A stretch of 64,000 nucleotides of DNA. It comes from Silvibacterium acidisoli. GTDB taxonomy: Bacteria; Acidobacteriota; Terriglobia; Terriglobales; Acidobacteriaceae. The translations under genes were made by a program, and so were the position numbers. The DNA lies in assembly GCA_022870745.1 (NCBI GenBank), contig CP085323.1, positions 2,914,001 through 2,978,000 on the forward strand, given 5' to 3'. The stretch's first letter is position 1; the number at the start of each line of letters is the position of its first letter. The notes below the pieces were generated by a model. It made no database searches, was not told the DNA's origin, and worked only from the letters and a program-made list of their open reading frames with translations. Below, piece after piece: positions 1 through 64,000 of this stretch.

Positions 1-201
1 CTCGCTCCGGGAATGACTGCTCCCGAGGGATCTGTGACCGTTCCATGTAAGGTGGAGGTCCCCGCCTGCCCCAGCGCCGAAAAGCCCAGGCCGGCCGGCA
101 GCAGGATTAAAAGACAAAAAAGGCATCGCATGAATTTCAAATTCACAAAGCTCCGTAACACGAGTGGGATTGTCTGCCGCTCGGGCGGCTATTTTCCGTT
201 C
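1..201. other. Left edge, no gene identified
   Basis: This stretch precedes the 3' end of the first minus-strand gene. A short open frame at 13-249 (plus) has no recognisable motif, runs antisense into the next gene and is not called. No convincing terminator or promoter was seen. It may be spacer belonging to a gene beyond the window edge. Confidence 0.4.
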
Positions 202-1383
202 TTAGGGTGTTCCCGCGTCTGCACCCGCTCCACCGCCCCCGATACCTGACCAGGAAGCAGAGAAGACGCTCTCACTGGCCGAGGATGAGGAGGCCAGGAC
301 GGGTTCGACGCCAGCCAGCAGGGTGACCGCGGTGGTTTCCGACGGGGTTCCCTGCGTGGCAACGATCATGACCGCATCGCCTTTATGAAGGTCTGACGCG
401 GTAATTACAGGTGTACGCTGCAGCATCTGTGAAAGATCGCCGTTTCTCTGGCCTCTTTCGCCGCTGGCGTGGTTTTCTGCCCCAGTCGACGCGCCCGGCT
501 CCTGCGCTCCTCCGCTGGAGCCCGATCCGCTGGCCCGCTTGAGACGGGCTGCAAGTCCCTGTGCCATTTCGGGAGGAAGCTTGTGCAACTGACTGTCGCT
601 GTTGATGTGGATAGAAACCGGCTTCTTGGTGGCCAGATCGGTCACCTGAACCGTATTCGCTGCCGCATCCACAGACACAACTGTGGCTGCGATATTGCGG
701 AAGCTGCCCGCGACGATCTCTTCGGCGGTGAGGTCCGAGCCATCCGGGCCGCGGTCTCCGCGTGCGCGCAGCTGGTCGCCGGGATGAATCTGGTCGAAGG
801 AGGATGGTTTGGCCGCGGAAAACTCAATCGAATTCGGGTCGTAGCGGCGGATGACCGTCTTCGTGGAGGTGTGGATCGTCAGTAATCTCGATCCGGCGGT
901 CACGACAATCGTCTGTGCCGCTGGGTCTACCGATTTGACCAGTCCGCCCACTCCTCGTTTCTGCCAGTCCGCGCGGTCGGCATTCTGCTTCTCTGCAATG
1001 TCGGCCTGTTTCATCGCGATAATGGTGGTCGCGGTCAAAGAAGTGCCATCGCTGCCTGGTGTGGTGACAGCCAGGATGCGGTCGCCGATCGCGAGATCGG
1101 TCAGCTGGATAGGAGTCGCTCCAGCCAGTGTTTTCGCCCCCGGCGCCATGCGCAGAACCCTTGCGCTGTCCCCGGCGGTCAGGGTGGAAGAGGCGCCGGA
1201 GTCGGTCTTGATTGTGATGCTGCGCCCGTCAATGGCTGTAACGGCGCCGACGACACGGTTGGAGGGCGAAGCAGCCTGCTGCTGCGCTGCAAGATGGGCA
1301 GCCGGAAGCGCCACGAGCGTCGTGGAAGCCAGTGCAAGACTGCGGCAAATTTTGAATGCAGACGAGTAAATCATTGAGCCCAT
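202..1383 (-). CDS. Secreted DUF5666-like hypothetical protein
   Basis: A 393-residue exported protein of unknown function. It starts with a typical signal peptide (hydrophobic stretch ending near HLAAQQQ). Three or four short beta-rich repeats follow, of the form 'G.V..VD....I.V', which resembles DUF5666-type OB-like modules (recognised by pattern only). The C-terminal third is Gly/Ser/Ala-rich and low in complexity. The frame could begin at a TTG further out (1416), but the ATG at 1383 has a GGGAG Shine-Dalgarno about 9 nt upstream and gives a cleaner signal peptide. It is divergent from the sugar transporter. No enzymatic motif is visible, so the role (periplasmic or outer-envelope structural or metal-binding) is open. 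Confidence 0.75.
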   Translation of the reverse strand: MGSMIYSSAFKICRSLALASTTLVALPAAHLAAQQQAASPSNRVVGAVTAIDGRSITIKTDSGASSTLTAGDSARVLRMAPGAKTLAGATPIQLTDLAIGDRILAVTTPGSDGTSLTATTIIAMKQADIAEKQNADRADWQKRGVGGLVKSVDPAAQTIVVTAGSRLLTIHTSTKTVIRRYDPNSIEFSAAKPSSFDQIHPGDQLRARGDRGPDGSDLTAEEIVAGSFRNIAATVVSVDAAANTVQVTDLATKKPVSIHINSDSQLHKLPPEMAQGLAARLKRASGSGSSGGAQEPGASTGAENHASGERGQRNGDLSQMLQRTPVITASDLHKGDAVMIVATQGTPSETTAVTLLAGVEPVLASSSSASESVFSASWSGIGGGGAGADAGTP

Positions 1384-1690
1384 CGAACCTATCTCCCGCT
1401 TGCCGAGCATGCTCAACTGGTGGCCGCGCTATTCCAAAGACGTTCTCCTAGTGCGAAAGTTTCACTACGCCTGCGCACGGGAAACGAAAAGATAACAGCC
1501 CGCGGTCCTTATCTTTGGGTCACCGGGAGGCATCCCAATTACGATGCCCCGAATCGGGGTGTGCGAACTTCGGACGCGATTTCTTCCAAACAGGTATCAT
1601 TTCCGAAGGCCAATTTTTTCCCGGCCGTTCCTGCACTAAATCGCAGATAAGCCAAAGTTTGAGCCAAACACACGAGGAAGCCTCACTAGA
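1384..1690. other. Divergent intergenic region
   Basis: About 300 bases between two divergently transcribed genes, so it must hold at least two promoters. I could not assign -35/-10 boxes with confidence. A small hairpin (CCCCG-AAT-CGGGG, about 1547-1559) is the only dyad noticed. The right end carries GAGGAAG as Shine-Dalgarno for the transporter. Confidence 0.5.
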
Positions 1691-2986
1691 ATGGCAATTA
1701 CCAGTGTAAGCAGTTCCGCGAAAGTCTCCGCTTCGCCCGGGGGCAATTACAGAAGCGCCTTCGCAATGGTCACCACGTTGTTCTTCATGTGGGGCTTTCT
1801 GACCTCTCTCAATGACATCCTCATTCCGCACCTCAAAGCCGTTTTCGACCTCGACTACACCAAGGCCCTGCTGATCCAGTTCGCATTCTTCTCCTCTTAT
1901 GCGGCCTTCGGTGTTCCATCGGGCAAGATCGTCGAATGGATCGGTTATCAGCGGACAATGGTGGCTGGCCTGTTCACCATGGGACTCGGCGCGGTGTTGT
2001 TTATTCCCGCTGCCAGCGTGCCCTCGTTCCCGCTCTTTCTTGCAGCCCTGATTATTCTCGCTGCCGGCATCACCGCATTGCAGGTTGCCGCCAACCCTTA
2101 TGTCTCGATCCTCGGATCAGCGCAAACCGCATCGAGCCGCCTCAATCTGACACAGGCTTTCAACTCGCTGGGTACCACCATCGGGCCCCCGCTTGGCGGG
2201 TGGCTTATCCTGCGTGGCGCTCACAAGGCGATTGAAAACGTAAAGGCACTCTCGCCTGAAGCACTCCAGGCCTATCGCGTGGAACAGGCTTCGACCGTGA
2301 AGATGCCCTATCTCGCGATCACGCTTGCACTGGTTGTGCTCGGCCTTGCGATTGCCTTCTATCGCTTCCCCCGCCTTGATACCACGCGCGAGTTTCGCCC
2401 GACGGGCGGCACAAAAGGCCCTGGCATCTGGCGCTATCCGCACGTTGTGCTCGGCGCTGTCTGCATCTTCGTCTATGTCGGGGCGGAAGTCGCCATCGGC
2501 AGCTTCCTCATCAACTACTTCAATCAGCCGGACATCGGTAATATCTCGATCGCGGCGGGTGCGAACCTCGTGCCCTTTTACTGGGGTGGCATGATGACGG
2601 GCCGCTTTATCGGTTCGTGGATCATGCAGCGCTTCAGCCCGGCAAAGCTGCTCGGCATCTGCGCGATCGGCGCAACTGCCATGGTGATCCTGTCCATGCT
2701 TTCCACCGGCTACGTCGCCGTCTGGACGATCCTGCTGGTGGGCATCTTCAACTCCATCATGTTCCCGACCATCTTCACCCTGGGCGTTGCCGAGATGGGG
2801 CCGCTGACGGGTGAAGCCTCCGGTCTGCTCGTTACCGCGATTGTAGGCGGAGCGATTGTGCCGGAGATCGAGGCCGTGCTCGCCGATCACATCGGCCTGC
2901 ATCATGCTTTCATCGTCCCGACGCTCTGCTACGTCTTTGTCGCTTACTACGCGTTCCGCGGTTCGAAGATCAAGCAGCCCGCATAG
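1691..2986 (+). CDS. Sugar MFS transporter, FucP/GluP family
   Basis: A 431-residue inner-membrane permease with about 12 hydrophobic segments. The first segment carries FFMWGFLTSLNDILIPHLK, and the middle has AANPYVSILG and LTQAFNSLGTTIGPPLGG, signatures of the FucP/GluP branch of the major facilitator superfamily (L-fucose, glucose or galactose:H+ symporters). The exact sugar cannot be read from sequence. A short N-terminal Ser/Ala-rich cytosolic tail precedes the first helix. The ATG follows GAGGAAG at a 10-nt spacing. It stands alone, with no sugar kinase or isomerase beside it. Confidence 0.88.
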   Translation: MAITSVSSSAKVSASPGGNYRSAFAMVTTLFFMWGFLTSLNDILIPHLKAVFDLDYTKALLIQFAFFSSYAAFGVPSGKIVEWIGYQRTMVAGLFTMGLGAVLFIPAASVPSFPLFLAALIILAAGITALQVAANPYVSILGSAQTASSRLNLTQAFNSLGTTIGPPLGGWLILRGAHKAIENVKALSPEALQAYRVEQASTVKMPYLAITLALVVLGLAIAFYRFPRLDTTREFRPTGGTKGPGIWRYPHVVLGAVCIFVYVGAEVAIGSFLINYFNQPDIGNISIAAGANLVPFYWGGMMTGRFIGSWIMQRFSPAKLLGICAIGATAMVILSMLSTGYVAVWTILLVGIFNSIMFPTIFTLGVAEMGPLTGEASGLLVTAIVGGAIVPEIEAVLADHIGLHHAFIVPTLCYVFVAYYAFRGSKIKQPA

Positions 2987-3036
2987 CCGGGTTGTTTGAC
3001 TTCGTATCGTGACTCTGTTTTGATGGTTCCAACGTT

Positions 3037-3117
3037 ATGCAGCCTCTCGTGGCCAACTTCGGTGTTGTCGTGATCGACAGCCGAATTATTGCGGCCATTA
3101 TTATTCCCTCCACCTAG
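3037..3117 (+). CDS. ilvA leader peptide (attenuation control ORF)
   Basis: A 26-codon ORF lying between the transporter and ilvA. Its codons include Val5, then Val10-Val11-Val12-Ile13, Ile17-Ile18 and a run Ile21-Ile22-Ile23 before Pro-Ser-Thr and TAG. This composition matches the logic of enterobacterial ilv leader peptides, whose tracts of Val and Ile codons act as sensors. The stop at 3115-3117 lies 1 nt before the presumed antiterminator arm. The Shine-Dalgarno is weak, which is the main doubt; an in-frame TGA at 3010-3012 and the lack of other start codons leave ATG 3037 as the only start. The peptide itself probably has no function. Confidence 0.72.
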   Translation: MQPLVANFGVVVIDSRIIAAIIIPST

Positions 3118-3118
3118 G

Positions 3119-3192
3119 AGCGGATGGCTGCCGGACGAAGGATTGAAACCAGGCCACCAACCGCTTCAGCGGCTGGTGGCCTTTCTGCTTCT
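3119..3192 (+). promoter_or_regulatory. Transcription attenuator of ilvA
   Basis: Two alternative RNA pairings are visible. The terminator-type hairpin is 3151-3182: AGGCCACCA pairs with TGGTGGCCT, an inner CCGC pairs with GCGG around a TTCA loop, and a pyrimidine-rich TTCTGCTTCT follows. The competing antiterminator pairs 3119-3127 (AGCGGATGG) with 3157-3165 (CCAACCGCT), 8 of 9 positions matched, which consumes the terminator's left arm. A ribosome that finishes at the leader stop (3115-3117) would cover 3119-3127 and let the terminator form. A ribosome stalled on the Ile codons would leave 3119-3127 free. The downstream U tract is imperfect, so termination efficiency is uncertain. Confidence 0.7.
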
Positions 3193-3209
3193 GGGAGGAG
3201 CAGCACAAG

Positions 3210-4421
3210 ATGAGCGTCACCCTGAACGACGTACAGGCCGCGCGCCAGCGCATTCGCGACTTCATTTATCTTTCTCCAGCCACGCAGTCGGCTGCGCTTT
3301 CGCAGATGACCGGCCAGCAGGTCTATCTCAAGCTCGACAACCTGCAGCGCACCGGCGCCTTCAAGGAGCGGGGCGCGCTGAACAAGATCCTGCTGCTCTC
3401 TGACGCCGAGAAGCAGCGTGGCGTCATCGCCGCCAGCGCCGGGAACCACGCACAGGCCGTGGCCCACCACTCGACGCAGCGCGGCATCCGCTCTCGCATC
3501 GTGATGCCTCTGACCACTCCTCTGGTCAAGGTTTCATCGACGACAAACTTTGGCGCGGAAGTTGTGCTGCACGGAGCGAACTACGACGAGGCGTGCGCCG
3601 AAGCCATTCGCATGAGCGAAGCTGAGGGGCTGACCTTCCTGCATCCCTTCGACGACGAGCAGGTGATCGCGGGGCAGGGAAGCATCGGCCTGGAACTGAT
3701 TGATCAGATTCCAGGCCTTGAGGCTGTCGTTGTGCCCATCGGTGGTGGAGGACTGATCGGCGGCGTGGCCTGTGCCATCAAGGAAAGTAATCCGAAGATT
3801 CGCGTCATCGGCGTACAGACCGAGCGCCTGCCCTCCATGCTGCGTGCAGCGGAAAAAGGCGAGCCGGTAACGATAGCTGCCGAGGCGACTGTCGCTGACG
3901 GCATCGCGGTCCGGCGTGCGGGCGAGAAGACACTGCCTCTGGTTCAGCGCTACGTCGATGAAATGGTCACGGTCGACGAAGAAGAGATTGCCAAGGCGAT
4001 CCTGGTGCTGCTGGAACGCGAAAAGACGCTGGCTGAAGGTGCCGGTGCAGTAGCTCTGGCTTCGCTGCTGCAGCATAAGACCTCGCTCAAAAACAAGAAG
4101 ACCGCCGTGTTGGTCTGCGGTGGCAATATCGACGTCAGCCTGCTGGCACGCATCATCGAGCGTGGCCTGGTGAAGGACGGACGCCGCACCCGTCTGCGCA
4201 TCCATCTCGTGGATCGCCCAGGGTCGCTCGTGAACCTTACGCACATCATCGCCGATGCACGGGCCAACATCGTGCAGACCTCGCATGATCGCGCCTACTA
4301 CGGTGTCAGCCTGGGAGACACCGTTATCGACTTCACCCTTGAAACGCGCGGCGCGGAGCACATTTCCGAAATCGGGCGCCTGCTGACCGAGGCAGGCTAC
4401 AGGCACGAGCGGATCGACTGA
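3210..4421 (+). CDS. ilvA: Threonine ammonia-lyase with C-terminal ACT-like domain
   Basis: A PLP-dependent enzyme that deaminates L-threonine to 2-oxobutanoate and ammonia, the first committed step to isoleucine. The 403-residue protein has the fold-type II core: PLP lysine K52 in TGAFKERGALNK, SAGNHAQ at 76-82, and the phosphate-binding loop GGGGLIGG at 178-185. A single ACT-like regulatory domain occupies about 325-403, giving the shorter ~400-residue IlvA/TdcB form and not the 500-residue E. coli IlvA. The start follows GGGAGGAG (3193-3200) directly after the attenuator hairpin. Isoleucine-codon attenuation upstream argues for a biosynthetic role; a catabolic role would be the alternative on length alone. 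Confidence 0.93.
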   Translation: MSVTLNDVQAARQRIRDFIYLSPATQSAALSQMTGQQVYLKLDNLQRTGAFKERGALNKILLLSDAEKQRGVIAASAGNHAQAVAHHSTQRGIRSRIVMPLTTPLVKVSSTTNFGAEVVLHGANYDEACAEAIRMSEAEGLTFLHPFDDEQVIAGQGSIGLELIDQIPGLEAVVVPIGGGGLIGGVACAIKESNPKIRVIGVQTERLPSMLRAAEKGEPVTIAAEATVADGIAVRRAGEKTLPLVQRYVDEMVTVDEEEIAKAILVLLEREKTLAEGAGAVALASLLQHKTSLKNKKTAVLVCGGNIDVSLLARIIERGLVKDGRRTRLRIHLVDRPGSLVNLTHIIADARANIVQTSHDRAYYGVSLGDTVIDFTLETRGAEHISEIGRLLTEAGYRHERID

Positions 4422-4435
4422 GTGTCCGGGCAGCG

Positions 4436-4471
4436 AAAGGCGGCGATCTGAAAGGTTGATCGCCGCCTTTT
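4436..4471 (+). terminator. Rho-independent terminator after ilvA
   Basis: AAAGGCGGCGATC (4436-4448) pairs perfectly with GATCGCCGCCTTT (4458-4470) around a 9-nt loop and ends in a short T run. It lies 15 nt after the ilvA stop. Confidence 0.9.
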
Positions 4472-4619
4472 CGTGTTCGATCGCCAGCGCTGCAGTACCT
4501 CGTCAAACACCCCGAAACGAGTGTCGGAGCTGTGCCCCGGCATATACACTCGTCGATGAGCGAAATCCGCCCCTGCAGGCGGTCGCCAATCAGCGGTCCG
4601 TACCGGGGATAGAGTCAAG

Positions 4620-6473
4620 ATGAAGTTTTGCAGCGATTTTCAGACGGTTCGTGGAATTCTTCTCTCCTTCGCAGTTGCTGGGACACTGCTCGCGCAGGCT
4701 CCTCCCCAGTCTCCGGCGGGACAGTCGGGGATGGGCGGCGGCAGTTCTACCGCAGGCAATCACGCTGCAATCCATGACTCCGAACACAGGCCGATCACCG
4801 CTGGCGGATTCGTTGCTTCCGGACCGAAGGTCTTTGAGGATGTTTCGCAGAAGTCCGGCCTCGCTTCGTGGAAGCACGTCATGGGCACTCCAGAGAAGAA
4901 GTTCATCATCGAGATGGCCGGCTCGGGCGTCGGCCTGCTCGACTACGACAACGATGGCTGGCTTGATATCTATCTCGTGAACGGCCTGACCTACGAGCAA
5001 TACGATGGCAAAGAAGCTCCCGCCCACGCCGCGCTCTTCCACAACAATCACGATGGAACATTTACCAACGTCACCGAAAAGGCTGGCGTAGCCAACGACC
5101 GCTGGGGAGCGGGAGTGGCTATCGGCGATTACGACAACGACGGCTGGCCGGATATCTTCGTGACGAACTACGGCAAGAATCGCCTCTATCGCAACAATCA
5201 CGATGGCACATTCACCGATGTCGGCGAGAAGGCTGGAATCCAGCTGGGTAACTGGTCGACCGGCCCGACCTTCGGCGATTACGATGGCGACGGCAAGCTC
5301 GATGTCTTTGTTCCGGGCTACATTCACTACGACATCGCGCATCCGCCCGCACCGGGCACCGCGACTGTTGCCTACAGCTTCTGCAACTTCCGCGGTGTGA
5401 GCGTGATGTGTGGACCGCGCGGCCTCGAGGGCGAGCACGATCATCTCTTCCACAACAATGGTGATGGCACTTTCACCGACGTGAGCGAGAAGGCGGGCGT
5501 CAGCGATCCCAACAAGTACTACGGCTTCACCGGCATCTTTGCCGATGTGAACAACGACGGCAAGGTCGATCTTGCTGTGACCGATGACTCCACGCCGAAC
5601 TATCTCTACATCAATAAAGGTGATGGCACCTTTGAAGACGACAGCTACGCGTCGGGCTTTGCGCTGAACCAGGATGGCCGCGAGACGGCGTCCATGGGCC
5701 TTGCCGTTGGCGACTATGAGAATACCGGACGCCTCGACTTCATGGTCACGACCTTCTCAGACGACTACAAGGTGCTCTATCACAACGACGGAGACGCGAA
5801 CTTCACCGATGTGAGCAACCACTCCGGCATGGGGCAGGATACGATTCCATTCCTCGGCTGGGGCGTTGGCTTTCTCGACTTCGATAACGACGGCTGGAAA
5901 GACATCATGATGATCAATGGCCATGTTTATCCCGAAGTAGATAAACAGGACTGGGGAACCAGCTTCGCGCAGCGTCCGCTGCTTTATCACAACGCCCAGG
6001 GGAAGAAGTTCGATCTGATGCCGCCTGTAGCAGGCACAGGCCTCGCGGATGTTCTGGAAGGGCGCGGCGCGGCATTCGGAGATCTCTTCAACGATGGCAA
6101 GATCGATGTGGTCATCAATGTCCTTGATCACTCACCGGTGCTGCTGCGCAACGTAAGCCCCGACAAGCATCACTGGCTGGAATTGAAGCTGGTCGGTGGC
6201 CCGAAGAGCCCGAAAGATGCTGTGGGCGCGACCGTTTATCTGACTGCGAACAATGTGAAGCAACGCGGCGATGTGATCAGTGGAGGAAGCTTCATGTCTT
6301 CGAACGATCAGCGCGTTCACTTCGGAATCGGTGATGCAACCACTTCTTCAGCCGAGATTCATTGGCCCAGCGGCGCAGTCGAAAAGGTTGCGATCCCTTC
6401 GGTCGACCGCATCCTGACAATTGAAGAGGGCAAGGGCATTACGGGGGAACTCTGCGCAACCTGCAAGAAATAG
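4620..6473 (+). CDS. CRTAC1-family secreted FG-GAP/ASPIC protein
   Basis: A 617-residue exported protein. The signal peptide ends near LLAQAPPQ. At least six FG-GAP/VCBS-type blades follow, each with a calcium-binding DxDxDG-like loop (for example DYDNDGWLD, DYDNDGWPD, DYDGDGKLD, DVNNDGKVD, DFDNDGWKD), which predicts a beta-propeller. The C-terminal ~80 residues (VGATVYLT... IHWPSGAVEKV) match the ASPIC/UnbV domain. The combination defines the CRTAC1 family, common in Acidobacteria and Planctomycetes, whose function is mostly unknown (surface adhesion or glycan binding is often suggested). It is a single gene preceded by the ilvA terminator. Confidence 0.88.
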   Translation: MKFCSDFQTVRGILLSFAVAGTLLAQAPPQSPAGQSGMGGGSSTAGNHAAIHDSEHRPITAGGFVASGPKVFEDVSQKSGLASWKHVMGTPEKKFIIEMAGSGVGLLDYDNDGWLDIYLVNGLTYEQYDGKEAPAHAALFHNNHDGTFTNVTEKAGVANDRWGAGVAIGDYDNDGWPDIFVTNYGKNRLYRNNHDGTFTDVGEKAGIQLGNWSTGPTFGDYDGDGKLDVFVPGYIHYDIAHPPAPGTATVAYSFCNFRGVSVMCGPRGLEGEHDHLFHNNGDGTFTDVSEKAGVSDPNKYYGFTGIFADVNNDGKVDLAVTDDSTPNYLYINKGDGTFEDDSYASGFALNQDGRETASMGLAVGDYENTGRLDFMVTTFSDDYKVLYHNDGDANFTDVSNHSGMGQDTIPFLGWGVGFLDFDNDGWKDIMMINGHVYPEVDKQDWGTSFAQRPLLYHNAQGKKFDLMPPVAGTGLADVLEGRGAAFGDLFNDGKIDVVINVLDHSPVLLRNVSPDKHHWLELKLVGGPKSPKDAVGATVYLTANNVKQRGDVISGGSFMSSNDQRVHFGIGDATTSSAEIHWPSGAVEKVAIPSVDRILTIEEGKGITGELCATCKK

Positions 6474-6483
6474 AGAGAACCTT

Positions 6484-6687
6484 CTAGTTCTTTCGCAGGT
6501 TGGCGACGATCAGCCCAACTCCCCCAACCAGCGCGACACCACCGAGCGCGACAGGCAGGGGAGAAATCCTTTTTGTCGCGCGGTTCAACGAGAGACCTCC
6601 GAATGCGAGTGCAAAGACTGCGATCACAATAAGGGCGATTCCTGCGACGGTAAGGGGCGCCATGCGAGGGGTCTCGTGGAGATACAT
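6484..6687 (-). CDS. Small two-helix membrane protein
   Basis: A 67-residue hypothetical membrane protein with two hydrophobic helices (about residues 11-32 and 45-63) and a basic Arg/Lys loop and C-terminal tail. The first ATG has AGGAG 7 nt upstream; a second in-frame ATG (6663) would remove eight residues. It resembles short conserved acidobacterial proteins with the pattern 'AGI.LIV...LA.GG' plus 'P...GG..L.GG...'. Function unknown. It converges with the CRTAC1 gene, leaving only a 10-nt gap, and lies downstream of the TonB receptor on the same strand. Confidence 0.7.
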   Translation of the reverse strand: MYLHETPRMAPLTVAGIALIVIAVFALAFGGLSLNRATKRISPLPVALGGVALVGGVGLIVANLRKN

Positions 6688-6760
6688 AGGAAAGCTCCTG
6701 CTACTTCAGATGCGGTCTGCAAGGCTCCCACCGAAGACTTTTCACTCGTGATCGAAGATC

Positions 6761-9514
6761 CTAGAAATCGAACCGCATCGTCAGGTAAAGAATACGGTTC
6801 GCCTCCTGGCTAGAGAACTGTGTCGATGTCAGCGAAGTCGATTGTCCGAAGAGAGGCGAGCCCAGGACGCCGAGCGGCGTTCCGCCATTTATCGTGTTGA
6901 GGATGTTCTGGCCTTCCATGCCGACATTCAGCAGATACTTCCTGGTCGCCTGACCACCGGGGGTGTCTGCCGGAACCTTCGGTCCTACTCCGATATTTTT
7001 TGTCAGGCTCATGTTCAGCATCTCGACCGATGGGCCTTTGCCGTAGTTGATGGGAATAATCTTCTGCCCCGGCAGCGGATCGGCGTCAAAGTTGCCCCAC
7101 TTCGTGCGGTAGACACTGGAGCGGTTCAGGTCAGTAGCGAATGCAGGACGGTCGTTGAACTGCGAATCGCCATTGAGATCAGTGCCAGTGACAATATTGA
7201 AGGGCAGGTTCGACTCGAGCACTAGGAATGGATAGAACTCAATGCCGAGGGGCAGGTGGCCTACGCCTCCGACATAAAACCTGTTGCGGTTGTCATTCGA
7301 TGCGCGCCCGTAGTCCTGGTGCAGGTCGTACTGGTTCGAGGGGAAGCTGCTCGCGCCTGATGTATTCGCGTGGCTGTGTCCATAGGTGTAGTAGCCGAAC
7401 AGCGTAAGCGGCTTCGTCGTCAGGCGGAACTTTGCGTAGATGCGTCCGCGCTTGGTCGTGCCTTCCGATTCGTATTCGTAGATGTTCTGCTGGGTGCCCA
7501 GCGGTCGCGTACCGCTCTCAGGGTTAGCTGGATCGTAAGTCCCGGGTAATGGGGCATTGATGTTCCGGGTTAACAACTGATCGATGCCGCGATAGAAGGT
7601 GTAGTCGACGGACAGGGTGAGGTTCTTGAAAAAATCCTTGTCGATGCCGAACGTCTCCTGCACAACGTGCGGTGCGGAAAGGCGCGGGCTGATGCGGTAG
7701 ACGGTCGGTAGCGTCGCTGGTCCGAGCTGATCTACGGGTGGCACGCTCGGATAAAACTCAGGCGCATTGACGACATACTGCTGTTGCAGCACGCCATTCT
7801 GCCGCTCGGCATTCAAAACAAGATTGGGCGCGAAGCGGTCATAGAAAACACCGATCCCGGCGCGCAGCACGGCAAACGGAGAACGATCTTTTCCTCCACC
7901 GATGCCCCACGCATATGCCAAACGCGGAGCGAAATCCGCATGGTCAGGAATATTCGTCTGGCTCTCGAAGCGGAGCCCAGGCGTGAGGGTCATGTTCGAA
8001 GAGAGCTTCCACTGATCTTCGAAGTAGGCGCCAACATCGGCCACATTCACGCTGAGCTTCGGCTCTCCGGCCGTAATGGCGAACTGGCTAGGGCCAAGAC
8101 CCTGCGACTGGAGTGTGCCGATGGGAATTCCTGCAGCCAGACCCTGCTGCGTGGCCTGGTAAGCCTCGATGGAGGAAAAGATAAATTGCCCGTTGAAGCC
8201 GGCAGTTGAAGAATTGCCGTCCTGTACATCCCGCAGGCGCGCACCGAAGCGCAGCAGGTGATCGCCCAGCCCTAGTGAGCTGTAATTCTGCAGCTCATAG
8301 TGATTCTGCCCGTCGTGCAGCTGGCCTGTGAAGTTGCCGCCGCCATCGAACGCGCCTTCGACCAGGATGCTCGCGCCGCCGTTCAGCGAGACGGTACTGT
8401 CATTCGTCCGTTGGAACTGAAAGCGTGTCTCGTTGATGAAACGCGGCGAATATACCTGGGCGTCGCTGAACTGGAACGTCTGCTCGGTGTGCCGCGTGTT
8501 TACCGCCTGGCTTTGAAGCGAAGACTGGTTCTGCACCAGGTTGTCCTGCTGCTGGCGCCCGAACTGATAGCGCAGGCTGATGGTCTGAACTTTTCCGAGT
8601 TGGAAATCGAATCGAGGCCCGACATCAACAGAGCTGCGCGGGCTCGACACCGTCGCCGTATAAGCGGGCCCGGCCGGAGAAGTCACGGTATGAATGAAAG
8701 ACTGCGCTCCAACGTTCTGTTCGTCTCCGTCAAACAGCCAGGAGCTGTGAGCGCCCAGTTTGCCGCTGATGTTTCCTTCCGAATAAAACGCCGAATACGG
8801 TGGCTGCTCTGAGACAAATGGATTCTGCGAATTCAGGTTCGAGTCTTCTCCAAGCAGAGAAAGAGTGCCGTGTAAGGCATCCGCGCCCGGCTTGGTGACG
8901 ACTTCCACGCGGCCGAGGCCGGTCGCGTCCCACTGTGCCGAGAAGGGGTTGTCATTGATGCGAATTTCCTGGATCGCCGATTTTGGAGGCAGATGGCCGG
9001 CCGTGAATCCATCGATGTAGAACTGCGTGCCGGAGCCCGATCCTGCCAGGGCCTGTAACTGGAGGCGCAGCTGCATCGGATCTGTCGCCAGAGCGGCAAG
9101 ACTTGTTCCCTTAAGAAGAATGGCGCCCTGGTTGTGATCCGGAGACGAGTCCAGCGTGTCGTCTCCCACCTTTACCTGCTGCTGCTGAACGTCGATCTGG
9201 AGGGAGATGCGCAGATGCAACGTTTCGCCTGCTTCTACGGAGATGGTCTGTATCGAAGGACGAAATCCGTGAGAGGTCGCCGTCAGCTGGTAGCTTCCGG
9301 CTGAGACTCCTGAAAAACGAAAGGTACCTTTTTCATCGGTCGTCTTTTCACTCGGCGCGCCGCCGGAGCGGAGAGTGACGGCTGCATCCGGTATCACAGC
9401 ACCGCTGGGGTCGGTGACGACACCGGATACGCTCGTGTCCGGTGCAACCTGAGCGAACGAGGCGCAGCCTGAAGTCAGGATGATTGCGAGAAAGAAAGTC
9501 CAAAAACGAGACAT
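6761..9514 (-). CDS. TonB-dependent receptor with carboxypeptidase-like N-domain
   Basis: A 917-residue outer-membrane receptor. A signal peptide (cleavage near SFA-QVAP) is followed by a carboxypeptidase-regulatory-like beta-sandwich (VSGVVTDPSGAVIPDAAVTL), a plug domain (YIDGF...IQEIRINDNPFSA, then GRVEVVTKPGADALHG) and a long barrel ending in the aromatic LTMRFDF. This is the Oar-like type abundant in Acidobacteria, presumed to import oligosaccharides, peptides or chelates using TonB. The substrate is not readable. The frame extends to 9637, but ATG 9514 gives a proper signal peptide and is chosen, although its Shine-Dalgarno is weak. There is no associated SusD or enzyme cluster. Confidence 0.86.
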   Translation of the reverse strand: MSRFWTFFLAIILTSGCASFAQVAPDTSVSGVVTDPSGAVIPDAAVTLRSGGAPSEKTTDEKGTFRFSGVSAGSYQLTATSHGFRPSIQTISVEAGETLHLRISLQIDVQQQQVKVGDDTLDSSPDHNQGAILLKGTSLAALATDPMQLRLQLQALAGSGSGTQFYIDGFTAGHLPPKSAIQEIRINDNPFSAQWDATGLGRVEVVTKPGADALHGTLSLLGEDSNLNSQNPFVSEQPPYSAFYSEGNISGKLGAHSSWLFDGDEQNVGAQSFIHTVTSPAGPAYTATVSSPRSSVDVGPRFDFQLGKVQTISLRYQFGRQQQDNLVQNQSSLQSQAVNTRHTEQTFQFSDAQVYSPRFINETRFQFQRTNDSTVSLNGGASILVEGAFDGGGNFTGQLHDGQNHYELQNYSSLGLGDHLLRFGARLRDVQDGNSSTAGFNGQFIFSSIEAYQATQQGLAAGIPIGTLQSQGLGPSQFAITAGEPKLSVNVADVGAYFEDQWKLSSNMTLTPGLRFESQTNIPDHADFAPRLAYAWGIGGGKDRSPFAVLRAGIGVFYDRFAPNLVLNAERQNGVLQQQYVVNAPEFYPSVPPVDQLGPATLPTVYRISPRLSAPHVVQETFGIDKDFFKNLTLSVDYTFYRGIDQLLTRNINAPLPGTYDPANPESGTRPLGTQQNIYEYESEGTTKRGRIYAKFRLTTKPLTLFGYYTYGHSHANTSGASSFPSNQYDLHQDYGRASNDNRNRFYVGGVGHLPLGIEFYPFLVLESNLPFNIVTGTDLNGDSQFNDRPAFATDLNRSSVYRTKWGNFDADPLPGQKIIPINYGKGPSVEMLNMSLTKNIGVGPKVPADTPGGQATRKYLLNVGMEGQNILNTINGGTPLGVLGSPLFGQSTSLTSTQFSSQEANRILYLTMRFDF

Positions 9515-9877
9515 CTGGTTGACCGGCAGGGTGCGTGACACCAACGTTTGTGCGGTTACAAGAATGTTAATAGATGCGGTTATCAGGATGTAGCTGGTAA
9601 GCAACGAGAGAAGCAGGCAAGAAAGGCAGAAGAGCAACGAAGTGCGAAGAGATCCAGCGCATGAGCAACACGCAACATGCCCGCTTTTGCCTGTTCGAGC
9701 AAAAGTCGGAAGCTGCTGCGAATCTCCCGATCTTATAGATGACGTTCGATTTTAATCACTAGCACTATGGTGCTATGCGCTTGCTCGGGAAGTGGGATTC
9801 TGGAGAGTGCACAGATGCGAGAAGCTGTTGTTGTCAAGGGGTTGCAGTTTGGGGGAACGGTAGCTCCTTGGGGACGA
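9515..9877 (-). promoter_or_regulatory. Upstream region of TonB receptor with dyad site
   Basis: This ~360-base region upstream of the receptor carries a palindrome at 9760-9775 (TAGCAC-TATG-GTGCTA), a plausible operator. On the minus strand a TATAAG -10-like box lies about 25 nt downstream of it (around 9733-9738), without a consensus -35. That would give a 5' leader of about 200 nt. Regulator identity is unknown. Confidence 0.35.
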
Positions 9878-9905
9878 AAAGGCCTGTCATTTATGACAGG
9901 CCTTT
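9878..9905. terminator. Bidirectional-type terminator
   Basis: A perfect inverted repeat, AAAGGCCTGTCA (9878-9889) and TGACAGGCCTTT (9894-9905), with a TTTA loop. It sits just past the stop of the minus-strand lipoprotein gene, so it most likely ends that transcript. Confidence 0.85.
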
Positions 9906-9931
9906 CGTATTTCCGGGGATGTTCCAGTCGA

Positions 9932-12349
9932 CTAGGTCGTCGGTCTCGGGAACACCGCCATCATCTGTACCGGTACCGCGTTGCCGGTCGAATCGGTCAG
10001 GCCGGGGTTGATGGTTTTTGAGTCGGTCAGCGTCGACGGGGTCACGAAGTGAACCAGGTTATCTCCCGAGGTCGAGACAAAGAAGATCGACTCGTCCGGA
10101 GAGAAGACGCCTGCCAGCGGAGACTGCGCTGCACCCGAGAGCTGAACGTTGGTCAGCGTGCCAAGCGCTCCGTTGGTCGCTGACGGCTGGTAGGCCGGCA
10201 GAAGACCGGTTCCTGCGGCAGCGGTGTAGGTGATGAATGCCACAGTGGAGTCCGGAGAAGCCACGACCGAGTTGATCTCTGTCGGGGTAATGCCGGTCAG
10301 CGGGGTCTGGCTAAGCGATGTTGTCAGGTTGTGCGGATTAGCGGTGGTCACATCCGCGGTGATTGCAGGACACGGCCCCGGAGCGATGCCTGCGGTCGTC
10401 TGATTTGCATCCGCGTAAAGCCAGATGTCAGAAAGCGTGGCCTCGTTCGCGCCGATCACATGCTTGCCGTCAAACGTCGTTGTCAGGTGTTGTGTATCGG
10501 CGCCTGACGCTGCGCCAAGGTTTAGCACCTGCGGATAGTAAGGAAACTGCTCACCTGTCGTGGTGTTCGGGCAGAAGCTGCGCGCCGTCGTCTGACTTCC
10601 GCTAAAGAACGGGAAGACGCTGGGCACAGTGATGGCAACGTCGGCTCCGCAGAACGGATCGTAGGTGCCGGTGCTGGTCGCGAGCGGGCTGTTGTTGTTG
10701 AGCGTGCAGGCCTGTTCGGCCGGTTCGAGCGCGCCGAGCGGGTAAGTGCTCCAGCCGGTGCTCGCATTGTGCACATAGAGCATGTTTGTTTTCTTGACCG
10801 GGTCTTCTCCGACGATATAAACGTTCTTGCCGTCGGGTGAGAACTTGGCCCGTGTCGCGGTGCCACCGATGCTCGTATAGGTGGAGGAGGTGGTCGTGCT
10901 CGTGCTCGTGGTGTACAGGTAGATCACCGAGCGCAGCTGATCGTCGATGATGACCTGCGTGCCGTCCGGCGAAACCGCAAGCACCACGCCCGGAACATTG
11001 GTGTCTTCCTTGGTGAGCGCGTTCGTTGTGGCCGTGTAAACCATCAGCTCGCGATAGCTACCGAAGTAAAGATTGGTGCCAGTCTGATCGAGCACCATGG
11101 AGTTAGGCGGGTAAGGCAGCTTGACGGGCGAGCCTGGAGTTCCGGTCGTTAAGTCAACCGAGCTGAAGAACTGCGACTGCGTCGAAGCCATCCACAGATA
11201 GTTGCTGGAACGGCCCGGCGAGGTAATCGTCAGATTGTTGCTGGTGACGGGCATGCCGGTTCCATAAACGCCGATCTGGCTGACCGGAGCTTCGTTACAG
11301 GTGCTCGGCTGGCAGATGGCATTCACCGTAGATGTGCTCGGGTAAGTCGTGCTGACCGCACCGGCGCTGCTCACCGCGATCTCCTGCGGCTGGGTCGAGG
11401 TGTAGTCGAGCGTCAGACCATTTAGGAGCACAGGAGTAGGCGCTGTATCCTGGGCGGATACGGTCAGATTCTGCGGGGAGCCCTGGATCACCTGGCCGCC
11501 AGTACGGTTTCCATTCAGCGATAGAGAAATGCTCGCCGGAGGGCAGGTGTAGAAGTAGCCTGCAGCCGAGCTGACCTGTGAGACCGTTGCGTTGACGACA
11601 GTCGATCCCGGCAGCTTCGCGGTGGCCGAACCGTTGATGCCGGTGCCGCTCGCGCTGGTGTTGTTGATCTCGACGATGTTGCCGTCAACCGGCGTGTAGG
11701 TGATTGTGCCCACATAGTTCGGGTTGACGCTGCCATCGGCATTGGTGCTGCCGTCAGGAATCGCCACGCCGTTTGGCCCGGAGACTACGGTGCCCGTGGT
11801 CAGAGGGGCCGCCGTATTGTTCTGCGAGATGCACGCTCCTGGCGTTGGTATCGTGATGGCTGTCACCGGTGGATGCACATACACATTCACGACGTTACTG
11901 GTCACGCCGGCGCCGCTGGCTGTGAAGTTCACAACGCCGCAGCTTGTCGATGAGCACTGTTCGCTGGTGGAACCGGCCGGCGGAGTGCAGATGGTGTAAT
12001 CGGCGATGCCGCCAGGGCTGTTGCGGTTCCAGGTGCCGCCGCAGATTGCGCCCGTAGGCGAAACGTCGGCGAGCAGCAGGTTGCTGCTTCCGTACTTGTA
12101 CGCCGATACCGTGGCGGTCGCGCCCTTACAGGTGGTCGCCGTCGGAGCGGCCAGCTGTGATGTCTGTCCCCAGGAGAGCGATATGCCCGTCGTCTTAGGC
12201 TCAAGATCAATGGCCGATACGGCATCGGTCTTGATGCCATAACCTAATCCGTTGCAATACGCGCTTACGTTTGTCTGGCAACCGGTGATCGAAAGGCCAA
12301 CGGGAAGTGAAAGGAGAAACAGTGCAAAAAGGACGAGATACCGCTGCAT
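9932..12349 (-). CDS. Beta-propeller lipoprotein with Ig-like repeats
   Basis: An 805-residue exported lipoprotein. LSITGC near residue 24 is a lipobox, so Cys24 is the likely lipidated residue. The N-terminal half is Thr/Ser/Gly-rich and looks like bacterial Ig-like domains (repeated 'ISLS.G...' and 'SSAGAVS' patterns). The C-terminal half contains WD40-like/YVTN-type blades (LAVSPDGTQVII, AKFSPDGKNVYIVG, VASPDSTVAFITY, GVFSPDESIFFV). GGGGAGG lies at good spacing before ATG 12349. Such proteins are common and uncharacterised in Acidobacteria; a surface structural role is a guess. It is monocistronic, with its own terminator. Confidence 0.82.
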   Translation of the reverse strand: MQRYLVLFALFLLSLPVGLSITGCQTNVSAYCNGLGYGIKTDAVSAIDLEPKTTGISLSWGQTSQLAAPTATTCKGATATVSAYKYGSSNLLLADVSPTGAICGGTWNRNSPGGIADYTICTPPAGSTSEQCSSTSCGVVNFTASGAGVTSNVVNVYVHPPVTAITIPTPGACISQNNTAAPLTTGTVVSGPNGVAIPDGSTNADGSVNPNYVGTITYTPVDGNIVEINNTSASGTGINGSATAKLPGSTVVNATVSQVSSAAGYFYTCPPASISLSLNGNRTGGQVIQGSPQNLTVSAQDTAPTPVLLNGLTLDYTSTQPQEIAVSSAGAVSTTYPSTSTVNAICQPSTCNEAPVSQIGVYGTGMPVTSNNLTITSPGRSSNYLWMASTQSQFFSSVDLTTGTPGSPVKLPYPPNSMVLDQTGTNLYFGSYRELMVYTATTNALTKEDTNVPGVVLAVSPDGTQVIIDDQLRSVIYLYTTSTSTTTSSTYTSIGGTATRAKFSPDGKNVYIVGEDPVKKTNMLYVHNASTGWSTYPLGALEPAEQACTLNNNSPLATSTGTYDPFCGADVAITVPSVFPFFSGSQTTARSFCPNTTTGEQFPYYPQVLNLGAASGADTQHLTTTFDGKHVIGANEATLSDIWLYADANQTTAGIAPGPCPAITADVTTANPHNLTTSLSQTPLTGITPTEINSVVASPDSTVAFITYTAAAGTGLLPAYQPSATNGALGTLTNVQLSGAAQSPLAGVFSPDESIFFVSTSGDNLVHFVTPSTLTDSKTINPGLTDSTGNAVPVQMMAVFPRPTT

Positions 12350-12523
12350 GAAACCTCCCCGTCCGCACCCGGGGCGCGCGAACGGTCTTTCCTACTGTAA
12401 GTGTCGAAGTGTCCTTAAACGAGATAAGGGTCCGAAGTTTGAGTTTAAAAGGTGCGAATGCCTTCGGCAAGGGAACGGGGCGTCTTTTGTCAACCCCGCC
12501 TCCCTTGCCCGGATCCCTTGGCT

Positions 12524-14569
12524 TTACTGGGGAGGCATGTATTTTTCAAACCACGCCAGGGCCCGCTCCAAAACATCCGTCTTGTGAGCGGGATCCACGA
12601 AACCGTGCCCCTCGTTCGGATAGACCACCAGCTGGGTCGGCACGTGCTGGGCGCGCAGCGCATGCCAGAACTCGAAGGACTGCGGTGCCGGGCATTCTCC
12701 GTCCCGGTCTCCGACCACTACCAGGGTGGGTGTCTTGACCTTTTTAATGAAGTCGATAGCCGAACTCTGGGCATAAATCCCCGGATCGTCGTAAACCGAC
12801 GCTCCAAAGAACGGAATCATCCACTGGTCGATCGAGTTCTCGCCGTAGTAGCTCTGCCAGTTGGAAATGCCGGCTCCGGCCACCGCGGCCCGGAAGCGCG
12901 TGGTCTGCGTGACCGAGAACATGGTCATGAAACCGCCGTAGCTCCAGCCGGTAATGCCCACCCGCTCCGGATCTACCGGAAAGCGCCTGGTTACCGTGTC
13001 CACCCCGGCCAATATGTCGCGCAGGTCGCCATGGCCGAAATCCCTCTTGTTCGCCTGGGTGAACTTCTCGCCCTCACCGTAACTGCCCCGAGGATTGGGC
13101 ATCAGCACAAAGTAGCCCAGTGCGGCAAAGGGAGTGCCTCCGTAGCTGGCCGACGGCCAGTGCTGCAGGTTGGCATAGGACGGTCCGCCATGCACATAAA
13201 CGACCAGCGGATACTTCCTGCCGGGCTGATAATCGGCCGGATAGATCAGCCATCCCTGTACGTGAAAGCCCTCATTCTCCCATGTCACCGACTCAGCCTT
13301 GCCCCAAAGCGGTTTCAACTGGTCGTTGTAGTGCGTCATCTGGCGGAGCTTGTTCAGCTTGCCTGCCCATACCTCCGGCGGATGATCGAAAGAGTTGCGC
13401 TCCAGCGCGACAATGCCTTCCTCCGAGACCGAGACGCCAAGCATGATGTCGTCCGCACGCACCGTTGCTGGCAGAGTGATGTTCTCCTCGGTCGATTCCT
13501 TCTGTGAGGCGATGTCATAGAGGAAGATGTGGGAAGCACCATCCTTGATCTCCGAGATCAACATCCCTTCGTTTCCTGTCCATTGGAACCAGGATGGGCT
13601 CGATTTCCAGTCCGGGGTCAGATTGTGAATCTCTCCGCCAGCCGAGGGGATCGTGTAGATGTCCCCGCCATTGATGCCCTGGTCCGACATAAGCCCGCTG
13701 ATGAAGGCGATGTGGCTGCCGTCTGGCGACCAGCGGGGGACGGCAAGCTGTGCTCCGCTGGTCGGCTGGCCCGATGCCGCGGGATCGACGAGGACCTTCG
13801 GCTCGCCGTCGAGCGACTGGGTGTAGAGTTTGGCCACCCACCAGTTGTTTTCGCCTGGCGGAGGCGCGGCGATGTAGGCGATCTTCTTGGCGTCGGGCGC
13901 CCAGTCGAACTCGTAGGCGTGCAGGGAGTCCGGTGTGAGGAAGCGGAGCGTTGCCCCCGAACTGCTGCCTCCGGCCGCCTTGCCGTCCCACTTTTCAGGC
14001 ACGGATACCATCGCAACCCGTTGAATTTCAATGCCGTCCTCGCCAATCACCCCTGCCGGCGGCTTCATCGCAGCCAGGGCCCCCGCATGGCGGGTGGCTC
14101 CCTCTACGTACAGAAACGCAAGCGAGTGGCCGTCAGGAGACCAGTGCATATCTTCGGCGTTGCCGTTGAGCTGAACGAGCAGCTTTGGAGCGGATTTGCC
14201 GTCTGCGTCGGTCAGAAAGACGCCGGCCCGATGATCAACCGTGCAGTTTGAAAGAAAGGCGAGATGGGAGGAGTCCGGCGACCAGGCCAGAGCGGCCTCT
14301 TCACCCTTCTGCCCGTCGGAGCATGCCGTAACGTGTTTGGCTCGTGCGGGATAGTCGGTGGGAGCCAGTTGAATGCCTGCGCCCGAAACGATCCACGCCA
14401 GATGGTCGCTGTCGGGTGAGATTGCGGTCTCGGAGATCGACTTCGCCTGGCCGAGGGAAGAGAGAATCTCCGGAATGCGGTTGCCCTGGCTTTGAGAAAA
14501 GGCGGAAGTGCTCGAGGAAAGCAGGGATATGGCAAGCAGCGGAACGGCTGCGGACGTGCGGAATCTCAT
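12524..14569 (-). CDS. S9 family serine peptidase (acylaminoacyl-peptidase type)
   Basis: A secreted prolyl-oligopeptidase-family enzyme of 681 residues. After the signal peptide (cleavage near SAFSQ) comes an N-terminal beta-propeller with WSPD repeats (AWSPDSSHLAF, HWSPDGHSLAF, RWSPDGSHIAF). The C-terminal alpha/beta-hydrolase contains Ser543 in GWSYGGF, Asp623 in GDRDGECP and His655 in NEGHGF as a complete triad. The family releases N-terminal dipeptides or acyl-amino acids from short peptides. No strong Shine-Dalgarno precedes ATG 14569. It is transcribed away from the ribosomal cluster. Confidence 0.92.
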   Translation of the reverse strand: MRFRTSAAVPLLAISLLSSSTSAFSQSQGNRIPEILSSLGQAKSISETAISPDSDHLAWIVSGAGIQLAPTDYPARAKHVTACSDGQKGEEAALAWSPDSSHLAFLSNCTVDHRAGVFLTDADGKSAPKLLVQLNGNAEDMHWSPDGHSLAFLYVEGATRHAGALAAMKPPAGVIGEDGIEIQRVAMVSVPEKWDGKAAGGSSSGATLRFLTPDSLHAYEFDWAPDAKKIAYIAAPPPGENNWWVAKLYTQSLDGEPKVLVDPAASGQPTSGAQLAVPRWSPDGSHIAFISGLMSDQGINGGDIYTIPSAGGEIHNLTPDWKSSPSWFQWTGNEGMLISEIKDGASHIFLYDIASQKESTEENITLPATVRADDIMLGVSVSEEGIVALERNSFDHPPEVWAGKLNKLRQMTHYNDQLKPLWGKAESVTWENEGFHVQGWLIYPADYQPGRKYPLVVYVHGGPSYANLQHWPSASYGGTPFAALGYFVLMPNPRGSYGEGEKFTQANKRDFGHGDLRDILAGVDTVTRRFPVDPERVGITGWSYGGFMTMFSVTQTTRFRAAVAGAGISNWQSYYGENSIDQWMIPFFGASVYDDPGIYAQSSAIDFIKKVKTPTLVVVGDRDGECPAPQSFEFWHALRAQHVPTQLVVYPNEGHGFVDPAHKTDVLERALAWFEKYMPPQ

Positions 14570-14670
14570 GATTCCGGATGCTACCAGATTGCCTCAAAAC
14601 CACCGCACTCTCCGGTACAATAAAAGGAGCGCGGCTGCGGAAGAAATTCCACATTGGATGCGCGAAAAAG

Positions 14671-14699
14671 TTGACTCACATGAGTCCTCTTGCTACTCT
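14671..14699 (+). promoter_or_regulatory. Sigma-70-type promoter of the str/S10 supercluster
   Basis: TTGACT (14671-14676), a 17-nt spacer and TACTCT (14694-14699) with an extended TG two bases before the -10. Transcription would begin near 14706, about 370 nt before rpsL. It is the best promoter match in this part of the window and faces the ribosomal genes. Confidence 0.7.
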
Positions 14700-14705
14700 T
14701 AAAAG

Positions 14706-15073
14706 GTTCGCCGACTCTCCATGGAATTCGCCTGGCTAACGGCAGAGAGTTGGGAACAGGATCACGGCTCAGTTCGTGTATCAGCCCTGAAGAAGTTTAA
14801 GAAGTAATGATCAGGGACAGATCGCATCGGTGCCTGCGACACCCATCACCTTGGTGGGCTATGTAGGCCGGAACTCGCGAAACGGAGTTGGCTAATTTGC
14901 AGGCCTGTCATGCAGGCTTTCAGTTACGCTCGGCCACCGTCGGTGTTCTCGTCTGGTATTGAGGTAAGGCAGACGCGAAGCAAGGCTCAATGTGCTTTTG
15001 AGCGCGATGTGTATTCTCGCGTGAAGAAAACACGGCCTGTGCGCGCGCTGAAGTTGAAAGTAAGGAGTTTGGT
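14706..15073 (+). promoter_or_regulatory. Long structured 5' leader of rpsL
   Basis: This ~370-nt untranslated stretch holds several stem-loops: ACTCTC/GAGAGT (14714-14719 with 14745-14750); CACG/CGTG (14763-14766 with 14775-14778); CCCTGA/TCAGGG (14785-14790 with 14811-14816); GCCT..CCCA/TGGG..AGGC (14832-14868); and AACTC/GAGTT inside GCC/GGC (14867-14892). No small protein gene is convincing in it. It could be a ribosomal-protein-binding leader or another cis-acting RNA. It did not match the 6S, tmRNA, RNase P or SRP RNA hallmarks I know. Confidence 0.45.
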
Positions 15074-15478
15074 TTGCCTACATTTAGTCAGCTGGTAAGG
15101 AAGGGTCGTACTGCGCCTCGTTATAAGACGGCCTCACCTGCACTGCAGGGATCGCCGCAGCGCCGCGGAGTCTGCACTCGCGTGTACACACAGACCCCCA
15201 AAAAGCCGAACTCGGCCCTCCGTAAGGTGGCCCGTGTCCGTCTGACCAACGGAATTGAAGTGACCTCCTATATTCCGGGTGAGGGTCACAACCTGCAGGA
15301 GCACTCGATCGTCCTGATTCGCGGCGGCCGTGTGAAGGATCTCCCGGGTGTCCGCTACCACATCGTTCGCGGCACGCTGGATTCAGTCGGCGTCGTGAAG
15401 CGTACGCAGAGCCGTTCGAAGTATGGTGCAAAGCGCGCCAAGGCTGGCGCAGCGGCAGCAGGCGGTAAGAAGAAGTAG
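15074..15478 (+). CDS. rpsL: Small-subunit ribosomal protein S12
   Basis: A decoding-centre protein of the 30S subunit. The diagnostic [11 protein letters not shown] (Lys43 at the E. coli position) and [13 protein letters not shown] loops are intact, so there is no streptomycin-resistance substitution at Lys43 or in the second loop. The start is TTG, preceded by TAAGGAG (15061-15067); no ATG exists in a suitable place. The 134-residue length includes a C-terminal Ala/Gly/Lys tail beyond the E. coli end. It is the first gene of the str set. Confidence 0.97.
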
Positions 15479-15488
15479 TCCTTCGCAG

Positions 15489-15520
15489 CCGGCGGGACGC
15501 GGCTTTGCCGCAGGAGCCGG
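15489..15520 (+). promoter_or_regulatory. Nested hairpin in rpsL-rpsG spacer
   Basis: GCGGC-TTT-GCCGC is enclosed by CCGGC/GCCGG with small internal loops. In E. coli the S12-S7 spacer contains the S7 repressor-binding site. Position alone suggests a similar role here; no sequence match is claimed. Confidence 0.3.
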
Positions 15521-15564
15521 AGCGCGGATGGTTTGAGCTTGAAGCGGAAAGAGATTAAGGATTT

Positions 15565-16035
15565 ATGCCAAGAAAAGGTCACATTGCGAAGCGGGAAGTT
15601 GCTCCTGATCCGGTGTACAACTCCACGCTGGTTACAAAGTTCGTGAACTCGATGATGTGGGGCGGTAAGAAGTCGACGGCCCAGGGCATCTTCTATACCG
15701 CCATGACGAACCTTGAGCAGAAGGGTGGCGACGAAGCCCTCAAGTTGTTCAAGAAGGCTGTCGAGAACTGCAAGCCGTTGCTTGAGGTCAAGACCCGCCG
15801 CGTCGGTGGTGCGAACTACCAGGTGCCGATCGAAGTGAATCCGGAGCGCCGCACGTCGCTTGCGATTCGCTGGCTGGTTTCCTATGGCCGCGCCCGTGGC
15901 GAAAAGGGCATGATCGACAAGCTCTCGAACGAGCTGCTCGACGCTGCCAATGGCCGTGGCGCTGCGATGAAGAAGAAGGAAGACGTTCACCGCATGGCTG
16001 AAGCCAACAAGGCTTTCGCGCACTATCGCTGGTAG
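15565..16035 (+). CDS. rpsG: Small-subunit ribosomal protein S7
   Basis: A 156-residue protein that nucleates assembly of the 30S head and binds the 3' major domain of 16S rRNA. The N-terminus [20 protein letters not shown] and the internal [11 protein letters not shown] and [15 protein letters not shown] are family hallmarks. It starts at ATG with a purine-rich upstream stretch (GGAAAGAGATTAAGG). It lies 86 nt after rpsL in the str set. Confidence 0.97.
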
Positions 16036-16116
16036 GTTTTTCTTCAGGTTTCAAAGCAAGAGTTTTTTAGTTTTCGTTCAGGCAAGAGTAGTCAGGTAGT
16101 AAGACGTACGTTTAAC

Positions 16117-16135
16117 CGCGGGCGAAAAGCCCGCG
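16117..16135 (+). repeat. Hairpin in rpsG-fusA spacer
   Basis: CGCGGGC-GAAAA-GCCCGCG, a perfect 7-bp stem about 20 nt before the fusA start and without a following T run. It is not a terminator; it could modulate fusA translation or mRNA processing. Confidence 0.4.
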
Positions 16136-16154
16136 AGAGGTTGAGAGAGAGACT

Positions 16155-18236
16155 GTGGCCCGTCAAGTACCGTTAAATCGTTGCCGGAATATCGGAATCA
16201 TGGCGCACATCGACGCCGGAAAGACGACGACGACCGAGCGCATCCTTTTCTATACGGGTATTACGCACCGTATCGGAGAAGTGCACGAAGGCACGGCGAC
16301 CATGGATTACATGGAGCAGGAGCAGGAGCGCGGTATCACCATTACCTCGGCTGCTACTACCTGCACCTGGAATAACATCCGCATCAACATTATCGATACG
16401 CCTGGCCACGTGGATTTCACGGCCGAAGTAGAACGTTCGCTGCGCGTCCTCGACGGCGCGGTGGCTCTGTTCGACTCGGTTTCCGGTGTGCAGCCGCAGA
16501 CGGAAACGGTGTGGCGCCAGGGCGATAAGTACAAGGTTCCCCGTATCTGCTTTGTGAACAAGATGGACAAGGCCGGCGCGGACTTTGAGCATGTCATCGA
16601 GACCATCCGCAAGCGCCTCGGCGCCCGTGCGGTGGCCATCCAGATTCCGATCGGCGCCGAAGCAAACTTCAAAGGCGTAGTTGATCTTATCGAGATGCGC
16701 GCCATTCTCTGGCACGACGAAACGATGGGCGCGAAGTACTCGGTCGAAGAGATTCCTGCCGACCTCGTCAAGAAGGCGGAAGCCTTCCGTATGCAGCTCA
16801 TCGAGACGGTTGCCGAGAATGACGACGAGATGCTGCACAAGTTCCTCGAAGGCGAGACTCCGTCGGTTGAAGAGCTGAAGAAGGCTCTGCGCAAGGCGAC
16901 CATCGGCATGCACGTCTTCCCGGTCATGTGCGGAACGGCCTTTAAGAACAAGGGTGTTCAGACTCTGCTTGACGCAGTTGTCGATTACCTGCCCAGCCCG
17001 CTGGATCTGCCTGCGGTGGAAGGTATCGACCCCTCCGATCCGGAAAAGGTTCTGATTCGCGAGACTTCAGACGATACTCCGATGTCGGCTCTGGCTTTCA
17101 AGCTGATCAACGATCCTTTCGGTAAGTTGAGCTTTATCCGTGTCTACTCGGGTGTTCTGAAGACCGGTGACACGATTCTGAACCCGCGTACCAACAAGAC
17201 GGAGCGCGTTGGCCGCCTGGTGAAGATGCACGCCAACAAGCGTGAAGACATCACCGAGATCATGGCCGGCGACATCTGCGCCGTGGTGGGACTGAAGGAT
17301 ATCAAGACCGGCGATACGCTCTGCGCTCCGTCGGCTCCTGTGGCCCTTTCGGCCATCACCTTCCCTGAGCCGGTTATTTCGGTGGCGATCGAGCCGAAGA
17401 CCAAGGGCGATCAGGAAAAGATGGGTATGGCGCTGGCTCGGCTTTCCGATGAGGATCCAACCTTCAAGGTTCGGACCGACCAGGAATCGGGACAGACGAT
17501 TATCAGCGGTATGGGTGAGCTTCACCTTGAAATCCTTGTCGACCGCATGAAGCGCGAGCACAAGGTGGAAGCCAACGTGGGCGAGCCCCGCGTGGCCTTC
17601 CGCGAGACGATCCGTAAGAACGCCGAGGCGGAAGGCAAGTACATCCGCCAGACCGGTGGTTCGGGTAACTACGGTCACGTCAAGATTCGTCTTGAGCCGA
17701 ACGACCCGGGCGCGGGCTTCGAGTTTATCGATGCGATCAAGGGCGGCGTGGTTCCCAAGGAATACATCAAGCCGACCGAGCAGGGCATCCGTGAAGCGCT
17801 GCTGAACGGTGTACTGGCCGGCTACGAGATGGTCGACTTCAAGGTCACCCTCTTCGACGGCAGCTATCACGACGTCGACTCGAACGAAATGGCCTTCAAG
17901 ATCGCCGGTTCGATGGCCTTCAAGGAAGCTGCGAAGAAAGCAAGCCCCGTACTTCTTGAGCCGGTGATGGCAGTCGAAGTCACGGTTCCTGAAGAGCACA
18001 TGGGTACGATCATCGGCGATATCAACTCCCGCCGCGGCCGTATCGAGGGAATGGAGCATGTGGGCGGATCGCAGGTCATCAAGGCGATCGTTCCGCTGAA
18101 GGAAATGTTCGGATATGTAAACGATATCCGCTCTTCAACGCAGGGCCGTGCGTCGTACTCGATGCAGTTCGCCCGCTACGAAGAAGCGCCGCGCATGATC
18201 TCCGAAGAGATCATTGCCCGGAACCAGGGTAAGTAA
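16155..18236 (+). CDS. fusA: Elongation factor G
   Basis: The translational GTPase that drives ribosomal translocation. The 693-residue length fits the family (about 690-705). The P-loop is [15 protein letters not shown], the G3 motif DTPGHVDF and the G4 motif NKMDKAGA. Domains II-V follow, with the conserved GMGELHLEI in domain III and [14 protein letters not shown] in domain IV. The start codon is GTG after GAGAGAGA. It is a canonical str-operon member; no second fusA copy is present in the window. Confidence 0.98.
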
Positions 18237-18344
18237 AGAGTTAGAGGCCGATCTCGGTTTTTCGAAGCGGCCGGTTCAGGAAATTGCGGATCTCGATGGG
18301 GTCCGAAACGGAAACAGTTAGTAACGCGAAAACTGGAGAGAGAG

Positions 18345-19531
<1,187 letters not shown>

Positions 19532-19532
<1 letters not shown>

Positions 19533-19605
19533 TTAGCGGTTAGCGCGCCGCAGGGCGCGAGCAGTTAGTGGTTAGCGAAAGGCGGGGTAAAGCCCCGCCG
19601 CTCGC
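19532..19605 (+). repeat. Heptamer repeats and hairpins, tuf-rpsJ spacer
   Basis: Two pairs of 7-mers, GTTAGCG-GTTAGCG (19532-19545) and GTTAGTG-GTTAGCG (19564-19577), flank a CGCGCC-GCA-GGGCGCG hairpin. A second hairpin, GGCGGGG/CCCCGCC, follows just before rpsJ. The repeat begins inside the tuf stop codon. Confidence 0.7.
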
Positions 19606-19623
19606 GGAAAGATACAAAAGCAC

Positions 19624-19941
19624 ATGGTTGGACAGAGAATTCGCATCCGTTTGAAGGCTTACGACTACCGGGTGCTTGACACTTCGACGGGCGAGATCGT
19701 GGACACGGCCAAGCGCACTGGCGCCCAGGTTGCCGGCCCGATTCCGTTGCCGACGGTCAAGAACAAGTACTGCGTGCTGCGTTCCCCGCACGTTGACAAG
19801 AAGTCGCGCGAGGCTTTCGAGATCCGTACGCACAAGCGTCTGATCGACATCCTCGAGCCCACCCAGCAGACCGTGGACGCGCTGATGAAGCTCGACCTGC
19901 CGGCAGGTGTGGACGTGGAAATCAAGGCCTTCGAAAAGTAG
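19624..19941 (+). CDS. rpsJ: Small-subunit ribosomal protein S10 (NusE)
   Basis: A 105-residue 30S head protein that also serves as NusE in antitermination complexes. [19 protein letters not shown] and the [21 protein letters not shown] segment are diagnostic. It opens the S10 set but is continuous with str here; no separate promoter was identified. Its stop codon is the first element of a repeated double hairpin. Confidence 0.97.
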
Positions 19942-19976
19942 ACGCTAGCCGCGTCGGGCAATAGCGGCTTCGCCGC
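19939..19976 (+). repeat. Double-hairpin element, copy 1 (after rpsJ)
   Basis: Begins at the rpsJ stop TAG. The first stem is GACGC-TAGCC-GCGTC, then GGGCAAT, then a second stem GCGGC-TTC-GCCGC. It aligns without gaps over 30 nt to copies after rplC and rpsH. Confidence 0.8.
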
Positions 19977-20038
19977 AAAAACTAAACAAGCCTTCAGTGC
20001 CCTCGGAAACAGCGAAGGCATGATGGGGAGAAGAAGAA

Positions 20039-20773
20039 ATGTCAGTAACTGGAATTCTTGGTAAGAAGATCGGCATGACGCAGGTATTCGATGAGAAGGG
20101 TGAAGTTCACCCGATCACCGTCCTGCAGGCCGGTCCCTGCGTGATCACGCAGTTGAAGACCGCTGCAAAGGACGGCTACGATGCCGCGCAGATTGGTCTG
20201 GTTGAGTTTGTGAAGGCCTCCAAGGTCACGAAGCCGCAGGCCGGCCACTTCGCCAAAAACGATGTGCCGCCTGTCCGCATGATCCGCGAAGTGCCTGTTG
20301 AGATCGCCGCAGCCGGTTCGGAAGAGAACGGCAGCGTTAAGGCTGGCGACAAGATCCTGGTCGATATCTTCTCCGATGAGAAGTATGTCGACATCATCGG
20401 CACCAGCAAGGGACGCGGCTTTTCCGGCGTCGTTCGCCGCCATGGTTTCGGCGGTGGCCCCAAGTCGCACGGTCACATGTTCCAGGTGCAGGGTTCAATC
20501 GGCGCCTCGTCGTTCCCCTCGCGTGTTCTTCCGGGAACCCGCATGCCGGGTCACTATGGCGTGGATCGCGTGACGGTCCGCAACCTGCGTATTCGCGGTA
20601 TCGATCTTGAAGAGAACCTCATCATGATCGAAGGCGCGGTACCTGGACCGCGTGATGGATATGTGCTGATCTCCAAGGCCAAGGCTCCGCCGCGTGAGCG
20701 TCGTGGCTTCGCTGGATCGGGTACGGTCGATCCGCTGAAGGCTTCGAAGAAGGCTTCCAGCAAGAAGAAGTAG
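20039..20773 (+). CDS. rplC: Large-subunit ribosomal protein L3
   Basis: A primary 23S rRNA-binding protein next to the peptidyl-transferase region. [21 protein letters not shown] and the long loop [19 protein letters not shown]...[10 protein letters not shown] identify it, including the glutamine-bearing loop that is methylated by PrmB in E. coli. At 244 residues it is longer than usual (about 205-215), because of an inserted loop near 100-115 and a Lys/Ser tail. GGGGAGAAGAAGAA precedes the ATG. Confidence 0.97.
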
Positions 20774-20812
20774 ACGCTAGCCGCGTCGTGCATATGCGCC
20801 TCTATGAGGCGC
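20771..20812 (+). repeat. Double-hairpin element, copy 2 (after rplC)
   Basis: Begins at the rplC stop TAG. The first stem GACGC/GCGTC is identical to copy 1. The second stem is GCGCCTC-TAT-GAGGCGC, a different sequence with the same architecture. Confidence 0.8.
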
Positions 20813-20880
20813 GAGAAACAAGCGGTAGATCGCAAAGATCAGAGCAGAGGCCAAGTGCCTCCGGCTTGAAAGAGAAGACA

Positions 20881-21549
20881 ATGGCAAACATTGATGTTTT
20901 GGATCTCGGTGGCAACAAGGTAGGCTCGCTTGAGCTGGCCGATGAAGTCTTTGCACCGAATCAGGTAAATGAAGCTCTGCTGTGGGAAGCGGTCAAGCAC
21001 TACCGCGCCGCCCTGCGCCAGGGAACGGCCGCGACCAAGAATCGTAAGCTGGTCGCCGGTTCGGGCAAGAAGCTCTGGAAGCAGAAGGGTACCGGCCGCG
21101 CCCGCGTCGGTTCCGTCCGTTCGCCTCTCTGGCGGCATGGCGGCACCGTTCACGGACCGCAGCCTCGCTCGTATGACTATGCTTTCCCGAAGAAGAAACT
21201 GCTGGGCGCGCTGCGTTCCGCACTTGCGGCAAAGCTCTCCGACGGCAAGCTGGTTGTGGTTGACAGCCTGAGCCTCAAGGAGCCCAAGGCAAAGCTGTAC
21301 CGCCAGGCTCTGGACAAGCTCGAAGTGAAGCGCACCGCATTGCTGGTGGAAGCCGGTAACGAGCTCAGCCAGGAGCTGATCCTCGGTTCGCGCAATCTGG
21401 CTGGTGTGGATCTGGTTCTGAACAACGAAGTACATCCTTACGACCTGCTTCGCTATGAGCGGGCAATCTTCTCGCGCCAGGCGATCGAAGCCCTGCAGGA
21501 GACGCTCAAGAAGACTGTGTCGAAGCGTAAGAAAGCAGAGGTGGCCTAA
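20881..21549 (+). CDS. rplD: Large-subunit ribosomal protein L4
   Basis: A 222-residue 23S rRNA-binding protein that lines the exit tunnel. The frame is open from 20788, but homology begins at MANIDVLDLGG (ATG 20881, after AAGAGAAG). The extended tunnel loop contains GSGKKLWKQKGTGRARVGSVRSPLWRHGG-type residues, intact. In E. coli L4 represses the S10 operon; whether that applies here is unknown. The stop overlaps the rplW start (TAATG), implying translational coupling. Confidence 0.97.
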   Translation: MANIDVLDLGGNKVGSLELADEVFAPNQVNEALLWEAVKHYRAALRQGTAATKNRKLVAGSGKKLWKQKGTGRARVGSVRSPLWRHGGTVHGPQPRSYDYAFPKKKLLGALRSALAAKLSDGKLVVVDSLSLKEPKAKLYRQALDKLEVKRTALLVEAGNELSQELILGSRNLAGVDLVLNNEVHPYDLLRYERAIFSRQAIEALQETLKKTVSKRKKAEVA

Positions 21550-21842
21550 TGCCGACTCCTTATACCGTCATTCGCCGCCCCCTGATTACTGAAAAGGGTC
21601 TTACTGCGAAGGAGACCGAGGGAACGCTCGTATTCGACGTCGATCCCAAGGCTACGAAGAACGAAGTCAAGCAGGCAGTAGAGCTGCTCTTCAAGGTGAA
21701 GGTTGCTGCCGTCCGTACGATCAACCTCGCGGGCAAGGAACGCCGCCGGGGTAAGTTTTCGGGTTACCGCCCGGACTGGAAGAAGGCTTATGTTCGCCTG
21801 AAGGAAGGCGAAAAGATGCCGGAGTACGTGAACAACCTGTAA
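21549..21842 (+). CDS. rplW: Large-subunit ribosomal protein L23
   Basis: A 97-residue protein at the tunnel exit, the docking site for trigger factor and SRP. YTVIRRPLITEKG and the VKVAAVRTINLAGKERRRGK loop are typical. It is translationally coupled to rplD by a one-base overlap. Confidence 0.96.
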   Translation: MPTPYTVIRRPLITEKGLTAKETEGTLVFDVDPKATKNEVKQAVELLFKVKVAAVRTINLAGKERRRGKFSGYRPDWKKAYVRLKEGEKMPEYVNNL

Positions 21843-21950
21843 ACGGCAGGGCTTGAGAGCAGAGCGCTCAGGGCTCAGCAAGTAGAAAAGCCGGGACAAA
21901 CTATCCGGCGGACGGGGGTCAGAGTTGGCCCCCTGTAGAGAGAAGATACG
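21843..21950 (+). repeat. Palindrome-rich rplW-rplB spacer
   Basis: A 108-nt spacer with a pair of 7-mers (GCGCTCA-GGGCTCA) opposite an inverted TTGAGAGC, then GCCGG/CCGGC and GGGGG/CCCCC hairpins. No ORF. It is part of the set of structured spacers in this cluster. Confidence 0.5.
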
Positions 21951-22775
21951 ATGCCGATTAAGACATATCGCCCGATCACACCGACGCTGCGTTTCAAGAC
22001 GTCGCTGGTGAATGACGACATCACGACCGATAAGCCGTACAAGCCGCTGCTCGTTGTCAAGCAGCGCACCGGCGGCCGCCGCAACTCTGGCGACCTCACG
22101 ATCCGCCATCACGGCGGCGGTCACAAGCAGAAGCTGCGTCTCATCGATTTCAAGCGCGACAAGTTCGGTGTACCGGGCCGCGTGGCGACGATCGAATACG
22201 ATCCGAACCGCTCCTCGCGTATCGCCCTGATCAGCTACGCCGATGGCGACAAGCGCTACATCCTGCAGCCGGTTGGCCTGAAGGTTGGCCAGACGATCAC
22301 CAGCGGTCCTGAAGCCGATATTCTGATCGGCAATGCACTGCCGCTGCGCAACATCCCTGCCGGTACCACGGTCCACAATGTGGAGCTCCGTCCTGGCAAG
22401 GGTGCGCAGATGGTACGCTCGGCCGGATCCTCGGCCCAGCTGGTCGCCAAGGAAGGCGATTACGCGCTTCTGAAGCTGCCTTCCGGCGAAACCCGCAAGG
22501 TGCTGGTGGACTGCATGGCGACGATCGGCCAGGTCGGCAACACCGAGCACGAGAATGTTTCGATCGGCAAGGCGGGACGTAACCGCTGGAAGGGCATCCG
22601 CCCGACCAACCGCGGTGTCTCGATGAACCCGGTCGATCACCCGCACGGCGGTGGTGAAGGTAAGACCTCGGGTGGCCGTCATCCTGTGACGCCCTGGGGA
22701 CAGCCCACTCGCGGATACAAGACACGCAACAACAAGCGGACCGATGCATTCATCATCAGCCGCAAGAGCAAGTAG
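21951..22775 (+). CDS. rplB: Large-subunit ribosomal protein L2
   Basis: A 274-residue protein needed for subunit association and peptidyl-transferase assembly. It carries [20 protein letters not shown], then [31 protein letters not shown] with the conserved histidine near the active site. AGAGAGAAGA precedes the ATG. Length and order are standard. Confidence 0.98.
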
Positions 22776-22804
22776 CAATCAGCGGAAGGTTACGAGGTTT
22801 CTGA

Positions 22805-23092
22805 ATGGCACGGTCAACGAAAAAAGGCCCCTTTATCGACGAGCACCTGATGGTCAAGGTCGAGGTGCAGAACCAGGCGAATGACAGAAAGGTCATCCGC
22901 ACCTGGTCGCGCCGTTCGACGATCCATCCTGACATGGTTGGTCATACCATCGCGGTGCACAACGGCAAGAAGTTTGTTCCGGTGTACGTGACGGAAAACA
23001 TGGTCGGCCACAAGCTGGGTGAGTTCGCGGCAACGCGCACCTTCAAGGGACACACGGCCAAGACGGCCGAAGCCGGCGCCAAGGGCAGATAG
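22805..23092 (+). CDS. rpsS: Small-subunit ribosomal protein S19
   Basis: A 95-residue 30S head protein that contacts A-site tRNA and S13. [14 protein letters not shown] and [35 protein letters not shown] are hallmark segments. It lies 29 nt after rplB. Confidence 0.97.
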
Positions 23093-23148
23093 TAGCGGTT
23101 AAGTCAGGGCGCATAAAGTATGCCCTGGGATAGATAAGGATGAAGTCA

Positions 23149-23652
23149 ATGCAATTGGAGACACGGGAATTCAAGGCTCAGGCTCGCTTCCAGCGGGTAT
23201 CGCCGCAGAAGGCGCGCCTGGTGCTTGACCTGATTAAGGGCCGGAGCGTCGAAGAGGCGCTGAACACGGTCGCCTTCACCAAGAAGGCCGTTGCCCCGAT
23301 GGTCGAGAAGGTGCTGCGCTCTGCGCTGCAGAATGCCAACTATCTGAGCCAGGAACAGGGACTCGATGTAGACGTCGACAACCTGTATGTGAAGACGGCT
23401 CTCGCCAACGAAGGCCCGCGCATGAAGCGCATCCGCCCTGCCCCGATGGGCCGCGCGTACCGCTACCAGCGTCGCCTGGCGCACATTATTGTCGCACTGG
23501 CCGAACGCAACCAGGATGGTCTTGTGACCAAGGTTGCCGACGATGCAGAAGCGGCACCCAAGGCGAAGAAGGCTGCCAAGAAGGCTCCGGCGAAGAAGGC
23601 AGCTGCCAAGAAGACTGCGGCGAAGAAGACTGCGAAGAAAGCCGCTAAGTAG
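23149..23652 (+). CDS. rplV: Large-subunit ribosomal protein L22 with Lys/Ala tail
   Basis: A tunnel protein. The core (about 1-118) includes QRVSPQKARLVLDLIKGR and MKRIRPAPMGRAYRYQRR, the beta-hairpin lining the exit tunnel. A ~45-residue Lys/Ala-rich tail (repeats of KKAPAKKAAAKK type) follows, absent from the E. coli form (110 residues). ATG 23149 is chosen because AAGGA lies 8 nt upstream; an in-frame ATG at 23140 overlaps that Shine-Dalgarno. The tail resembles histone-like nucleic-acid-binding extensions. Confidence 0.95.
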   Translation: MQLETREFKAQARFQRVSPQKARLVLDLIKGRSVEEALNTVAFTKKAVAPMVEKVLRSALQNANYLSQEQGLDVDVDNLYVKTALANEGPRMKRIRPAPMGRAYRYQRRLAHIIVALAERNQDGLVTKVADDAEAAPKAKKAAKKAPAKKAAAKKTAAKKTAKKAAK

Positions 23653-23687
23653 TTCGGTAAAGGATTAGGGAAGGTTTAGAGGATATT

Positions 23688-24359
<672 letters not shown>

Positions 24360-24377
24360 AGGCAGTGCACAGGATCG

Positions 24378-24428
24378 GTTGTCAGTTCTCAGCGAGCTGA
24401 CAACTGATAACTGAAGACTGACAGCTGT
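24378..24428 (+). repeat. Heptamer repeats with inverted arm, rpsC-rplP spacer
   Basis: Five consecutive 7-mers, GAGCTGA CAACTGA TAACTGA AGACTGA CAGCTGT (24394-24428). GTTGTCAG (24378-24385) is the perfect inverse complement of CTGACAAC (24397-24404), so the repeat can fold back. It ends a few bases before the rplP Shine-Dalgarno. Confidence 0.75.
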
Positions 24429-24445
24429 TTTTTGAGGATTTCGTT

Positions 24446-24880
24446 ATGTTGATGCCAAAGAAAGTCAAGTACCGCAAGCAGCAGCGCGGCCGCATGCGCG
24501 GCAAGGCATGGCGCGGCAGCGAGCTGGCCTTCGGCGATTACGGCCTGAAGGTGATGGAGTGCGGTTACATTACCGATCGTCAGATCGAAGCGAGCCGTAT
24601 TGCAATGACCCGCTTCATCAAGCGCGGCGGCAAGATCTGGCTGCGTCTGTTCCCTGACAAGCCGGTAACCAAGAAGCCTGCCGAAACCCGTATGGGTAAG
24701 GGCAAGGGCGCTCCGGATCACTGGGTCGCCGTTGTTCGTCCGGGCAAGGTGCTCTTCGAGATGGAAGGCGTTACGCCGGAGATCGCGCAGGAAGCCATGC
24801 GCCTGGCCTCGCACAAGCTGCCCCTCAAGGTCCGCTTCGTGCAGCGCCACGATGCCAAGGTTGTAGCAGCCGCCAAGTAA
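24446..24880 (+). CDS. rplP: Large-subunit ribosomal protein L16
   Basis: A 144-residue protein at the A-site side of the 50S subunit. [20 protein letters not shown] and the [15 protein letters not shown] loop are characteristic. The first ATG fits GAGGA 8 nt upstream; the second (24452) is too far from it. Confidence 0.97.
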
Positions 24881-24940
24881 GTTTTGTAGCAGGGGATACG
24901 CGGGTTCGATCGAGAGCCCTAGTCCCGGAGAGAAGAAGAA

Positions 24941-25213
24941 ATGGAACTCGAAAAGATTCGTAACCTGAGCGACGGCGAGATCGTCACCGAAGAGCACAAA
25001 GCTGCAGAGCAGCTCTTCCGCCTGCGCTTTCAGACGAAGCTCGGCCAGAATGAAGGCGTTAAGAAGCTTCGTGAGCTGAAGAAGGATATTGCCCGTTTCA
25101 AGACTGTGGCTCGCGAGCGCGAACTTGGTCTGCACGGCGAAGCTCCGAAGGCTGAGTCGAGCGCGCCGAAGAAGGCAGCCAAGGCCAAGAAAACCAAGAA
25201 GGAGGCTCGCTAA
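24941..25213 (+). CDS. rpmC: Large-subunit ribosomal protein L29
   Basis: A two-helix protein at the tunnel exit. MELEKIRNLSDGEI and the LFRLRFQTKLGQNEGVKKLRELKKDIAR helices identify it. At 90 residues it exceeds the usual ~65 because of a Lys/Ala-rich C-terminal tail. AGAGAAGAAGAA precedes the ATG. Only 3 nt separate it from rpsQ. Confidence 0.95.
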   Translation: MELEKIRNLSDGEIVTEEHKAAEQLFRLRFQTKLGQNEGVKKLRELKKDIARFKTVARERELGLHGEAPKAESSAPKKAAKAKKTKKEAR

Positions 25214-25216
25214 GCC

Positions 25217-25534
25217 ATGAGTTCAGTAGAAGCAGGCGTCGAGTCGGGCGTACAGAAGCGCCGCAACGAAAAGGTTGGCCACGTGGTTTCGACCAAGATG
25301 GAAAAGACCATCGTGGTTGAGGTCGAGATGCGCAAGGCGCACCCCAAGTACAAGCGTGTGATGAAGCTCAACAAGAAGTTCTACGCGCACGATGAGCAGA
25401 ACACGGCTCGCGTTGGCGACATGGTCCGTATCCGCGAGACCCGCCCGTTGAGCAAGCTCAAGCGCTGGAACCTTGAAGAGATTATCCGCCGTTCTGCTCT
25501 GGCCCAGGCCGAAGCAGCTGCAGCCGCCAAGTAA
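25217..25534 (+). CDS. rpsQ: Small-subunit ribosomal protein S17
   Basis: A primary 16S rRNA-binding OB-fold protein. The core [17 protein letters not shown]...[19 protein letters not shown]...[15 protein letters not shown] is complete. The 105-residue product has an N-terminal extension of about 18 residues and an Ala-rich tail compared with the ~85-residue norm. The ATG lies 4 nt after the rpmC stop, so coupling is likely. Confidence 0.96.
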
Positions 25535-25564
25535 GCGGTCGAGAAGAGAGAAGGAGAGATCGCC

Positions 25565-25936
25565 ATGGCAGTACAGATGAGGACGATGCTTGAGGTTGCC
25601 GACAACTCCGGCGCCCGCAAGCTGCAGATGATTCTCCCCCTCGGCGGGGCAAGCGGCAAGAAGGCAGGGCTCGGCGATGTGGTAACGGCAGCCGTGAAGG
25701 AAGCCTCTCCCGATGGCCAGGTCAAGAAGGGTAAGGTTGTCAAGGCCGTGATTGTGCGCACCCGCAAGGAATCGCGCCGCCGCGACGGAACCTACATTCG
25801 CTTTGACTCGAATGCCGCCGTTCTGATTAACGAAGCAGGCGAGCCGGTAGGCACGCGTGTCTTCGGTCCCGTAGCCCGCGAGCTGCGTGAGAAGAAGTTT
25901 TTGAAGATTGTTTCGCTCGCCCCGGAAGTTCTGTAA
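25565..25936 (+). CDS. rplN: Large-subunit ribosomal protein L14
   Basis: A 123-residue 50S protein at the subunit interface. [19 protein letters not shown] and VVRT-like [26 protein letters not shown] are conserved. GAAGGAGAGA is the Shine-Dalgarno. It begins the spc set with no break in the transcript. Confidence 0.97.
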
Positions 25937-25967
25937 GCAAGGGCTGCTGCGAAGAAGGATAAGAGCC

Positions 25968-26306
25968 ATGAGTTTGAAGATTCAGCGTAACGACCAGGTT
26001 GTCGTGATTGCGGGCAAAGACAAGAAGCTGGACCGGCCTCGTCGCGTACTGAGCGTGATTCCGGATGAGAACAAGATTCTCGTCGAGCATGTGCATGTCG
26101 TGAAGAAGAACGTCCGTCCTAATCCGCAGAAGAACATCAAGGGCGGCATTGCCGAGCAGGAAGCCCCGGTTCACATTTCTAACGTGGCTATCTACTGCTC
26201 GAGCTGCAACAAGCCGACCCGTGTGGGCTACAAGTTCGAGGGCGACACCAAGGTGCGCGTCTGCAAGAAGTGCGGCAACACCCTGGTTGCAAAGGGCAAG
26301 AAGTAG
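25968..26306 (+). CDS. rplX: Large-subunit ribosomal protein L24, zinc-ribbon form
   Basis: An assembly-initiator protein of the 50S subunit with a KOW motif ([15 protein letters not shown]). The frame is open from 25908, but the conserved start is ATG 25968 after GAAGGATAAGAG. The 112-residue product carries C77-x2-C80 and C99-x2-C102 near the C-terminus (CSSC...CKKCG), a probable zinc ribbon that E. coli L24 lacks. Confidence 0.96.
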
Positions 26307-26493
26307 GCCTTCTTCTCTTAACTGTGTGGTTTTAGCTACAGGTTAGAGCCATGGTTAAGCTAGAATTAAAAGGTTTGAGTAAAACGGCGGCACGCGGATA
26401 GCCAAAGGCTGGAAGCGGCAGTCAATTGAGCACCCTCCGCAACGGTAAACGGCCTCGAGGCCACCCCGGGACCGGAGAGAAAGAAGACGGAAA
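26307..26493 (+). other. rplX-rplE spacer
   Basis: A 187-nt spacer, long for the interior of an spc operon. It holds an A/T-rich patch with a TAGAAT -10-like box near 26352 but no good -35, and a GGCCTCGAGGCC palindrome (about 26451-26462). No ORF was seen. An internal promoter is possible but unproven. Confidence 0.4.
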
Positions 26494-27042
26494 ATGGCAG
26501 CAAGACTGAAAGAGAAGTATCAGCAGGAAATCAAGTCGGCTCTCCAAAAGGAGCTGGGTCTCGAGAATTCGATGTCCGTGCCGCGCCTCGAGAAGATTGT
26601 CCTGAACATGGGACTCGGCGAAGCAACGCAGAACTCGAAGATGCTCGATCCGCTTATTGCCGATCTGGCAGCGATCGCCGGTCAGAAGCCGGTCGCCACC
26701 AAGGCCAAGAAGTCCATCGCGGCCTTCAAGGTGCGCGAAGGCATGTCGATCGGTGCGATGGTCACCCTGCGCGGCGATACGATGTATGAATTCCTCGACC
26801 GCCTGATCGCGGTGGCTTTGCCCCGCGTACGTGACTTCCGCGGCGTATCCTCGAAGAGCTTTGACGGCCGCGGGAACTACACATTGGGTGTTCGCGACCA
26901 GCTGATCTTCCCGGAAATCGACTACTCGAAGGTCGAAAAGCTCAAGGGCATGAACATCACCATTGTGACCACCGCCCAGGACGACAACTCCGCGCGCGAA
27001 CTGCTTAAGCAGTTCGGCATGCCTTTCCGCCAGGGCGCGTAA
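26494..27042 (+). CDS. rplE: Large-subunit ribosomal protein L5
   Basis: A 182-residue 5S rRNA-binding protein. [39 protein letters not shown] and the C-terminal [19 protein letters not shown] are family signatures. GGAGAGAAAGAAG precedes the ATG. Confidence 0.97.
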
Positions 27043-27062
27043 GCAAAAGGACTGATTAAGAT

Positions 27063-27248
27063 ATGTCAACGACTGCAAAAAGAGTAAAAGACGAGCGCAA
27101 GCCCAAGTTCAAGTGCCGGCAGCACAACCGCTGCAAGCTGTGCGGTCGCCCGCGCGCTTACCTGCGCAAGTTCGGCCTCTGCCGCCTGTGCTTCCGCCAG
27201 CTGGCGCTCAAGGGTGAGATTCCCGGCGTCATCAAGTCGAGCTGGTAA
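27063..27248 (+). CDS. rpsZ: Small-subunit ribosomal protein S14, type Z (zinc-binding)
   Basis: A 61-residue short S14 with the zinc ligands C24-x2-C27 and C40-x2-C43 ([21 protein letters not shown]). This is the C+ paralogue; the zinc-independent ~100-residue form is not in the window. It is located as usual between L5 and S8. Confidence 0.96.
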
Positions 27249-27366
27249 ACCGGCTTCACGCGTCCTCGGGCGCAAGACAAGTTCGCGTGATCGATGATTC
27301 ACGCATTACCATTCCCGCTGGTTCTCTTCCATAAAGGTAGAGCGAACGGGGGATGAAGGAGAGACA

Positions 27367-27765
27367 ATGAGTTTGACCGATCCTGTAGCAGATTTCCTGA
27401 CCCGCATCCGTAACTCTATCCGCGCGCGTCACCAGAAGCTCGACGTCCCGGCCTCGCGCCTGAAGACCGAGATCGCCCGCATTCTGAAGGAAGAAGGCTA
27501 CATTGCCAACTACAAGCCGACCGAAGAGGAAGGCCGCAGCATCCTTCGCGTTTACCTCAAGTACGGCGCCAACAACGAAGCCGCGATCCGCGACCTCGCC
27601 CGTATCTCCCGTCCCGGCTGCCGCGTGTATGTCGGACGCGACGAGATCAAGCGTGTTCAGGGTGGACTCGGCATCAGCATCCTCACCACGCCCCGCGGCG
27701 TGATGACCGGACGCCAGGCCCGTAAAGAAGGCGTAGGCGGCGAGATCCTCTGCGAGGTCTGGTAG
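27367..27765 (+). CDS. rpsH: Small-subunit ribosomal protein S8
   Basis: A 132-residue 16S rRNA-binding protein; in E. coli it is the translational repressor of spc. MSLTDPVADFLTRIRNS and the C-terminal GLGISILTTPRGVMTGRQARKEGVGGEILC are diagnostic. AAGGAGAGAC precedes the ATG. The stop codon begins a double-hairpin element. Confidence 0.97.
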   Translation: MSLTDPVADFLTRIRNSIRARHQKLDVPASRLKTEIARILKEEGYIANYKPTEEEGRSILRVYLKYGANNEAAIRDLARISRPGCRVYVGRDEIKRVQGGLGISILTTPRGVMTGRQARKEGVGGEILCEVW

Positions 27766-27800
27766 GCGCTGGCCGCGCCGGGCAATCGCGCCTTTGGCGC
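27763..27800 (+). repeat. Double-hairpin element, copy 3 (after rpsH)
   Basis: Begins at the rpsH stop TAG. The first stem is GGCGC-TGGCC-GCGCC, where A-T of copies 1 and 2 became G-C on both sides. GGGCAAT and a second stem GCGCC-TTT-GGCGC follow. It aligns gap-free to the other copies over the first 30 nt. Confidence 0.8.
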
Positions 27801-28091
27801 CTGCTCTGTTCGGTGTGGTAACAGTTGTGGCCGCGCTTTTGCGCGGAATAAGAGTGGGGCTTCTGCTAAAATAAGAGGCCTCTACTCCTTCAAGAGATAT
27901 AGGTTTCGTTCTGAGAAAACCTCGATTTCTGCGGGTTTCCGGAACAAGCACGGCTGCGGCCGTGCTGTAGGTGTGAGTAGTGAAGGGGGCGCCAGCTCCC
28001 GGGGGAAACCTCGAACGGCGTGAAAACGCCGGGGCTGCAGTGGAACGATGGAAAGATCATCGGGACTCGCAAGCCATTTAAGGGATTCAGA
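27801..28091 (+). other. Structured rpsH-rplF spacer
   Basis: The rest of a 326-nt spacer with no supported gene. It contains hairpins CCGCGC-TTTT-GCGCGG (about 27832-27847) and AGCACGGC-TGCG-GCCGTGCT (about 27948-27967), and a TAAAAT -10-like box near 27867 without a clear -35. An internal promoter or a cis-regulatory RNA is possible. Confidence 0.4.
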
Positions 28092-28631
28092 ATGTCTCGT
28101 ATTGGTAAGAAGCCGATTCCGCTCCCCAGCGGTGTCAAGTATGCGGTTAACGGCAACACCCTGGTTGTCGAGGGCCCCAAGGGCAAGGTTGAGCAGGCTA
28201 TTCCGAGCGGAATCAAGCTCGAAACCCAGGACGGCCACATCCACGCCATCCGTGAGAACGACTCGCAGGCCGCCATTCACGGTCTGACCCGCGCCCTGGT
28301 TTTCAATGCCGTCGAGGGCGTGACCAAGGGCTGGTCGAAGGATCTGGACATCGTCGGTATCGGTTACCGCGCGGAACTGAAGGGCAAGGATGTCGTGGTT
28401 TTCACGCTCGGCTACTCGCACCCGATCGAATTCCCGCTGCCCGCCGGCGTTACGGCTGTCATCGATCCGAAGCAGACCCGCGTGACCATTTCCGGCATCG
28501 ACCGCCAGAAGGTCGGCCAGGTTGCCGCTGATATGCGTGCGCTGCGCAAGCCTGATCCGTACAAGAACAAGGGTGTTCGTTACTCGGATGAGAAGCTGAA
28601 GAAGAAGGTCGGCAAGACCGGCGCCAAGTAG
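28092..28631 (+). CDS. rplF: Large-subunit ribosomal protein L6
   Basis: A 179-residue 50S protein near the factor-binding site. [15 protein letters not shown] and the C-terminal [23 protein letters not shown] are typical. The frame is open from 28020, but ATG 28092 matches the family start and has AAGGGA upstream. Confidence 0.97.
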
Positions 28632-28643
28632 TCTGAAACCGAA

Positions 28644-28664
28644 CGGCGCCGCTAGGCGGCGCCG
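28644..28664 (+). repeat. Hairpin in rplF-rplR spacer
   Basis: CGGCGCCG-CTAGG-CGGCGCCG, an 8-bp perfect stem directly before the rplR Shine-Dalgarno region and without a T run. Confidence 0.5.
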
Positions 28665-28684
28665 CTATTAGGAAGGAAGAAAAG

Positions 28685-29041
28685 ATGATTTCACAGAGGA
28701 AGAGAAACGAAATCCGGTTGCGTGTCCATGACCGCATCCGCGCCAAGGTGAACGGCACCACTGAGCGTCCCCGCCTGAATGTCTACCGCTCGCTGAACCA
28801 CATTTACGTTCAGGTTATCGATGATGCACAGGGCTTCACCCTGGTTTCAGCGTCGACCGTTGCCGACAATGTCAAGGCCGGCGGCAACATCAACGCCGCC
28901 AAGGAAATTGGCAAGCTGGTCGCGGAGCGCGCCCAGGAAAAGGGCATCAAGAAGGTCGTATTCGACCGCGGCGGCTACCTCTATCACGGCCGTATTAAGG
29001 CTCTGGCCGATGCCGCCCGCGAAGCGGGACTCGAGTTTTAG
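28685..29041 (+). CDS. rplR: Large-subunit ribosomal protein L18
   Basis: A 118-residue 5S rRNA-binding protein. [20 protein letters not shown] and [28 protein letters not shown] are hallmark segments. GGAAGGAAGAAAAG precedes the ATG. Confidence 0.97.
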
Positions 29042-29085
29042 TTCAGGTTTTGGGGCAGAATTGCCCGGAAGGAATCAGGAAGCGC

Positions 29086-29595
29086 ATGGCAACATTGAAA
29101 AAGAAGCTCGATGCCGGTCAGTACAACCTGAAGGATCAGGTCGTCGCCATCAACCGCGTCACCAAGGTCGTCAAGGGTGGCAAGAACATGTCGTTTGCCG
29201 CTCTGGTCGTCATCGGCGATCCCGGCGCAGGCGTGGTCGGTTATGGTTCGGGCAAGGCAAAGGAAGTTCCGCAGGCAATCCGCAAGGGCATTGAGTCGGC
29301 GAAGAAGAACCTGGTTCGCGTCAACCTGACCGAGACCAGCATTCCTCACCAGGTTCTGGGCCGCTTCGGTTCGGGTCAGGTAATGCTCAAGCCGGCTCCT
29401 GAAGGTACCGGCGTGATCGCCGGTGGCGCTGTCCGCGCCGTCATGACCTCGGCTGGTGTTCAGAACGTGCTCACCAAGAGCCTCGGATCTGCGAACCCGC
29501 ACAACGTGATCAAGGCAACCTTCGATGCGCTGGTTCAGCTGCGCGACAGGGAAGAAGTAGCCAACATCCGCGGCAAGGCGCTGCAGGAGTTATAA
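29086..29595 (+). CDS. rpsE: Small-subunit ribosomal protein S5
   Basis: A 169-residue protein that affects decoding fidelity. The core has [31 protein letters not shown] and [15 protein letters not shown], the spectinomycin-loop region being conserved. An upstream TTG (29050) extends the frame, but ATG 29086 with AGGA just upstream gives the family N-terminus and is preferred. Confidence 0.96.
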
Positions 29596-29599
29596 GACA

Positions 29600-29785
29600 A
29601 TGGCAGAGAAGGCAACCATCAAGATCCAGTACTTCCGTTCAATGATCCAGGCGCCGGTGAAGCATAAGCGCGTGGTCAAGGGACTGGGCTTTACCCGCCT
29701 CAACCAGATTGTTGAGCGCGAGGACAGCCCGTCCATCCGCGGCATGGTCAAGACCATTCCGCACCTTGTCCGGATCGTTGAGTAG
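29600..29785 (+). CDS. rpmD: Large-subunit ribosomal protein L30
   Basis: A 61-residue protein with the L30 core (IKIQYFRSMIQAPVKHKRVVKGLGFTRLNQIVER...GMVKTIPHLVRIVE). It starts 5 nt after rpsE; the Shine-Dalgarno (CAGGAG) is within the rpsE 3' end. Confidence 0.96.
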   Translation: MAEKATIKIQYFRSMIQAPVKHKRVVKGLGFTRLNQIVEREDSPSIRGMVKTIPHLVRIVE

Positions 29786-29873
29786 CAGCTTTTAGCTGCC
29801 GGCACCCGGTATCAGCAAGGCGTTGGCAGCATAAAGATTTACGGATTGACCGGTAACATTCGCAGCGGATTTG

Positions 29874-29908
29874 GAAGCTAAGAGTGAAAGCTGATAGCTA
29901 AACGCTGC
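29874..29908 (+). repeat. Heptamer repeats, rpmD-rplO spacer
   Basis: Five 7-mers of AGCTRA character: GAAGCTA AGAGTGA AAGCTGA TAGCTAA ACGCTGC. They sit in a 176-nt spacer that starts with a GCAGCT-TTT-AGCTGC hairpin at the rpmD stop. Confidence 0.65.
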
Positions 29909-29961
29909 ATTAAATGCGAGTCGGTAAAGCACAAAGCTTGCCGGCGTTAAGCGAGGAAACA

Positions 29962-30402
29962 ATGAATCTTTCGAATTTACGTGCACCGAAGAATGCCAAC
30001 CGCAACAAGAAGCGTGTTGGACGCGGTATGGGATCGGGCCATGGCAAGACCTCGGCCCGCGGACACAAGGGACAGGGCTCGCGCTCCGGTTCCAGCATGA
30101 TGCGCGGTTTTGAAGGCGGCCAGATGCCGCTGCACCGCCGTCTGCCCAAGCGCGGCTTTACCAATATCTTCCGCACCGAGTACACCGTCCTGAACCTCGA
30201 CCGTCTCGCGGAATTTGGCGAGACCGAGCTCACCCCCGAGTTCTACGCTGCCAAGGGCCTGCTCAAGCGCCGCAATGAGCTCCTGAAGATCCTCGGCAAC
30301 GGCGAGCTGACCGTGGCTCTCACCGTGCACGCGCACAAGTTCTCCAAGACCGCGCAGGAAAAGATCGAAAAAGCCGGCGGTAAGGCCGTTCTGATCGGCT
30401 AA
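29962..30402 (+). CDS. rplO: Large-subunit ribosomal protein L15
   Basis: A 146-residue late-assembly 50S protein. MNLSNLRAPKNANRNKKRVGRGMGSGHGKTSARGHKGQ is the glycine/arginine-rich N-terminal extension that threads into 23S rRNA. The start at 29962 follows GAGG; the frame is open from 29914 without homology. Confidence 0.97.
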   Translation: MNLSNLRAPKNANRNKKRVGRGMGSGHGKTSARGHKGQGSRSGSSMMRGFEGGQMPLHRRLPKRGFTNIFRTEYTVLNLDRLAEFGETELTPEFYAAKGLLKRRNELLKILGNGELTVALTVHAHKFSKTAQEKIEKAGGKAVLIG

Positions 30403-30416
30403 GCTCGAGTCCATGA

Positions 30417-30441
30417 AAGCCCCGTGCCCTGCGCGGGGCTT
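30417..30441 (+). repeat. Hairpin between rplO and secY
   Basis: AAGCCCCG (30417-30424) pairs with CGGGGCTT (30434-30441). No T run follows, so read-through to secY is expected; it may be a partial attenuator or processing site. Confidence 0.45.
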
Positions 30442-30466
30442 CGTGTAGGATTGGAATCACCGACCC

Positions 30467-31852
30467 ATGTTTGAGAAATTCGCGAATATCTTCCGCATCC
30501 CCGACCTGCGCAAGCGTGTTTTCTTTACGCTTGCGATGCTTGCTGTTTACCGGTTGGGCGGACACATCCTCACGCCCGGCGTCAACTCCGCGGCTCTCGA
30601 GCAGTTCTTCAATTCGCAGAGTGGCTCTTCGCTCGGCCTCGTGGATATGTTCAGCGGCGGCAACCTGCGCCGTCTGACGATTTTCGCGCTGGGCATCATG
30701 CCTTACATCACGGCCTCGATCATCTTCCAGCTGCTTACCGTTGTCTATGAGCCGCTGGCACGCCTCCAGAAAGAAGGCGAGATCGGCCGCCGCAAGATTA
30801 CCCAGTGGACGCGTTATCTCACCATTATCCTGGGTATCGTTCAGTCGATGACGATCGCCATCGCCCTCTCGCACGCTTCGGGCGGCATGGTGCTGAACCC
30901 GGGTGTCGGCTTTGTTCTGATGACCGTCATCACGCTGACCGCCGGCACGGCGTTCATCATGTGGCTTGGCGAGCAGATTACTGAACGCGGTATCGGCAAC
31001 GGCATGAGCCTGCTGATCTTCGCCGGTATCGTCGTGGGTCTGCCGCATGCGATTGCCGAGCTCGTCGATACGGCACGTGCCAGCAAATTCGGAGCCTTCA
31101 CTGTTCCGGCGCTGATCATCCTCGTGGCCCTGATGATTGCCGTTGTAGCCTTTATCGTTTACGTCGAGCGCAGCGAGCGCCGCATTCCGGTGCAGTACGC
31201 CAAGCGCATCGTTGGCCGCCGCCTCATGGGCGGTCAGTCGACGCACCTGCCGCTCAAGGTGAACTCCGGCGGCGTGATGCCCGTCATCTTTGCTGCTTCG
31301 GTACTCTCAGCCCCGTTGCTCTTTTCGCAGGCTGCGGTTGTCCGCAATAGCGCGGCGATGACCCGCATCTTCGACGCCCTGCGTCCGGGTGAGCCGTGGT
31401 ACGAACTGCTTTACATCATCGCGATTATTTTCTTCGCGTATTTCTACATCTCGATCGTCTTCCGTCCGGATGACATTGCCGACAACATGCGCAAGTACGG
31501 CGGCTTTATTCCCGGTATCCGCCCCGGTAAGCGCACTTCGGATTTCATCAACGATATCCTTACCCGTATCACCCTCGTCGGTGCGCTCTACCTGATCATC
31601 ATCTCGATCATTCCGCAGATCCTGATCAGCGGTATTCACCTGAACCACCTGCCCTTGATCGGTGGTTTGTTTGAGCACCTGCCGCTGTGGGTTACGAACG
31701 GCCTCGGATTCAACTTCTATTTCGGCGGCACCTCGCTGCTGATCGTTGTCGGCGTTGCCATGGACACTGTCAACCAGATCGAGTCGCAGCTGATCATGCG
31801 TCACTACGAAGGCTTCTCTTCGCGCAGCGGACGCGGAAGACGGTCCTGGTAA
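30467..31852 (+). CDS. secY: Protein translocase subunit SecY
   Basis: The central channel of the Sec translocon in the inner membrane. The 461 residues show ten hydrophobic helices; RKITQWTRYLTIILGIVQS, GIGNGMSLLIFAGIV and PGIRPGKRTSDFINDILTRIT are signatures. The first helix region (FTLAMLAVYRLGGHILTPGV) is standard. Its stop is immediately followed by the adk GTG. Confidence 0.97.
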   Translation: MFEKFANIFRIPDLRKRVFFTLAMLAVYRLGGHILTPGVNSAALEQFFNSQSGSSLGLVDMFSGGNLRRLTIFALGIMPYITASIIFQLLTVVYEPLARLQKEGEIGRRKITQWTRYLTIILGIVQSMTIAIALSHASGGMVLNPGVGFVLMTVITLTAGTAFIMWLGEQITERGIGNGMSLLIFAGIVVGLPHAIAELVDTARASKFGAFTVPALIILVALMIAVVAFIVYVERSERRIPVQYAKRIVGRRLMGGQSTHLPLKVNSGGVMPVIFAASVLSAPLLFSQAAVVRNSAAMTRIFDALRPGEPWYELLYIIAIIFFAYFYISIVFRPDDIADNMRKYGGFIPGIRPGKRTSDFINDILTRITLVGALYLIIISIIPQILISGIHLNHLPLIGGLFEHLPLWVTNGLGFNFYFGGTSLLIVVGVAMDTVNQIESQLIMRHYEGFSSRSGRGRRSW

Positions 31853-32575
31853 GTGGCGTTGCCGGAGACGATTTCTCAAACTGGAGCCCGGGAAGAGCGC
31901 AAGCTTGTTCCCGGGCCTATCCTTCTTTTGGGCGCTCCTGGAAGCGGCAAGGGAACCCAGGCGAAAGAGCTGATGGCTCTCTGGGGCATTCCTCAGATCT
32001 CCACCGGCGATCTTTTCCGCGCCAACATTGAAGGCGGAACCGAACTGGGCCGAAAGGTTCAGGCGGTCATGGATCGCGGCGAGTTGGTTTCCGACGAACT
32101 GGTCAACGACATGGTCGAGGATCGGTTGAAGCGGCCCGACATAGGCGCGGGATATATTCTCGACGGATTCCCGCGGACCCTGGTTCAGGCTGCATGGGTC
32201 GATGGACACCTGGCAAGCGGGACAGGTACTTTGCCGGTCGTTGCTGTGAATATAAAGGTCAGCTATAATCAATTACTGCGCCGTATCACCGGACGGCGTA
32301 GTTGCACTGTCTGCGGGACGATCTACAACATTTACCTGCAGCCACCCAAGGTTGATGGATTCTGCGACCTTGAAGGAACGCCCCTGGTAAGGCGTCGCGA
32401 CGATACCGAAGAGGTTTTCGAGAAGCGCATGCGGGAGTATGACGCGCTGACGGCTCCGGTCGTCGAGCATTACCGTGCGCAGGGTCGATTTGCCGAGGTA
32501 GATGGGGAAGAAACGGTGGAAGTCGTAACCGCTGCCGTGGTGCAGGCGGTTGCCCGGCTGAGGGGCCAGGAATAA
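31853..32575 (+). CDS. adk: Adenylate kinase
   Basis: Interconverts 2 ADP and ATP plus AMP. Walker A is GAPGSGKGT at about 27-35. The AMP-binding STGDLFR and DGFPRT motifs are present, and the lid carries Cys residues (CTVC... FCD) typical of zinc-lid forms. GTG directly abuts the secY stop. The product has about 20 extra N-terminal residues before the usual beta-1 strand, so a later start cannot be excluded, but no ATG is available. The 240-residue length is slightly long. Confidence 0.94.
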   Translation: MALPETISQTGAREERKLVPGPILLLGAPGSGKGTQAKELMALWGIPQISTGDLFRANIEGGTELGRKVQAVMDRGELVSDELVNDMVEDRLKRPDIGAGYILDGFPRTLVQAAWVDGHLASGTGTLPVVAVNIKVSYNQLLRRITGRRSCTVCGTIYNIYLQPPKVDGFCDLEGTPLVRRRDDTEEVFEKRMREYDALTAPVVEHYRAQGRFAEVDGEETVEVVTAAVVQAVARLRGQE

Positions 32576-32579
32576 TCGC

Positions 32580-33332
32580 ATGGCGATCATAATCAAGACG
32601 CCGCAGGAGATCGAAAAGATGCGGCGCAGCGGACAGGTCGTCCGCGAGGTGCTCGAGCTTGTTCGCCAGGCGGTAAGGGCCGGAGCTTCAACGCTGGATC
32701 TGGAAAACGTTGCGGCGGCGAAGATGAAGGAGATTGGCGCGAAGCCGGCCTTCAAGGGGTACCGGGGCTATCCATGCGTGCTCTGCACCTCGGTGAATGA
32801 GGAAGTTGTGCACGGAATTCCGTCGGCGGAGCGTGTTCTTCGCGACGGAGACATTGTTTCGATTGACACCGGCGTGATTATCGACGGATATTACGGCGAC
32901 TCTGCCATTACCGTTGCGGTCGGTTCGAAGGTGGCACCACAGACCCAGCGCCTGCTCGATGTAACGCGGGCTTCGCTCGAAAGCGGAATCCGGGAAGTTC
33001 GTCCGGGAGCGACGCTAGGCGATGTGGGAGCGGCGGTTCAGGAAGTAGTTGAGGCCGAGGGCTTCAGCGTGGTTCGGGAGTTTGTCGGGCACGGAATCGG
33101 GACCAGGCTGCACGAAGATCCGCAGGTGCCGAACTATGGCCGGCGCGGGCAGGGGCAGAAGCTGCGCGAGGGCATGGTGATTGCGATTGAACCCATGGTC
33201 AACGCGGGGCGGCCCGATGTACAGGTTTTAAGCGACGGCTGGACGGCTGTCACGCAGGACGGAAGTTTGAGCGCGCATTTCGAGCATACGGTCGCAGTGA
33301 CCGCCGAAGGCGCAGTGATCTTGACGCAGTAG
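32580..33332 (+). CDS. map: Methionine aminopeptidase, type I
   Basis: Removes N-terminal Met from nascent proteins. The 250 residues hold all metal-site segments: [20 protein letters not shown] (two Asp), [12 protein letters not shown] (His), IAIEPM (Glu) and FEHTVAV (Glu). The start is 4 nt after adk. No N-terminal zinc finger, as is usual for the short type I form. Confidence 0.97.
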
Positions 33333-33378
33333 GTTTGACGAGGGCCGGCACAGATGCCGGCGGAATCGGGAAAAAGGT

Positions 33379-33597
33379 TTGTCGAAGGAAGACGCGATTG
33401 AGGTAATGGCAGTGGTCCTTGAGACGCTGCCTAATGCCATGTTCAAAGTTGAGCTCGAAAACAAGCACCAGGTTCTGGCGCATGTTTCGGGCCGAATGCG
33501 GAAGAATTTTATCCGTATTCTTCCCGGCGATCGTGTAGCAGTGGAGCTCAGTCCGTACGATCTCACCCGCGGACGGATCGTCTACCGTTACAAGTAG
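33379..33597 (+). CDS. infA: Translation initiation factor IF-1
   Basis: A 72-residue OB-fold protein that occupies the 30S A site during initiation. [26 protein letters not shown] and [34 protein letters not shown] are diagnostic. The start is TTG with GGGAAAAAGG immediately upstream, a poorly spaced Shine-Dalgarno. Confidence 0.96.
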
Positions 33598-33601
33598 CCG
33601 G

Positions 33602-33727
33602 TAGCTTTCAGCCGCCAGCTTGTGGCTGGGCCGGTTGAAAATCGAAGTTTTTGAGTCTCTTCGAATGGCAGGTTTCGAAGGCTTGAAGAAACAAGCTAAT
33701 AGCTGAAAGCTAGAAGCTGGGAGCTGT
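33602..33727 (+). repeat. Fold-back heptamer element, infA-rpmJ spacer
   Basis: The right end is five 7-mers, AAGCTAA TAGCTGA AAGCTAG AAGCTGG GAGCTGT (33693-33727). The left end is inverse: TAGCTTTCAGC (33602-33612) complements GCTGAAAGCTA (33702-33712), and CCAGCTT (33615-33621) complements AAGCTGG (33714-33720). GGGAG inside the last two 7-mers lies 7 nt before the rpmJ ATG and must act as its Shine-Dalgarno. Confidence 0.75.
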
Positions 33728-33730
33728 CTC

Positions 33731-33844
33731 ATGAAGGTTCGTGCATCGGTAAAGAAGATTTGTGACAAGTGCAAGGTCATTCATCGTAACGGTACGGTGC
33801 GTGTCATTTGCGAAGTCGCGAAGCACAAGCAGCGCCAGGGTTAA
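33731..33844 (+). CDS. rpmJ: Large-subunit ribosomal protein L36, zinc form
   Basis: A 37-residue protein, [15 protein letters not shown] at the start and ending KHKQRQG. The ligands C11-x2-C14, C27 and H32 define the zinc-binding C+ type. The ATG is supplied with GGGAG from the upstream heptamer repeat. It was found by reading the sequence, as it is very short. Confidence 0.95.
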
Positions 33845-34008
33845 CCTGCCGCCGTTTCTGTCACTGCGAGTCGAGCCCGCAAGGGCAGGGGCTAGTTAGC
33901 TGAAGTCAAGGCTTGCGATGAACCCCCGGCTCACTCACCGCCGCTCTACCCGAAGGGTAACGGCATAGCCGCTCCGGAAGAGATTTACGGAGCTTATAAG
34001 GAAGAAGC

Positions 34009-34389
34009 ATGGCACGTGTTGCTGGTGTCGATCTGCCCCGTAACAAGCAGGCGCGGATTGGACTCACATACATTTACGGGATCGGTAACCCCCGCGCGCT
34101 GCGCATCCTGACTGCTGCGAATGTTGACCCATTCAAGAAGATTCAGGACCTCAGCGAAGACGAGGTAAACCGTATCCGTCAGGTCATCGAGGCCGAAGGC
34201 AACGTCGAAGGCGACCTTCGCAAGGACGTCTCGATGCACATCAAGCGTCTTATCGACATTCAGTCTTTCCGCGGTCTGCGCCATCGTCGCGGCCTGCCCG
34301 TTCGCGGGCAGCGCACGCACACCAATGCTCGTACCCGTAAGGGTCCGCGCAAGGGCACAGTGGCAGGCAAGAAGAAAGCGACGAAGTAA
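34009..34389 (+). CDS. rpsM: Small-subunit ribosomal protein S13
   Basis: A 126-residue 30S head protein at the subunit interface. [26 protein letters not shown] and [24 protein letters not shown] are conserved. AAGGAAGAAG precedes the ATG; 164 nt separate it from rpmJ. It opens the alpha set. Confidence 0.97.
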
Positions 34390-34392
34390 GCG

Positions 34393-34806
34393 ATGGCTAA
34401 GGCACAGGGCGCCGGCAAGGCCGGCAAGAACAAGAAGTTCAAGAAGCGGGAACGGAAAAATGTTCCTTACGGTCTGGTTTATATCCAGGCTACTTTCAAC
34501 AACACCATCGTGACCATCACGGACGGCCAGGGCAACACCATCTCGTGGAAGAGCTCGGGTTCGCTCGGCTTCCGCGGATCGCGTAAGGGAACTCCCTTCG
34601 CAGCCCAGCAGGCTGCCGTGAACGCCGCCAACCAGGCGCGCGATCATGGTCTGCGTTCGGTCGATGTTCGCGTCAGCGGACCGGGTTCGGGCCGCGAATC
34701 GGCTGTCCGCGCACTCGCTGCTGCCGGTATCGAGGTTCGCTCCATCCGCGACATTACCCCGATTCCGCACAACGGCTGCCGTCCGCCGAAGCGCCGCAGG
34801 GTGTAA
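34393..34806 (+). CDS. rpsK: Small-subunit ribosomal protein S11
   Basis: A 137-residue platform protein near the mRNA exit. [38 protein letters not shown] and the C-terminal [17 protein letters not shown] are diagnostic. It starts 3 nt after the rpsM stop. Confidence 0.97.
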
Positions 34807-34820
34807 GGCTGTAAAATAAG

Positions 34821-34851
34821 CAGGATGGAGTTGGGTTTTCGCTCCATCCTG
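34821..34851 (+). promoter_or_regulatory. Hairpin in rpsK-rpsD spacer
   Basis: CAGGATGGAG pairs with CTCCATCCTG over an 11-nt loop in a 162-nt spacer before rpsD. No T run follows, so it is not a terminator. S4 is often autoregulatory; whether this hairpin is part of such a site is unknown. Confidence 0.35.
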
Positions 34852-34968
34852 TGCAAGACATTGGCGAAAGCCAAAGGACTGGGACGAGACGCACGCCAGC
34901 GTGTAAACCAGTCGGCCTCTGAAATTTAGATTTCCGTCCAAGGGCCGGGCGGAAGATGGAGAAAGAAA

Positions 34969-35598
34969 TTGGCACGTTATACAGGAGCAGTCTGCCGCCT
35001 TTGCCGTCGCGAAGGCACCAAGCTTTTTTTGAAGGGCGCCAAGTGCTACACCGAGAAGTGCGCCATCGAGAAGCGTAATTTTGCCCCCGGCCAGCATGGC
35101 CGCGACCGCAAGGCCAAGATCGTTGGATACGGCCTGCAGCTGCGTGAAAAGCAGAAGGCAAAGCGCATCTACTTCGCTCTCGAAGGCCAGTTCCGCGAGT
35201 ATTACGAGAAGGCATCGCGCTCCCAGGGTGTTACCGGTCTTCGCCTGCTGCAGCAGCTCGAATGCCGCCTGGACAATGTGGCCTTCCGCCTCGGCTTCGC
35301 GATGTCGCGCCGCCAGGCACGTCAGATCGTCCGCCACGGTCACGTTGAGGTCAACGGCCGCAAGGTGAACATCCCCTCGTTCCAGGTGAGCGTGGGCGAC
35401 GAGATCAAGGTTCGTCCGAACAGCCAGAAGCTGGTCGTTGTCGAGGGTGCGCGTGAGTTTGCCAGCCACCAGGCAGCACCGAGCTGGTTGTCGATCGATG
35501 CCGCCAACCTGTCGGGTAAGGTTCTCGCACTGCCGAATCGCGAGGATATCAACCTGCCGGTCAACGAGCAGCTGATCGTCGAACTGTACAGCAAGTAA
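34969..35598 (+). CDS. rpsD: Small-subunit ribosomal protein S4
   Basis: A 209-residue 30S assembly-initiator and fidelity protein. [11 protein letters not shown]-type N-terminus ([19 protein letters not shown] with a Cys pair), then [10 protein letters not shown] and the S4 RNA-binding domain [38 protein letters not shown]. The start is TTG after GGAGAAAG. Confidence 0.96.
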
Positions 35599-35606
35599 GG
35601 TTTAAG

Positions 35607-35634
35607 CCCTGCCCCGGCAGCGCGCCGGGGCGGG
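35607..35634 (+). repeat. Hairpin in rpsD-rpoA spacer
   Basis: GCCCCGG (35611-35617) pairs with CCGGGGC (35625-35631), extended by flanking CCC/GGG. No T run follows, so transcription probably continues to rpoA. Confidence 0.45.
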
Positions 35635-35740
35635 GAAGCAGTAAAAGCAGAGCAGTACACAACTCAATCGAACGGAGAAACGAGCGCAGCCGTTGCAAAA
35701 TGCTTCGCGGCGTTTGCTGCGCACGAAAGGTGATATCGAC

Positions 35741-36832
35741 ATGCTTTGGAGAGGATTTCAAAGACCGAAACGTCTCGCTGTAGAGGCAGAGACACTTACG
35801 GAAAAGTACGGCAAGTTCAGTGCACAGCCTTTTGAGCGCGGCTTCGGAACGACCATCGGCAATGCGCTTCGCCGCACGCTGCTGTCGTCGATCGAAGGCG
35901 CAGCCGTTACGGCTGTCAAAATCGAAGGCGTTCTGCACGAGTTCCAGTCGATCACTGGAGTTGTGGAAGACGCGACCGACATCATCCTCAACCTGAAGCA
36001 GGTTCCGTTCAAGTTGAATGGTGAGGGTCCGAAGGCGCTGTATCTCCGCGCCGATCAGCCGGGTGTTGTCACCTCCGGCATGATCGAGGCTGACGGAGAC
36101 GTCGAAATCCTGGACAAGGATGTTTATATCGCCACCGTCAGCGAAGGCGGCAAGCTGGATATGGAAATGCGCCTCAAGAAGGGCCGCGGCTATATCTCTG
36201 CTGACAAGAACTTCGACTCTGACCTGGGAATCGGTTTCATCCCGGTTGACTCGGTTCACTCGCCTGTACGCAAGGTGAACTACGTGGTCGAAGCTGCCCG
36301 TCTTGGTCAGATCACCGACTACGACAAGCTCACGATTGAGGTCTGGGGCAACGGTTCGGTTCTGCCGGCCGATGCTATTGGTCTCGCGGCGAAGCTGCTC
36401 AAGGATCACATGAGCATCTTCATCAACTTCGAAGAGGAAATCGAAACCGAGAGCCACTCCGAAGAAGGCCGCATGCAACTGCGCAATGAGAACCTGAACC
36501 GCTCGGTCGAAGAGCTGGAGCTCAGCGTTCGCAGCTACAACTGCCTGAAGAACGCGAACATTCAGACCATCGGCGAGCTGGTTCAGAAGACCGAAGCCGA
36601 GATGCTGAAGACCAAGAACTTCGGTCGCAAGTCGCTGAACGAGATCAAGGAAATCCTGGCTCAGATGGGCCTGTCGCTCGGCATGAAGATCGACGAGCAC
36701 GGCAACGCCGTACCGGGACCGACCAGTGTTCTGCCTTCCACGACGCTTGCCGGCAGCTACGGCAGCTTCGATGACGAGGAAGATGATCTCGACGACGACC
36801 TGGCACTGCAGAGTGAGACAGAAAACTTCTAA
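35741..36832 (+). CDS. rpoA: DNA-directed RNA polymerase subunit alpha
   Basis: Scaffold of RNA polymerase. The N-terminal domain has [38 protein letters not shown]. The C-terminal domain (about 265-330) has [48 protein letters not shown], the helix-hairpin-helix fold that binds UP elements and activators. The acidic tail ([11 protein letters not shown]) is common. The frame is open from 35693 (TTG), but ATG 35741 ([12 protein letters not shown]) with AAAGGTG upstream fits the family start, giving 363 residues. Confidence 0.96.
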
Positions 36833-36847
36833 GTAACAGGTATCAAG

Positions 36848-36876
36848 CCCGGAGCCAGGCAATCACCGGCTCCGGG
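36848..36876 (+). repeat. Hairpin in rpoA-rplQ spacer
   Basis: CCCGGAGCC (36848-36856) pairs with GGCTCCGGG (36868-36876), a 9-bp perfect stem without a T run. Confidence 0.5.
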
Positions 36877-36950
36877 TGCAGGAATCGAAGATTTATTGCA
36901 GTACTACATTACTGGCAGAACGAGCGCAGACGAATGGCTGGGGACGAACC

Positions 36951-36985
36951 CTGAGCCCCGAGCCCTGAGCTCTGTGCCCTGAGAA
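36951..36985 (+). repeat. Heptamer repeats before rplQ
   Basis: Five 7-mers in register: CTGAGCC CCGAGCC CTGAGCT CTGTGCC CTGAGAA. They end at the GAGAAGAGAG that serves rplQ as Shine-Dalgarno. Confidence 0.75.
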
Positions 36986-36997
36986 GAGAGAACTACC

Positions 36998-37471
36998 ATG
37001 CGTCATCGCAATGCCGGATTCAAACTCGGACGGAACACCAGCCACCGCCGCGCTCTGCTGCGCAACCTGGTCACCTCTATCGTCCTGGAAGATCGTGTCG
37101 AGACCACCATCACCAAAGCGAAGGCGGTGCGTCCTCACGTAGAGAAGATGATTACCCTGGGCAAGAAGGGCGACGTTCACTCGCGCCGTCAGGCCCTGGC
37201 TTTCCTGCAGACCCGCGAAGCGGTCACCCGCCTGTTCGACACCGTGGCTCCGCGCTACGGCGATCGCAACGGCGGATACCTCCGCATCGTCCGCACCGGC
37301 TTCCAGAAGGGTGACGGAGCGGAAAAGGCCTTCATCGAGCTGCTCGGTGCTGAAGCGGTTCTCGACGAGAAGCGCCAGAAGCGTGCAGAAGTTCGCGAGA
37401 AGAAGCGCGAAGAGCTGCAGAAGGCACTCGCCGAACAGCAGCAGCAGGCTGGCGAAGAGCCCCAGGCTTAA
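36998..37471 (+). CDS. rplQ: Large-subunit ribosomal protein L17
   Basis: Last gene of the alpha set. MRHRNAGFKLGRNTSHRRALLRNLVTSIVLEDRVETTITKAK is the diagnostic N-terminus. The 157-residue product is longer than the E. coli one (127) through a Glu/Lys/Gln-rich C-terminal helix. A strong terminator follows at 37488. Confidence 0.96.
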   Translation: MRHRNAGFKLGRNTSHRRALLRNLVTSIVLEDRVETTITKAKAVRPHVEKMITLGKKGDVHSRRQALAFLQTREAVTRLFDTVAPRYGDRNGGYLRIVRTGFQKGDGAEKAFIELLGAEAVLDEKRQKRAEVREKKREELQKALAEQQQQAGEEPQA

Positions 37472-37487
37472 GCCGTTCGCAAGAACT

Positions 37488-37523
37488 ACAAAAGCGCATC
37501 CGCGAGGATGCGCTTTTGTTTTG
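37488..37523 (+). terminator. Terminator of the ribosomal supercluster
   Basis: ACAAAAGCGCATCC (37488-37501) pairs perfectly with GGATGCGCTTTTGT (37506-37519) around GCGA and runs into TTTT. It is the only strong intrinsic terminator seen between rpsL and rplQ's end. Confidence 0.93.
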
Positions 37524-37539
37524 CGCCGACACTTTCGTC

Positions 37540-37570
37540 TTGTCATTCCGAACGAAGCGAGGAATCTCTA
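37540..37570. repeat. Dispersed repeat, CATTCCGAACGAAGCGAGGAATCT type
   Basis: The motif GTCATTCCGAACGAAGCGA followed by GGAATCTCTA contains the internal dyad ATTCC/GGAAT and resembles a short intergenic repeat seen in many bacterial genomes. One copy in the window. Confidence 0.5.
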
Positions 37571-37591
37571 CTCTCGTCCCGCCACCAAAAC

Positions 37592-37739
37592 GGGTGCCCC
37601 ATCCAAGCTACGCTTGGGTGGGAGAGCAGGACGTTTATGTCGCCGGTTCTGAGTTGCGTCGTTCTGAGAAGGAGATCATAGGTCTTGGTGGTCTGGGCAT
37701 CATCGCATCCCACCCAAGCGGAGCTTGGATGGGGCACCC
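37592..37739. repeat. Palindromic intergenic repeat A
   Basis: The left arm 37592-37622 (begins GGGTGCCCCATCCAAGCT) and right arm 37708-37739 (ends GCTTGGATGGGGCACCC) are inverse complements with about one mismatch in 32. Each arm also has an internal hairpin (CCAAGC/GCTTGG). The middle ~85 nt contains no supported gene. This is a repeat type I recall as abundant in Acidobacteriaceae. Confidence 0.75.
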
Positions 37740-37774
37740 GGCCTGCGTTTACTATGTCCAACGGGAGAGTTCTC

Positions 37775-38107
37775 ATGCACGGTCAGAAAAAGAGGCGGAC
37801 GCGGACCCTTCAAGGCAGTATCGCAGTCGAAGAGCTGAGTCTTAACTGGCGTCTAATCAGCGAGCCTCTCTGGTCTACGGACCACGGGTATAAGGGCGTC
37901 TGCATCGCGGTTCAGGCCGAGGATCAAACCGGGCGCGAACTCATTTTGCAGTATCCTTACCCGAGAAATTCATTAGGCAGTCCATTGCCTCTGCCACAAC
38001 GTCCGCGTGTTTCTGAGAAAACGATCCAAGAGGACGTACAACAAGCTCTTAAGAACGGTTGGGATCCTCGATCACGCGGTAAAGCAACAGTGTTCCTACT
38101 TCCTTGA
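37775..38107 (+). CDS. Conserved hypothetical protein, 110 aa
   Basis: I do not recognise a function. The start ATG 37775 has GGGAGAG 5 nt upstream; the longer frame from 37685 runs back into repeat A and is not credible. The N-terminus is very basic (GQKKRRTRTLQG). The rest reads as a compact mixed fold: WRLISEPLWSTDHGYKGVCIAVQ, then ELILQYPYP, a Pro-rich linker PLPLPQRPRVSEKTI and a C-terminal GWDPRSRGKATVF motif. A similar 'QRP...GW.P.SRGK.F' ending occurs in small proteins of several phyla, as far as I recall. It stands alone between two palindromic repeats and two terminators. Confidence 0.65.
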   Translation: MHGQKKRRTRTLQGSIAVEELSLNWRLISEPLWSTDHGYKGVCIAVQAEDQTGRELILQYPYPRNSLGSPLPLPQRPRVSEKTIQEDVQQALKNGWDPRSRGKATVFLLP

Positions 38108-38142
38108 GTGATTTCCGGAAAAGTCCGTTTTGGAAGACATCA

Positions 38143-38243
38143 CAGGTGCCTCATCCATGGCAGTTTTATCGTCATGGTTGGGTTCTGAACCCGTATAAGC
38201 ATCGTCCCCACCCATGACCAACAGCAGGTCATGGATGGGGCAC
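38143..38243. repeat. Palindromic intergenic repeat B
   Basis: The same family as repeat A. The left arm GGTGCCTCATCCATG (38143-38157) is inverse to CATGGATGGGGCACC near 38228-38242. The right half has its own hairpin (CATGACC/GGTCATG). Together A and B flank the 110-residue gene. Confidence 0.65.
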
Positions 38244-38262
38244 CCATTTTCTTCCATAAACA

Positions 38263-38289
38263 ACAACGGCGCACCCTGCGGGTGCGCCG
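38263..38289 (-). terminator. Terminator of mqnC
   Basis: AACGGCGCACCC (38263-38274) pairs with GGGTGCGCCGTT (38278-38289) with a 3-nt loop, just past the mqnC stop. On the minus strand it continues into a T-rich GTTGTTTAT. Confidence 0.75.
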
Positions 38290-38311
38290 TTCGCTGTTTG
38301 AAGAGCAGAAG

Positions 38312-39358
38312 CTAGTTCAGAAACATTGTTGTGTACAGCGTATCGCGTTGCACGGGCTTGAAGCCGGCGTCGCGGATTACCCTGCGTAGCTCTTCTTCCG
38401 TAGTGCAGTTTGAGGTTCCCGCAGCCTTGACGACGTTTTCTTCGAGCATCACCGACCCGACGTCATTTCCGCCGAAGCGCAGGCCTAACTGCAGAACTTT
38501 CAGGCCCTGTGTCACCCAGCTTGCCTGTACGTTCTCGATGTTCGAGAGGTAGAGGCGCGAGATGGCCAGTGTCTTGAGATATTCGACTGAAGTCGCTTCG
38601 TCCCAGCCGCGTCCGCCGAGCGCGGTGTTGTTCGGCTGGAAGCTCCATGGGATGAATGCCGTGAATCCGCCGGTCTCTTCCTGCAGGCGGCGCACGTGTT
38701 CGAAGTGGTTCACGCGGTGCTCGAAGGTTTCGCCTACGCCGAACATCATTGTTGCCGTCGTACGCATGCCCAGCTCGTGAGCGGTGCGGTGTACGAGCAG
38801 CCAGTCTTCGGTCTTGCACTTCAGGCGAGCGATCTTATGGCGAACTTCGTCGTCGAGAATCTCTGCTCCGCCGCCGGGGATCGAGTCGAGTCCGGCATCA
38901 CGCAGGCGCATGATCGTATCGCGGACGGAGAGTTCGCTGTACTCGGCAATGGCCAGAATTTCAGATGCCGAGAAGCAGTGCAGCCACACCTGCGGATAGC
39001 GTTCGCGGATGCCGCGCAGCAGGCTCTCGAACCATTCGATTTTGAGATCGGGATGAAGGCCGCCCTGCATCAGTACACCGGTGCCGCCGAGTTCGACGGT
39101 CTCGCGAATTTTCTCGTGGATCGTGTCGAAGTCGAGGATGTAGCCTTCGCTGGCCATCTTGCCCTTGAGCGGGCGATAGAAGGCGCAGAAGGTGCAGTAT
39201 TCGGTGCAGAAATTGGTGTAGTTGATATTGCGGTCGATGATGTAGGTCACCACCCCTTCCGGGTGGAGCTTGCGCCGCAGGGCATCGGCTTCCATGCCCA
39301 GTCCGATCAGATCGTCGGAGCGGAAATAATCCAAAGCCTGTTGACGAGTAATAGACAC
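38312..39358 (-). CDS. mqnC: Cyclic dehypoxanthinylfutalosine synthase
   Basis: A radical-SAM enzyme of the futalosine route to menaquinone; it cyclises dehypoxanthine futalosine. The 348 residues include the [4Fe-4S] motif C51-x3-C55-x2-C58 (NYTNFCTEYCTFCAFYR), GTGVLMQGGLHPDL and the C-terminal GGNDVGSVMLEENVVKAAG that separates MqnC/MqnE from other radical-SAM proteins. MqnC is favoured over MqnE by the LMQGGLHPDLKIEW segment. The start is GTG. No other mqn gene is adjacent. It implies that the host uses menaquinone made by this pathway. Confidence 0.9.
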   Translation of the reverse strand: MSITRQQALDYFRSDDLIGLGMEADALRRKLHPEGVVTYIIDRNINYTNFCTEYCTFCAFYRPLKGKMASEGYILDFDTIHEKIRETVELGGTGVLMQGGLHPDLKIEWFESLLRGIRERYPQVWLHCFSASEILAIAEYSELSVRDTIMRLRDAGLDSIPGGGAEILDDEVRHKIARLKCKTEDWLLVHRTAHELGMRTTATMMFGVGETFEHRVNHFEHVRRLQEETGGFTAFIPWSFQPNNTALGGRGWDEATSVEYLKTLAISRLYLSNIENVQASWVTQGLKVLQLGLRFGGNDVGSVMLEENVVKAAGTSNCTTEEELRRVIRDAGFKPVQRDTLYTTMFLN

Positions 39359-39671
39359 ATATCCATCTTAGAAGAACTTACGCCGGACCTCAAAGGGTTC
39401 CAGAAGTCTATGCTTTCAAAAGACATAAAAGTTTTGCTCGATAAACTGAACAAAATCGCCGAACAAATTGTTTGTTGATCGCGGGGACAACCGCTGACGC
39501 AAAATTTGTATTCTGAGGTTTGTAAGGATCAGTGTTTCTGATCTTGCGACCCGGTTTTGCCTCTACAAATCAGTCGTTCAGTATCCGGAATCGTCTGGGC
39601 TTTTATCCACGACGGTGGTCTGCGGACTGCCTCAACCACATAAATTCACCGCAGGAGCTAAGACCTTCTTT
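39359..39671. other. Divergent intergenic region, mqnC / DUF481 gene
   Basis: About 310 bases between divergent genes. It holds an AACAAA-TTG-TTTGTT dyad (39462-39476) and a GATCAG-TGTTT-CTGATC hairpin (39527-39543). Either could be an operator or leader structure. No promoter boxes were assigned with confidence. Confidence 0.4.
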
Positions 39672-40910
39672 ATGAATCTGGCCACCAGATCTCCACGTTC
39701 ATTGCCCATCACCTTTCTGCTTGCAGCGTTCGCACTGCTTCTCTTGGGTTCGGGCTACGCCTTTGCAGCCGACGGAGCAGACGGAGCGAAAAATGCGGCC
39801 AAGCCTGCTCCTGATGTGATCATCTTTCAAAACGGCGATCAGTTGTCTGGTACCTTTGTCCGCGAGGTTGGTGGCACCGTTACCTTCCATAACGACATTA
39901 CCGGCGACATCAATGTCAGCTGGGACAAGATCAAGGAACTGCGCACCGGTTCGAAGCTCGTCGTCCTCGATCAGTCTGTCACCGGCAAGATGAAGAAGAA
40001 GGACAAGCTGCCCGCGAATACGCCGGAAGGCACGGTCACGATGGCGAATTCCATGATCACCGTTCATCCGGATAACAACGCGATGATCGAGCCGATCCCG
40101 GTGAAGAATGCCGCGTATGTGCTCGACGAGAACACGGTGAACAAGCAGCTTCGCGGGCATCCGGGGTTCTTCCAGGGATGGAATGGGACGATGACGGCAG
40201 GCGCGACGACCGTCTCGTCAACCCAGAACCAGTACACCTTCTCGGGAGCAGCCGCGCTCGTGCGTGTGGTGCCGACCGTGACCTGGCTCGATCCGAAAAA
40301 CCGCACCACGGCTGACTTCTCCGGGTCCTATGGAAAAATCACGCAGAATGCCTATACTTCGGGCGGCGTATTCTATCCGGAAACCAACACGAAGACCTCC
40401 ATCTACCATGCCGATGCTGAGCGCGATCAGTACTTCTCGCCCCGGCTTTACTATCTTGGCCAGGCCGCCTTCGATCACAACTTCAGCCTCCTCCTCGATC
40501 TGCAGCAGATCTACGGGGGTGGTATCGGTTGGACGGCGATCAAGGATCCCAAGCAGGAACTCGATCTGAAGGCTACCGTGCAGTATGAGAAGCAGAGCTT
40601 TATCGGAGACGATACTGCGGCTAACCAGAACCTGATCGGTTCGACCTTCAGCGCAAACTACACGCGCACGTTGCCAGGCAAGATCGCCTTCGCACAGCAG
40701 GTCTCCTTCATCCCCGCCTACAACACCCCGCGCGCTTACTCTGCAACGGAAACCGATGGGCTTACCTTTCCGGCCTACAAGAACTTCGGTTTCACTGTAG
40801 GCACACTCGACACCTACCTGAACGATCCGGCCCCGGCCGTGCCGTCCACGAAGCGGAATTCCTTCCAGTTCACATTTGGAATCACCTACACCGCAAAATC
40901 GACCTACTAA
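39672..40910 (+). CDS. DUF481-domain outer-membrane protein
   Basis: A 412-residue exported protein. The signal peptide ends near GYAFAADG. The N-terminal module (DVIIFQNGDQLSGTFVREVGGTVTFHNDITGDINVSWDKI) is the small beta domain often found before DUF481, and the C-terminal ~220 residues form alternating aromatic beta strands typical of the DUF481 barrel (YGKITQNAY, YFSPRLYYLGQAAFDHNFS, FQFTFGITYTAKSTY). The start at 39672 gives the proper signal; the frame is open from 39615. Function unknown; DUF481 proteins are sometimes linked to salt or envelope stress. Confidence 0.82.
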   Translation: MNLATRSPRSLPITFLLAAFALLLLGSGYAFAADGADGAKNAAKPAPDVIIFQNGDQLSGTFVREVGGTVTFHNDITGDINVSWDKIKELRTGSKLVVLDQSVTGKMKKKDKLPANTPEGTVTMANSMITVHPDNNAMIEPIPVKNAAYVLDENTVNKQLRGHPGFFQGWNGTMTAGATTVSSTQNQYTFSGAAALVRVVPTVTWLDPKNRTTADFSGSYGKITQNAYTSGGVFYPETNTKTSIYHADAERDQYFSPRLYYLGQAAFDHNFSLLLDLQQIYGGGIGWTAIKDPKQELDLKATVQYEKQSFIGDDTAANQNLIGSTFSANYTRTLPGKIAFAQQVSFIPAYNTPRAYSATETDGLTFPAYKNFGFTVGTLDTYLNDPAPAVPSTKRNSFQFTFGITYTAKSTY

Positions 40911-40929
40911 GCTTTAACCGCTCAAATAG

Positions 40930-40956
40930 AAATGGCCCGGAATCTCCGGGCCATTT
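40930..40956. terminator. Bidirectional terminator
   Basis: AAATGGCCCGGA (40930-40941) and TCCGGGCCATTT (40945-40956) are perfectly complementary, between convergent genes (DUF481 protein and cytochrome c). Confidence 0.88.
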
Positions 40957-40968
40957 CCATTTGGCGGC

Positions 40969-41604
40969 TTACTTTCCGTCGGGTGGAATCGGCGAGGGCA
41001 TGGCGTCGAGCTTCAGGTCCGTGATCTTCTGCGCGGGTGCGGTCGACTGCGGCGCAGGCGAAGCTGCGGTGGGGTCAAGGTCGAGAGGCTGCTTCAACAA
41101 CGTAAGCGCATCAGCCGGAAGCGGCTGGTCGGCATGGGCGAGCAGCAGGCTGACTTGCCACATCTGCGTCTGATTCAACACCTTGTCAAAAGCAGGCATG
41201 CCGGTCAGCCGGATGCCGTTTGCAACCTTCCAGTAGGTCTCTCCCGGCGGATCGTCGCTTACCCCCACCACGCCGCTGCTATGCGGCGCCCAGAGCTGGG
41301 GTGCGTGAGGGTACATATGCGCTGCAAAGGAAGATGGGCGCCCGTAGAGGCCATGGCAGGAGGCGCACTGCTGGCGGTAGATATGGGCTCCCGCTTCCAG
41401 ATTCGTTGCGCTGGCCTCGATAGGAGCCGTTTTAGGCATTTCTTTGTCGATGCGTGCATGAAGGGGCTGGCGCACAATTTCTTTTTCCAGCAGAAAAGGA
41501 TGGTCGGTGACCGCCACAGGAGGGTGTCCTGTACGAAAATAGAAGTAGCCGGCGAGGGGAAGCGTCAACAGCCCGAGAATCAGGCCCAGCAAAAAAGTCT
41601 TCAT
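40969..41604 (-). CDS. Membrane-anchored c-type cytochrome
   Basis: A 211-residue periplasmic cytochrome held by one N-terminal helix (residues 3-23, possibly an uncleaved signal anchor). Heme binding is by C80-A-S-C83-H84, and Met136 in LTGMPAF is the likely axial ligand, so this is a class I-like fold. The C-terminal 40 residues are Pro/Ala-rich. It may donate electrons to or accept them from a respiratory complex; none is encoded nearby. It is transcribed alone. Confidence 0.88.
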   Translation of the reverse strand: MKTFLLGLILGLLTLPLAGYFYFRTGHPPVAVTDHPFLLEKEIVRQPLHARIDKEMPKTAPIEASATNLEAGAHIYRQQCASCHGLYGRPSSFAAHMYPHAPQLWAPHSSGVVGVSDDPPGETYWKVANGIRLTGMPAFDKVLNQTQMWQVSLLLAHADQPLPADALTLLKQPLDLDPTAASPAPQSTAPAQKITDLKLDAMPSPIPPDGK

Positions 41605-41772
41605 GCGATCTTTGTGCCTTCAGGGTGAGATGGTCTCAGCATCGCCAAGACTTTAGCAGCAATCCCAGCAAAGCAGGGACGCAGGGCCGCTGGCAAGTGA
41701 TTTAATACAGTAAGCGGGGTATTGCGCTTTTTTCGCTCCCGCATGCAGCAGGTTGTGGAGGCTTCTAGGTTC

Positions 41773-42537
41773 ATGTTTTTTGGAAAGCGTAAGGGATACC
41801 GCGCGTATCCGGTTTTGGCCCTGGCTCTTGCTATGGCTCCGATGGCAGGCTGGGCACAGTCTTCGACAGATCAGCCTCTGCAGTCCCCCGATCAGCAGAC
41901 CAACAGCCAGCAGACGATTCCGCCGTCCCAGCGCTCCGAAGTTTTGCGCCAGGCCCAGCAGCGCGTCATGGCTCGCCGCAAGCTGCGCATCCAGCAGATC
42001 ATCCGCGACACCTACAGCCGCCAGTATGAGTTCTATGCAGGCGGCGGATACACGCGCTTTCGTCCGGGGTCCTATCTTCAGCACAACAGCGAAGCCAACT
42101 GGAATGTGGGCATCACGGATTACAAGTGGGGCAACCTGGGCGTAACGGCCGATTTCCGTGGCTACTACGGAACGGCGTTTGTCGGTGTGAACCAGTTCCA
42201 GGTTTTCAAGCCCAGCATCAGCCAGTACACCTTTATGGCGGGTCCGCAGTACCGCTTCTTTGAGGGCCAGCACTGGGGTTGGAGCGCGTTCGGCCTGGCA
42301 GGTCTCGGTCACGGAAACTTTGGCACCGGCACCAACGGATTCGACCCGACAACGGTCGGCCTCTATCCGAACGGCGACACTTTCCAGTTTGCGGTGGGGG
42401 CGAGCGTGGATTACAACATCACGCCGACTCTGGCCATGCGGCTATCGCCGAACTACATGTATACCCGCTACGGCAGCGACACCCAGAACAATCTGGGCTG
42501 GAACGCCGGGATGGTCTATCGCTTCGGACATCGCTAG
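41773..42537 (+). CDS. Outer-membrane beta-barrel protein
   Basis: A 254-residue exported protein. The signal peptide ends at GWAQ (ALALAMAPMAGWAQ). A Gln/Ser-rich, probably helical segment (25-85) precedes a domain of about eight amphipathic strands (YEFYAGGGYTRF, FMAGPQYRFF, WSAFGLAGLGHGNF, FAVGASVDYNI, LAMRLSPNYMYTRYG), ending in VYRFGHR with the C-terminal aromatic pattern of outer-membrane barrels. OmpA/OmpW-like porin family is the nearest description. The start at 41773 is chosen for the signal peptide; frames extend upstream to 41722. Confidence 0.78.
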   Translation: MFFGKRKGYRAYPVLALALAMAPMAGWAQSSTDQPLQSPDQQTNSQQTIPPSQRSEVLRQAQQRVMARRKLRIQQIIRDTYSRQYEFYAGGGYTRFRPGSYLQHNSEANWNVGITDYKWGNLGVTADFRGYYGTAFVGVNQFQVFKPSISQYTFMAGPQYRFFEGQHWGWSAFGLAGLGHGNFGTGTNGFDPTTVGLYPNGDTFQFAVGASVDYNITPTLAMRLSPNYMYTRYGSDTQNNLGWNAGMVYRFGHR

Positions 42538-42555
42538 TCCACTTAGAGTAAAAAG

Positions 42556-42583
42556 AACGGCCGTGTCCTCGGACACGGCCGTT
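42556..42583. terminator. Bidirectional terminator
   Basis: AACGGCCGTGTC (42556-42567) and GACACGGCCGTT (42572-42583) with a CTCG loop, between the convergent barrel-protein and fumarase genes, with T runs or A runs on both sides. Confidence 0.9.
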
Positions 42584-42595
42584 TTCATTGAGTGA

Positions 42596-44119
42596 CTACG
42601 CCAGAATTGGGATTCCGGCGATCTTCGACTGGATGCGTGCCTGCCACTCCTGCGGTCCAGTCTGGTGCACGGACACGCCTGCGGCATCGACAGCCACGGT
42701 CACCGGCATGTCCTTTACCTCGAATTCATAAATCGCTTCCATGCCCAGGTCTTCAAAGGCAAGCACGCGCGATCCCTTGATGGCCTTCGATACGAGATAA
42801 GCGGCGCCTCCCACGGCCATCAGGTATACGGCGTGGTTGTCGCGGATGGCATCGATTGCCGCCTGTCCGCGCTCGGCCTTGCCGACCATGCCAAGCAGGC
42901 CGGTTTCTTCGAGCATCTGGCGGGTAAACTTGTCCATGCGCGTGGCGGTCGTGGGGCCTGCCGGGCCAACAACTTCTTCGCCAACCGGATCGACGGGGCC
43001 GACGTAGTAGATGAAGCGATTGGTGAAGTCCACCGGCAGCTTCTCGCCGCGGCTCAGCATGTCGGTCATGCGCTTGTGAGCGGCGTCGCGGCCGGTTAAC
43101 AGCTTGCCGTTCAGCAGCAGGACCTCGCCCGGCTTCCAGGCGGCAACTTCTTCAGGCGTGACGGTGTCCAGATTCACGCGGCGTGCCGTGCTGACGTCAT
43201 AGGTGAGCGTCGGCCAGTCTTCGAGCGAAGGCGGTTCGAGCGCTACCGGACCGGAGCCGTCGAGCACGAAGTGAGCGTGGCGGGTGGCCGCGCAGTTGGG
43301 AATCATTGCCACAGGCAGGTTTGCAGCGTGCGTCGGGTAATCGCGAATCTTCACGTCGAGAACGGTCGTGAGGCCGCCGAGACCCTGCGCGCCGATACCG
43401 AGTTCATTGACCTTGCGATAGAGCTCGACGCGCATCTCTTCGAGCTTGTTCGCGGGACCGCGCGCGATTACATCCTGGATATCGATCGGGTCCATCAGCG
43501 ATTCCTTAGCCAGCAGCATCGCCTTTTCCGCCGTGCCGCCGATGCCGATGCCGAGCATGCCCGGCGGGCACCAGCCTGCGCCCATGGTGGGAACGGTCTT
43601 CAGCACCCAGTCAATGATCGAGTCCGACGGATTAAGCATGGCGAACTTCGACTTGGCTTCGGAGCCGCCGCCCTTGGCTGCGACCGTGACTTCGACTTCG
43701 TCGCCGCGTACCAGCTCGATGTTCACGACGGCGGGGGTATTGTCCTTCGTGTTTTTCCGGCTGAAGGCAGGATCGGCAAGGATCGAGGCGCGCAGCTTGT
43801 TGTCCGGATGCAGGTAGGCGCGGCGCACGCCCTCGTTCACCATCTCTTCGACTGTGAGCTCCGAGTTCCAGCGGACGCCCATGCCGATCTTCAGGAAGAC
43901 GGTGACGATGCCGGTGTCCTGGCAGATGGGGCGATGGCCCTCCGCGCACATGCGCGAGTTGATGAGGATCTGCGCCATTGCATCGCGGGCGGCGGGCGAT
44001 TCTTCGAGGTCGTAGGCCCGCGCCAGTCCCTGGATGTAGTCGACCGGATGGTAATAGCTGATGTACTGGAGGGCGTTTGCGACGCTCTCGATGAAGTCTT
44101 CCTGCTGGATGGTGACCAT
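42596..44119 (-). CDS. fumA: Fumarate hydratase, class I (iron-sulfur)
   Basis: Interconverts fumarate and L-malate in the TCA cycle. The 507-residue protein fuses the alpha (N-terminal) and beta (C-terminal) domains. CQDTG, GAGWCPPG and NCAATRH provide the cysteines expected for the [4Fe-4S] cluster, and the beta part has GPTTATRMDKF and LLNGKLLTGRDAAHKRM. The frame is open to 44176, but the family start MVTIQQEDFIE is at 44119, after a GAGAGA tract. The cluster type makes it oxygen-sensitive. The symbol is used for the class, not as strict orthology to E. coli FumA. Confidence 0.93.
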   Translation of the reverse strand: MVTIQQEDFIESVANALQYISYYHPVDYIQGLARAYDLEESPAARDAMAQILINSRMCAEGHRPICQDTGIVTVFLKIGMGVRWNSELTVEEMVNEGVRRAYLHPDNKLRASILADPAFSRKNTKDNTPAVVNIELVRGDEVEVTVAAKGGGSEAKSKFAMLNPSDSIIDWVLKTVPTMGAGWCPPGMLGIGIGGTAEKAMLLAKESLMDPIDIQDVIARGPANKLEEMRVELYRKVNELGIGAQGLGGLTTVLDVKIRDYPTHAANLPVAMIPNCAATRHAHFVLDGSGPVALEPPSLEDWPTLTYDVSTARRVNLDTVTPEEVAAWKPGEVLLLNGKLLTGRDAAHKRMTDMLSRGEKLPVDFTNRFIYYVGPVDPVGEEVVGPAGPTTATRMDKFTRQMLEETGLLGMVGKAERGQAAIDAIRDNHAVYLMAVGGAAYLVSKAIKGSRVLAFEDLGMEAIYEFEVKDMPVTVAVDAAGVSVHQTGPQEWQARIQSKIAGIPILA

Positions 44120-44234
44120 AAGATTCTCTCTACTCAAGACTAAATGAGCAGGCAGAAAGCTGCTGTGACAGGGCATACCCTGGAGAGCGAGTCTCAGCGC
44201 TGTGCAGCCACCGGCGGAAAGAATCGTCTAAGCT

Positions 44235-45254
44235 ATGGAAATGAGTGATGAAACCTTTGACGTCCTGGTGATCGGAGCCGGTCCCACCGGCATGGCCTGC
44301 GCAATCGAGGCCCAGCGCGCGGGCTTCCGCAGTGTGATGGTCGATAAGGGATGCCTCTGCAACTCACTCTTTCACTATCCGTCGCACATGACGTTCTTTA
44401 CGACGCCGGAGCTGCTGGAGATCGGCGATATTCCGTTTCCCAGCCCAAACCAGAAGCCGAACCGTAACGAGGCTCTCGAGTATTACCGCAAGGTTGCGGA
44501 TCACTACAAGCTCGATGTGCGCCAGTACCGCACGGTGGAGTCGGTGACGGGGACCGACGACAACTTCTCGATTCTCACAAAGGATCAATTCGGCAGGGAA
44601 GAGACATATCGCTCGCGGAAGCTGATTATCGCTACCGGCTACTATGATCTGCCGAACTATCTGAACATCCCCGGCGAAGACCTGCCCAAGGTGCATCACT
44701 ACTATGACGATCCGCACCCTTTCTACGGGCTCGATGTGATGGTGATCGGAGGCAAGAACTCAGCAGCCATCGCTGCTCTGGAACTGTGGCGCCATGGCGC
44801 GAAAGTTACGCTTGTGCACCGCGGTCCGGCAATGCATCGTCACGTGAAGTACTGGATCCTCCCGGACATTGAGAATCGCATCAAGAACAAGGAAGTGGCC
44901 GCACACTTCGACAGCACCGTTTCGCGGATCGATCCCGACACGGTGACGATTCAGACGCCGCAGGGAGAGAAGGTTCTGCACAACGACTTTGTCTTTGCGC
45001 TTACCGGCTATCACCCCGACTTCCATTTCCTAAAAGGATTGGGGGTACGCATCGAGGGCAACGACATGCTGCCCTGCTGCGACGTGCAATCGCTTGAGAG
45101 TAATGTGCCCGGCATCTACCTTGCCGGAGTGATCGTGGCCGGAAGCCGCACCAATGAAATATTCATCGAGAACGGCCGTTTTCATGGCCGCCAGATTGCT
45201 GAGGACCTGAAGCGCAAACTTGCTGAAAGCGTCGTCGCGGCGGGAGCCAGCTGA
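44235..45254 (+). CDS. ypdA: YpdA-family bacillithiol-disulfide-type reductase
   Basis: A 339-residue FAD/NAD(P)H oxidoreductase. It has GAGPTGMACAIEAQ (FAD), KGCLCNSLFHYPSHMTFFTTPELLEIGDIPFP, which is characteristic of YpdA/Bdr, and GGKNSAAIAALELWRHGAKVTLVHRG (NADPH). YpdA reduces oxidised bacillithiol in Firmicutes; several Acidobacteria encode bacillithiol synthesis genes, so the same role is plausible. No bsh genes are in the window. The next gene, a histidine kinase, begins 26 nt later on the same strand. Confidence 0.85.
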   Translation: MEMSDETFDVLVIGAGPTGMACAIEAQRAGFRSVMVDKGCLCNSLFHYPSHMTFFTTPELLEIGDIPFPSPNQKPNRNEALEYYRKVADHYKLDVRQYRTVESVTGTDDNFSILTKDQFGREETYRSRKLIIATGYYDLPNYLNIPGEDLPKVHHYYDDPHPFYGLDVMVIGGKNSAAIAALELWRHGAKVTLVHRGPAMHRHVKYWILPDIENRIKNKEVAAHFDSTVSRIDPDTVTIQTPQGEKVLHNDFVFALTGYHPDFHFLKGLGVRIEGNDMLPCCDVQSLESNVPGIYLAGVIVAGSRTNEIFIENGRFHGRQIAEDLKRKLAESVVAAGAS

Positions 45255-45280
45255 TTGCTTCGCAACCGGAACGATTGAGC

Positions 45281-47149
45281 ATGTCGATACTGAAGCCTCG
45301 AACTACGCGCGGGCAATTGATGGCCGGACTCGTCCTCTTCGAGCTCGTCGTGCTGTCAGTGTTTGCAATCCTGCTTCTGCGTGAGCAGCGGATGCAGATC
45401 GTTCAGCGTGCCGATCGCCGGCTCGAATACCAGGCGCGCCTATTCTCACTTGAGAGTGCCGACGCACTTCAGGACCATGAATTCGCCATGCTCCGGCAGA
45501 TTCTTCATGCCATGCGACAGGCTCCGAGTGTGCGCGCTGCCCAGCTCACGGATATGCAGGGCAGGACCCTTTACAGCACAGAGCCGAGTACGGAAGGTAA
45601 GATCCTGCTGTCTCCGCTCGAGCGAAAGTACCTGCGAAACCTGCCTGGTCCACAGATCTTCTCTACTGATGCCCACAACCGGGAGGTTGTTGCGCCTGTT
45701 ATAGCGAATGGTGCGCAGCAGGCCCTGATCTGGGTTTACTCGAACGATAGCGTTGACCTGGCCCAGGAAAGAAAGGTGCTGGGTATCGGGCTGCTCTCGG
45801 CGATCTTCGGCATCGTCAGCTGCACGATATTTGCCAGTCTGCTTGCGCGTTCGATTGCCAAGCCGTTGAGCGTGCTTACCCGCGCGACACGTCAGCTCGT
45901 CCGCAATCCCGAGGACACATCGTCATTTCCACTGCCGGTCACATCCACGAACGAAGTGGCTGGACTCACCATGGCGTTCAACCTGATGGTCGCGTCGATC
46001 CAGGAGCAGCGCGCGGGGCTCAACGATACGCTTGCATTGCTCGATTCGATGCTGGCCAATGCTCCCATCGGTTTCGCGTTCTTCGACCGCAAGCTGCGTT
46101 TCGTGCGCGTGAATCATTTCATGGCGAGGATGAACGGCCTCGCCGTCAGCCGCCACCTTGGCCGCACCGTAGCGGAGATCTTTCCAGAGGTAGCCAGCCG
46201 CAGCCTTGAGAACGCAATCGAGCGTGTCTTCGAGACCGGGCAGGCGGTTCGGGATCTCGAACTGATCGAAGGTTCTCTCGATGAAATACTGCGGGCGCGG
46301 AGCTGGCTTGCCAATGTTTATCCCGTTCGCACGGATACGCAGACTGTCCGGTGGGTAGGTGTCATTCTTGTGGATACCACCGAGCGCCACCGCTCCGAAG
46401 ATGCCCTGCGCAAGTCGGAGAAACTGGCCGCTGCCGGACGTCTTGCAGCCTCGATCGCGCACGAGATCAACAATCCACTCGAGGCGATTACGAATCTGCT
46501 CTTCCTGTTGCGGCAGGGCAAACTCGACGAGGAATCAGCTCATTATCTCGACATGGCGCAGCACGAGGTGGCGCGCGTTTCCGAGATTACGCAGCAGACG
46601 CTGCGCTTCTACCGCCAGTCGACGGTTGCCGTAATGACCACACTGAGCGAACTGCTCGACTCCGTGCTCACATTGCACCAGGGGCGGGTCAGCTCGCTCC
46701 AGGTGGAGGTGATCCGCTGCTATGAAGAAGAAACGCCGCTCTATTGCTTCGCTGGTGAGCTTCGCCAGCTCTTTGCAAACCTCATCGGCAACGCGCTCGA
46801 TGCGATGAGTCCGGATGGTGGACGCCTGCTGCTAAGGGTGCGAGCGGCCCATTCCGCGCGAAATCCCGAGGTTAAGGGCGTCCGCGTGACCGTTGCCGAT
46901 ACCGGCACCGGTATGAGGCCCGATGTAAAGCGGAGAATCTTCGAACCCTTCTTTACGACCAAGGATGCAACCGGCACCGGCCTTGGCCTCTGGGTGAGTG
47001 CGGAGATTATCGCCAAGCATCGCGGCACGGTCTTCGTACGCAGCCTGGAGCGCAGTGCGGACAGGCCGGGAGGAACCGTGTTCACCGTGTTCTTTCCGAT
47101 TCCGGAAGAAAAACCAGACGGTTTACGAGGCGGGAATCCCGCGCAGTGA
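45281..47149 (+). CDS. PAS/HAMP sensor histidine kinase
   Basis: A membrane sensor of 622 residues. TM1 is about 13-34, a periplasmic loop spans 35-165, TM2 about 166-188 and HAMP to about 240. A PAS domain follows (about 250-370, APIGFAFFDRKLRFVRVN). The HisKA motif has phospho-accepting His394 (AASIAHEINNPLEAITNLL). The HATPase shows the N box (NLIGNALDAM), DTGTGM and GTGLGLWVS. No response regulator is adjacent, so it is an orphan. Chosen start ATG 45281 is two codons into a TTG-initiated frame. Its last 27 bases overlap the 3' end of the convergent lipoprotein gene. Confidence 0.9.
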   Translation: MSILKPRTTRGQLMAGLVLFELVVLSVFAILLLREQRMQIVQRADRRLEYQARLFSLESADALQDHEFAMLRQILHAMRQAPSVRAAQLTDMQGRTLYSTEPSTEGKILLSPLERKYLRNLPGPQIFSTDAHNREVVAPVIANGAQQALIWVYSNDSVDLAQERKVLGIGLLSAIFGIVSCTIFASLLARSIAKPLSVLTRATRQLVRNPEDTSSFPLPVTSTNEVAGLTMAFNLMVASIQEQRAGLNDTLALLDSMLANAPIGFAFFDRKLRFVRVNHFMARMNGLAVSRHLGRTVAEIFPEVASRSLENAIERVFETGQAVRDLELIEGSLDEILRARSWLANVYPVRTDTQTVRWVGVILVDTTERHRSEDALRKSEKLAAAGRLAASIAHEINNPLEAITNLLFLLRQGKLDEESAHYLDMAQHEVARVSEITQQTLRFYRQSTVAVMTTLSELLDSVLTLHQGRVSSLQVEVIRCYEEETPLYCFAGELRQLFANLIGNALDAMSPDGGRLLLRVRAAHSARNPEVKGVRVTVADTGTGMRPDVKRRIFEPFFTTKDATGTGLGLWVSAEIIAKHRGTVFVRSLERSADRPGGTVFTVFFPIPEEKPDGLRGGNPAQ

Positions 47150-49285
47150 GCAGCTCGAAACCGCCGGTCCGTTCAGGTACTTTGACCGCGTCACGTGGAA
47201 GTGATGCATTCTGCGGTAGCGAACCCTCAGTCCTCCGATAGTCAATGGCATCGACTCGGGCGTCTTATCCATGTCGACCAGCACAAGCACGGCGGGCTGA
47301 GTGGGGTCGTCCAGGCTCTGCGCTACTCCGGCACCGAAGATCGCAGGATCCTGCATGAGCTGCTTCGCATATTGCCGGACGACATTCTCCGCCTGGTTCA
47401 GTACCGGCTGCGACAGGTGAATTCCCTCGGCCTGGGCAGGTGCCGGCGGCATCCGGTCGCGTGCGATGGAGTCTTCATCCGTTGCGACGACCTGCGTGCG
47501 GAGCCCGCCCACCGTAGCCGGGACCGCGACGTTGCCCTTTGACTTGTCAGTGTAGACAATGATCGCCGCTTCTCCCGGACTGTCGAGGCTGCGTCCCGCG
47601 GCTACAGAGAACACGCCCGCTGCGCGATTCACCAGCGCCGCTCCTGCGGTTTCAGCTACCGTTTTTGCGCGGGCCATGAGCGGAGCAGGCACGAACGCGG
47701 CGGACTGCGTGGCATTGTCGTAGCGAATGCAAGCGACCGGATGCGGCGTGTCTGTTCCTGCGACCGTCAGCTTTGTACCCGCGCTGGCGCTGAGTTCCTT
47801 AAGCACGTCTCCGATTGGGTTTGCCACGCTCATGCCGTTTCCGCTGCCGTCGGTGCCCCCGGCAAAGAAGAGACCTACCGGCTGGGCGTTCGTGGCGTCG
47901 ACGATGAGAGCGCCCGAGTCCCCGCTGTCAGAGAAACTGTCACCAGCGATGCCGATCTGGCCGGTAAATGTCTTCGCGGTGTATGGCTGGGTTTCGGCGC
48001 AGTCCTTGTAGTATTCGATGCGCACGCTCAGGTCGACTGCATCGACTGTCGAGCAGGTAAGACCCGTGGTGCGGCCACTCTTGGCAACTTCCAGCTCGCC
48101 GAGATTTGCCGCGTTCAAAGCTTCGCCATTTCCCGCGACGGGAGGTCCGGAGGCAAGCGAATCCCTCACACTGCTTCCCATCTGCAGGATGGGCCCGGAG
48201 GGGTCGACCGCGCCCTGAGCCACTGCTGCCAGTGCGGCGTCGACATTCGTGGACTCGTCAGCAAGCGGCAGAAAATACTTAAGCGTCGCGACGGGTCGTA
48301 CGGTCGATCCGGCACGGCTTGCAGGCATGCATCCGTTATCGATCAGCCCCGGCGAGTCGATGGCGTCGCCAACCTTCGCCTGGTCCGACTCGGCCAGCAC
48401 GTGATTGTTGCTCAGCACATACTGGTTCTTGGCCGAATCCTCAACCAGCGCGCCGAGTGTTCCACCGCAGCAGTCGGCAATGTACGATTCGCCGTCGTGT
48501 CCGCGATAGGTGTCGAAGTCATTGTCATTGCTGCCTGAGCCGCCAAGGACAATTCTGCCGTCCTGCGCCGATTGATTGATCTGCGGGCTGCTGTTGATGC
48601 CGTTGGGGTTGAGCAGGATTTTCAGCGGAGAGGTGATCTGCGTTCCGTTTACCGAACCGACCAGGTAGACCGTTCCATTTTCGGGAATATTAGCCGGGGC
48701 AAGGTAACTGACCTTGCATCGTGTGAACTGGTCGAGCGTGCGCTGGCAGCCGGATACGTTCAGGCTGCCAAGATCGCTGATACTGTTGCCGCGCTGCCTG
48801 CTCTCGAGCGACCACTCAACCGTCCCGGCGTTCACCTCGGCAATTTCAGCCGTTACATCGAGTGTGCCTCCGGAGGTGAGCGCGGCATTCTCAGGAAGCA
48901 GCGGCTGGACGAAGCCTGGTGTGACCTCGATCAGCGCCGTCTGCGTGACGGCAGGATCTGAGGCCAGAGCCGCGGCAACCTGCACCTCGATGCGGTCGCG
49001 CGACAGCGCTCCCGGCGGCGTGTAGATACCCTGGGCGCTGATGTGGCCTTGCCCTAGCGATGAGGCATTATTGCCGCTAACCACCGTCCATGCGACGTTT
49101 GCACTGTCGCCGGAGCGCAGCAGGGCGCGGAAACTTGCCTGTCCATTGGACGGGATGCTGGAAGCCGACCCGTAAACAGCCAGCGCACCGCCTGTGCTCA
49201 TGCCATTGAACTGCCCGGTCCCGCAGCCGGCCAGCAGCAGGGCCGGCGCCGCGAGGGCAGAGTATGACTTGAGCCGTTTCAACAT
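47123..49285 (-). CDS. Trypsin-like serine protease lipoprotein with C-terminal repeats
   Basis: A 720-residue lipoprotein. ALLLAGC places the lipidated Cys at 21. Two Ig-like regions (about 30-125 and 130-230) precede an S1-type protease domain with candidate triad His295 (LSNNHVLA), Asp349 (STNVDAAL) and Ser457 (DSGDSGAL). The C-terminus holds two copies of a ~50-residue module (about 554-602 and 642-690), each of the form 'GV..SLD.P..AAIIV..DK...P.T.GGLR'. ATG 49285 is chosen because AGGA lies 9 nt upstream; a TTG three codons earlier is the alternative. Substrate unknown. It converges with and overlaps the histidine kinase gene. Confidence 0.85.
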   Translation of the reverse strand: MLKRLKSYSALAAPALLLAGCGTGQFNGMSTGGALAVYGSASSIPSNGQASFRALLRSGDSANVAWTVVSGNNASSLGQGHISAQGIYTPPGALSRDRIEVQVAAALASDPAVTQTALIEVTPGFVQPLLPENAALTSGGTLDVTAEIAEVNAGTVEWSLESRQRGNSISDLGSLNVSGCQRTLDQFTRCKVSYLAPANIPENGTVYLVGSVNGTQITSPLKILLNPNGINSSPQINQSAQDGRIVLGGSGSNDNDFDTYRGHDGESYIADCCGGTLGALVEDSAKNQYVLSNNHVLAESDQAKVGDAIDSPGLIDNGCMPASRAGSTVRPVATLKYFLPLADESTNVDAALAAVAQGAVDPSGPILQMGSSVRDSLASGPPVAGNGEALNAANLGELEVAKSGRTTGLTCSTVDAVDLSVRIEYYKDCAETQPYTAKTFTGQIGIAGDSFSDSGDSGALIVDATNAQPVGLFFAGGTDGSGNGMSVANPIGDVLKELSASAGTKLTVAGTDTPHPVACIRYDNATQSAAFVPAPLMARAKTVAETAGAALVNRAAGVFSVAAGRSLDSPGEAAIIVYTDKSKGNVAVPATVGGLRTQVVATDEDSIARDRMPPAPAQAEGIHLSQPVLNQAENVVRQYAKQLMQDPAIFGAGVAQSLDDPTQPAVLVLVDMDKTPESMPLTIGGLRVRYRRMHHFHVTRSKYLNGPAVSSCSLRGIPAS

Positions 49286-49314
49286 CGACGACAATCCTAG
49301 ACTTAGAGTGTGAA

Positions 49315-50127
49315 TTACGAAATGACCCGGCGAAGAAATCCGCGAATACCGATCCAGCCGAGCACCAGCAAAGAAATGAGAAGAGCCAGCAGGATGACCC
49401 CGGAGTACATATGGGGAACGTTGGGCGTGAGCGCCGCGCGCAGGCCTTCACTCATGTAGACAATCGGGTTGACCAGCACCGCGAGTTGCAGCCAGCGGAC
49501 GCGGGTGAGCGCCGCCCACGGATAGTAGACGCAGCCAAGGAAGGTGATTGGTACGACCACGATCGAGAAGACCAGCCCGATCTGCTGCGGCTTCACGTTG
49601 GCCCCGATGGTCAGGCCGAGCGCTCCCGCCACCAGGCTCGAGAGCAGCAGCGTCGCGGCCAGCATCGGCCAGCTCGCCACGTGCACATGTACCGGGTTGG
49701 TAGGGATGTAGATAGCCAACGGCATTACCAGCAGCGCGGCAAGGGTGCTCTGGAGCGCGCTGAAACAGACTTTCTCGATGGCGACGAAGGGTACAGGCAG
49801 AGGAGACATGACGCGATCGTCGATCTCGCGCGTGATACCGAACTCCTGCGACAAAGGCAGCGCCACGGCCGAGATGCCGCTGAACATAATTGCGACCGCC
49901 ATCAGGCCCGGCAGCAGTACCGTGGCAAAGTCTGCGCCGCCGATGGTGTTCGCCTGGCCGATGTGCGGCAGTACGTACGTGAAAACAAAGAGGAACAGCA
50001 ACGGCTGCATGATGATGCGCACGATGAACGGTCCCAGTTCGCGCCGCAGCACGCGCAGATCGCGCAGCATCAAGCCGGCAAAGGCTCCAGCATACGAACC
50101 GCGCCTTGCAGTCTGAAGATTACTCAC
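49315..50127 (-). CDS. ABC-2 type transporter permease
   Basis: A 270-residue inner-membrane protein with about six helices and the ABC-2 signature region (GCVYYPWAALTRVRWLQLAVLVNPIVYMSEGLRAALTP). It is of the DrrB/NodJ type and probably exports drugs, lipids or polysaccharides with its partner ATPase. Its start lies 8 nt inside the 3' end of the ATPase gene, so the two are translationally coupled. Confidence 0.9.
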   Translation of the reverse strand: MSNLQTARRGSYAGAFAGLMLRDLRVLRRELGPFIVRIIMQPLLFLFVFTYVLPHIGQANTIGGADFATVLLPGLMAVAIMFSGISAVALPLSQEFGITREIDDRVMSPLPVPFVAIEKVCFSALQSTLAALLVMPLAIYIPTNPVHVHVASWPMLAATLLLSSLVAGALGLTIGANVKPQQIGLVFSIVVVPITFLGCVYYPWAALTRVRWLQLAVLVNPIVYMSEGLRAALTPNVPHMYSGVILLALLISLLVLGWIGIRGFLRRVIS

Positions 50128-51061
50128 GCAGATCCCTCCCCGTTAGCCGGATAAAGACAGTTTCCAGGGTGGGCTCGTCGATAGATAGATCGCGGACGCC
50201 GTAATCCTGTGCCGCGCGGACAATCTCGGGCAGCAGGCCGTCCGTGCCATGGGCGAAAAGGCGCAGTCCGGAGGCAGTTGTTTCAACGCTGGCAATCTGC
50301 GGAATCGCGCCGAGCTTTTCTGAAAGAGGCGCCAGGTTTTCACAGTGACGCAGGTCGAGCTCCACCACGGTGCTCGCGCCCAGAGTCGTCTTCAGACGAT
50401 CCGGCGTATCGAGGGCCAATGCCTTGCCGTGGTCGATAATTACAAGCCGGTCACAGAGCGCGTCGGCTTCTTCCATGTAATGGGTCGTCAACACGACGGT
50501 GATGCCTTCTTCACGCAGCCTGCGGACGGCATCCCACATGGCGATGCGGCTCTGGGGATCGAGACCTGCGCTCGGTTCGTCGAGAAACAGTACGGCTGGC
50601 CGGTGGGCGATGGCGCGGGCGATCTGGACGCGCTGCTGGAGCCCTCCGGAGAGCTGCGAGGGATAGCTTTTCGCCCTCTCGTGCAGCAGGAACTGCTTCA
50701 GCAGGGCACCGGCGCGTTCCCTGGATTCGGCGTTGCTGAATCCGAAGTAGCGGCAGTGAAAATAGAGGTTCTCGAAGATCGTCAGCGAACGGTCGAGGGT
50801 GTTGTACTGCGGAACCACTCCGATATTCCGGCGGGCCTGCGCCGGCTGGGCGACGACGTCTACTCCGGCGATCGTAACCCGTCCGCTGGTGGGCAGAATG
50901 CGGGTGGTGCAGATGCCGATGGTCGTGGTCTTGCCCGCGCCGTTCGGGCCAAGCAGCCCAAACAACTCGCCGCGCTCGACGGTGAGGTCGATCCCGTCGA
51001 CAGCTGCTACTTTTTGCTGGTCGTAAACCTTGGTGAGTCCTGCTATTTCAACAATCGGCAA
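50120..51061 (-). CDS. ABC transporter ATP-binding protein (DrrA type)
   Basis: A 313-residue ATPase. Walker A is GLLGPNGAGKTTT, the signature LSGGLQQRVQIARAIAHRP, Walker B AVLFLDEPSAGLD, and the H-loop is TTHYMEEAD. The ~80-residue C-terminal extension is typical of DrrA-like exporters. The start is TTG with GGGTGAA upstream. Partner of the ABC-2 permease; the substrate is not deducible. Confidence 0.92.
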   Translation of the reverse strand: MPIVEIAGLTKVYDQQKVAAVDGIDLTVERGELFGLLGPNGAGKTTTIGICTTRILPTSGRVTIAGVDVVAQPAQARRNIGVVPQYNTLDRSLTIFENLYFHCRYFGFSNAESRERAGALLKQFLLHERAKSYPSQLSGGLQQRVQIARAIAHRPAVLFLDEPSAGLDPQSRIAMWDAVRRLREEGITVVLTTHYMEEADALCDRLVIIDHGKALALDTPDRLKTTLGASTVVELDLRHCENLAPLSEKLGAIPQIASVETTASGLRLFAHGTDGLLPEIVRAAQDYGVRDLSIDEPTLETVFIRLTGRDLRE

Positions 51062-51110
51062 AAGTTCACCCGTCTGCGTTTTTCCTTACCAGTGTACCGG
51101 CAAAGAATAC

Positions 51111-51377
51111 TCAGGCTGCGGAGACTTTACCGTCGCCTGCGGGCACGAATTCTGCCGTAACCGCCGGAACCGCGATGGTACGGGCCTGCCGCATGCGGCG
51201 CAACTCGCGGTTGCTCAAGGGACGCAGGGTGATTGGTGAGTAGTAGAGGTGCCTGCCGCACTCCAGACAGACCTTGTAGGTCTCGTCTTTTAGCGTAAAA
51301 GGACGAGTAAGGCGTTCATGCCGGCAGCCAAAGAAGATATCCAAGAAGAAGTTCACCACAGCAGAAACAAATTTCAT
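51111..51377 (-). CDS. Small zinc-ribbon-like conserved protein
   Basis: An 88-residue protein. After a hydrophobic N-terminus (AVVNFFLDIFFG) come C18-x-H20 and C37-x2-C40 (GCRHERLTRPF...YKVCLECGRHLYYSP), a probable metal site. I recall similar 'C.H...T.PFT....Y.VCL.CG..' proteins in Acidobacteria; function unknown. It lies 49 nt upstream of the ABC ATPase start on the same strand and could be co-transcribed with it. Confidence 0.72.
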   Translation of the reverse strand: MKFVSAVVNFFLDIFFGCRHERLTRPFTLKDETYKVCLECGRHLYYSPITLRPLSNRELRRMRQARTIAVPAVTAEFVPAGDGKVSAA

Positions 51378-51500
51378 GTCTTACTCCTGCGGTTTCTGTG
51401 CCTGGCGAGGGAGGGGAGCAACAGCCGGCCTGAAACCATCCGCAAACCATTGGATGTCAGCTGTGGGCTGCCGTCGCTGCCCCTTCCGTGGGATTTACCT

Positions 51501-52508
51501 TCAGAGAGCGATTACCAGCTTCCCAAAGTGGGAACCGCCAGCCATCGCCTGGAATGCGCCAGGCGCATTTTTAAAGGGAAATACTTCGTGGATATGCGGT
51601 TGCAGACGATGAAGTGCAATGGCGGCGTTCATCTCCTCGAAGTCCGCACGCGAACCCACATAGATACCCTGCACGCGGATCTGGCTCATCAGAATTGGAC
51701 CGATCGGCACTGGCTCGCTTGTCTGACTGAGAACTCCGATCTGGGCGACGGTGCCCCCTGTCCGGACAGCTTTGAGCGACTGACCGAAAGTGCCTGCTCC
51801 ACCGACTTCGACAACCAGATCAGCGCCGACTCCGTTCGTCTCCTGCATCACCCACTTTGCCCATTCGGGATTCTTGCGGTAGTTAAAGCCCGCGTCCAGG
51901 CCCAAGTCCTTTGCTTTGGCCAGTTTTTCCTCACTGCTCGAGGTTCCAATCACCCTTGCGCCGGCAAGTCTTGCGAACTGCAGGGCAAAGATAGACACGC
52001 CTCCGGTTCCTTGAATAACAACGGTGTCGCAGCTGCGGATCTGCCCGGTACGGACCACGGCGTTCCATGCGGTTACGCCGGCACAGGGGAGGGTAGAGGC
52101 CTCTTCCCACGTGAGGTGGTCGGGCACCTTTACGACACCCGGTTCATGCAGGATGACCTTTTCGGCCAGCATACCGTCCACGTCTCCGCCTAAAGCGCCC
52201 TTTTGCTTGGCGGCAGCTGGCTTTCCATCGATCCAGTTCTGCATGAAGATGCCTGCGACCCGATCCCCAACCTTCACACTGGAAACACCTTCGCCGATCG
52301 CGAGCACTTCTCCGGCTCCGTCCGAGCAGGGGATGCGCGGGAGTTCCATTTTGGGGTTGTAGCGTCCTTCCACGACCATCAGATCGCGGTAGTTCAGGGA
52401 GACGGCCTTCACCGCAATGAGAACCTCGCCCGGGCCGGGTTGTGGATCGGGGCGCTCGGCCATCTCCAGTTTGTCGACGCCGAAGGAGGATATCCGCCAA
52501 AACTTCAT
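51501..52508 (-). CDS. Zinc-type alcohol dehydrogenase-like NAD(P) oxidoreductase
   Basis: A 335-residue medium-chain dehydrogenase/reductase. The N-terminal GroES-like fold has RPDPQPGPGEVLIAVKAVSLNYRDLMVVEGRY and PRIPCSDGAGEVLAIGEGV. The Rossmann part has VVIQGTGGVSIFALQFARLAGARVIGTSSS. The usual catalytic Cys/Asp zinc ligands of true alcohol dehydrogenases are largely absent (YRD replaces C.SD), so a quinone-oxidoreductase or enoyl-reductase activity is more likely. The frame is open to 52823, but ATG 52508 with AAGGA at 6-nt spacing is the real start. Confidence 0.88.
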   Translation of the reverse strand: MKFWRISSFGVDKLEMAERPDPQPGPGEVLIAVKAVSLNYRDLMVVEGRYNPKMELPRIPCSDGAGEVLAIGEGVSSVKVGDRVAGIFMQNWIDGKPAAAKQKGALGGDVDGMLAEKVILHEPGVVKVPDHLTWEEASTLPCAGVTAWNAVVRTGQIRSCDTVVIQGTGGVSIFALQFARLAGARVIGTSSSEEKLAKAKDLGLDAGFNYRKNPEWAKWVMQETNGVGADLVVEVGGAGTFGQSLKAVRTGGTVAQIGVLSQTSEPVPIGPILMSQIRVQGIYVGSRADFEEMNAAIALHRLQPHIHEVFPFKNAPGAFQAMAGGSHFGKLVIAL

Positions 52509-52585
52509 TCGTTTTCCTTTCGAAAGTAATTGTTTGTCGTTGGGAAAGGCTTCAGGAACGGCTGTCGCGCCTGTAGCATAGAACC

Positions 52586-52828
52586 ATGGCAAAGGGATGG
52601 GAAAGCAAGTCAGCAGAAGAACAGGTGAACGAAAAGCAGGCAGCCGTGGAGAATCCTGAACCGGGCAGTAAGACAGTGTCAGCCGCCGAAGCGAATCGCC
52701 GCCGCCAGCGCCAGGCTCTCGAGATCCAGAGAGAGCGCATTCTCGACGAGCGGACTTCGAACCCGCATCGCCGTGCCGCGCTCGCAGCCGCGCTCGCAGA
52801 TATCGAAGCACGGCTCGAGGCACTGTAA
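52586..52828 (+). CDS. Conserved small charged protein, 80 aa
   Basis: Unknown function. The N-terminus MAKGWESKSAEEQ and the helical C-terminus (RRRQRQALEIQRERILDERTSN...ALAAALADIEARLEAL) suggest a short coiled-coil protein. I recall MAKGWESK.VE.Q-type small proteins in Acidobacteria. It is divergent from the dehydrogenase and converges with the following minus-strand gene, with 4 nt between stops. Confidence 0.68.
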   Translation: MAKGWESKSAEEQVNEKQAAVENPEPGSKTVSAAEANRRRQRQALEIQRERILDERTSNPHRRAALAAALADIEARLEAL

Positions 52829-52832
52829 AGGG

Positions 52833-53720
52833 TCAATTACCTTCTCCGGGCAGCGTCGTGTTCTGCACGAACCGGTAGTAGCCTGCTGCCCAGTCACTTT
52901 CCTTCAATCCGGATTCCACGGCCGCCTTCAGGGTGGCCGCAAAGCTGTTTGCCAACGGAGTTTCCGCCCCGGCATCGGCTGCCGCTTCGCGGAAGAGACG
53001 CATGTCCTTCACTCCAAGAGCGATGGTCGCCTCGGGTTTTTCCGGCGGGGTGAGCATGACCTTGCCGTAGGCCTCGTAAAACGGCGAGCGGAAAAGCGCC
53101 TGGTTCACCGTCTCCATATAAACCTTCGGATCGATGCCTGTAGCTTCGGCGTAAGCAAGACCCTCGGAGAGTGAGGCGATCATTGCGGTGATGAGAAAGT
53201 TTCCGCCCAGTTTCATGGCGTGCGCCGCCTGCGGCTGGTCAGAGATGATGGTCACACCGCGGCTATAGTGATCGAAGAGCGGCTGCACTTTATCCAGTGC
53301 GTCCGCGGCTCCGGCTGCGACCGTCCACAGCTTGCCGTCCTCGGCGACGTTAGGGCGCCCGAAGACCGGTGCGGCAACATAGTGTTGCCCCGCTGCATGG
53401 TGTTCTGCAGCCAGATGCGCGGAGAGCTTTACGCTGATCGTACTGAGGGCCACATGAGTCGAGCCTGCGGGCATGGACTTCAATACGCCGTCTTTCAGCA
53501 GGACGCTTTCTACGGCGGCATCGTCGGTGAACATGGAGAAGACAACTTCCGCGTCTCTGACGGCTTCGCTCGACGTGGCGGCTACATGTGCTCCCGCCTG
53601 TGCGAGCGGTTCGGCGTGCGCGGCTGTGCGGTTCCATACGGTAAGGGAATGGCCGCCGCTAAGCAGGTGCCGGGCGATGGGACTGCCCATTTTCCCCAGG
53701 CCGAGAAAAGCAATACGCAT
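52833..53720 (-). CDS. NAD(P)-dependent beta-hydroxyacid dehydrogenase
   Basis: A 295-residue enzyme of the 3-hydroxyisobutyrate/6-phosphogluconate dehydrogenase family. The N-terminal Rossmann motif is AFLGLGKMGSPIARHLL, the substrate loop ALSTIS with APVFGRPNVAEDG, and catalytic Lys170 is in AMKLGGNF. The PVFGRP form is common in 'NAD(P)-dependent oxidoreductases' close to glyoxylate/succinic-semialdehyde reductases. Substrate cannot be fixed. The start is ATG 53720, without a strong Shine-Dalgarno. Confidence 0.9.
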   Translation of the reverse strand: MRIAFLGLGKMGSPIARHLLSGGHSLTVWNRTAAHAEPLAQAGAHVAATSSEAVRDAEVVFSMFTDDAAVESVLLKDGVLKSMPAGSTHVALSTISVKLSAHLAAEHHAAGQHYVAAPVFGRPNVAEDGKLWTVAAGAADALDKVQPLFDHYSRGVTIISDQPQAAHAMKLGGNFLITAMIASLSEGLAYAEATGIDPKVYMETVNQALFRSPFYEAYGKVMLTPPEKPEATIALGVKDMRLFREAAADAGAETPLANSFAATLKAAVESGLKESDWAAGYYRFVQNTTLPGEGN

Positions 53721-53796
53721 GAAAAAATCCTCCGGGTCTGACCATCTCTTGGATGTCAGGTCCGGAGGATTCGCTTCTGAAGCTGTTGCTGAAGAG

Positions 53797-54528
53797 CTAG
53801 TTCTGAGGGGTGACCAGGCGATGAGCGATGGCGAACATGGCCAGCTCCAGCCGGGTCGAAACGCCGGTCTTATCGAAGGTGTTGGAGAGGTGCCGCTTCA
53901 CGGTCTCCTCGCTCAGGCCGAACTGCTTGGCGATGTCGCGATTGCTGCAGCCTTCCACGATGCAGGCGACGACTTCCATCTCGCGGGGCGTCAGGCCGAA
54001 GGTCTTGCGTTCGGGCACCGCCGCCTGCTTCATCAGGTCGTGCAGCGCGCCGACGAGATTGACCACGCGCTTGCCGCCGATCCAGTAGTCGCCCGAGGAT
54101 ACAGTGCGGATGGCATTGGTCAGGTGATCGGTGAGGGCATCTTTCAGCACGATTCCGCGCGCGCCGATCTGCAGCGCTTCGATGATCTGCTGCGTGGTGA
54201 CGGTGCTGGTGAGCAGGATGATCTTAACCGAGGGGGATCCGCTCATAATGGCGCGCATGGCTTCGAGACCGGGCAGGCGCGGCATGTAGAGATCGAGCAG
54301 CAGAATATCCGGAAGCAGATCGAGAGTCTGTGTGATCGCTTCGTCGCCGTCGCCGGCTTCGCCAACGACATCGAATTCTTCATCGGACTGCAGCATGTTA
54401 CGAACGCCGATGCGCACCACTGGGTGATCGTCTGCCAGAAGGATGCGGATTGTACCGGAGCCGTGCTGGCCGCTTCTGGCCGCTGCCGGGGTTGAAGATT
54501 TCGCCGTTTTAAGTTGAGTGGGGGTCAT
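53797..54528 (-). CDS. NarL/LuxR-family response regulator
   Basis: A 243-residue two-component regulator. After a ~25-residue disordered N-terminus, the receiver domain has acidic DD33-34, phospho-acceptor Asp79 (ILLLDLYMPRLPG) and Lys129. The C-terminal LuxR-type helix-turn-helix reads LTPREMEVVACIVEGCSNRDIAKQFGLSEETVKRHLSNTFDKTGV. The start overlaps the upstream gene's stop by 4 nt (ATGA). The cognate kinase is unidentified. Confidence 0.93.
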   Translation of the reverse strand: MTPTQLKTAKSSTPAAARSGQHGSGTIRILLADDHPVVRIGVRNMLQSDEEFDVVGEAGDGDEAITQTLDLLPDILLLDLYMPRLPGLEAMRAIMSGSPSVKIILLTSTVTTQQIIEALQIGARGIVLKDALTDHLTNAIRTVSSGDYWIGGKRVVNLVGALHDLMKQAAVPERKTFGLTPREMEVVACIVEGCSNRDIAKQFGLSEETVKRHLSNTFDKTGVSTRLELAMFAIAHRLVTPQN

Positions 54529-55259
54529 GGATGCCTGTCCAAAAGGATACGCTGTAACTCATTACAACAGAACAATAAATTGTCTATTTTCGAGGCGATG
54601 TCATCCTGGCGGAAACCGCCAGCCTCAAGATCGGCCGCGGCCGCGGCAAGATTCCGTGCGCCAACCATCCCGGCGCTTCCCTTTACGGCATGGGCGTGAC
54701 GCCTGATTTCCGCCTGGTCATCGGTAGCCGCTGCTGCCTCCATCTTTTCCGCTCGCGCCCTTACATCGTCAAGGCAGGCCTGGTAGATCTCGTCCAGCGA
54801 TCGTTGCGGCATCATGCCGGAAAGCCGGGTGTAGACGACTTCGTCGAGAATGCCCTCATCCTTCACCGCAGGCGGCGGTTCCGGCTGGCTTATTGTGCCC
54901 TGCTGCAGTGCGGATCTTACCTGTCCAGCTTCGAGAGGCTTTCTTATGAATCCGTTGTATCCCTCTGTATCGCCGGTGGTTGCGCTCATGGCCAGCAGCG
55001 GAACCCCAGGTAGATACCGGCGCAGCGCGGTTGCCAGCTCCGGCCCGCAGATGCCGGGCATCTGCAGATCGGCCAGTACGATCTGCGGACGCTCTTCGCG
55101 CGCGAGATTTTGCACCATCCAGATAGCCTTTTCGCCACTCGATGCCTGGCTTACCGTGAAATCTTCCGCTTCCAGCAGCATTGAAATCACCGCCAGGCTT
55201 ACCTCGTCGTCGTCGATGACGAGGATTGTCTCCGGCTCCGGGCCGGACCTCTTATTCAC
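54525..55259 (-). CDS. Receiver-Hpt phosphorelay protein
   Basis: A 244-residue protein with an N-terminal receiver (acidic residues 16-18, phospho-Asp64 in VLADLQMPGICGPE, Lys107) and a C-terminal histidine phosphotransfer domain whose His190 lies in RRHAHAVKGSAGMVGARNL. This is an intermediate of a multistep phosphorelay; its His could hand phosphate to the NarL regulator encoded next. GTG start with AAGGAG 9 nt upstream. The kinase that feeds it is not adjacent; the orphan PAS kinase at 45.3 kb is one candidate only by proximity. Confidence 0.9.
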   Translation of the reverse strand: MNKRSGPEPETILVIDDDEVSLAVISMLLEAEDFTVSQASSGEKAIWMVQNLAREERPQIVLADLQMPGICGPELATALRRYLPGVPLLAMSATTGDTEGYNGFIRKPLEAGQVRSALQQGTISQPEPPPAVKDEGILDEVVYTRLSGMMPQRSLDEIYQACLDDVRARAEKMEAAAATDDQAEIRRHAHAVKGSAGMVGARNLAAAAADLEAGGFRQDDIASKIDNLLFCCNELQRILLDRHP

Positions 55260-55437
55260 CGGGGCGATCTCCTTTCAGGAGCGTGCAATCGAGCCGGATC
55301 AAGCGTTTTGATTGTTGCATGAGCAAAAAAATTGCGCCATGTAAAATCTGTCACTCACGCGTTACCGTCAGACCCGATTCACACTCCTTTATCGCTCTAT
55401 TTAAAGTCTTTTGGCCGGACGTTCCTATGCTGCCATC

Positions 55438-58400
55438 ATGTTTTTAAAAGCTAAGAAAGTCCCTCTATTTTTGGTGGCCACCCTGCTTCTGTTTCTTTGC
55501 TGCAATGATTTGCACGCGCAGTTTGAAGACGGAAGCCTTGTCGGAACGATTCACGATTCCACTGGAGCAGCGATTCCCGGCGCCGCAATTGATGTAGTCA
55601 ATACCGCGACCGGTATCCACAGCAGCGCAACCAGCAATGCCAGCGGCGATTACGTTGTTCCTTCGCTCCGTGTCGGTGTCTACAAGATCACCGCAAGCTC
55701 TTCCGGTTTTGCCGTAGCTGTCGCCGACAACATCACTATCTCAGTCGGTAGCCGCCAGCGCATTGATCTAACGCTGCAGCCTGGTCAGGCCCAGACGACT
55801 GTCGAAGTCAGCGGTGTGGCCCTTCAGCTCGAAACCGAGCAGAGCCAGCGCGGACAGACCATCAGCAACTACCAGAGCGAGGCTTTGCCGCTGGTAACGC
55901 GTAACTATTCCGACCTGCTGGGGCTGGTCACTGGCTCCCGCCAGGCACCCACGGCCGCGACCACCAGCTCCGTGAACAGCCTGGTGCGTCAGGGCGCGTA
56001 CAACGTGAACGGCCAGCGCAGCATGTTCAACAACTTCCTGCTCGACGGTATGGACAACAACGCCTACGGCGAGAGCAACCAGGGCTTCGACAACCAGATC
56101 ATCGCGATTCCGCCGGATTCGGTTGCTCAGTTCAACGTGGTGACCAACAACGAGAGCGCCGAGTATGGACGCTCCGTGGGCGCTACGGTAAACGTTGCAT
56201 CGGCGAGCGGAACGAATAACTATCACGCGACGCTGTACGAGTTTCTGCGCAACACCGACCTCAACGCCGAGGGCTTCTTCAAGCCCAACACGGTCAGCAA
56301 CACAGGCTCAGTGATTCCTTTCAAAAAGCCGACCTTCAACCGTAACCAGTTCGGTATGAACTTCGGCGGTCCCATCATGAAGGACAAGCTGTTCTTCTTC
56401 CTCGACTACGAGGGCTTCCGTCAGACCCTGACGCCGTTGAGCACTCTGACGCTGCCGACCAAGGACGAGCTGGCCGGCAAGCTCGTTGTACCGGTAACGG
56501 ATCCGCGCACCGGAACCGTCTACCCGGCAGGCCAACCCATTCCAAGCGGGGCTTTCGATCCGCTTTCGGCGAAGATCGTAAACGACTTCTCTACACTGTC
56601 CCTGCCGCAGTCGGGTATTGGAAGCTCGGGCCTCAACACCAACGACTACGCGGTCCAGGTTCCGTTTACGGATAACTCGGACAAGGGCGATCTTCGCCTC
56701 GACTACCAGCAGAACTCCAAGAGCTCCTGGTTCCTGCGCATCAGCGATCGCAAAGAGACGGGCGTGAACTATCCGGCCATTCCTCTGCCGCTGGACGGGC
56801 AGACGAACGGCACCATCCGCATTCTCGACCAGCAGGTTGCACTCGGCTACAACCACCTCTTCGACGCGAATAAGATCATCGATGCGCGCCTTGGGCTGTC
56901 GCGCACCAAGGCCGGCAAATACACGCTTTCAATTGGCGATGACCTCGGCTACACCATTCCCGGTCTTCCGCAGCTGACTGGTATCTCCGGCGGTCTGCCC
57001 TCGATCAGCATCACCAACTTCTCGGTCTTCGGCCGCCAGAGCACGAACCCGCAGTGGCAGAATCCCGCACTGCTCGATCCCAAGGTGAATTTCACCTGGG
57101 TCAAGGGCAATCACACGCTTAAGTTCGGATACGAATACGAGCATGTCTGGATGGCGGTGAACGATAATAATCCGCTGTACGGCGGCTGGACCTACGGCGG
57201 CGCTTACAGCCTCACCACCGGCAGCGCAGTCGCGGATAACTACTGGGCAGACTTCCTCTTTGGCGCGACCAGCAACTACCAGCTGGCGAACTACTTCGTG
57301 GTCCACCTGCGCCAGTCCATGGACAGCGCCTATGCGCAGGACGATTGGAAGGTTCTGCCGAACCTGACGCTGAACCTTGGCCTGCGCTGGGAGTACGGAT
57401 CGCCTTACTCGGAGCAGAACAACTACGTCTCGAATTTCGATCCTGGCTCGCAGACAGTGCTGACGATCACCCCGGGTGCTTCTGGGATCGGCATCACTCC
57501 GTACAGCGGCGATGGCGTTTATGGCAAGACGCTGATGAACCCCGACCTTGCCGACTTTGCGCCCCGCGTGGGCTTTGCCTACGCAGCGACGCCGAAGACG
57601 GCGATCCGCGGCGGCTTCGGCATGTCGTATGTCCACTACACCCGCGCCGGTTCGGGCGATATCCTGGCGATCAACGCACCGCAGGCGCAGTTTGCCTCGG
57701 TGAACCAGATCAAGCCAACTCCGGGAAATCAGTGTTCGAGCCCCTTGCCGTCACAGATCATCGATCCTACATCCACCACACCCACCACCCCGACCTGCTA
57801 TGCGACTTCATCGCAAGGCTTTCCCTCGGGACTCGTTACCACTTTCAATCCGGCGACGGACAATATCACCTGGGTTCCGAAAGATACCCGCGACAGCTAT
57901 GTCGAGAGCTACTTCCTGAGCGTGCAGGAGCAGCTTGCGAAGAACACCATTCTCGACATCGCCTACGTCGGCAACCACGGCGTGAAGCTGCAGGGCTTCA
58001 TGAACGGCAACCAGAAGAACCCGGCGAATGGATTCAAACGGCCCTTCGGTAACTGGCCGAGCGACATCACCGAGGGCCTCAACCAGTTCTGGTCGAACTA
58101 TAACGCGCTGCAGGTTCGCTATGAGCAGCGCTTTGTGAACGGCCTTACGCTGTTGAACTCTTTCACCTGGTCGCACGCTCTCGACAACGCCAGTGCATCG
58201 CTCGAAAGCAACACGCCTTCGCCGCAGAACGCCTTCAACATCGCGGCGGATTACGCGCAGTCGGATTACAACCTGCCCCTCTCCAACGTGACCAGCCTCA
58301 TTTACGATCTGCCGGTCGGGTACGGACGCCGCTTCCTCGGCAACGCGAATGCATTTGAGGACGCGGCGCTGGGCGGCTGGCAGCTCAGCCTGATCAACAC

Positions 58401-58959
58401 CTCGCAGGCCGGTACGCCCTTCAACATCACCTACTCGCCCAACAGCGCACAGGCGGTGTCCCAGCAGATTGGGGCGACTTACCGAGGTGCGAACGAGTAC
58501 CGCCCGAACATCGTTCCCGGACAGAAGGTCACGAAGGGAACGAGCAGCCGCGCGGCGAACTCCGGCTATGTGAACTACATCAACTACAACGCTTTTGTGT
58601 TGCCGGCTATCAAGGACGCGGCGGGTAACGCGCTCAGCCCGTTCGGCACCGCTTCGCGCAACCCCGGCCGTACGCCCCCGTACAACGAGGCGGACCTGGC
58701 GCTCAACAAGAAATTCAGCACTCCGATCGAGAGCCTGAAGATCGAGTTCCGCACCGAGTTCTACAACATCCTCAACCACACCAACTTCTACCTGCCCAGC
58801 ACGATCAGCGGCACGCAGGGCACTACCAGCCAAACCCTGGGGGTTGGAGCGACGCCGTCGCTCTCGGCCATCAACGGTGGTGTTCCCACCGGCGGCGGAC
58901 AGATCTCCACGACCTACGAACCGCGTATCATTCAGTTCGGTCTAAAGGTTTTATTCTAG
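55438..58959 (+). CDS. Large TonB-dependent receptor, Oar-like
   Basis: A 1173-residue outer-membrane protein. The signal peptide ends near DLHAQF. A carboxypeptidase-regulatory-like domain (LVGTIHDSTGAAIPGAAIDVVN) is followed by the plug (GQRSMFNNFLLDGMDNN, IPPDSVAQFNVVTNNESAEYGRSVGATVNVASASGTN) and the barrel, ending with IIQFGLKVLF. This is the ~1100-1200-residue acidobacterial receptor type with the strong FNNFLLDG motif. The substrate is unknown. The frame opens at 55411, but ATG 55438 starts the signal peptide. A terminator follows. Confidence 0.9.
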   Translation: MFLKAKKVPLFLVATLLLFLCCNDLHAQFEDGSLVGTIHDSTGAAIPGAAIDVVNTATGIHSSATSNASGDYVVPSLRVGVYKITASSSGFAVAVADNITISVGSRQRIDLTLQPGQAQTTVEVSGVALQLETEQSQRGQTISNYQSEALPLVTRNYSDLLGLVTGSRQAPTAATTSSVNSLVRQGAYNVNGQRSMFNNFLLDGMDNNAYGESNQGFDNQIIAIPPDSVAQFNVVTNNESAEYGRSVGATVNVASASGTNNYHATLYEFLRNTDLNAEGFFKPNTVSNTGSVIPFKKPTFNRNQFGMNFGGPIMKDKLFFFLDYEGFRQTLTPLSTLTLPTKDELAGKLVVPVTDPRTGTVYPAGQPIPSGAFDPLSAKIVNDFSTLSLPQSGIGSSGLNTNDYAVQVPFTDNSDKGDLRLDYQQNSKSSWFLRISDRKETGVNYPAIPLPLDGQTNGTIRILDQQVALGYNHLFDANKIIDARLGLSRTKAGKYTLSIGDDLGYTIPGLPQLTGISGGLPSISITNFSVFGRQSTNPQWQNPALLDPKVNFTWVKGNHTLKFGYEYEHVWMAVNDNNPLYGGWTYGGAYSLTTGSAVADNYWADFLFGATSNYQLANYFVVHLRQSMDSAYAQDDWKVLPNLTLNLGLRWEYGSPYSEQNNYVSNFDPGSQTVLTITPGASGIGITPYSGDGVYGKTLMNPDLADFAPRVGFAYAATPKTAIRGGFGMSYVHYTRAGSGDILAINAPQAQFASVNQIKPTPGNQCSSPLPSQIIDPTSTTPTTPTCYATSSQGFPSGLVTTFNPATDNITWVPKDTRDSYVESYFLSVQEQLAKNTILDIAYVGNHGVKLQGFMNGNQKNPANGFKRPFGNWPSDITEGLNQFWSNYNALQVRYEQRFVNGLTLLNSFTWSHALDNASASLESNTPSPQNAFNIAADYAQSDYNLPLSNVTSLIYDLPVGYGRRFLGNANAFEDAALGGWQLSLINTSQAGTPFNITYSPNSAQAVSQQIGATYRGANEYRPNIVPGQKVTKGTSSRAANSGYVNYINYNAFVLPAIKDAAGNALSPFGTASRNPGRTPPYNEADLALNKKFSTPIESLKIEFRTEFYNILNHTNFYLPSTISGTQGTTSQTLGVGATPSLSAINGGVPTGGGQISTTYEPRIIQFGLKVLF

Positions 58960-58974
58960 AAGTTAAGACATAAA

Positions 58975-59010
58975 CGAAAGGGGAGCGCTTGACGGCTCCC
59001 CTTTCGCCTT
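58975..59010 (+). terminator. Terminator after TonB receptor gene
   Basis: CGAAAGGGGAGC (58975-58986) pairs with GCTCCCCTTTCG (58995-59006), followed by CCTTTTG. Strong stem of 12 bp. Confidence 0.85.
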
Positions 59011-59039
59011 TTGTTGCATGGCCTGTACAGTGTTGCTTG

Positions 59040-60446
59040 ATGAGTGACGAGATCGAGGATCTGAAGCGGCAGATCGCCGCGCTGACAGAACGTGTGTCCC
59101 GGCTTGAAGGTGCGCCCGTATCCCATCCTTCGCCGCCTCCACCTCGTCCTGTTTCAGTCCCCGATCACGCGCCGAAGGTTTCGCTCGAGAATCGCATCGG
59201 CGTGCAGCTCTTCAACCGCGTGGGCATACTCGCGGTGCTGATTGGTGCGGCATGGTTTCTGAAGTTCGCGATCGACAATCAATGGGTCGGTCCGCTGGCT
59301 CGTGTGCTCATCGGCATCGGCGCGGGCAGCGGCATCATTCTCTGGTCTGAGCGCTTTCGCGCACAAGGGTATCGCGGCTTCTCGCTCTCGCTCAAGGCCA
59401 TTGGAACGGGCATCCTCTATCTCTCGCTCTGGGCCGCTTACGCGCTGTTTCACCTGCTGCCAGCGCCGGTGGCTTTTTTCGCGATGATTCTCGTAACTGC
59501 GTGGAATGCGTGGATGAGCTGGAGTCAGAGCTCGCAGGCTCTCGCTTTCTATGCCGCTGTCGGAGGCTTCCTCACGCCGTTGCTGCTCTCGAACGGAGAG
59601 AATCATGAGCTGGCGCTGTTCGGATACTTGCTGGTGCTCGACCTGGCCATCTTTGCGTTGGTGTTGCAGCGTCCGTGGCTGCGTCTGCTGCCTACGGCTT
59701 TTCTGGCGACTGCATTTTACGAATTCGCATGGGCGATGCATTACTATTCCGGCGTCCAGTTTGCGCTCTCTGCTTCGCTGCTTGCGATTCTGTTCCTCTT
59801 CTTTTCTATTGCTCCGCTGGTGGTTCGAATCATTGAGGCTCCACAGGCCGATCTTCTTGCGGCGCTATCGTTGGCCAATGCGGCTGCGGGGTATCTCGGT
59901 TTCTTCCTGCTGCTCGACGCACCGAATGGAGCAGCGCCGCAGGCTATCGCAGCAATTCTTTTTGCGGCATACTTCCTGGCACTCCGTATCGCGATGGAGC
60001 GCCTCGACCTGCCGAATCATTTCGCGGCGCGCAGTCGCGTGTTGAACTCCGCGCACCTGCTTGCGGCGATCGGTTTCATGGGCGTCGCCCTGGCACTCGC
60101 GATTCACTTCTACTGGTGGCAGGTTCGCTATACCGGCGACCGCTCGCTCATTCACGATTACCGCACCTACGCGCAGTTCACCTACTCGGCGGCGTTCATG
60201 GCCTTTGGCGGTGCGTTGCTGATGATCGGCTTCTTTCGCCGCTCCGCATTCCTGCGCTGGCAGGCGCTCTTTCTGCTGACCGCGACAATCGCAAAGGTCT
60301 TCCTCATCGACATCAGCCAGCTTAGCCAGGGCTATCGTATTTTCAGCTTTCTCGGACTGGGCGTGCTTCTGCTGGCAGTGAGCTTCGCGTATCAGAAGGA
60401 TTGGCTGAGTCTGCGCGGTGGCATTGGCGAGAAGCCTGCTCCATAA
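59040..60446 (+). CDS. DUF2339 multi-pass membrane protein
   Basis: A 468-residue membrane protein. A short coiled-coil start (EIEDLKRQIAALTERVSRLEG) and a Pro-rich linker precede LENRIGVQLFNRVGILAVLIGAAWFLKFAIDNQWVGP, the characteristic entry of DUF2339, then about 12 hydrophobic helices. Function unknown. It is about half the length of the longest DUF2339 members. ATG 59040 lacks a clear Shine-Dalgarno. Confidence 0.82.
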   Translation: MSDEIEDLKRQIAALTERVSRLEGAPVSHPSPPPPRPVSVPDHAPKVSLENRIGVQLFNRVGILAVLIGAAWFLKFAIDNQWVGPLARVLIGIGAGSGIILWSERFRAQGYRGFSLSLKAIGTGILYLSLWAAYALFHLLPAPVAFFAMILVTAWNAWMSWSQSSQALAFYAAVGGFLTPLLLSNGENHELALFGYLLVLDLAIFALVLQRPWLRLLPTAFLATAFYEFAWAMHYYSGVQFALSASLLAILFLFFSIAPLVVRIIEAPQADLLAALSLANAAAGYLGFFLLLDAPNGAAPQAIAAILFAAYFLALRIAMERLDLPNHFAARSRVLNSAHLLAAIGFMGVALALAIHFYWWQVRYTGDRSLIHDYRTYAQFTYSAAFMAFGGALLMIGFFRRSAFLRWQALFLLTATIAKVFLIDISQLSQGYRIFSFLGLGVLLLAVSFAYQKDWLSLRGGIGEKPAP

Positions 60447-60448
60447 GA

Positions 60449-60988
60449 TTAAGCGAGAAGGCTTCTGACCTTTTCTACGAGAGCCGCGACATCGACCGCC
60501 TGCAGAACGTCGACCTCGATCAGCGAGCCCGCACCCATCGGGCGGTCGTACTCGGCAAACCACTCCTCGGAAAACTTCGCTAGCGGGTGTGCAGGATGAT
60601 GGCGCTCGGCGGCGGCGCGATGCTCGAAGCGGCGACGCAGATCCTCTGGCGGGCAGGTGCAATGCACCTCTACGACAGGGCAACGGAACGAGCGTAGCCT
60701 GCCCTGCTCGTACTCGCTGTGCGGGCGGAAGTTCGCATCGAGAACAACGCGTGGGGACAACGCAGCCAGCGACCACAAGACATTCATCGCCGCCGATCCG
60801 ATACGCCGCGAGAAGACGAGATCTCCGGCCGGGCCTTCGAACGAATCGAAGAGCACTTCCTTGATGTGATCCTTGGTGATGAGCGCGAAGCCCAACTCTT
60901 TCGCCAGCGGTGTCGCGATGGTGCTCTTGCCCACGCCCGGCGCGCCGGAGACGAGGATGAGCTGTTTCGTAAGCTGCAGATCGCTCAT
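60449..60988 (-). CDS. P-loop kinase (zeta-toxin/adenylyl-sulfate-kinase-like AAA)
   Basis: A 179-residue nucleotide kinase-like protein. Walker A is GAPGVGKST (15-23), and ITKDHIKEVLFDSF, VVLDANF and VHCTCPPEDLRRRFEHR are typical of the predicted-kinase AAA_33 family. The substrate is unknown; the family includes small-molecule kinases and zeta toxins, but there is no antitoxin gene nearby, so a toxin role is not supported. It converges with the DUF2339 gene with a 2-nt gap between stops. Confidence 0.82.
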   Translation of the reverse strand: MSDLQLTKQLILVSGAPGVGKSTIATPLAKELGFALITKDHIKEVLFDSFEGPAGDLVFSRRIGSAAMNVLWSLAALSPRVVLDANFRPHSEYEQGRLRSFRCPVVEVHCTCPPEDLRRRFEHRAAAERHHPAHPLAKFSEEWFAEYDRPMGAGSLIEVDVLQAVDVAALVEKVRSLLA

Positions 60989-60997
60989 CGTAGCTTG

Positions 60998-63532
60998 CTA
61001 CCGCAGGCTTGTTTCCATTTCGTTGAGCCAGTCCGGCGGCTTGAGGATTTCGCGCGGCTTCGTGCCTTCCGCGGGGCCGACGATGCCGTCGCGCTCCATC
61101 ATGTCGATCAGGTGCGCAGCGCGTCCGTAGCCGATGCGCAGACGGCGCTGCAGCAGGGAGGTGGACGCTTTGCCAAACTCGAGCACGAGGCGCACCGCGT
61201 CCTGGAAGAGCTCGTCGTTGTCGTCGTCTCCGCCGCCGCCCGCATCGATCTCGCGCCCGCTCGCATCCTTGGGAGCGTCGAGGAAGCCCTGAGCGTATTC
61301 GGCTCCGCCCTGCTTCTTCCAGAAATCTGTAACAGCGGAGATTTCTTTTTCCGTGACGAAGGGCGCATGCACGCGCTGCAGCCGCGACGTACCCGGCGGC
61401 AGGAAGAGCATGTCGCCGCGACCGAGTAGCGATTCGGCGCCGTTCGAGTCGAGGATGGTGCGCGAGTCAACCTTGGTTGCCAGCCGGAAGGACATGCGCG
61501 TGGGCACGTTGGCCTTGATGAGTCCGGTGATGACGTCCACCGAGGGGCGCTGCGTTGCCAGCACCAGGTGGATGCCGACGGCGCGTGCCATCTGTGCGAG
61601 ACGCGTGATCGCTTCTTCGACGTTGGCCTTATCGAGCATCATCAGATCGGCCAGCTCGTCGATGATGATCATGATGTAAGGCAGCGGCTCTTCGTCCGGC
61701 GAATCATCAAACAGGTTCGGCATGCCCGATTCGAAGAGCTTGTTGTACTGGTCGATGTTGCGCACGCTGCGCGAGGCCAGCAGCTTGAGGCGGCGCTCCA
61801 TTTCGCGCACGGCATTGCGCAGCGCGTTGGCTGCAAGCTTGGGCTCGGTGATGATTGGCGTGAAGAGGTGCGGGATCCCTTCGTACATGCCGAGTTCCAC
61901 GCGCTTGGGGTCGACAAGGATCAGCCTGACCTGCTGCGGTGTCGCCTTGAACAGCACCGACATGATCATGGCGTTGATGGCGACCGATTTACCGCTGCCG
62001 GTCGAACCGGCGATGAGCACGTGCGGCATGGTGGCAAGATCGGCGGTAACGATGCGGCCGTTGATGTCCTTGCCCATGGCCAGCGTCAGCTTGCTCTTCC
62101 CGTTGCGGAAGCCTTCCGCTTCGATCACATCGCGCAGCCAAATGGTTTCGCGGTCCTCGTTCGGCACCTGGATGCCCACGGTGCTCTTGCCCGCCATGCG
62201 CTCGATCAGGATGCTCTCGGCACGCATCGCAAGGCAGAGGTCGTCGGCGAGGCCGGTGACGCGGCTGTACTTTACACCTGCGTCGGGGCGAAATTCGAAG
62301 GTCGTGACCACGGGACCGGGGTTGATCTGTACCACCTGGCCCATCACATCGAATTCTGCGCATTTCTCGACGAGGATCTGGGCTTCGGTCCGCAGAGCAT
62401 CTTCGCGGACGATCTGTGTGTCCTCGCTGCGATGCAGCAGGGTGCTCGGCGGCAGCTTGAAGCCGCTGACGGATTTCTGCGTCAGGGTTACGGTGCGAAC
62501 CTCCGCATCGGCACGCTCGTGAACTTCAATTTCTTCGACCGGCGCAGGTGCGGGCTCAGGCTCGACCGGACGCGGTGCCTCGCGTTTGGGCACCAGCTGC
62601 GGACGCATCACCGGCTGAAGAGGCTCGGGAATCGATTCCGCGACAGGCTCGGGTTCGGGATCGGAAACCGCTTCCTGCGGGATCTCTTCCCAGATGGTCA
62701 GGCGCTCCTGCGGCTGCTGCATCTCGGCAAAGCCCTGGTGGCGGTGGCCTGCTTCTTCGTACTCCTGCTCCTGCTCGCTGGCCGGGTCGTAGTCGGATAC
62801 TGTTTCGGGATGCTTGCGGCGAGCCTTTTCGAGCTTGGCAGCGGCTTTGCGCGCAAGGGCCAGCTCCTTCTCGCGAATCTTTTCCTGCTTCTCTTCCTGC
62901 TTGCGTTCCTTCGCCTGGGCCCGGGCGATCTTACGGTTTTCCCAGCGGTCGCGCCACGCCTGGATGAAGGCAAAGCGGATCGCCAGCCACTCGCGGGCGG
63001 TATTGAAGCTGAATGTTGTAGAGAGGTAGAGCGCGATGGCGACCATGGCAACGGCGACAACGCAGGCGCCGGGGTAGTTGAGCCATTGGACAAGGGCATC
63101 GGCGGAGAGCCGGCCGGTGACGCCCTCAATAGGCAGTCCACCGAGGAAGTGCATGTGGCCGGGAAGCAGCGCAGCCAGTGTGGGACCAAAGAGAAAGCAC
63201 AGAACGATGCCAGCCAGCTTGGCGCCGGGCGATCCGGCAGGGCGCGAGAGCATCCATGTCCAGCCCAGTGCGCCTACAAGCAAGGGCAGAACGAAGGACG
63301 TTGCTCCCTCGATCTGCAGAACGATGTCGCTGAAGACAGCGCCGATGGGGCCGATCCAGTTGTGGACCTGTCCGTGCGGCAGCCCGCTGACCGTGTTCAG
63401 CGATGGGTCGAGAGGGCGGTAAGAGACCAGGGCGAGGAAAAGGAGAATCGCCGCAACCAGCGTCAGCAGCCCGATCAGTTCGTTCAGGCGGCGGTGGCGC
63501 GTCGGAGTGGTAACCAGTTTCAGGGGTTTCAT
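60998..63532 (-). CDS. ftsK: DNA translocase FtsK/SpoIIIE
   Basis: Pumps chromosome termini at the division septum. The 844 residues comprise about four N-terminal helices (to about 185), a Lys/Glu and Pro-rich linker (about 200-350), the translocase motor with Walker A GSTGSGKSVAINAM and Walker B IMIIIDELADLMM, and a C-terminal gamma winged helix (SLLQRRLRIGYGRAAHLIDMMERDGIVGP) that reads KOPS. The linker is short compared with the ~1300-residue E. coli FtsK. The start ATG 63532 lacks a strong Shine-Dalgarno. Confidence 0.95.
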   Translation of the reverse strand: MKPLKLVTTPTRHRRLNELIGLLTLVAAILLFLALVSYRPLDPSLNTVSGLPHGQVHNWIGPIGAVFSDIVLQIEGATSFVLPLLVGALGWTWMLSRPAGSPGAKLAGIVLCFLFGPTLAALLPGHMHFLGGLPIEGVTGRLSADALVQWLNYPGACVVAVAMVAIALYLSTTFSFNTAREWLAIRFAFIQAWRDRWENRKIARAQAKERKQEEKQEKIREKELALARKAAAKLEKARRKHPETVSDYDPASEQEQEYEEAGHRHQGFAEMQQPQERLTIWEEIPQEAVSDPEPEPVAESIPEPLQPVMRPQLVPKREAPRPVEPEPAPAPVEEIEVHERADAEVRTVTLTQKSVSGFKLPPSTLLHRSEDTQIVREDALRTEAQILVEKCAEFDVMGQVVQINPGPVVTTFEFRPDAGVKYSRVTGLADDLCLAMRAESILIERMAGKSTVGIQVPNEDRETIWLRDVIEAEGFRNGKSKLTLAMGKDINGRIVTADLATMPHVLIAGSTGSGKSVAINAMIMSVLFKATPQQVRLILVDPKRVELGMYEGIPHLFTPIITEPKLAANALRNAVREMERRLKLLASRSVRNIDQYNKLFESGMPNLFDDSPDEEPLPYIMIIIDELADLMMLDKANVEEAITRLAQMARAVGIHLVLATQRPSVDVITGLIKANVPTRMSFRLATKVDSRTILDSNGAESLLGRGDMLFLPPGTSRLQRVHAPFVTEKEISAVTDFWKKQGGAEYAQGFLDAPKDASGREIDAGGGGDDDNDELFQDAVRLVLEFGKASTSLLQRRLRIGYGRAAHLIDMMERDGIVGPAEGTKPREILKPPDWLNEMETSLR

Positions 63533-63736
63533 CAGGACGCAATTTTGTGCGCGCCGCCGTCGGGCGGTTTGCAGAGCCAGGAATCCCAGAGCAATCCTAT
63601 TATTTCAGGCTGTGTCCCATCCGGCGACCTGAAAACAGGCGTCGAACCTGCCGAGGTACGGTTAGCCAGAGACCAGTCAGCGAAAAAATGGCCCGTCTGG
63701 AAACGGTTAGCCTGTGAATTTGCTTCTAAGCTGACC

Positions 63737-64000
63737 ATGAAAGGCTTCTTCCTCACGACCCTCGCCGCCGGTGCCTTGTTTGCCGGTACGCTCAGCGCGC
63801 AAAGCGATTCCAAGGCCCAGCAGATCCTCGACCTGACCAATAAGGACCGCGAGGCCCACAGCCTGCCTCCGCTCAAGTGGGACGACGCCCTGGCCGCAGC
63901 AGCCCAAAAGCATGCCGAGCGAATGATCCAGGAAAAAACACTTTCGCATCAATATGACGGCGAGCCCGATCCCGGCGCCCGCGCGGCCCAGGCAGGAGCG
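63737..64000 (+). CDS. CAP/SCP-domain secreted protein (partial)
   Basis: Only the first 88 codons are in the window; the gene continues past the right edge. A signal peptide ending SAQS is followed by ILDLTNKDREAHSLPPLKWDDALAAAAQKHAERM and TLSHQYDGE, the CAP-domain helix-1 pattern with the catalytic-site His seen in cysteine-rich secretory protein-like bacterial proteins. Divergent from ftsK by about 200 nt. Confidence 0.8.
   Translation, partial: MKGFFLTTLAAGALFAGTLSAQSDSKAQQILDLTNKDREAHSLPPLKWDDALAAAAQKHAERMIQEKTLSHQYDGEPDPGARAAQAGA

Follow-up and report, generated by a model that had tools for sequence, protein, structure and literature searches.

How is ilvA, the gene for threonine ammonia-lyase, controlled in Silvibacterium acidisoli? 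The gene lies in the window (the whole stretch of 64,000 nucleotides analyzed here, part of a 5.36-Mb genome that forms one contig), downstream of a sugar-transporter gene on the same strand. Its product scores 491 bits against the TIGR01127 profile, for which the cut-off is 378.75. Between the two genes lie, in this order, a promoter-like site, a short open reading frame (ORF), a hairpin, and the Shine-Dalgarno sequence of ilvA. An earlier note on this DNA interpreted the arrangement as an attenuator. The ORF, the placement of its codons, the hairpins, and their conservation in relatives support this interpretation, and very probably the region attenuates transcription of ilvA in the classical, ribosome-mediated way, with isoleucyl-tRNA as the signal sensed. 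The features are as follows.

1691–2986, + strand: MFS sugar-transporter gene, gluP subfamily, upstream of ilvA
2996–3024, + strand: promoter-like site; −35 TTGACT (2996–3001), 17 nt, extended −10 TG-T-TTTGAT
3037–3117, + strand: leader ORF of 26 codons, predicted near-leaderless, peptide MQPLVANFGVVVIDSRIIAAIIIPST; counterparts in relatives
3082–3105, + strand: control region; CGA ATT ATT (3082–3090) and ATT ATT ATT (3097–3105)
3117–3134, + strand: 5′ arm of the antiterminator (strand 2), from co-transcriptional folds and the swap test
3149–3167, + strand: 3′ arm of the antiterminator, overlapping the 5′ arm of the terminator (strand 3), from the same two analyses
3151–3182, + strand: intrinsic-terminator-like hairpin (strands 3:4), 13 pairs, with an imperfect U tract at 3182–3190
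3193–3200, + strand: Shine-Dalgarno sequence of ilvA, GGGAGGAG, from sequence reading
3210–4421, + strand: ilvA, threonine ammonia-lyase (TIGR01127 profile)

The leader ORF and the predicted RNA switch

The ORF contains the runs GVVVI, RII, and III that the earlier note had described. With six Ile codons, the leader, whose translation is predicted, is rich in codons for the product amino acid. When 2961–3148 was dinucleotide-shuffled with the 3′ part kept fixed, none of 2000 shuffles gave an ORF with at least six Ile in its last 24 codons, and five Ile were reached once. Over 39 ilvA leaders, the last 24 codons contain on average 4.5 Ile and 1.2 Val; some ilvA leaders have few Ile codons, L198 and L199 fewer than two in this region. 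Both Ile and Val supply had been proposed as the signal. The Ile codons are conserved and isoleucine is likely the amino acid sensed, whereas Val codons show no conservation across ilvA leaders and valine was rejected as a co-signal.

The −10 hexamer of the promoter-like site is at 3019–3024, and the leader ATG follows 12 nt downstream; a stricter promoter scan does not list the site at 2996–3024. Similar promoters precede 57 of 71 leaders, compared with 310 of 1360 shuffled controls. An extended −10 is present in 36/71 leaders (75/1360 shuffles), and the ATG lies 11–13 nt after the −10 in 27/71 (82/1360). This spacing suggests a start of the leader mRNA some 5 nt upstream of the ATG, in which case no Shine-Dalgarno sequence would be needed for the leader. 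In the excerpt of PMC9031893 available to us, leaderless starts are described as common in some bacteria. The leader Shine-Dalgarno is indeed poor, but what had been counted as a weak point fits a near-leaderless ORF, given the conserved promoter close to the ATG. A second, weak promoter-like pair is found within the leader ORF (3074–3101, TCGACA, 16 nt, CATTAT); it might produce attenuator-free transcripts, or be due to chance.

Folding of 3020–3210, which the earlier note had suggested as a check, gives −82.5 kcal/mol, 4.7 standard deviations below shuffled sequences (z −4.69), and none of 200 shuffles is equally stable. The hairpin between the leader ORF and ilvA has the form of an intrinsic terminator and is predicted to act as one: 13 pairs, from 3151/3182 to 3164/3169, give −25.2 kcal/mol in the local fold, at the position originally assigned to it. 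Its U tract is imperfect, as had also been pointed out, and a consensus terminator scan does not list the hairpin at 3151–3182, consistent with a weak U tract. By eye, T runs in many relatives are longer than that in the window.

The competing antiterminator pairs 3117–3134 with 3149–3167 (−22.2 kcal/mol in RNA made to 3168). The pairing of 3119–3127 with 3157–3165 proposed earlier exists, but it is only the outer part of this longer helix. We followed the energy of the free RNA on the assumption that a ribosome covers 13 nt from the first base of its A-site codon. As the A site moves through the last Ile, Pro, Ser, Thr, and stop codons, the energy changes from −22.2 to −17.5, −11.7, −8.2, and −5.6 kcal/mol. 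Thus, no A-site position beyond the last Ile codon leaves the antiterminator whole, and in these co-transcriptional folds it is gone once the ribosome is at the stop codon. The antiterminator and the terminator are mutually exclusive, and the former is masked from the stop codon but not from the control codons. The switch is visible only in truncated, co-transcriptional folds (RNA to 3168). Equilibrium folds of the full-length RNA with ribosome masks showed no switch, the mean pair probability of the terminator being 0.965–0.980 at every ribosome position. Because the terminator is always favored at equilibrium, any switching must be under kinetic control, which agrees with the classical model.

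Based on these predictions, transcription would start at the site just upstream of the leader ATG. Under a shortage of charged tRNA-Ile, the ribosome would stall on the Ile codons at 3085–3105 and leave the RNA from 3117 on free, so that 3117–3134 could pair with 3149–3167 before the 3′ arm of the terminator is made; with the antiterminator formed, RNA polymerase would continue into ilvA. With Ile in ample supply, the ribosome would reach the stop codon at 3115–3117 and cover the 5′ arm of the antiterminator, the hairpin 3151–3182 would form, and transcription would stop.

A translated leader could also work otherwise: by altering ribosome access to ilvA, through Rho, or through a peptide acting in trans. 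Between the leader stop and the ilvA start there are 92 nt, peTrpL is described in the excerpts available as a known trans-acting leader peptide, and the accessible part of PMC1262725 reports that mutation of candidate control codons of Streptomyces coelicolor ilvB had no effect. Against these stand conserved terminator hairpins that end in T-rich tails, and an antiterminator that overlaps the terminator rather than the ilvA Shine-Dalgarno; such modes of action are improbable.

Conservation and coevolution in relatives

To what extent is the attenuator retained beside ilvA? Matches to the ilvA protein are present in all 150 family genomes searched, in many of them as paralogues alone. A motif-blind test was applied to 86 upstream regions of the closest ilvA matches (at least 60% identity; one, L108, was omitted at a contig end). 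Its sole requirements were a terminator and, ending 10–60 nt before it, an ORF with three Ile or more. The test was passed by 20/86 regions and by 0/430 shuffled ones. It failed 66/86, and it misses some leaders found with the model described below; such a leader is absent from many family members. In more distant relatives, ilvA often lies directly behind another gene without a leader, as judged by eye.

A covariance model, R1, was built from 28 leaders. At E≤0.05 it matches 81/200 family genomes and 42/247 phylum genomes, two sets that share genomes. In the own genome, the ilvA leader is the single match. The earlier note had stated that loss of the ORF or of its Ile run in close relatives would speak against an attenuator; all seven genus genomes in the search, including the own, match R1 with E values of 8.1e-4 or better. 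The Ile codons, their position before the antiterminator, and both hairpins persist across diverged relatives.

As controls for R1, we used 20 genomes reached via other loci. Sixteen of these carry other-phylum labels, and the remaining four (L030, L032, L033, and L087) have an Acidobacteria label or an ilvA 56–63% close, the latter making the label doubtful. With filters laxer than in the large searches, R1 matched 5/20 at E≤0.05 (best 0.0029), and 4/16 among those with other-phylum labels. Eight control matches were read, and seven are plain-looking terminators. The exception, L432, from a Roseivirga spongicola record (G434, approximately 1490–1620), contains an Ile-rich ORF, MKQVINIQTIITIVIESQ, and a terminator before a gene that reads as ilvD-like; it is likely an Ile/Val attenuator in a Bacteroidetes genome. 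In L033, a metagenome-assembled genome labeled Nitrospira, a short ORF, MTLNRQGIGISMAAAMMIAGHA, and a strong terminator lie about 120–190 bases before ilvA, without the CGA-ATT site.

We also exchanged strands between species, pairing strand 2 of one with strand 3 of another, and likewise strands 3 and 4. For the antiterminator, the mean energy is −18.46 kcal/mol for matched strands and −14.51 for swapped ones; for the terminator (3:4), the values are −23.10 and −16.07. In neither case did any of 10,000 permutations, which ignore relatedness, reach the matched value, and the result is the same in 37 ilvA leaders and 32 others taken separately. Both hairpins coevolve. In 69 leaders (the 71 minus L198 and L199, excluded for their low Ile content), the antiterminator region has a median energy of −19.8 while the ribosome occupies the last usable control codon, but of −3.2 when it has reached the stop. 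Against composition shuffles, the antiterminator has z<−1.64 in 39/69 and z<0 in 61/69; 30/69 do not beat the shuffles at z<−1.64, and z>0 in 8/69.

These data also bear on a rival explanation, in which the hairpin, lying between two same-strand genes, is a mere terminator of the transporter gene and the ORF a chance frame. From the transporter stop to the hairpin there are 165 nt, and from the hairpin to the ilvA start 27 nt, which leaves little room for a promoter. Furthermore, the ORF, the codon position, and the antiterminator are kept beside ilvA in relatives, and shuffles do not produce such ORFs. A plain terminator of the upstream gene is highly improbable and was rejected in favor of the attenuator.

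Related elements before other genes

The device is not unique to ilvA, as judged from the genes that follow R1 matches. We read 80 of 85 matches, selected at E≤0.0053 in the family search or, for additional ones, at E≤0.004 in the phylum search (unread: G071:C260 minus strand, G015:C27, G009:C193, G099:C32, and G379:C140). Forty lie before ilvA (tblastn E≤1e-10), 32 before other pathway genes, and eight elsewhere. Downstream genes were named by HMM for representatives, by coordinates common with the aspartokinase search, or else from the protein start by reading.

Aspartokinase: 14
ilvB or ilvN: 6
Citramalate-synthase-like: 5
Sulfur assimilation (siroheme synthase or nitrite/sulfite-reductase-like gene): 3
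ilvD: 2
Homoserine dehydrogenase: 2

Predicted leader peptides include STITTTTITGAHGG and STTTATITTAGTGALGG before aspartokinase, NNIAVIIIIAIISIIVRT before ilvB, and RVSVIIISISVVIVIAITGGAGT before ilvD; one aspartokinase leader, L367, is not Thr-rich. With frames chosen blind to residues, 71 leaders contain 383 residues cognate to the downstream pathway (L200 and L213, with no usable hairpin or ORF, and the seven leaders of the class 'other' were left out). No label permutation out of 20,000 reached this number, the maximum being 315. The control codons therefore match the regulated pathway. Direct binding of a metabolite or protein by the leader RNA (a riboswitch, a T-box, or a target of an RNA-binding protein), with the ORF incidental, would suit the strong structure of the region, but an aptamer does not predict codon content that follows the pathway across genes, and this reading is barely credible. 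At 2900–3300, Rfam gave eight hits, none of which attains the gathering score of its family; their 13.8–22.1 bits, where 43–90 are needed, are far below cut-off, and riboswitches, T-boxes, and Rfam-listed leaders were rejected. In dozens of genomes, three features are in agreement: the codons of the leader, the gene that follows, and the RNA switch. This holds for Ile, Val, and Thr and probably for Cys, and it yields testable predictions of regulons.

Matches from beyond the own family were read for 14 genomes; in 11 of these, they lie beside such amino-acid or sulfur genes. A crude scan of 30 upstream loci per gene gave three candidates for ilvB, two for aspartokinase, one for leuA, and two for homoserine dehydrogenase, not all of them convincing, suggesting a widespread device that is nonetheless far from universal in the phylum. 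In the own genome, leuA, leuB, leuC, ilvD, and ilvB form a cluster (assigned partly by reading) with a divergent LysR-like gene, and lysC sits behind an asd-like gene. Inspection by eye of the stretches read upstream of leuA and ilvB in this genome revealed no Ile/Val leader; ilvA appears to be the separately controlled, Ile-specific step.

Several individual loci deserve mention. Leaders with Cys runs and terminators precede siroheme-synthase or nitrite/sulfite-reductase-like genes in G164 (L364), G027 (L368), and G069 (L381), with peptides such as QCQCCSCCCMC... (before a siroheme synthase gene) and SCPCCCLCCCGC; these are probably cysteine attenuators. In L182 (G097), L194 (G191), and L238 (G177), two genes follow an Ile leader as an operon: one with an FMN-binding domain (assigned by HMM in one case and by reading in two) and one that is HMGL-like and citramalate-synthase-like. 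The name of the latter is tentative in these three cases, all from the own family: the protein tested is truncated at the end of the locus and reaches 153 bits, where 450 are required. The corresponding protein of L210 scores 657, above the cut-off. G097 has a weak ilvA match (best E 1.3e-57) and carries the element before the citramalate-synthase-like operon instead, which suggests an exchange of enzymes under one attenuator. Hydrophobic leader-like ORFs with terminators are also found in L208 (G128), L209 (G297), and L217 (G031), with no recognized amino-acid gene downstream. In L215 (G319), a Leu-rich leader, LINLVLTPLLGLLLGIILLVLARGSG, and a terminator are followed by an ORF without a Pfam hit and a gene of a menaquinone-biosynthesis family (PF02621).

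Known leaders and the CGA-ATT site

The attenuation mechanism itself is already known. Like enterobacterial ilvL (of ilvGMEDA) and thrL, the acidobacterial leader has runs of cognate codons in its peptide, an antiterminator/terminator pair, and a stop codon by strand 2. The E. coli thrL peptide resembles its peptide further in R-I-S and a glycine-rich end. Unlike ilvL and thrL, it would control ilvA alone, has a near-leaderless start and CGA-ATT at the control site, and comes from a different phylum. Among the matches listed in our literature search, in which few subscription papers were covered, we found no report of amino-acid leader peptides in Acidobacteriota; some cases may reportedly be covered by the comparative survey of Lopatovskaya et al. 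of 2010. The novelty of such a device is therefore provisional for the phylum, whose members are common soil bacteria according to the available part of PMC7984625. As of 2010, attenuators in Acidobacteriota had almost no assigned functions, according to an excerpt of PMC2965389. The closest parallels seen in partial texts are candidate ilvB leaders of actinobacteria, which combine a short ORF, runs of Ile/Val/Leu codons, and a terminator before a branched-chain gene (PMC1262725), and the Corynebacterium ilvBNC uORF, a candidate of the same kind; gene, peptide, and phylum differ from those of the ilvA leader. Leaderless polycysteine ORFs of Mycobacteria, cited in PMC9031893 and comparable here by title alone, are also regulatory ORFs with repeated cognate codons, there for cysteine.

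In 19/20 motif-blind ilvA leaders, an Ile ATT is immediately preceded by CGA in the same frame; this is the fair figure, as the 71 leaders came from a model favoring CGAATTA. In 17 long ORFs of the window, CGA makes up 5.6% of Arg codons and ATT 24.6% of Ile codons, compared with 39.9% in leader ends and 71.5% in leaders, respectively. All 46 tRNA-model matches of the genome were read: the Arg anticodons are ACG, CCG, TCT, and CCT, and TCG is absent. CGA should thus fall to the ACG tRNA, presumably in an inosine-modified form. Work with a his leader showed that CGA is read slowly and increases de-attenuation (PMC4046918, seen in part). In the ilvA leader, CGA may tune the attenuator switch. 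The CGA-ATT pair could be used to test directly whether attenuators use a slow codon by design.

A broader possibility, to which we give less than even weight, is an attenuation network in Acidobacteriota built across several families from one reusable module, in Acidobacteriaceae a near-leaderless ORF with a CGA-AUU(A) site. Slow, inosine-decoded CGA would poise the ribosome and sharpen the switch or set its basal level, and the module would move between ilvA, aspartokinase, and citramalate-synthase-like genes. The wider network and the codon signature merit experiments. Complementarity between CGAATTA and 16S rRNA was considered and dropped as chance. Support for a hairpin formed around CGAATTA is no more than partial: it is absent from many leaders, with a mean z of −1.12 and z<−1.64 at 19/51 sites, and 5/5000 permutations are as stable as the matched sequences.
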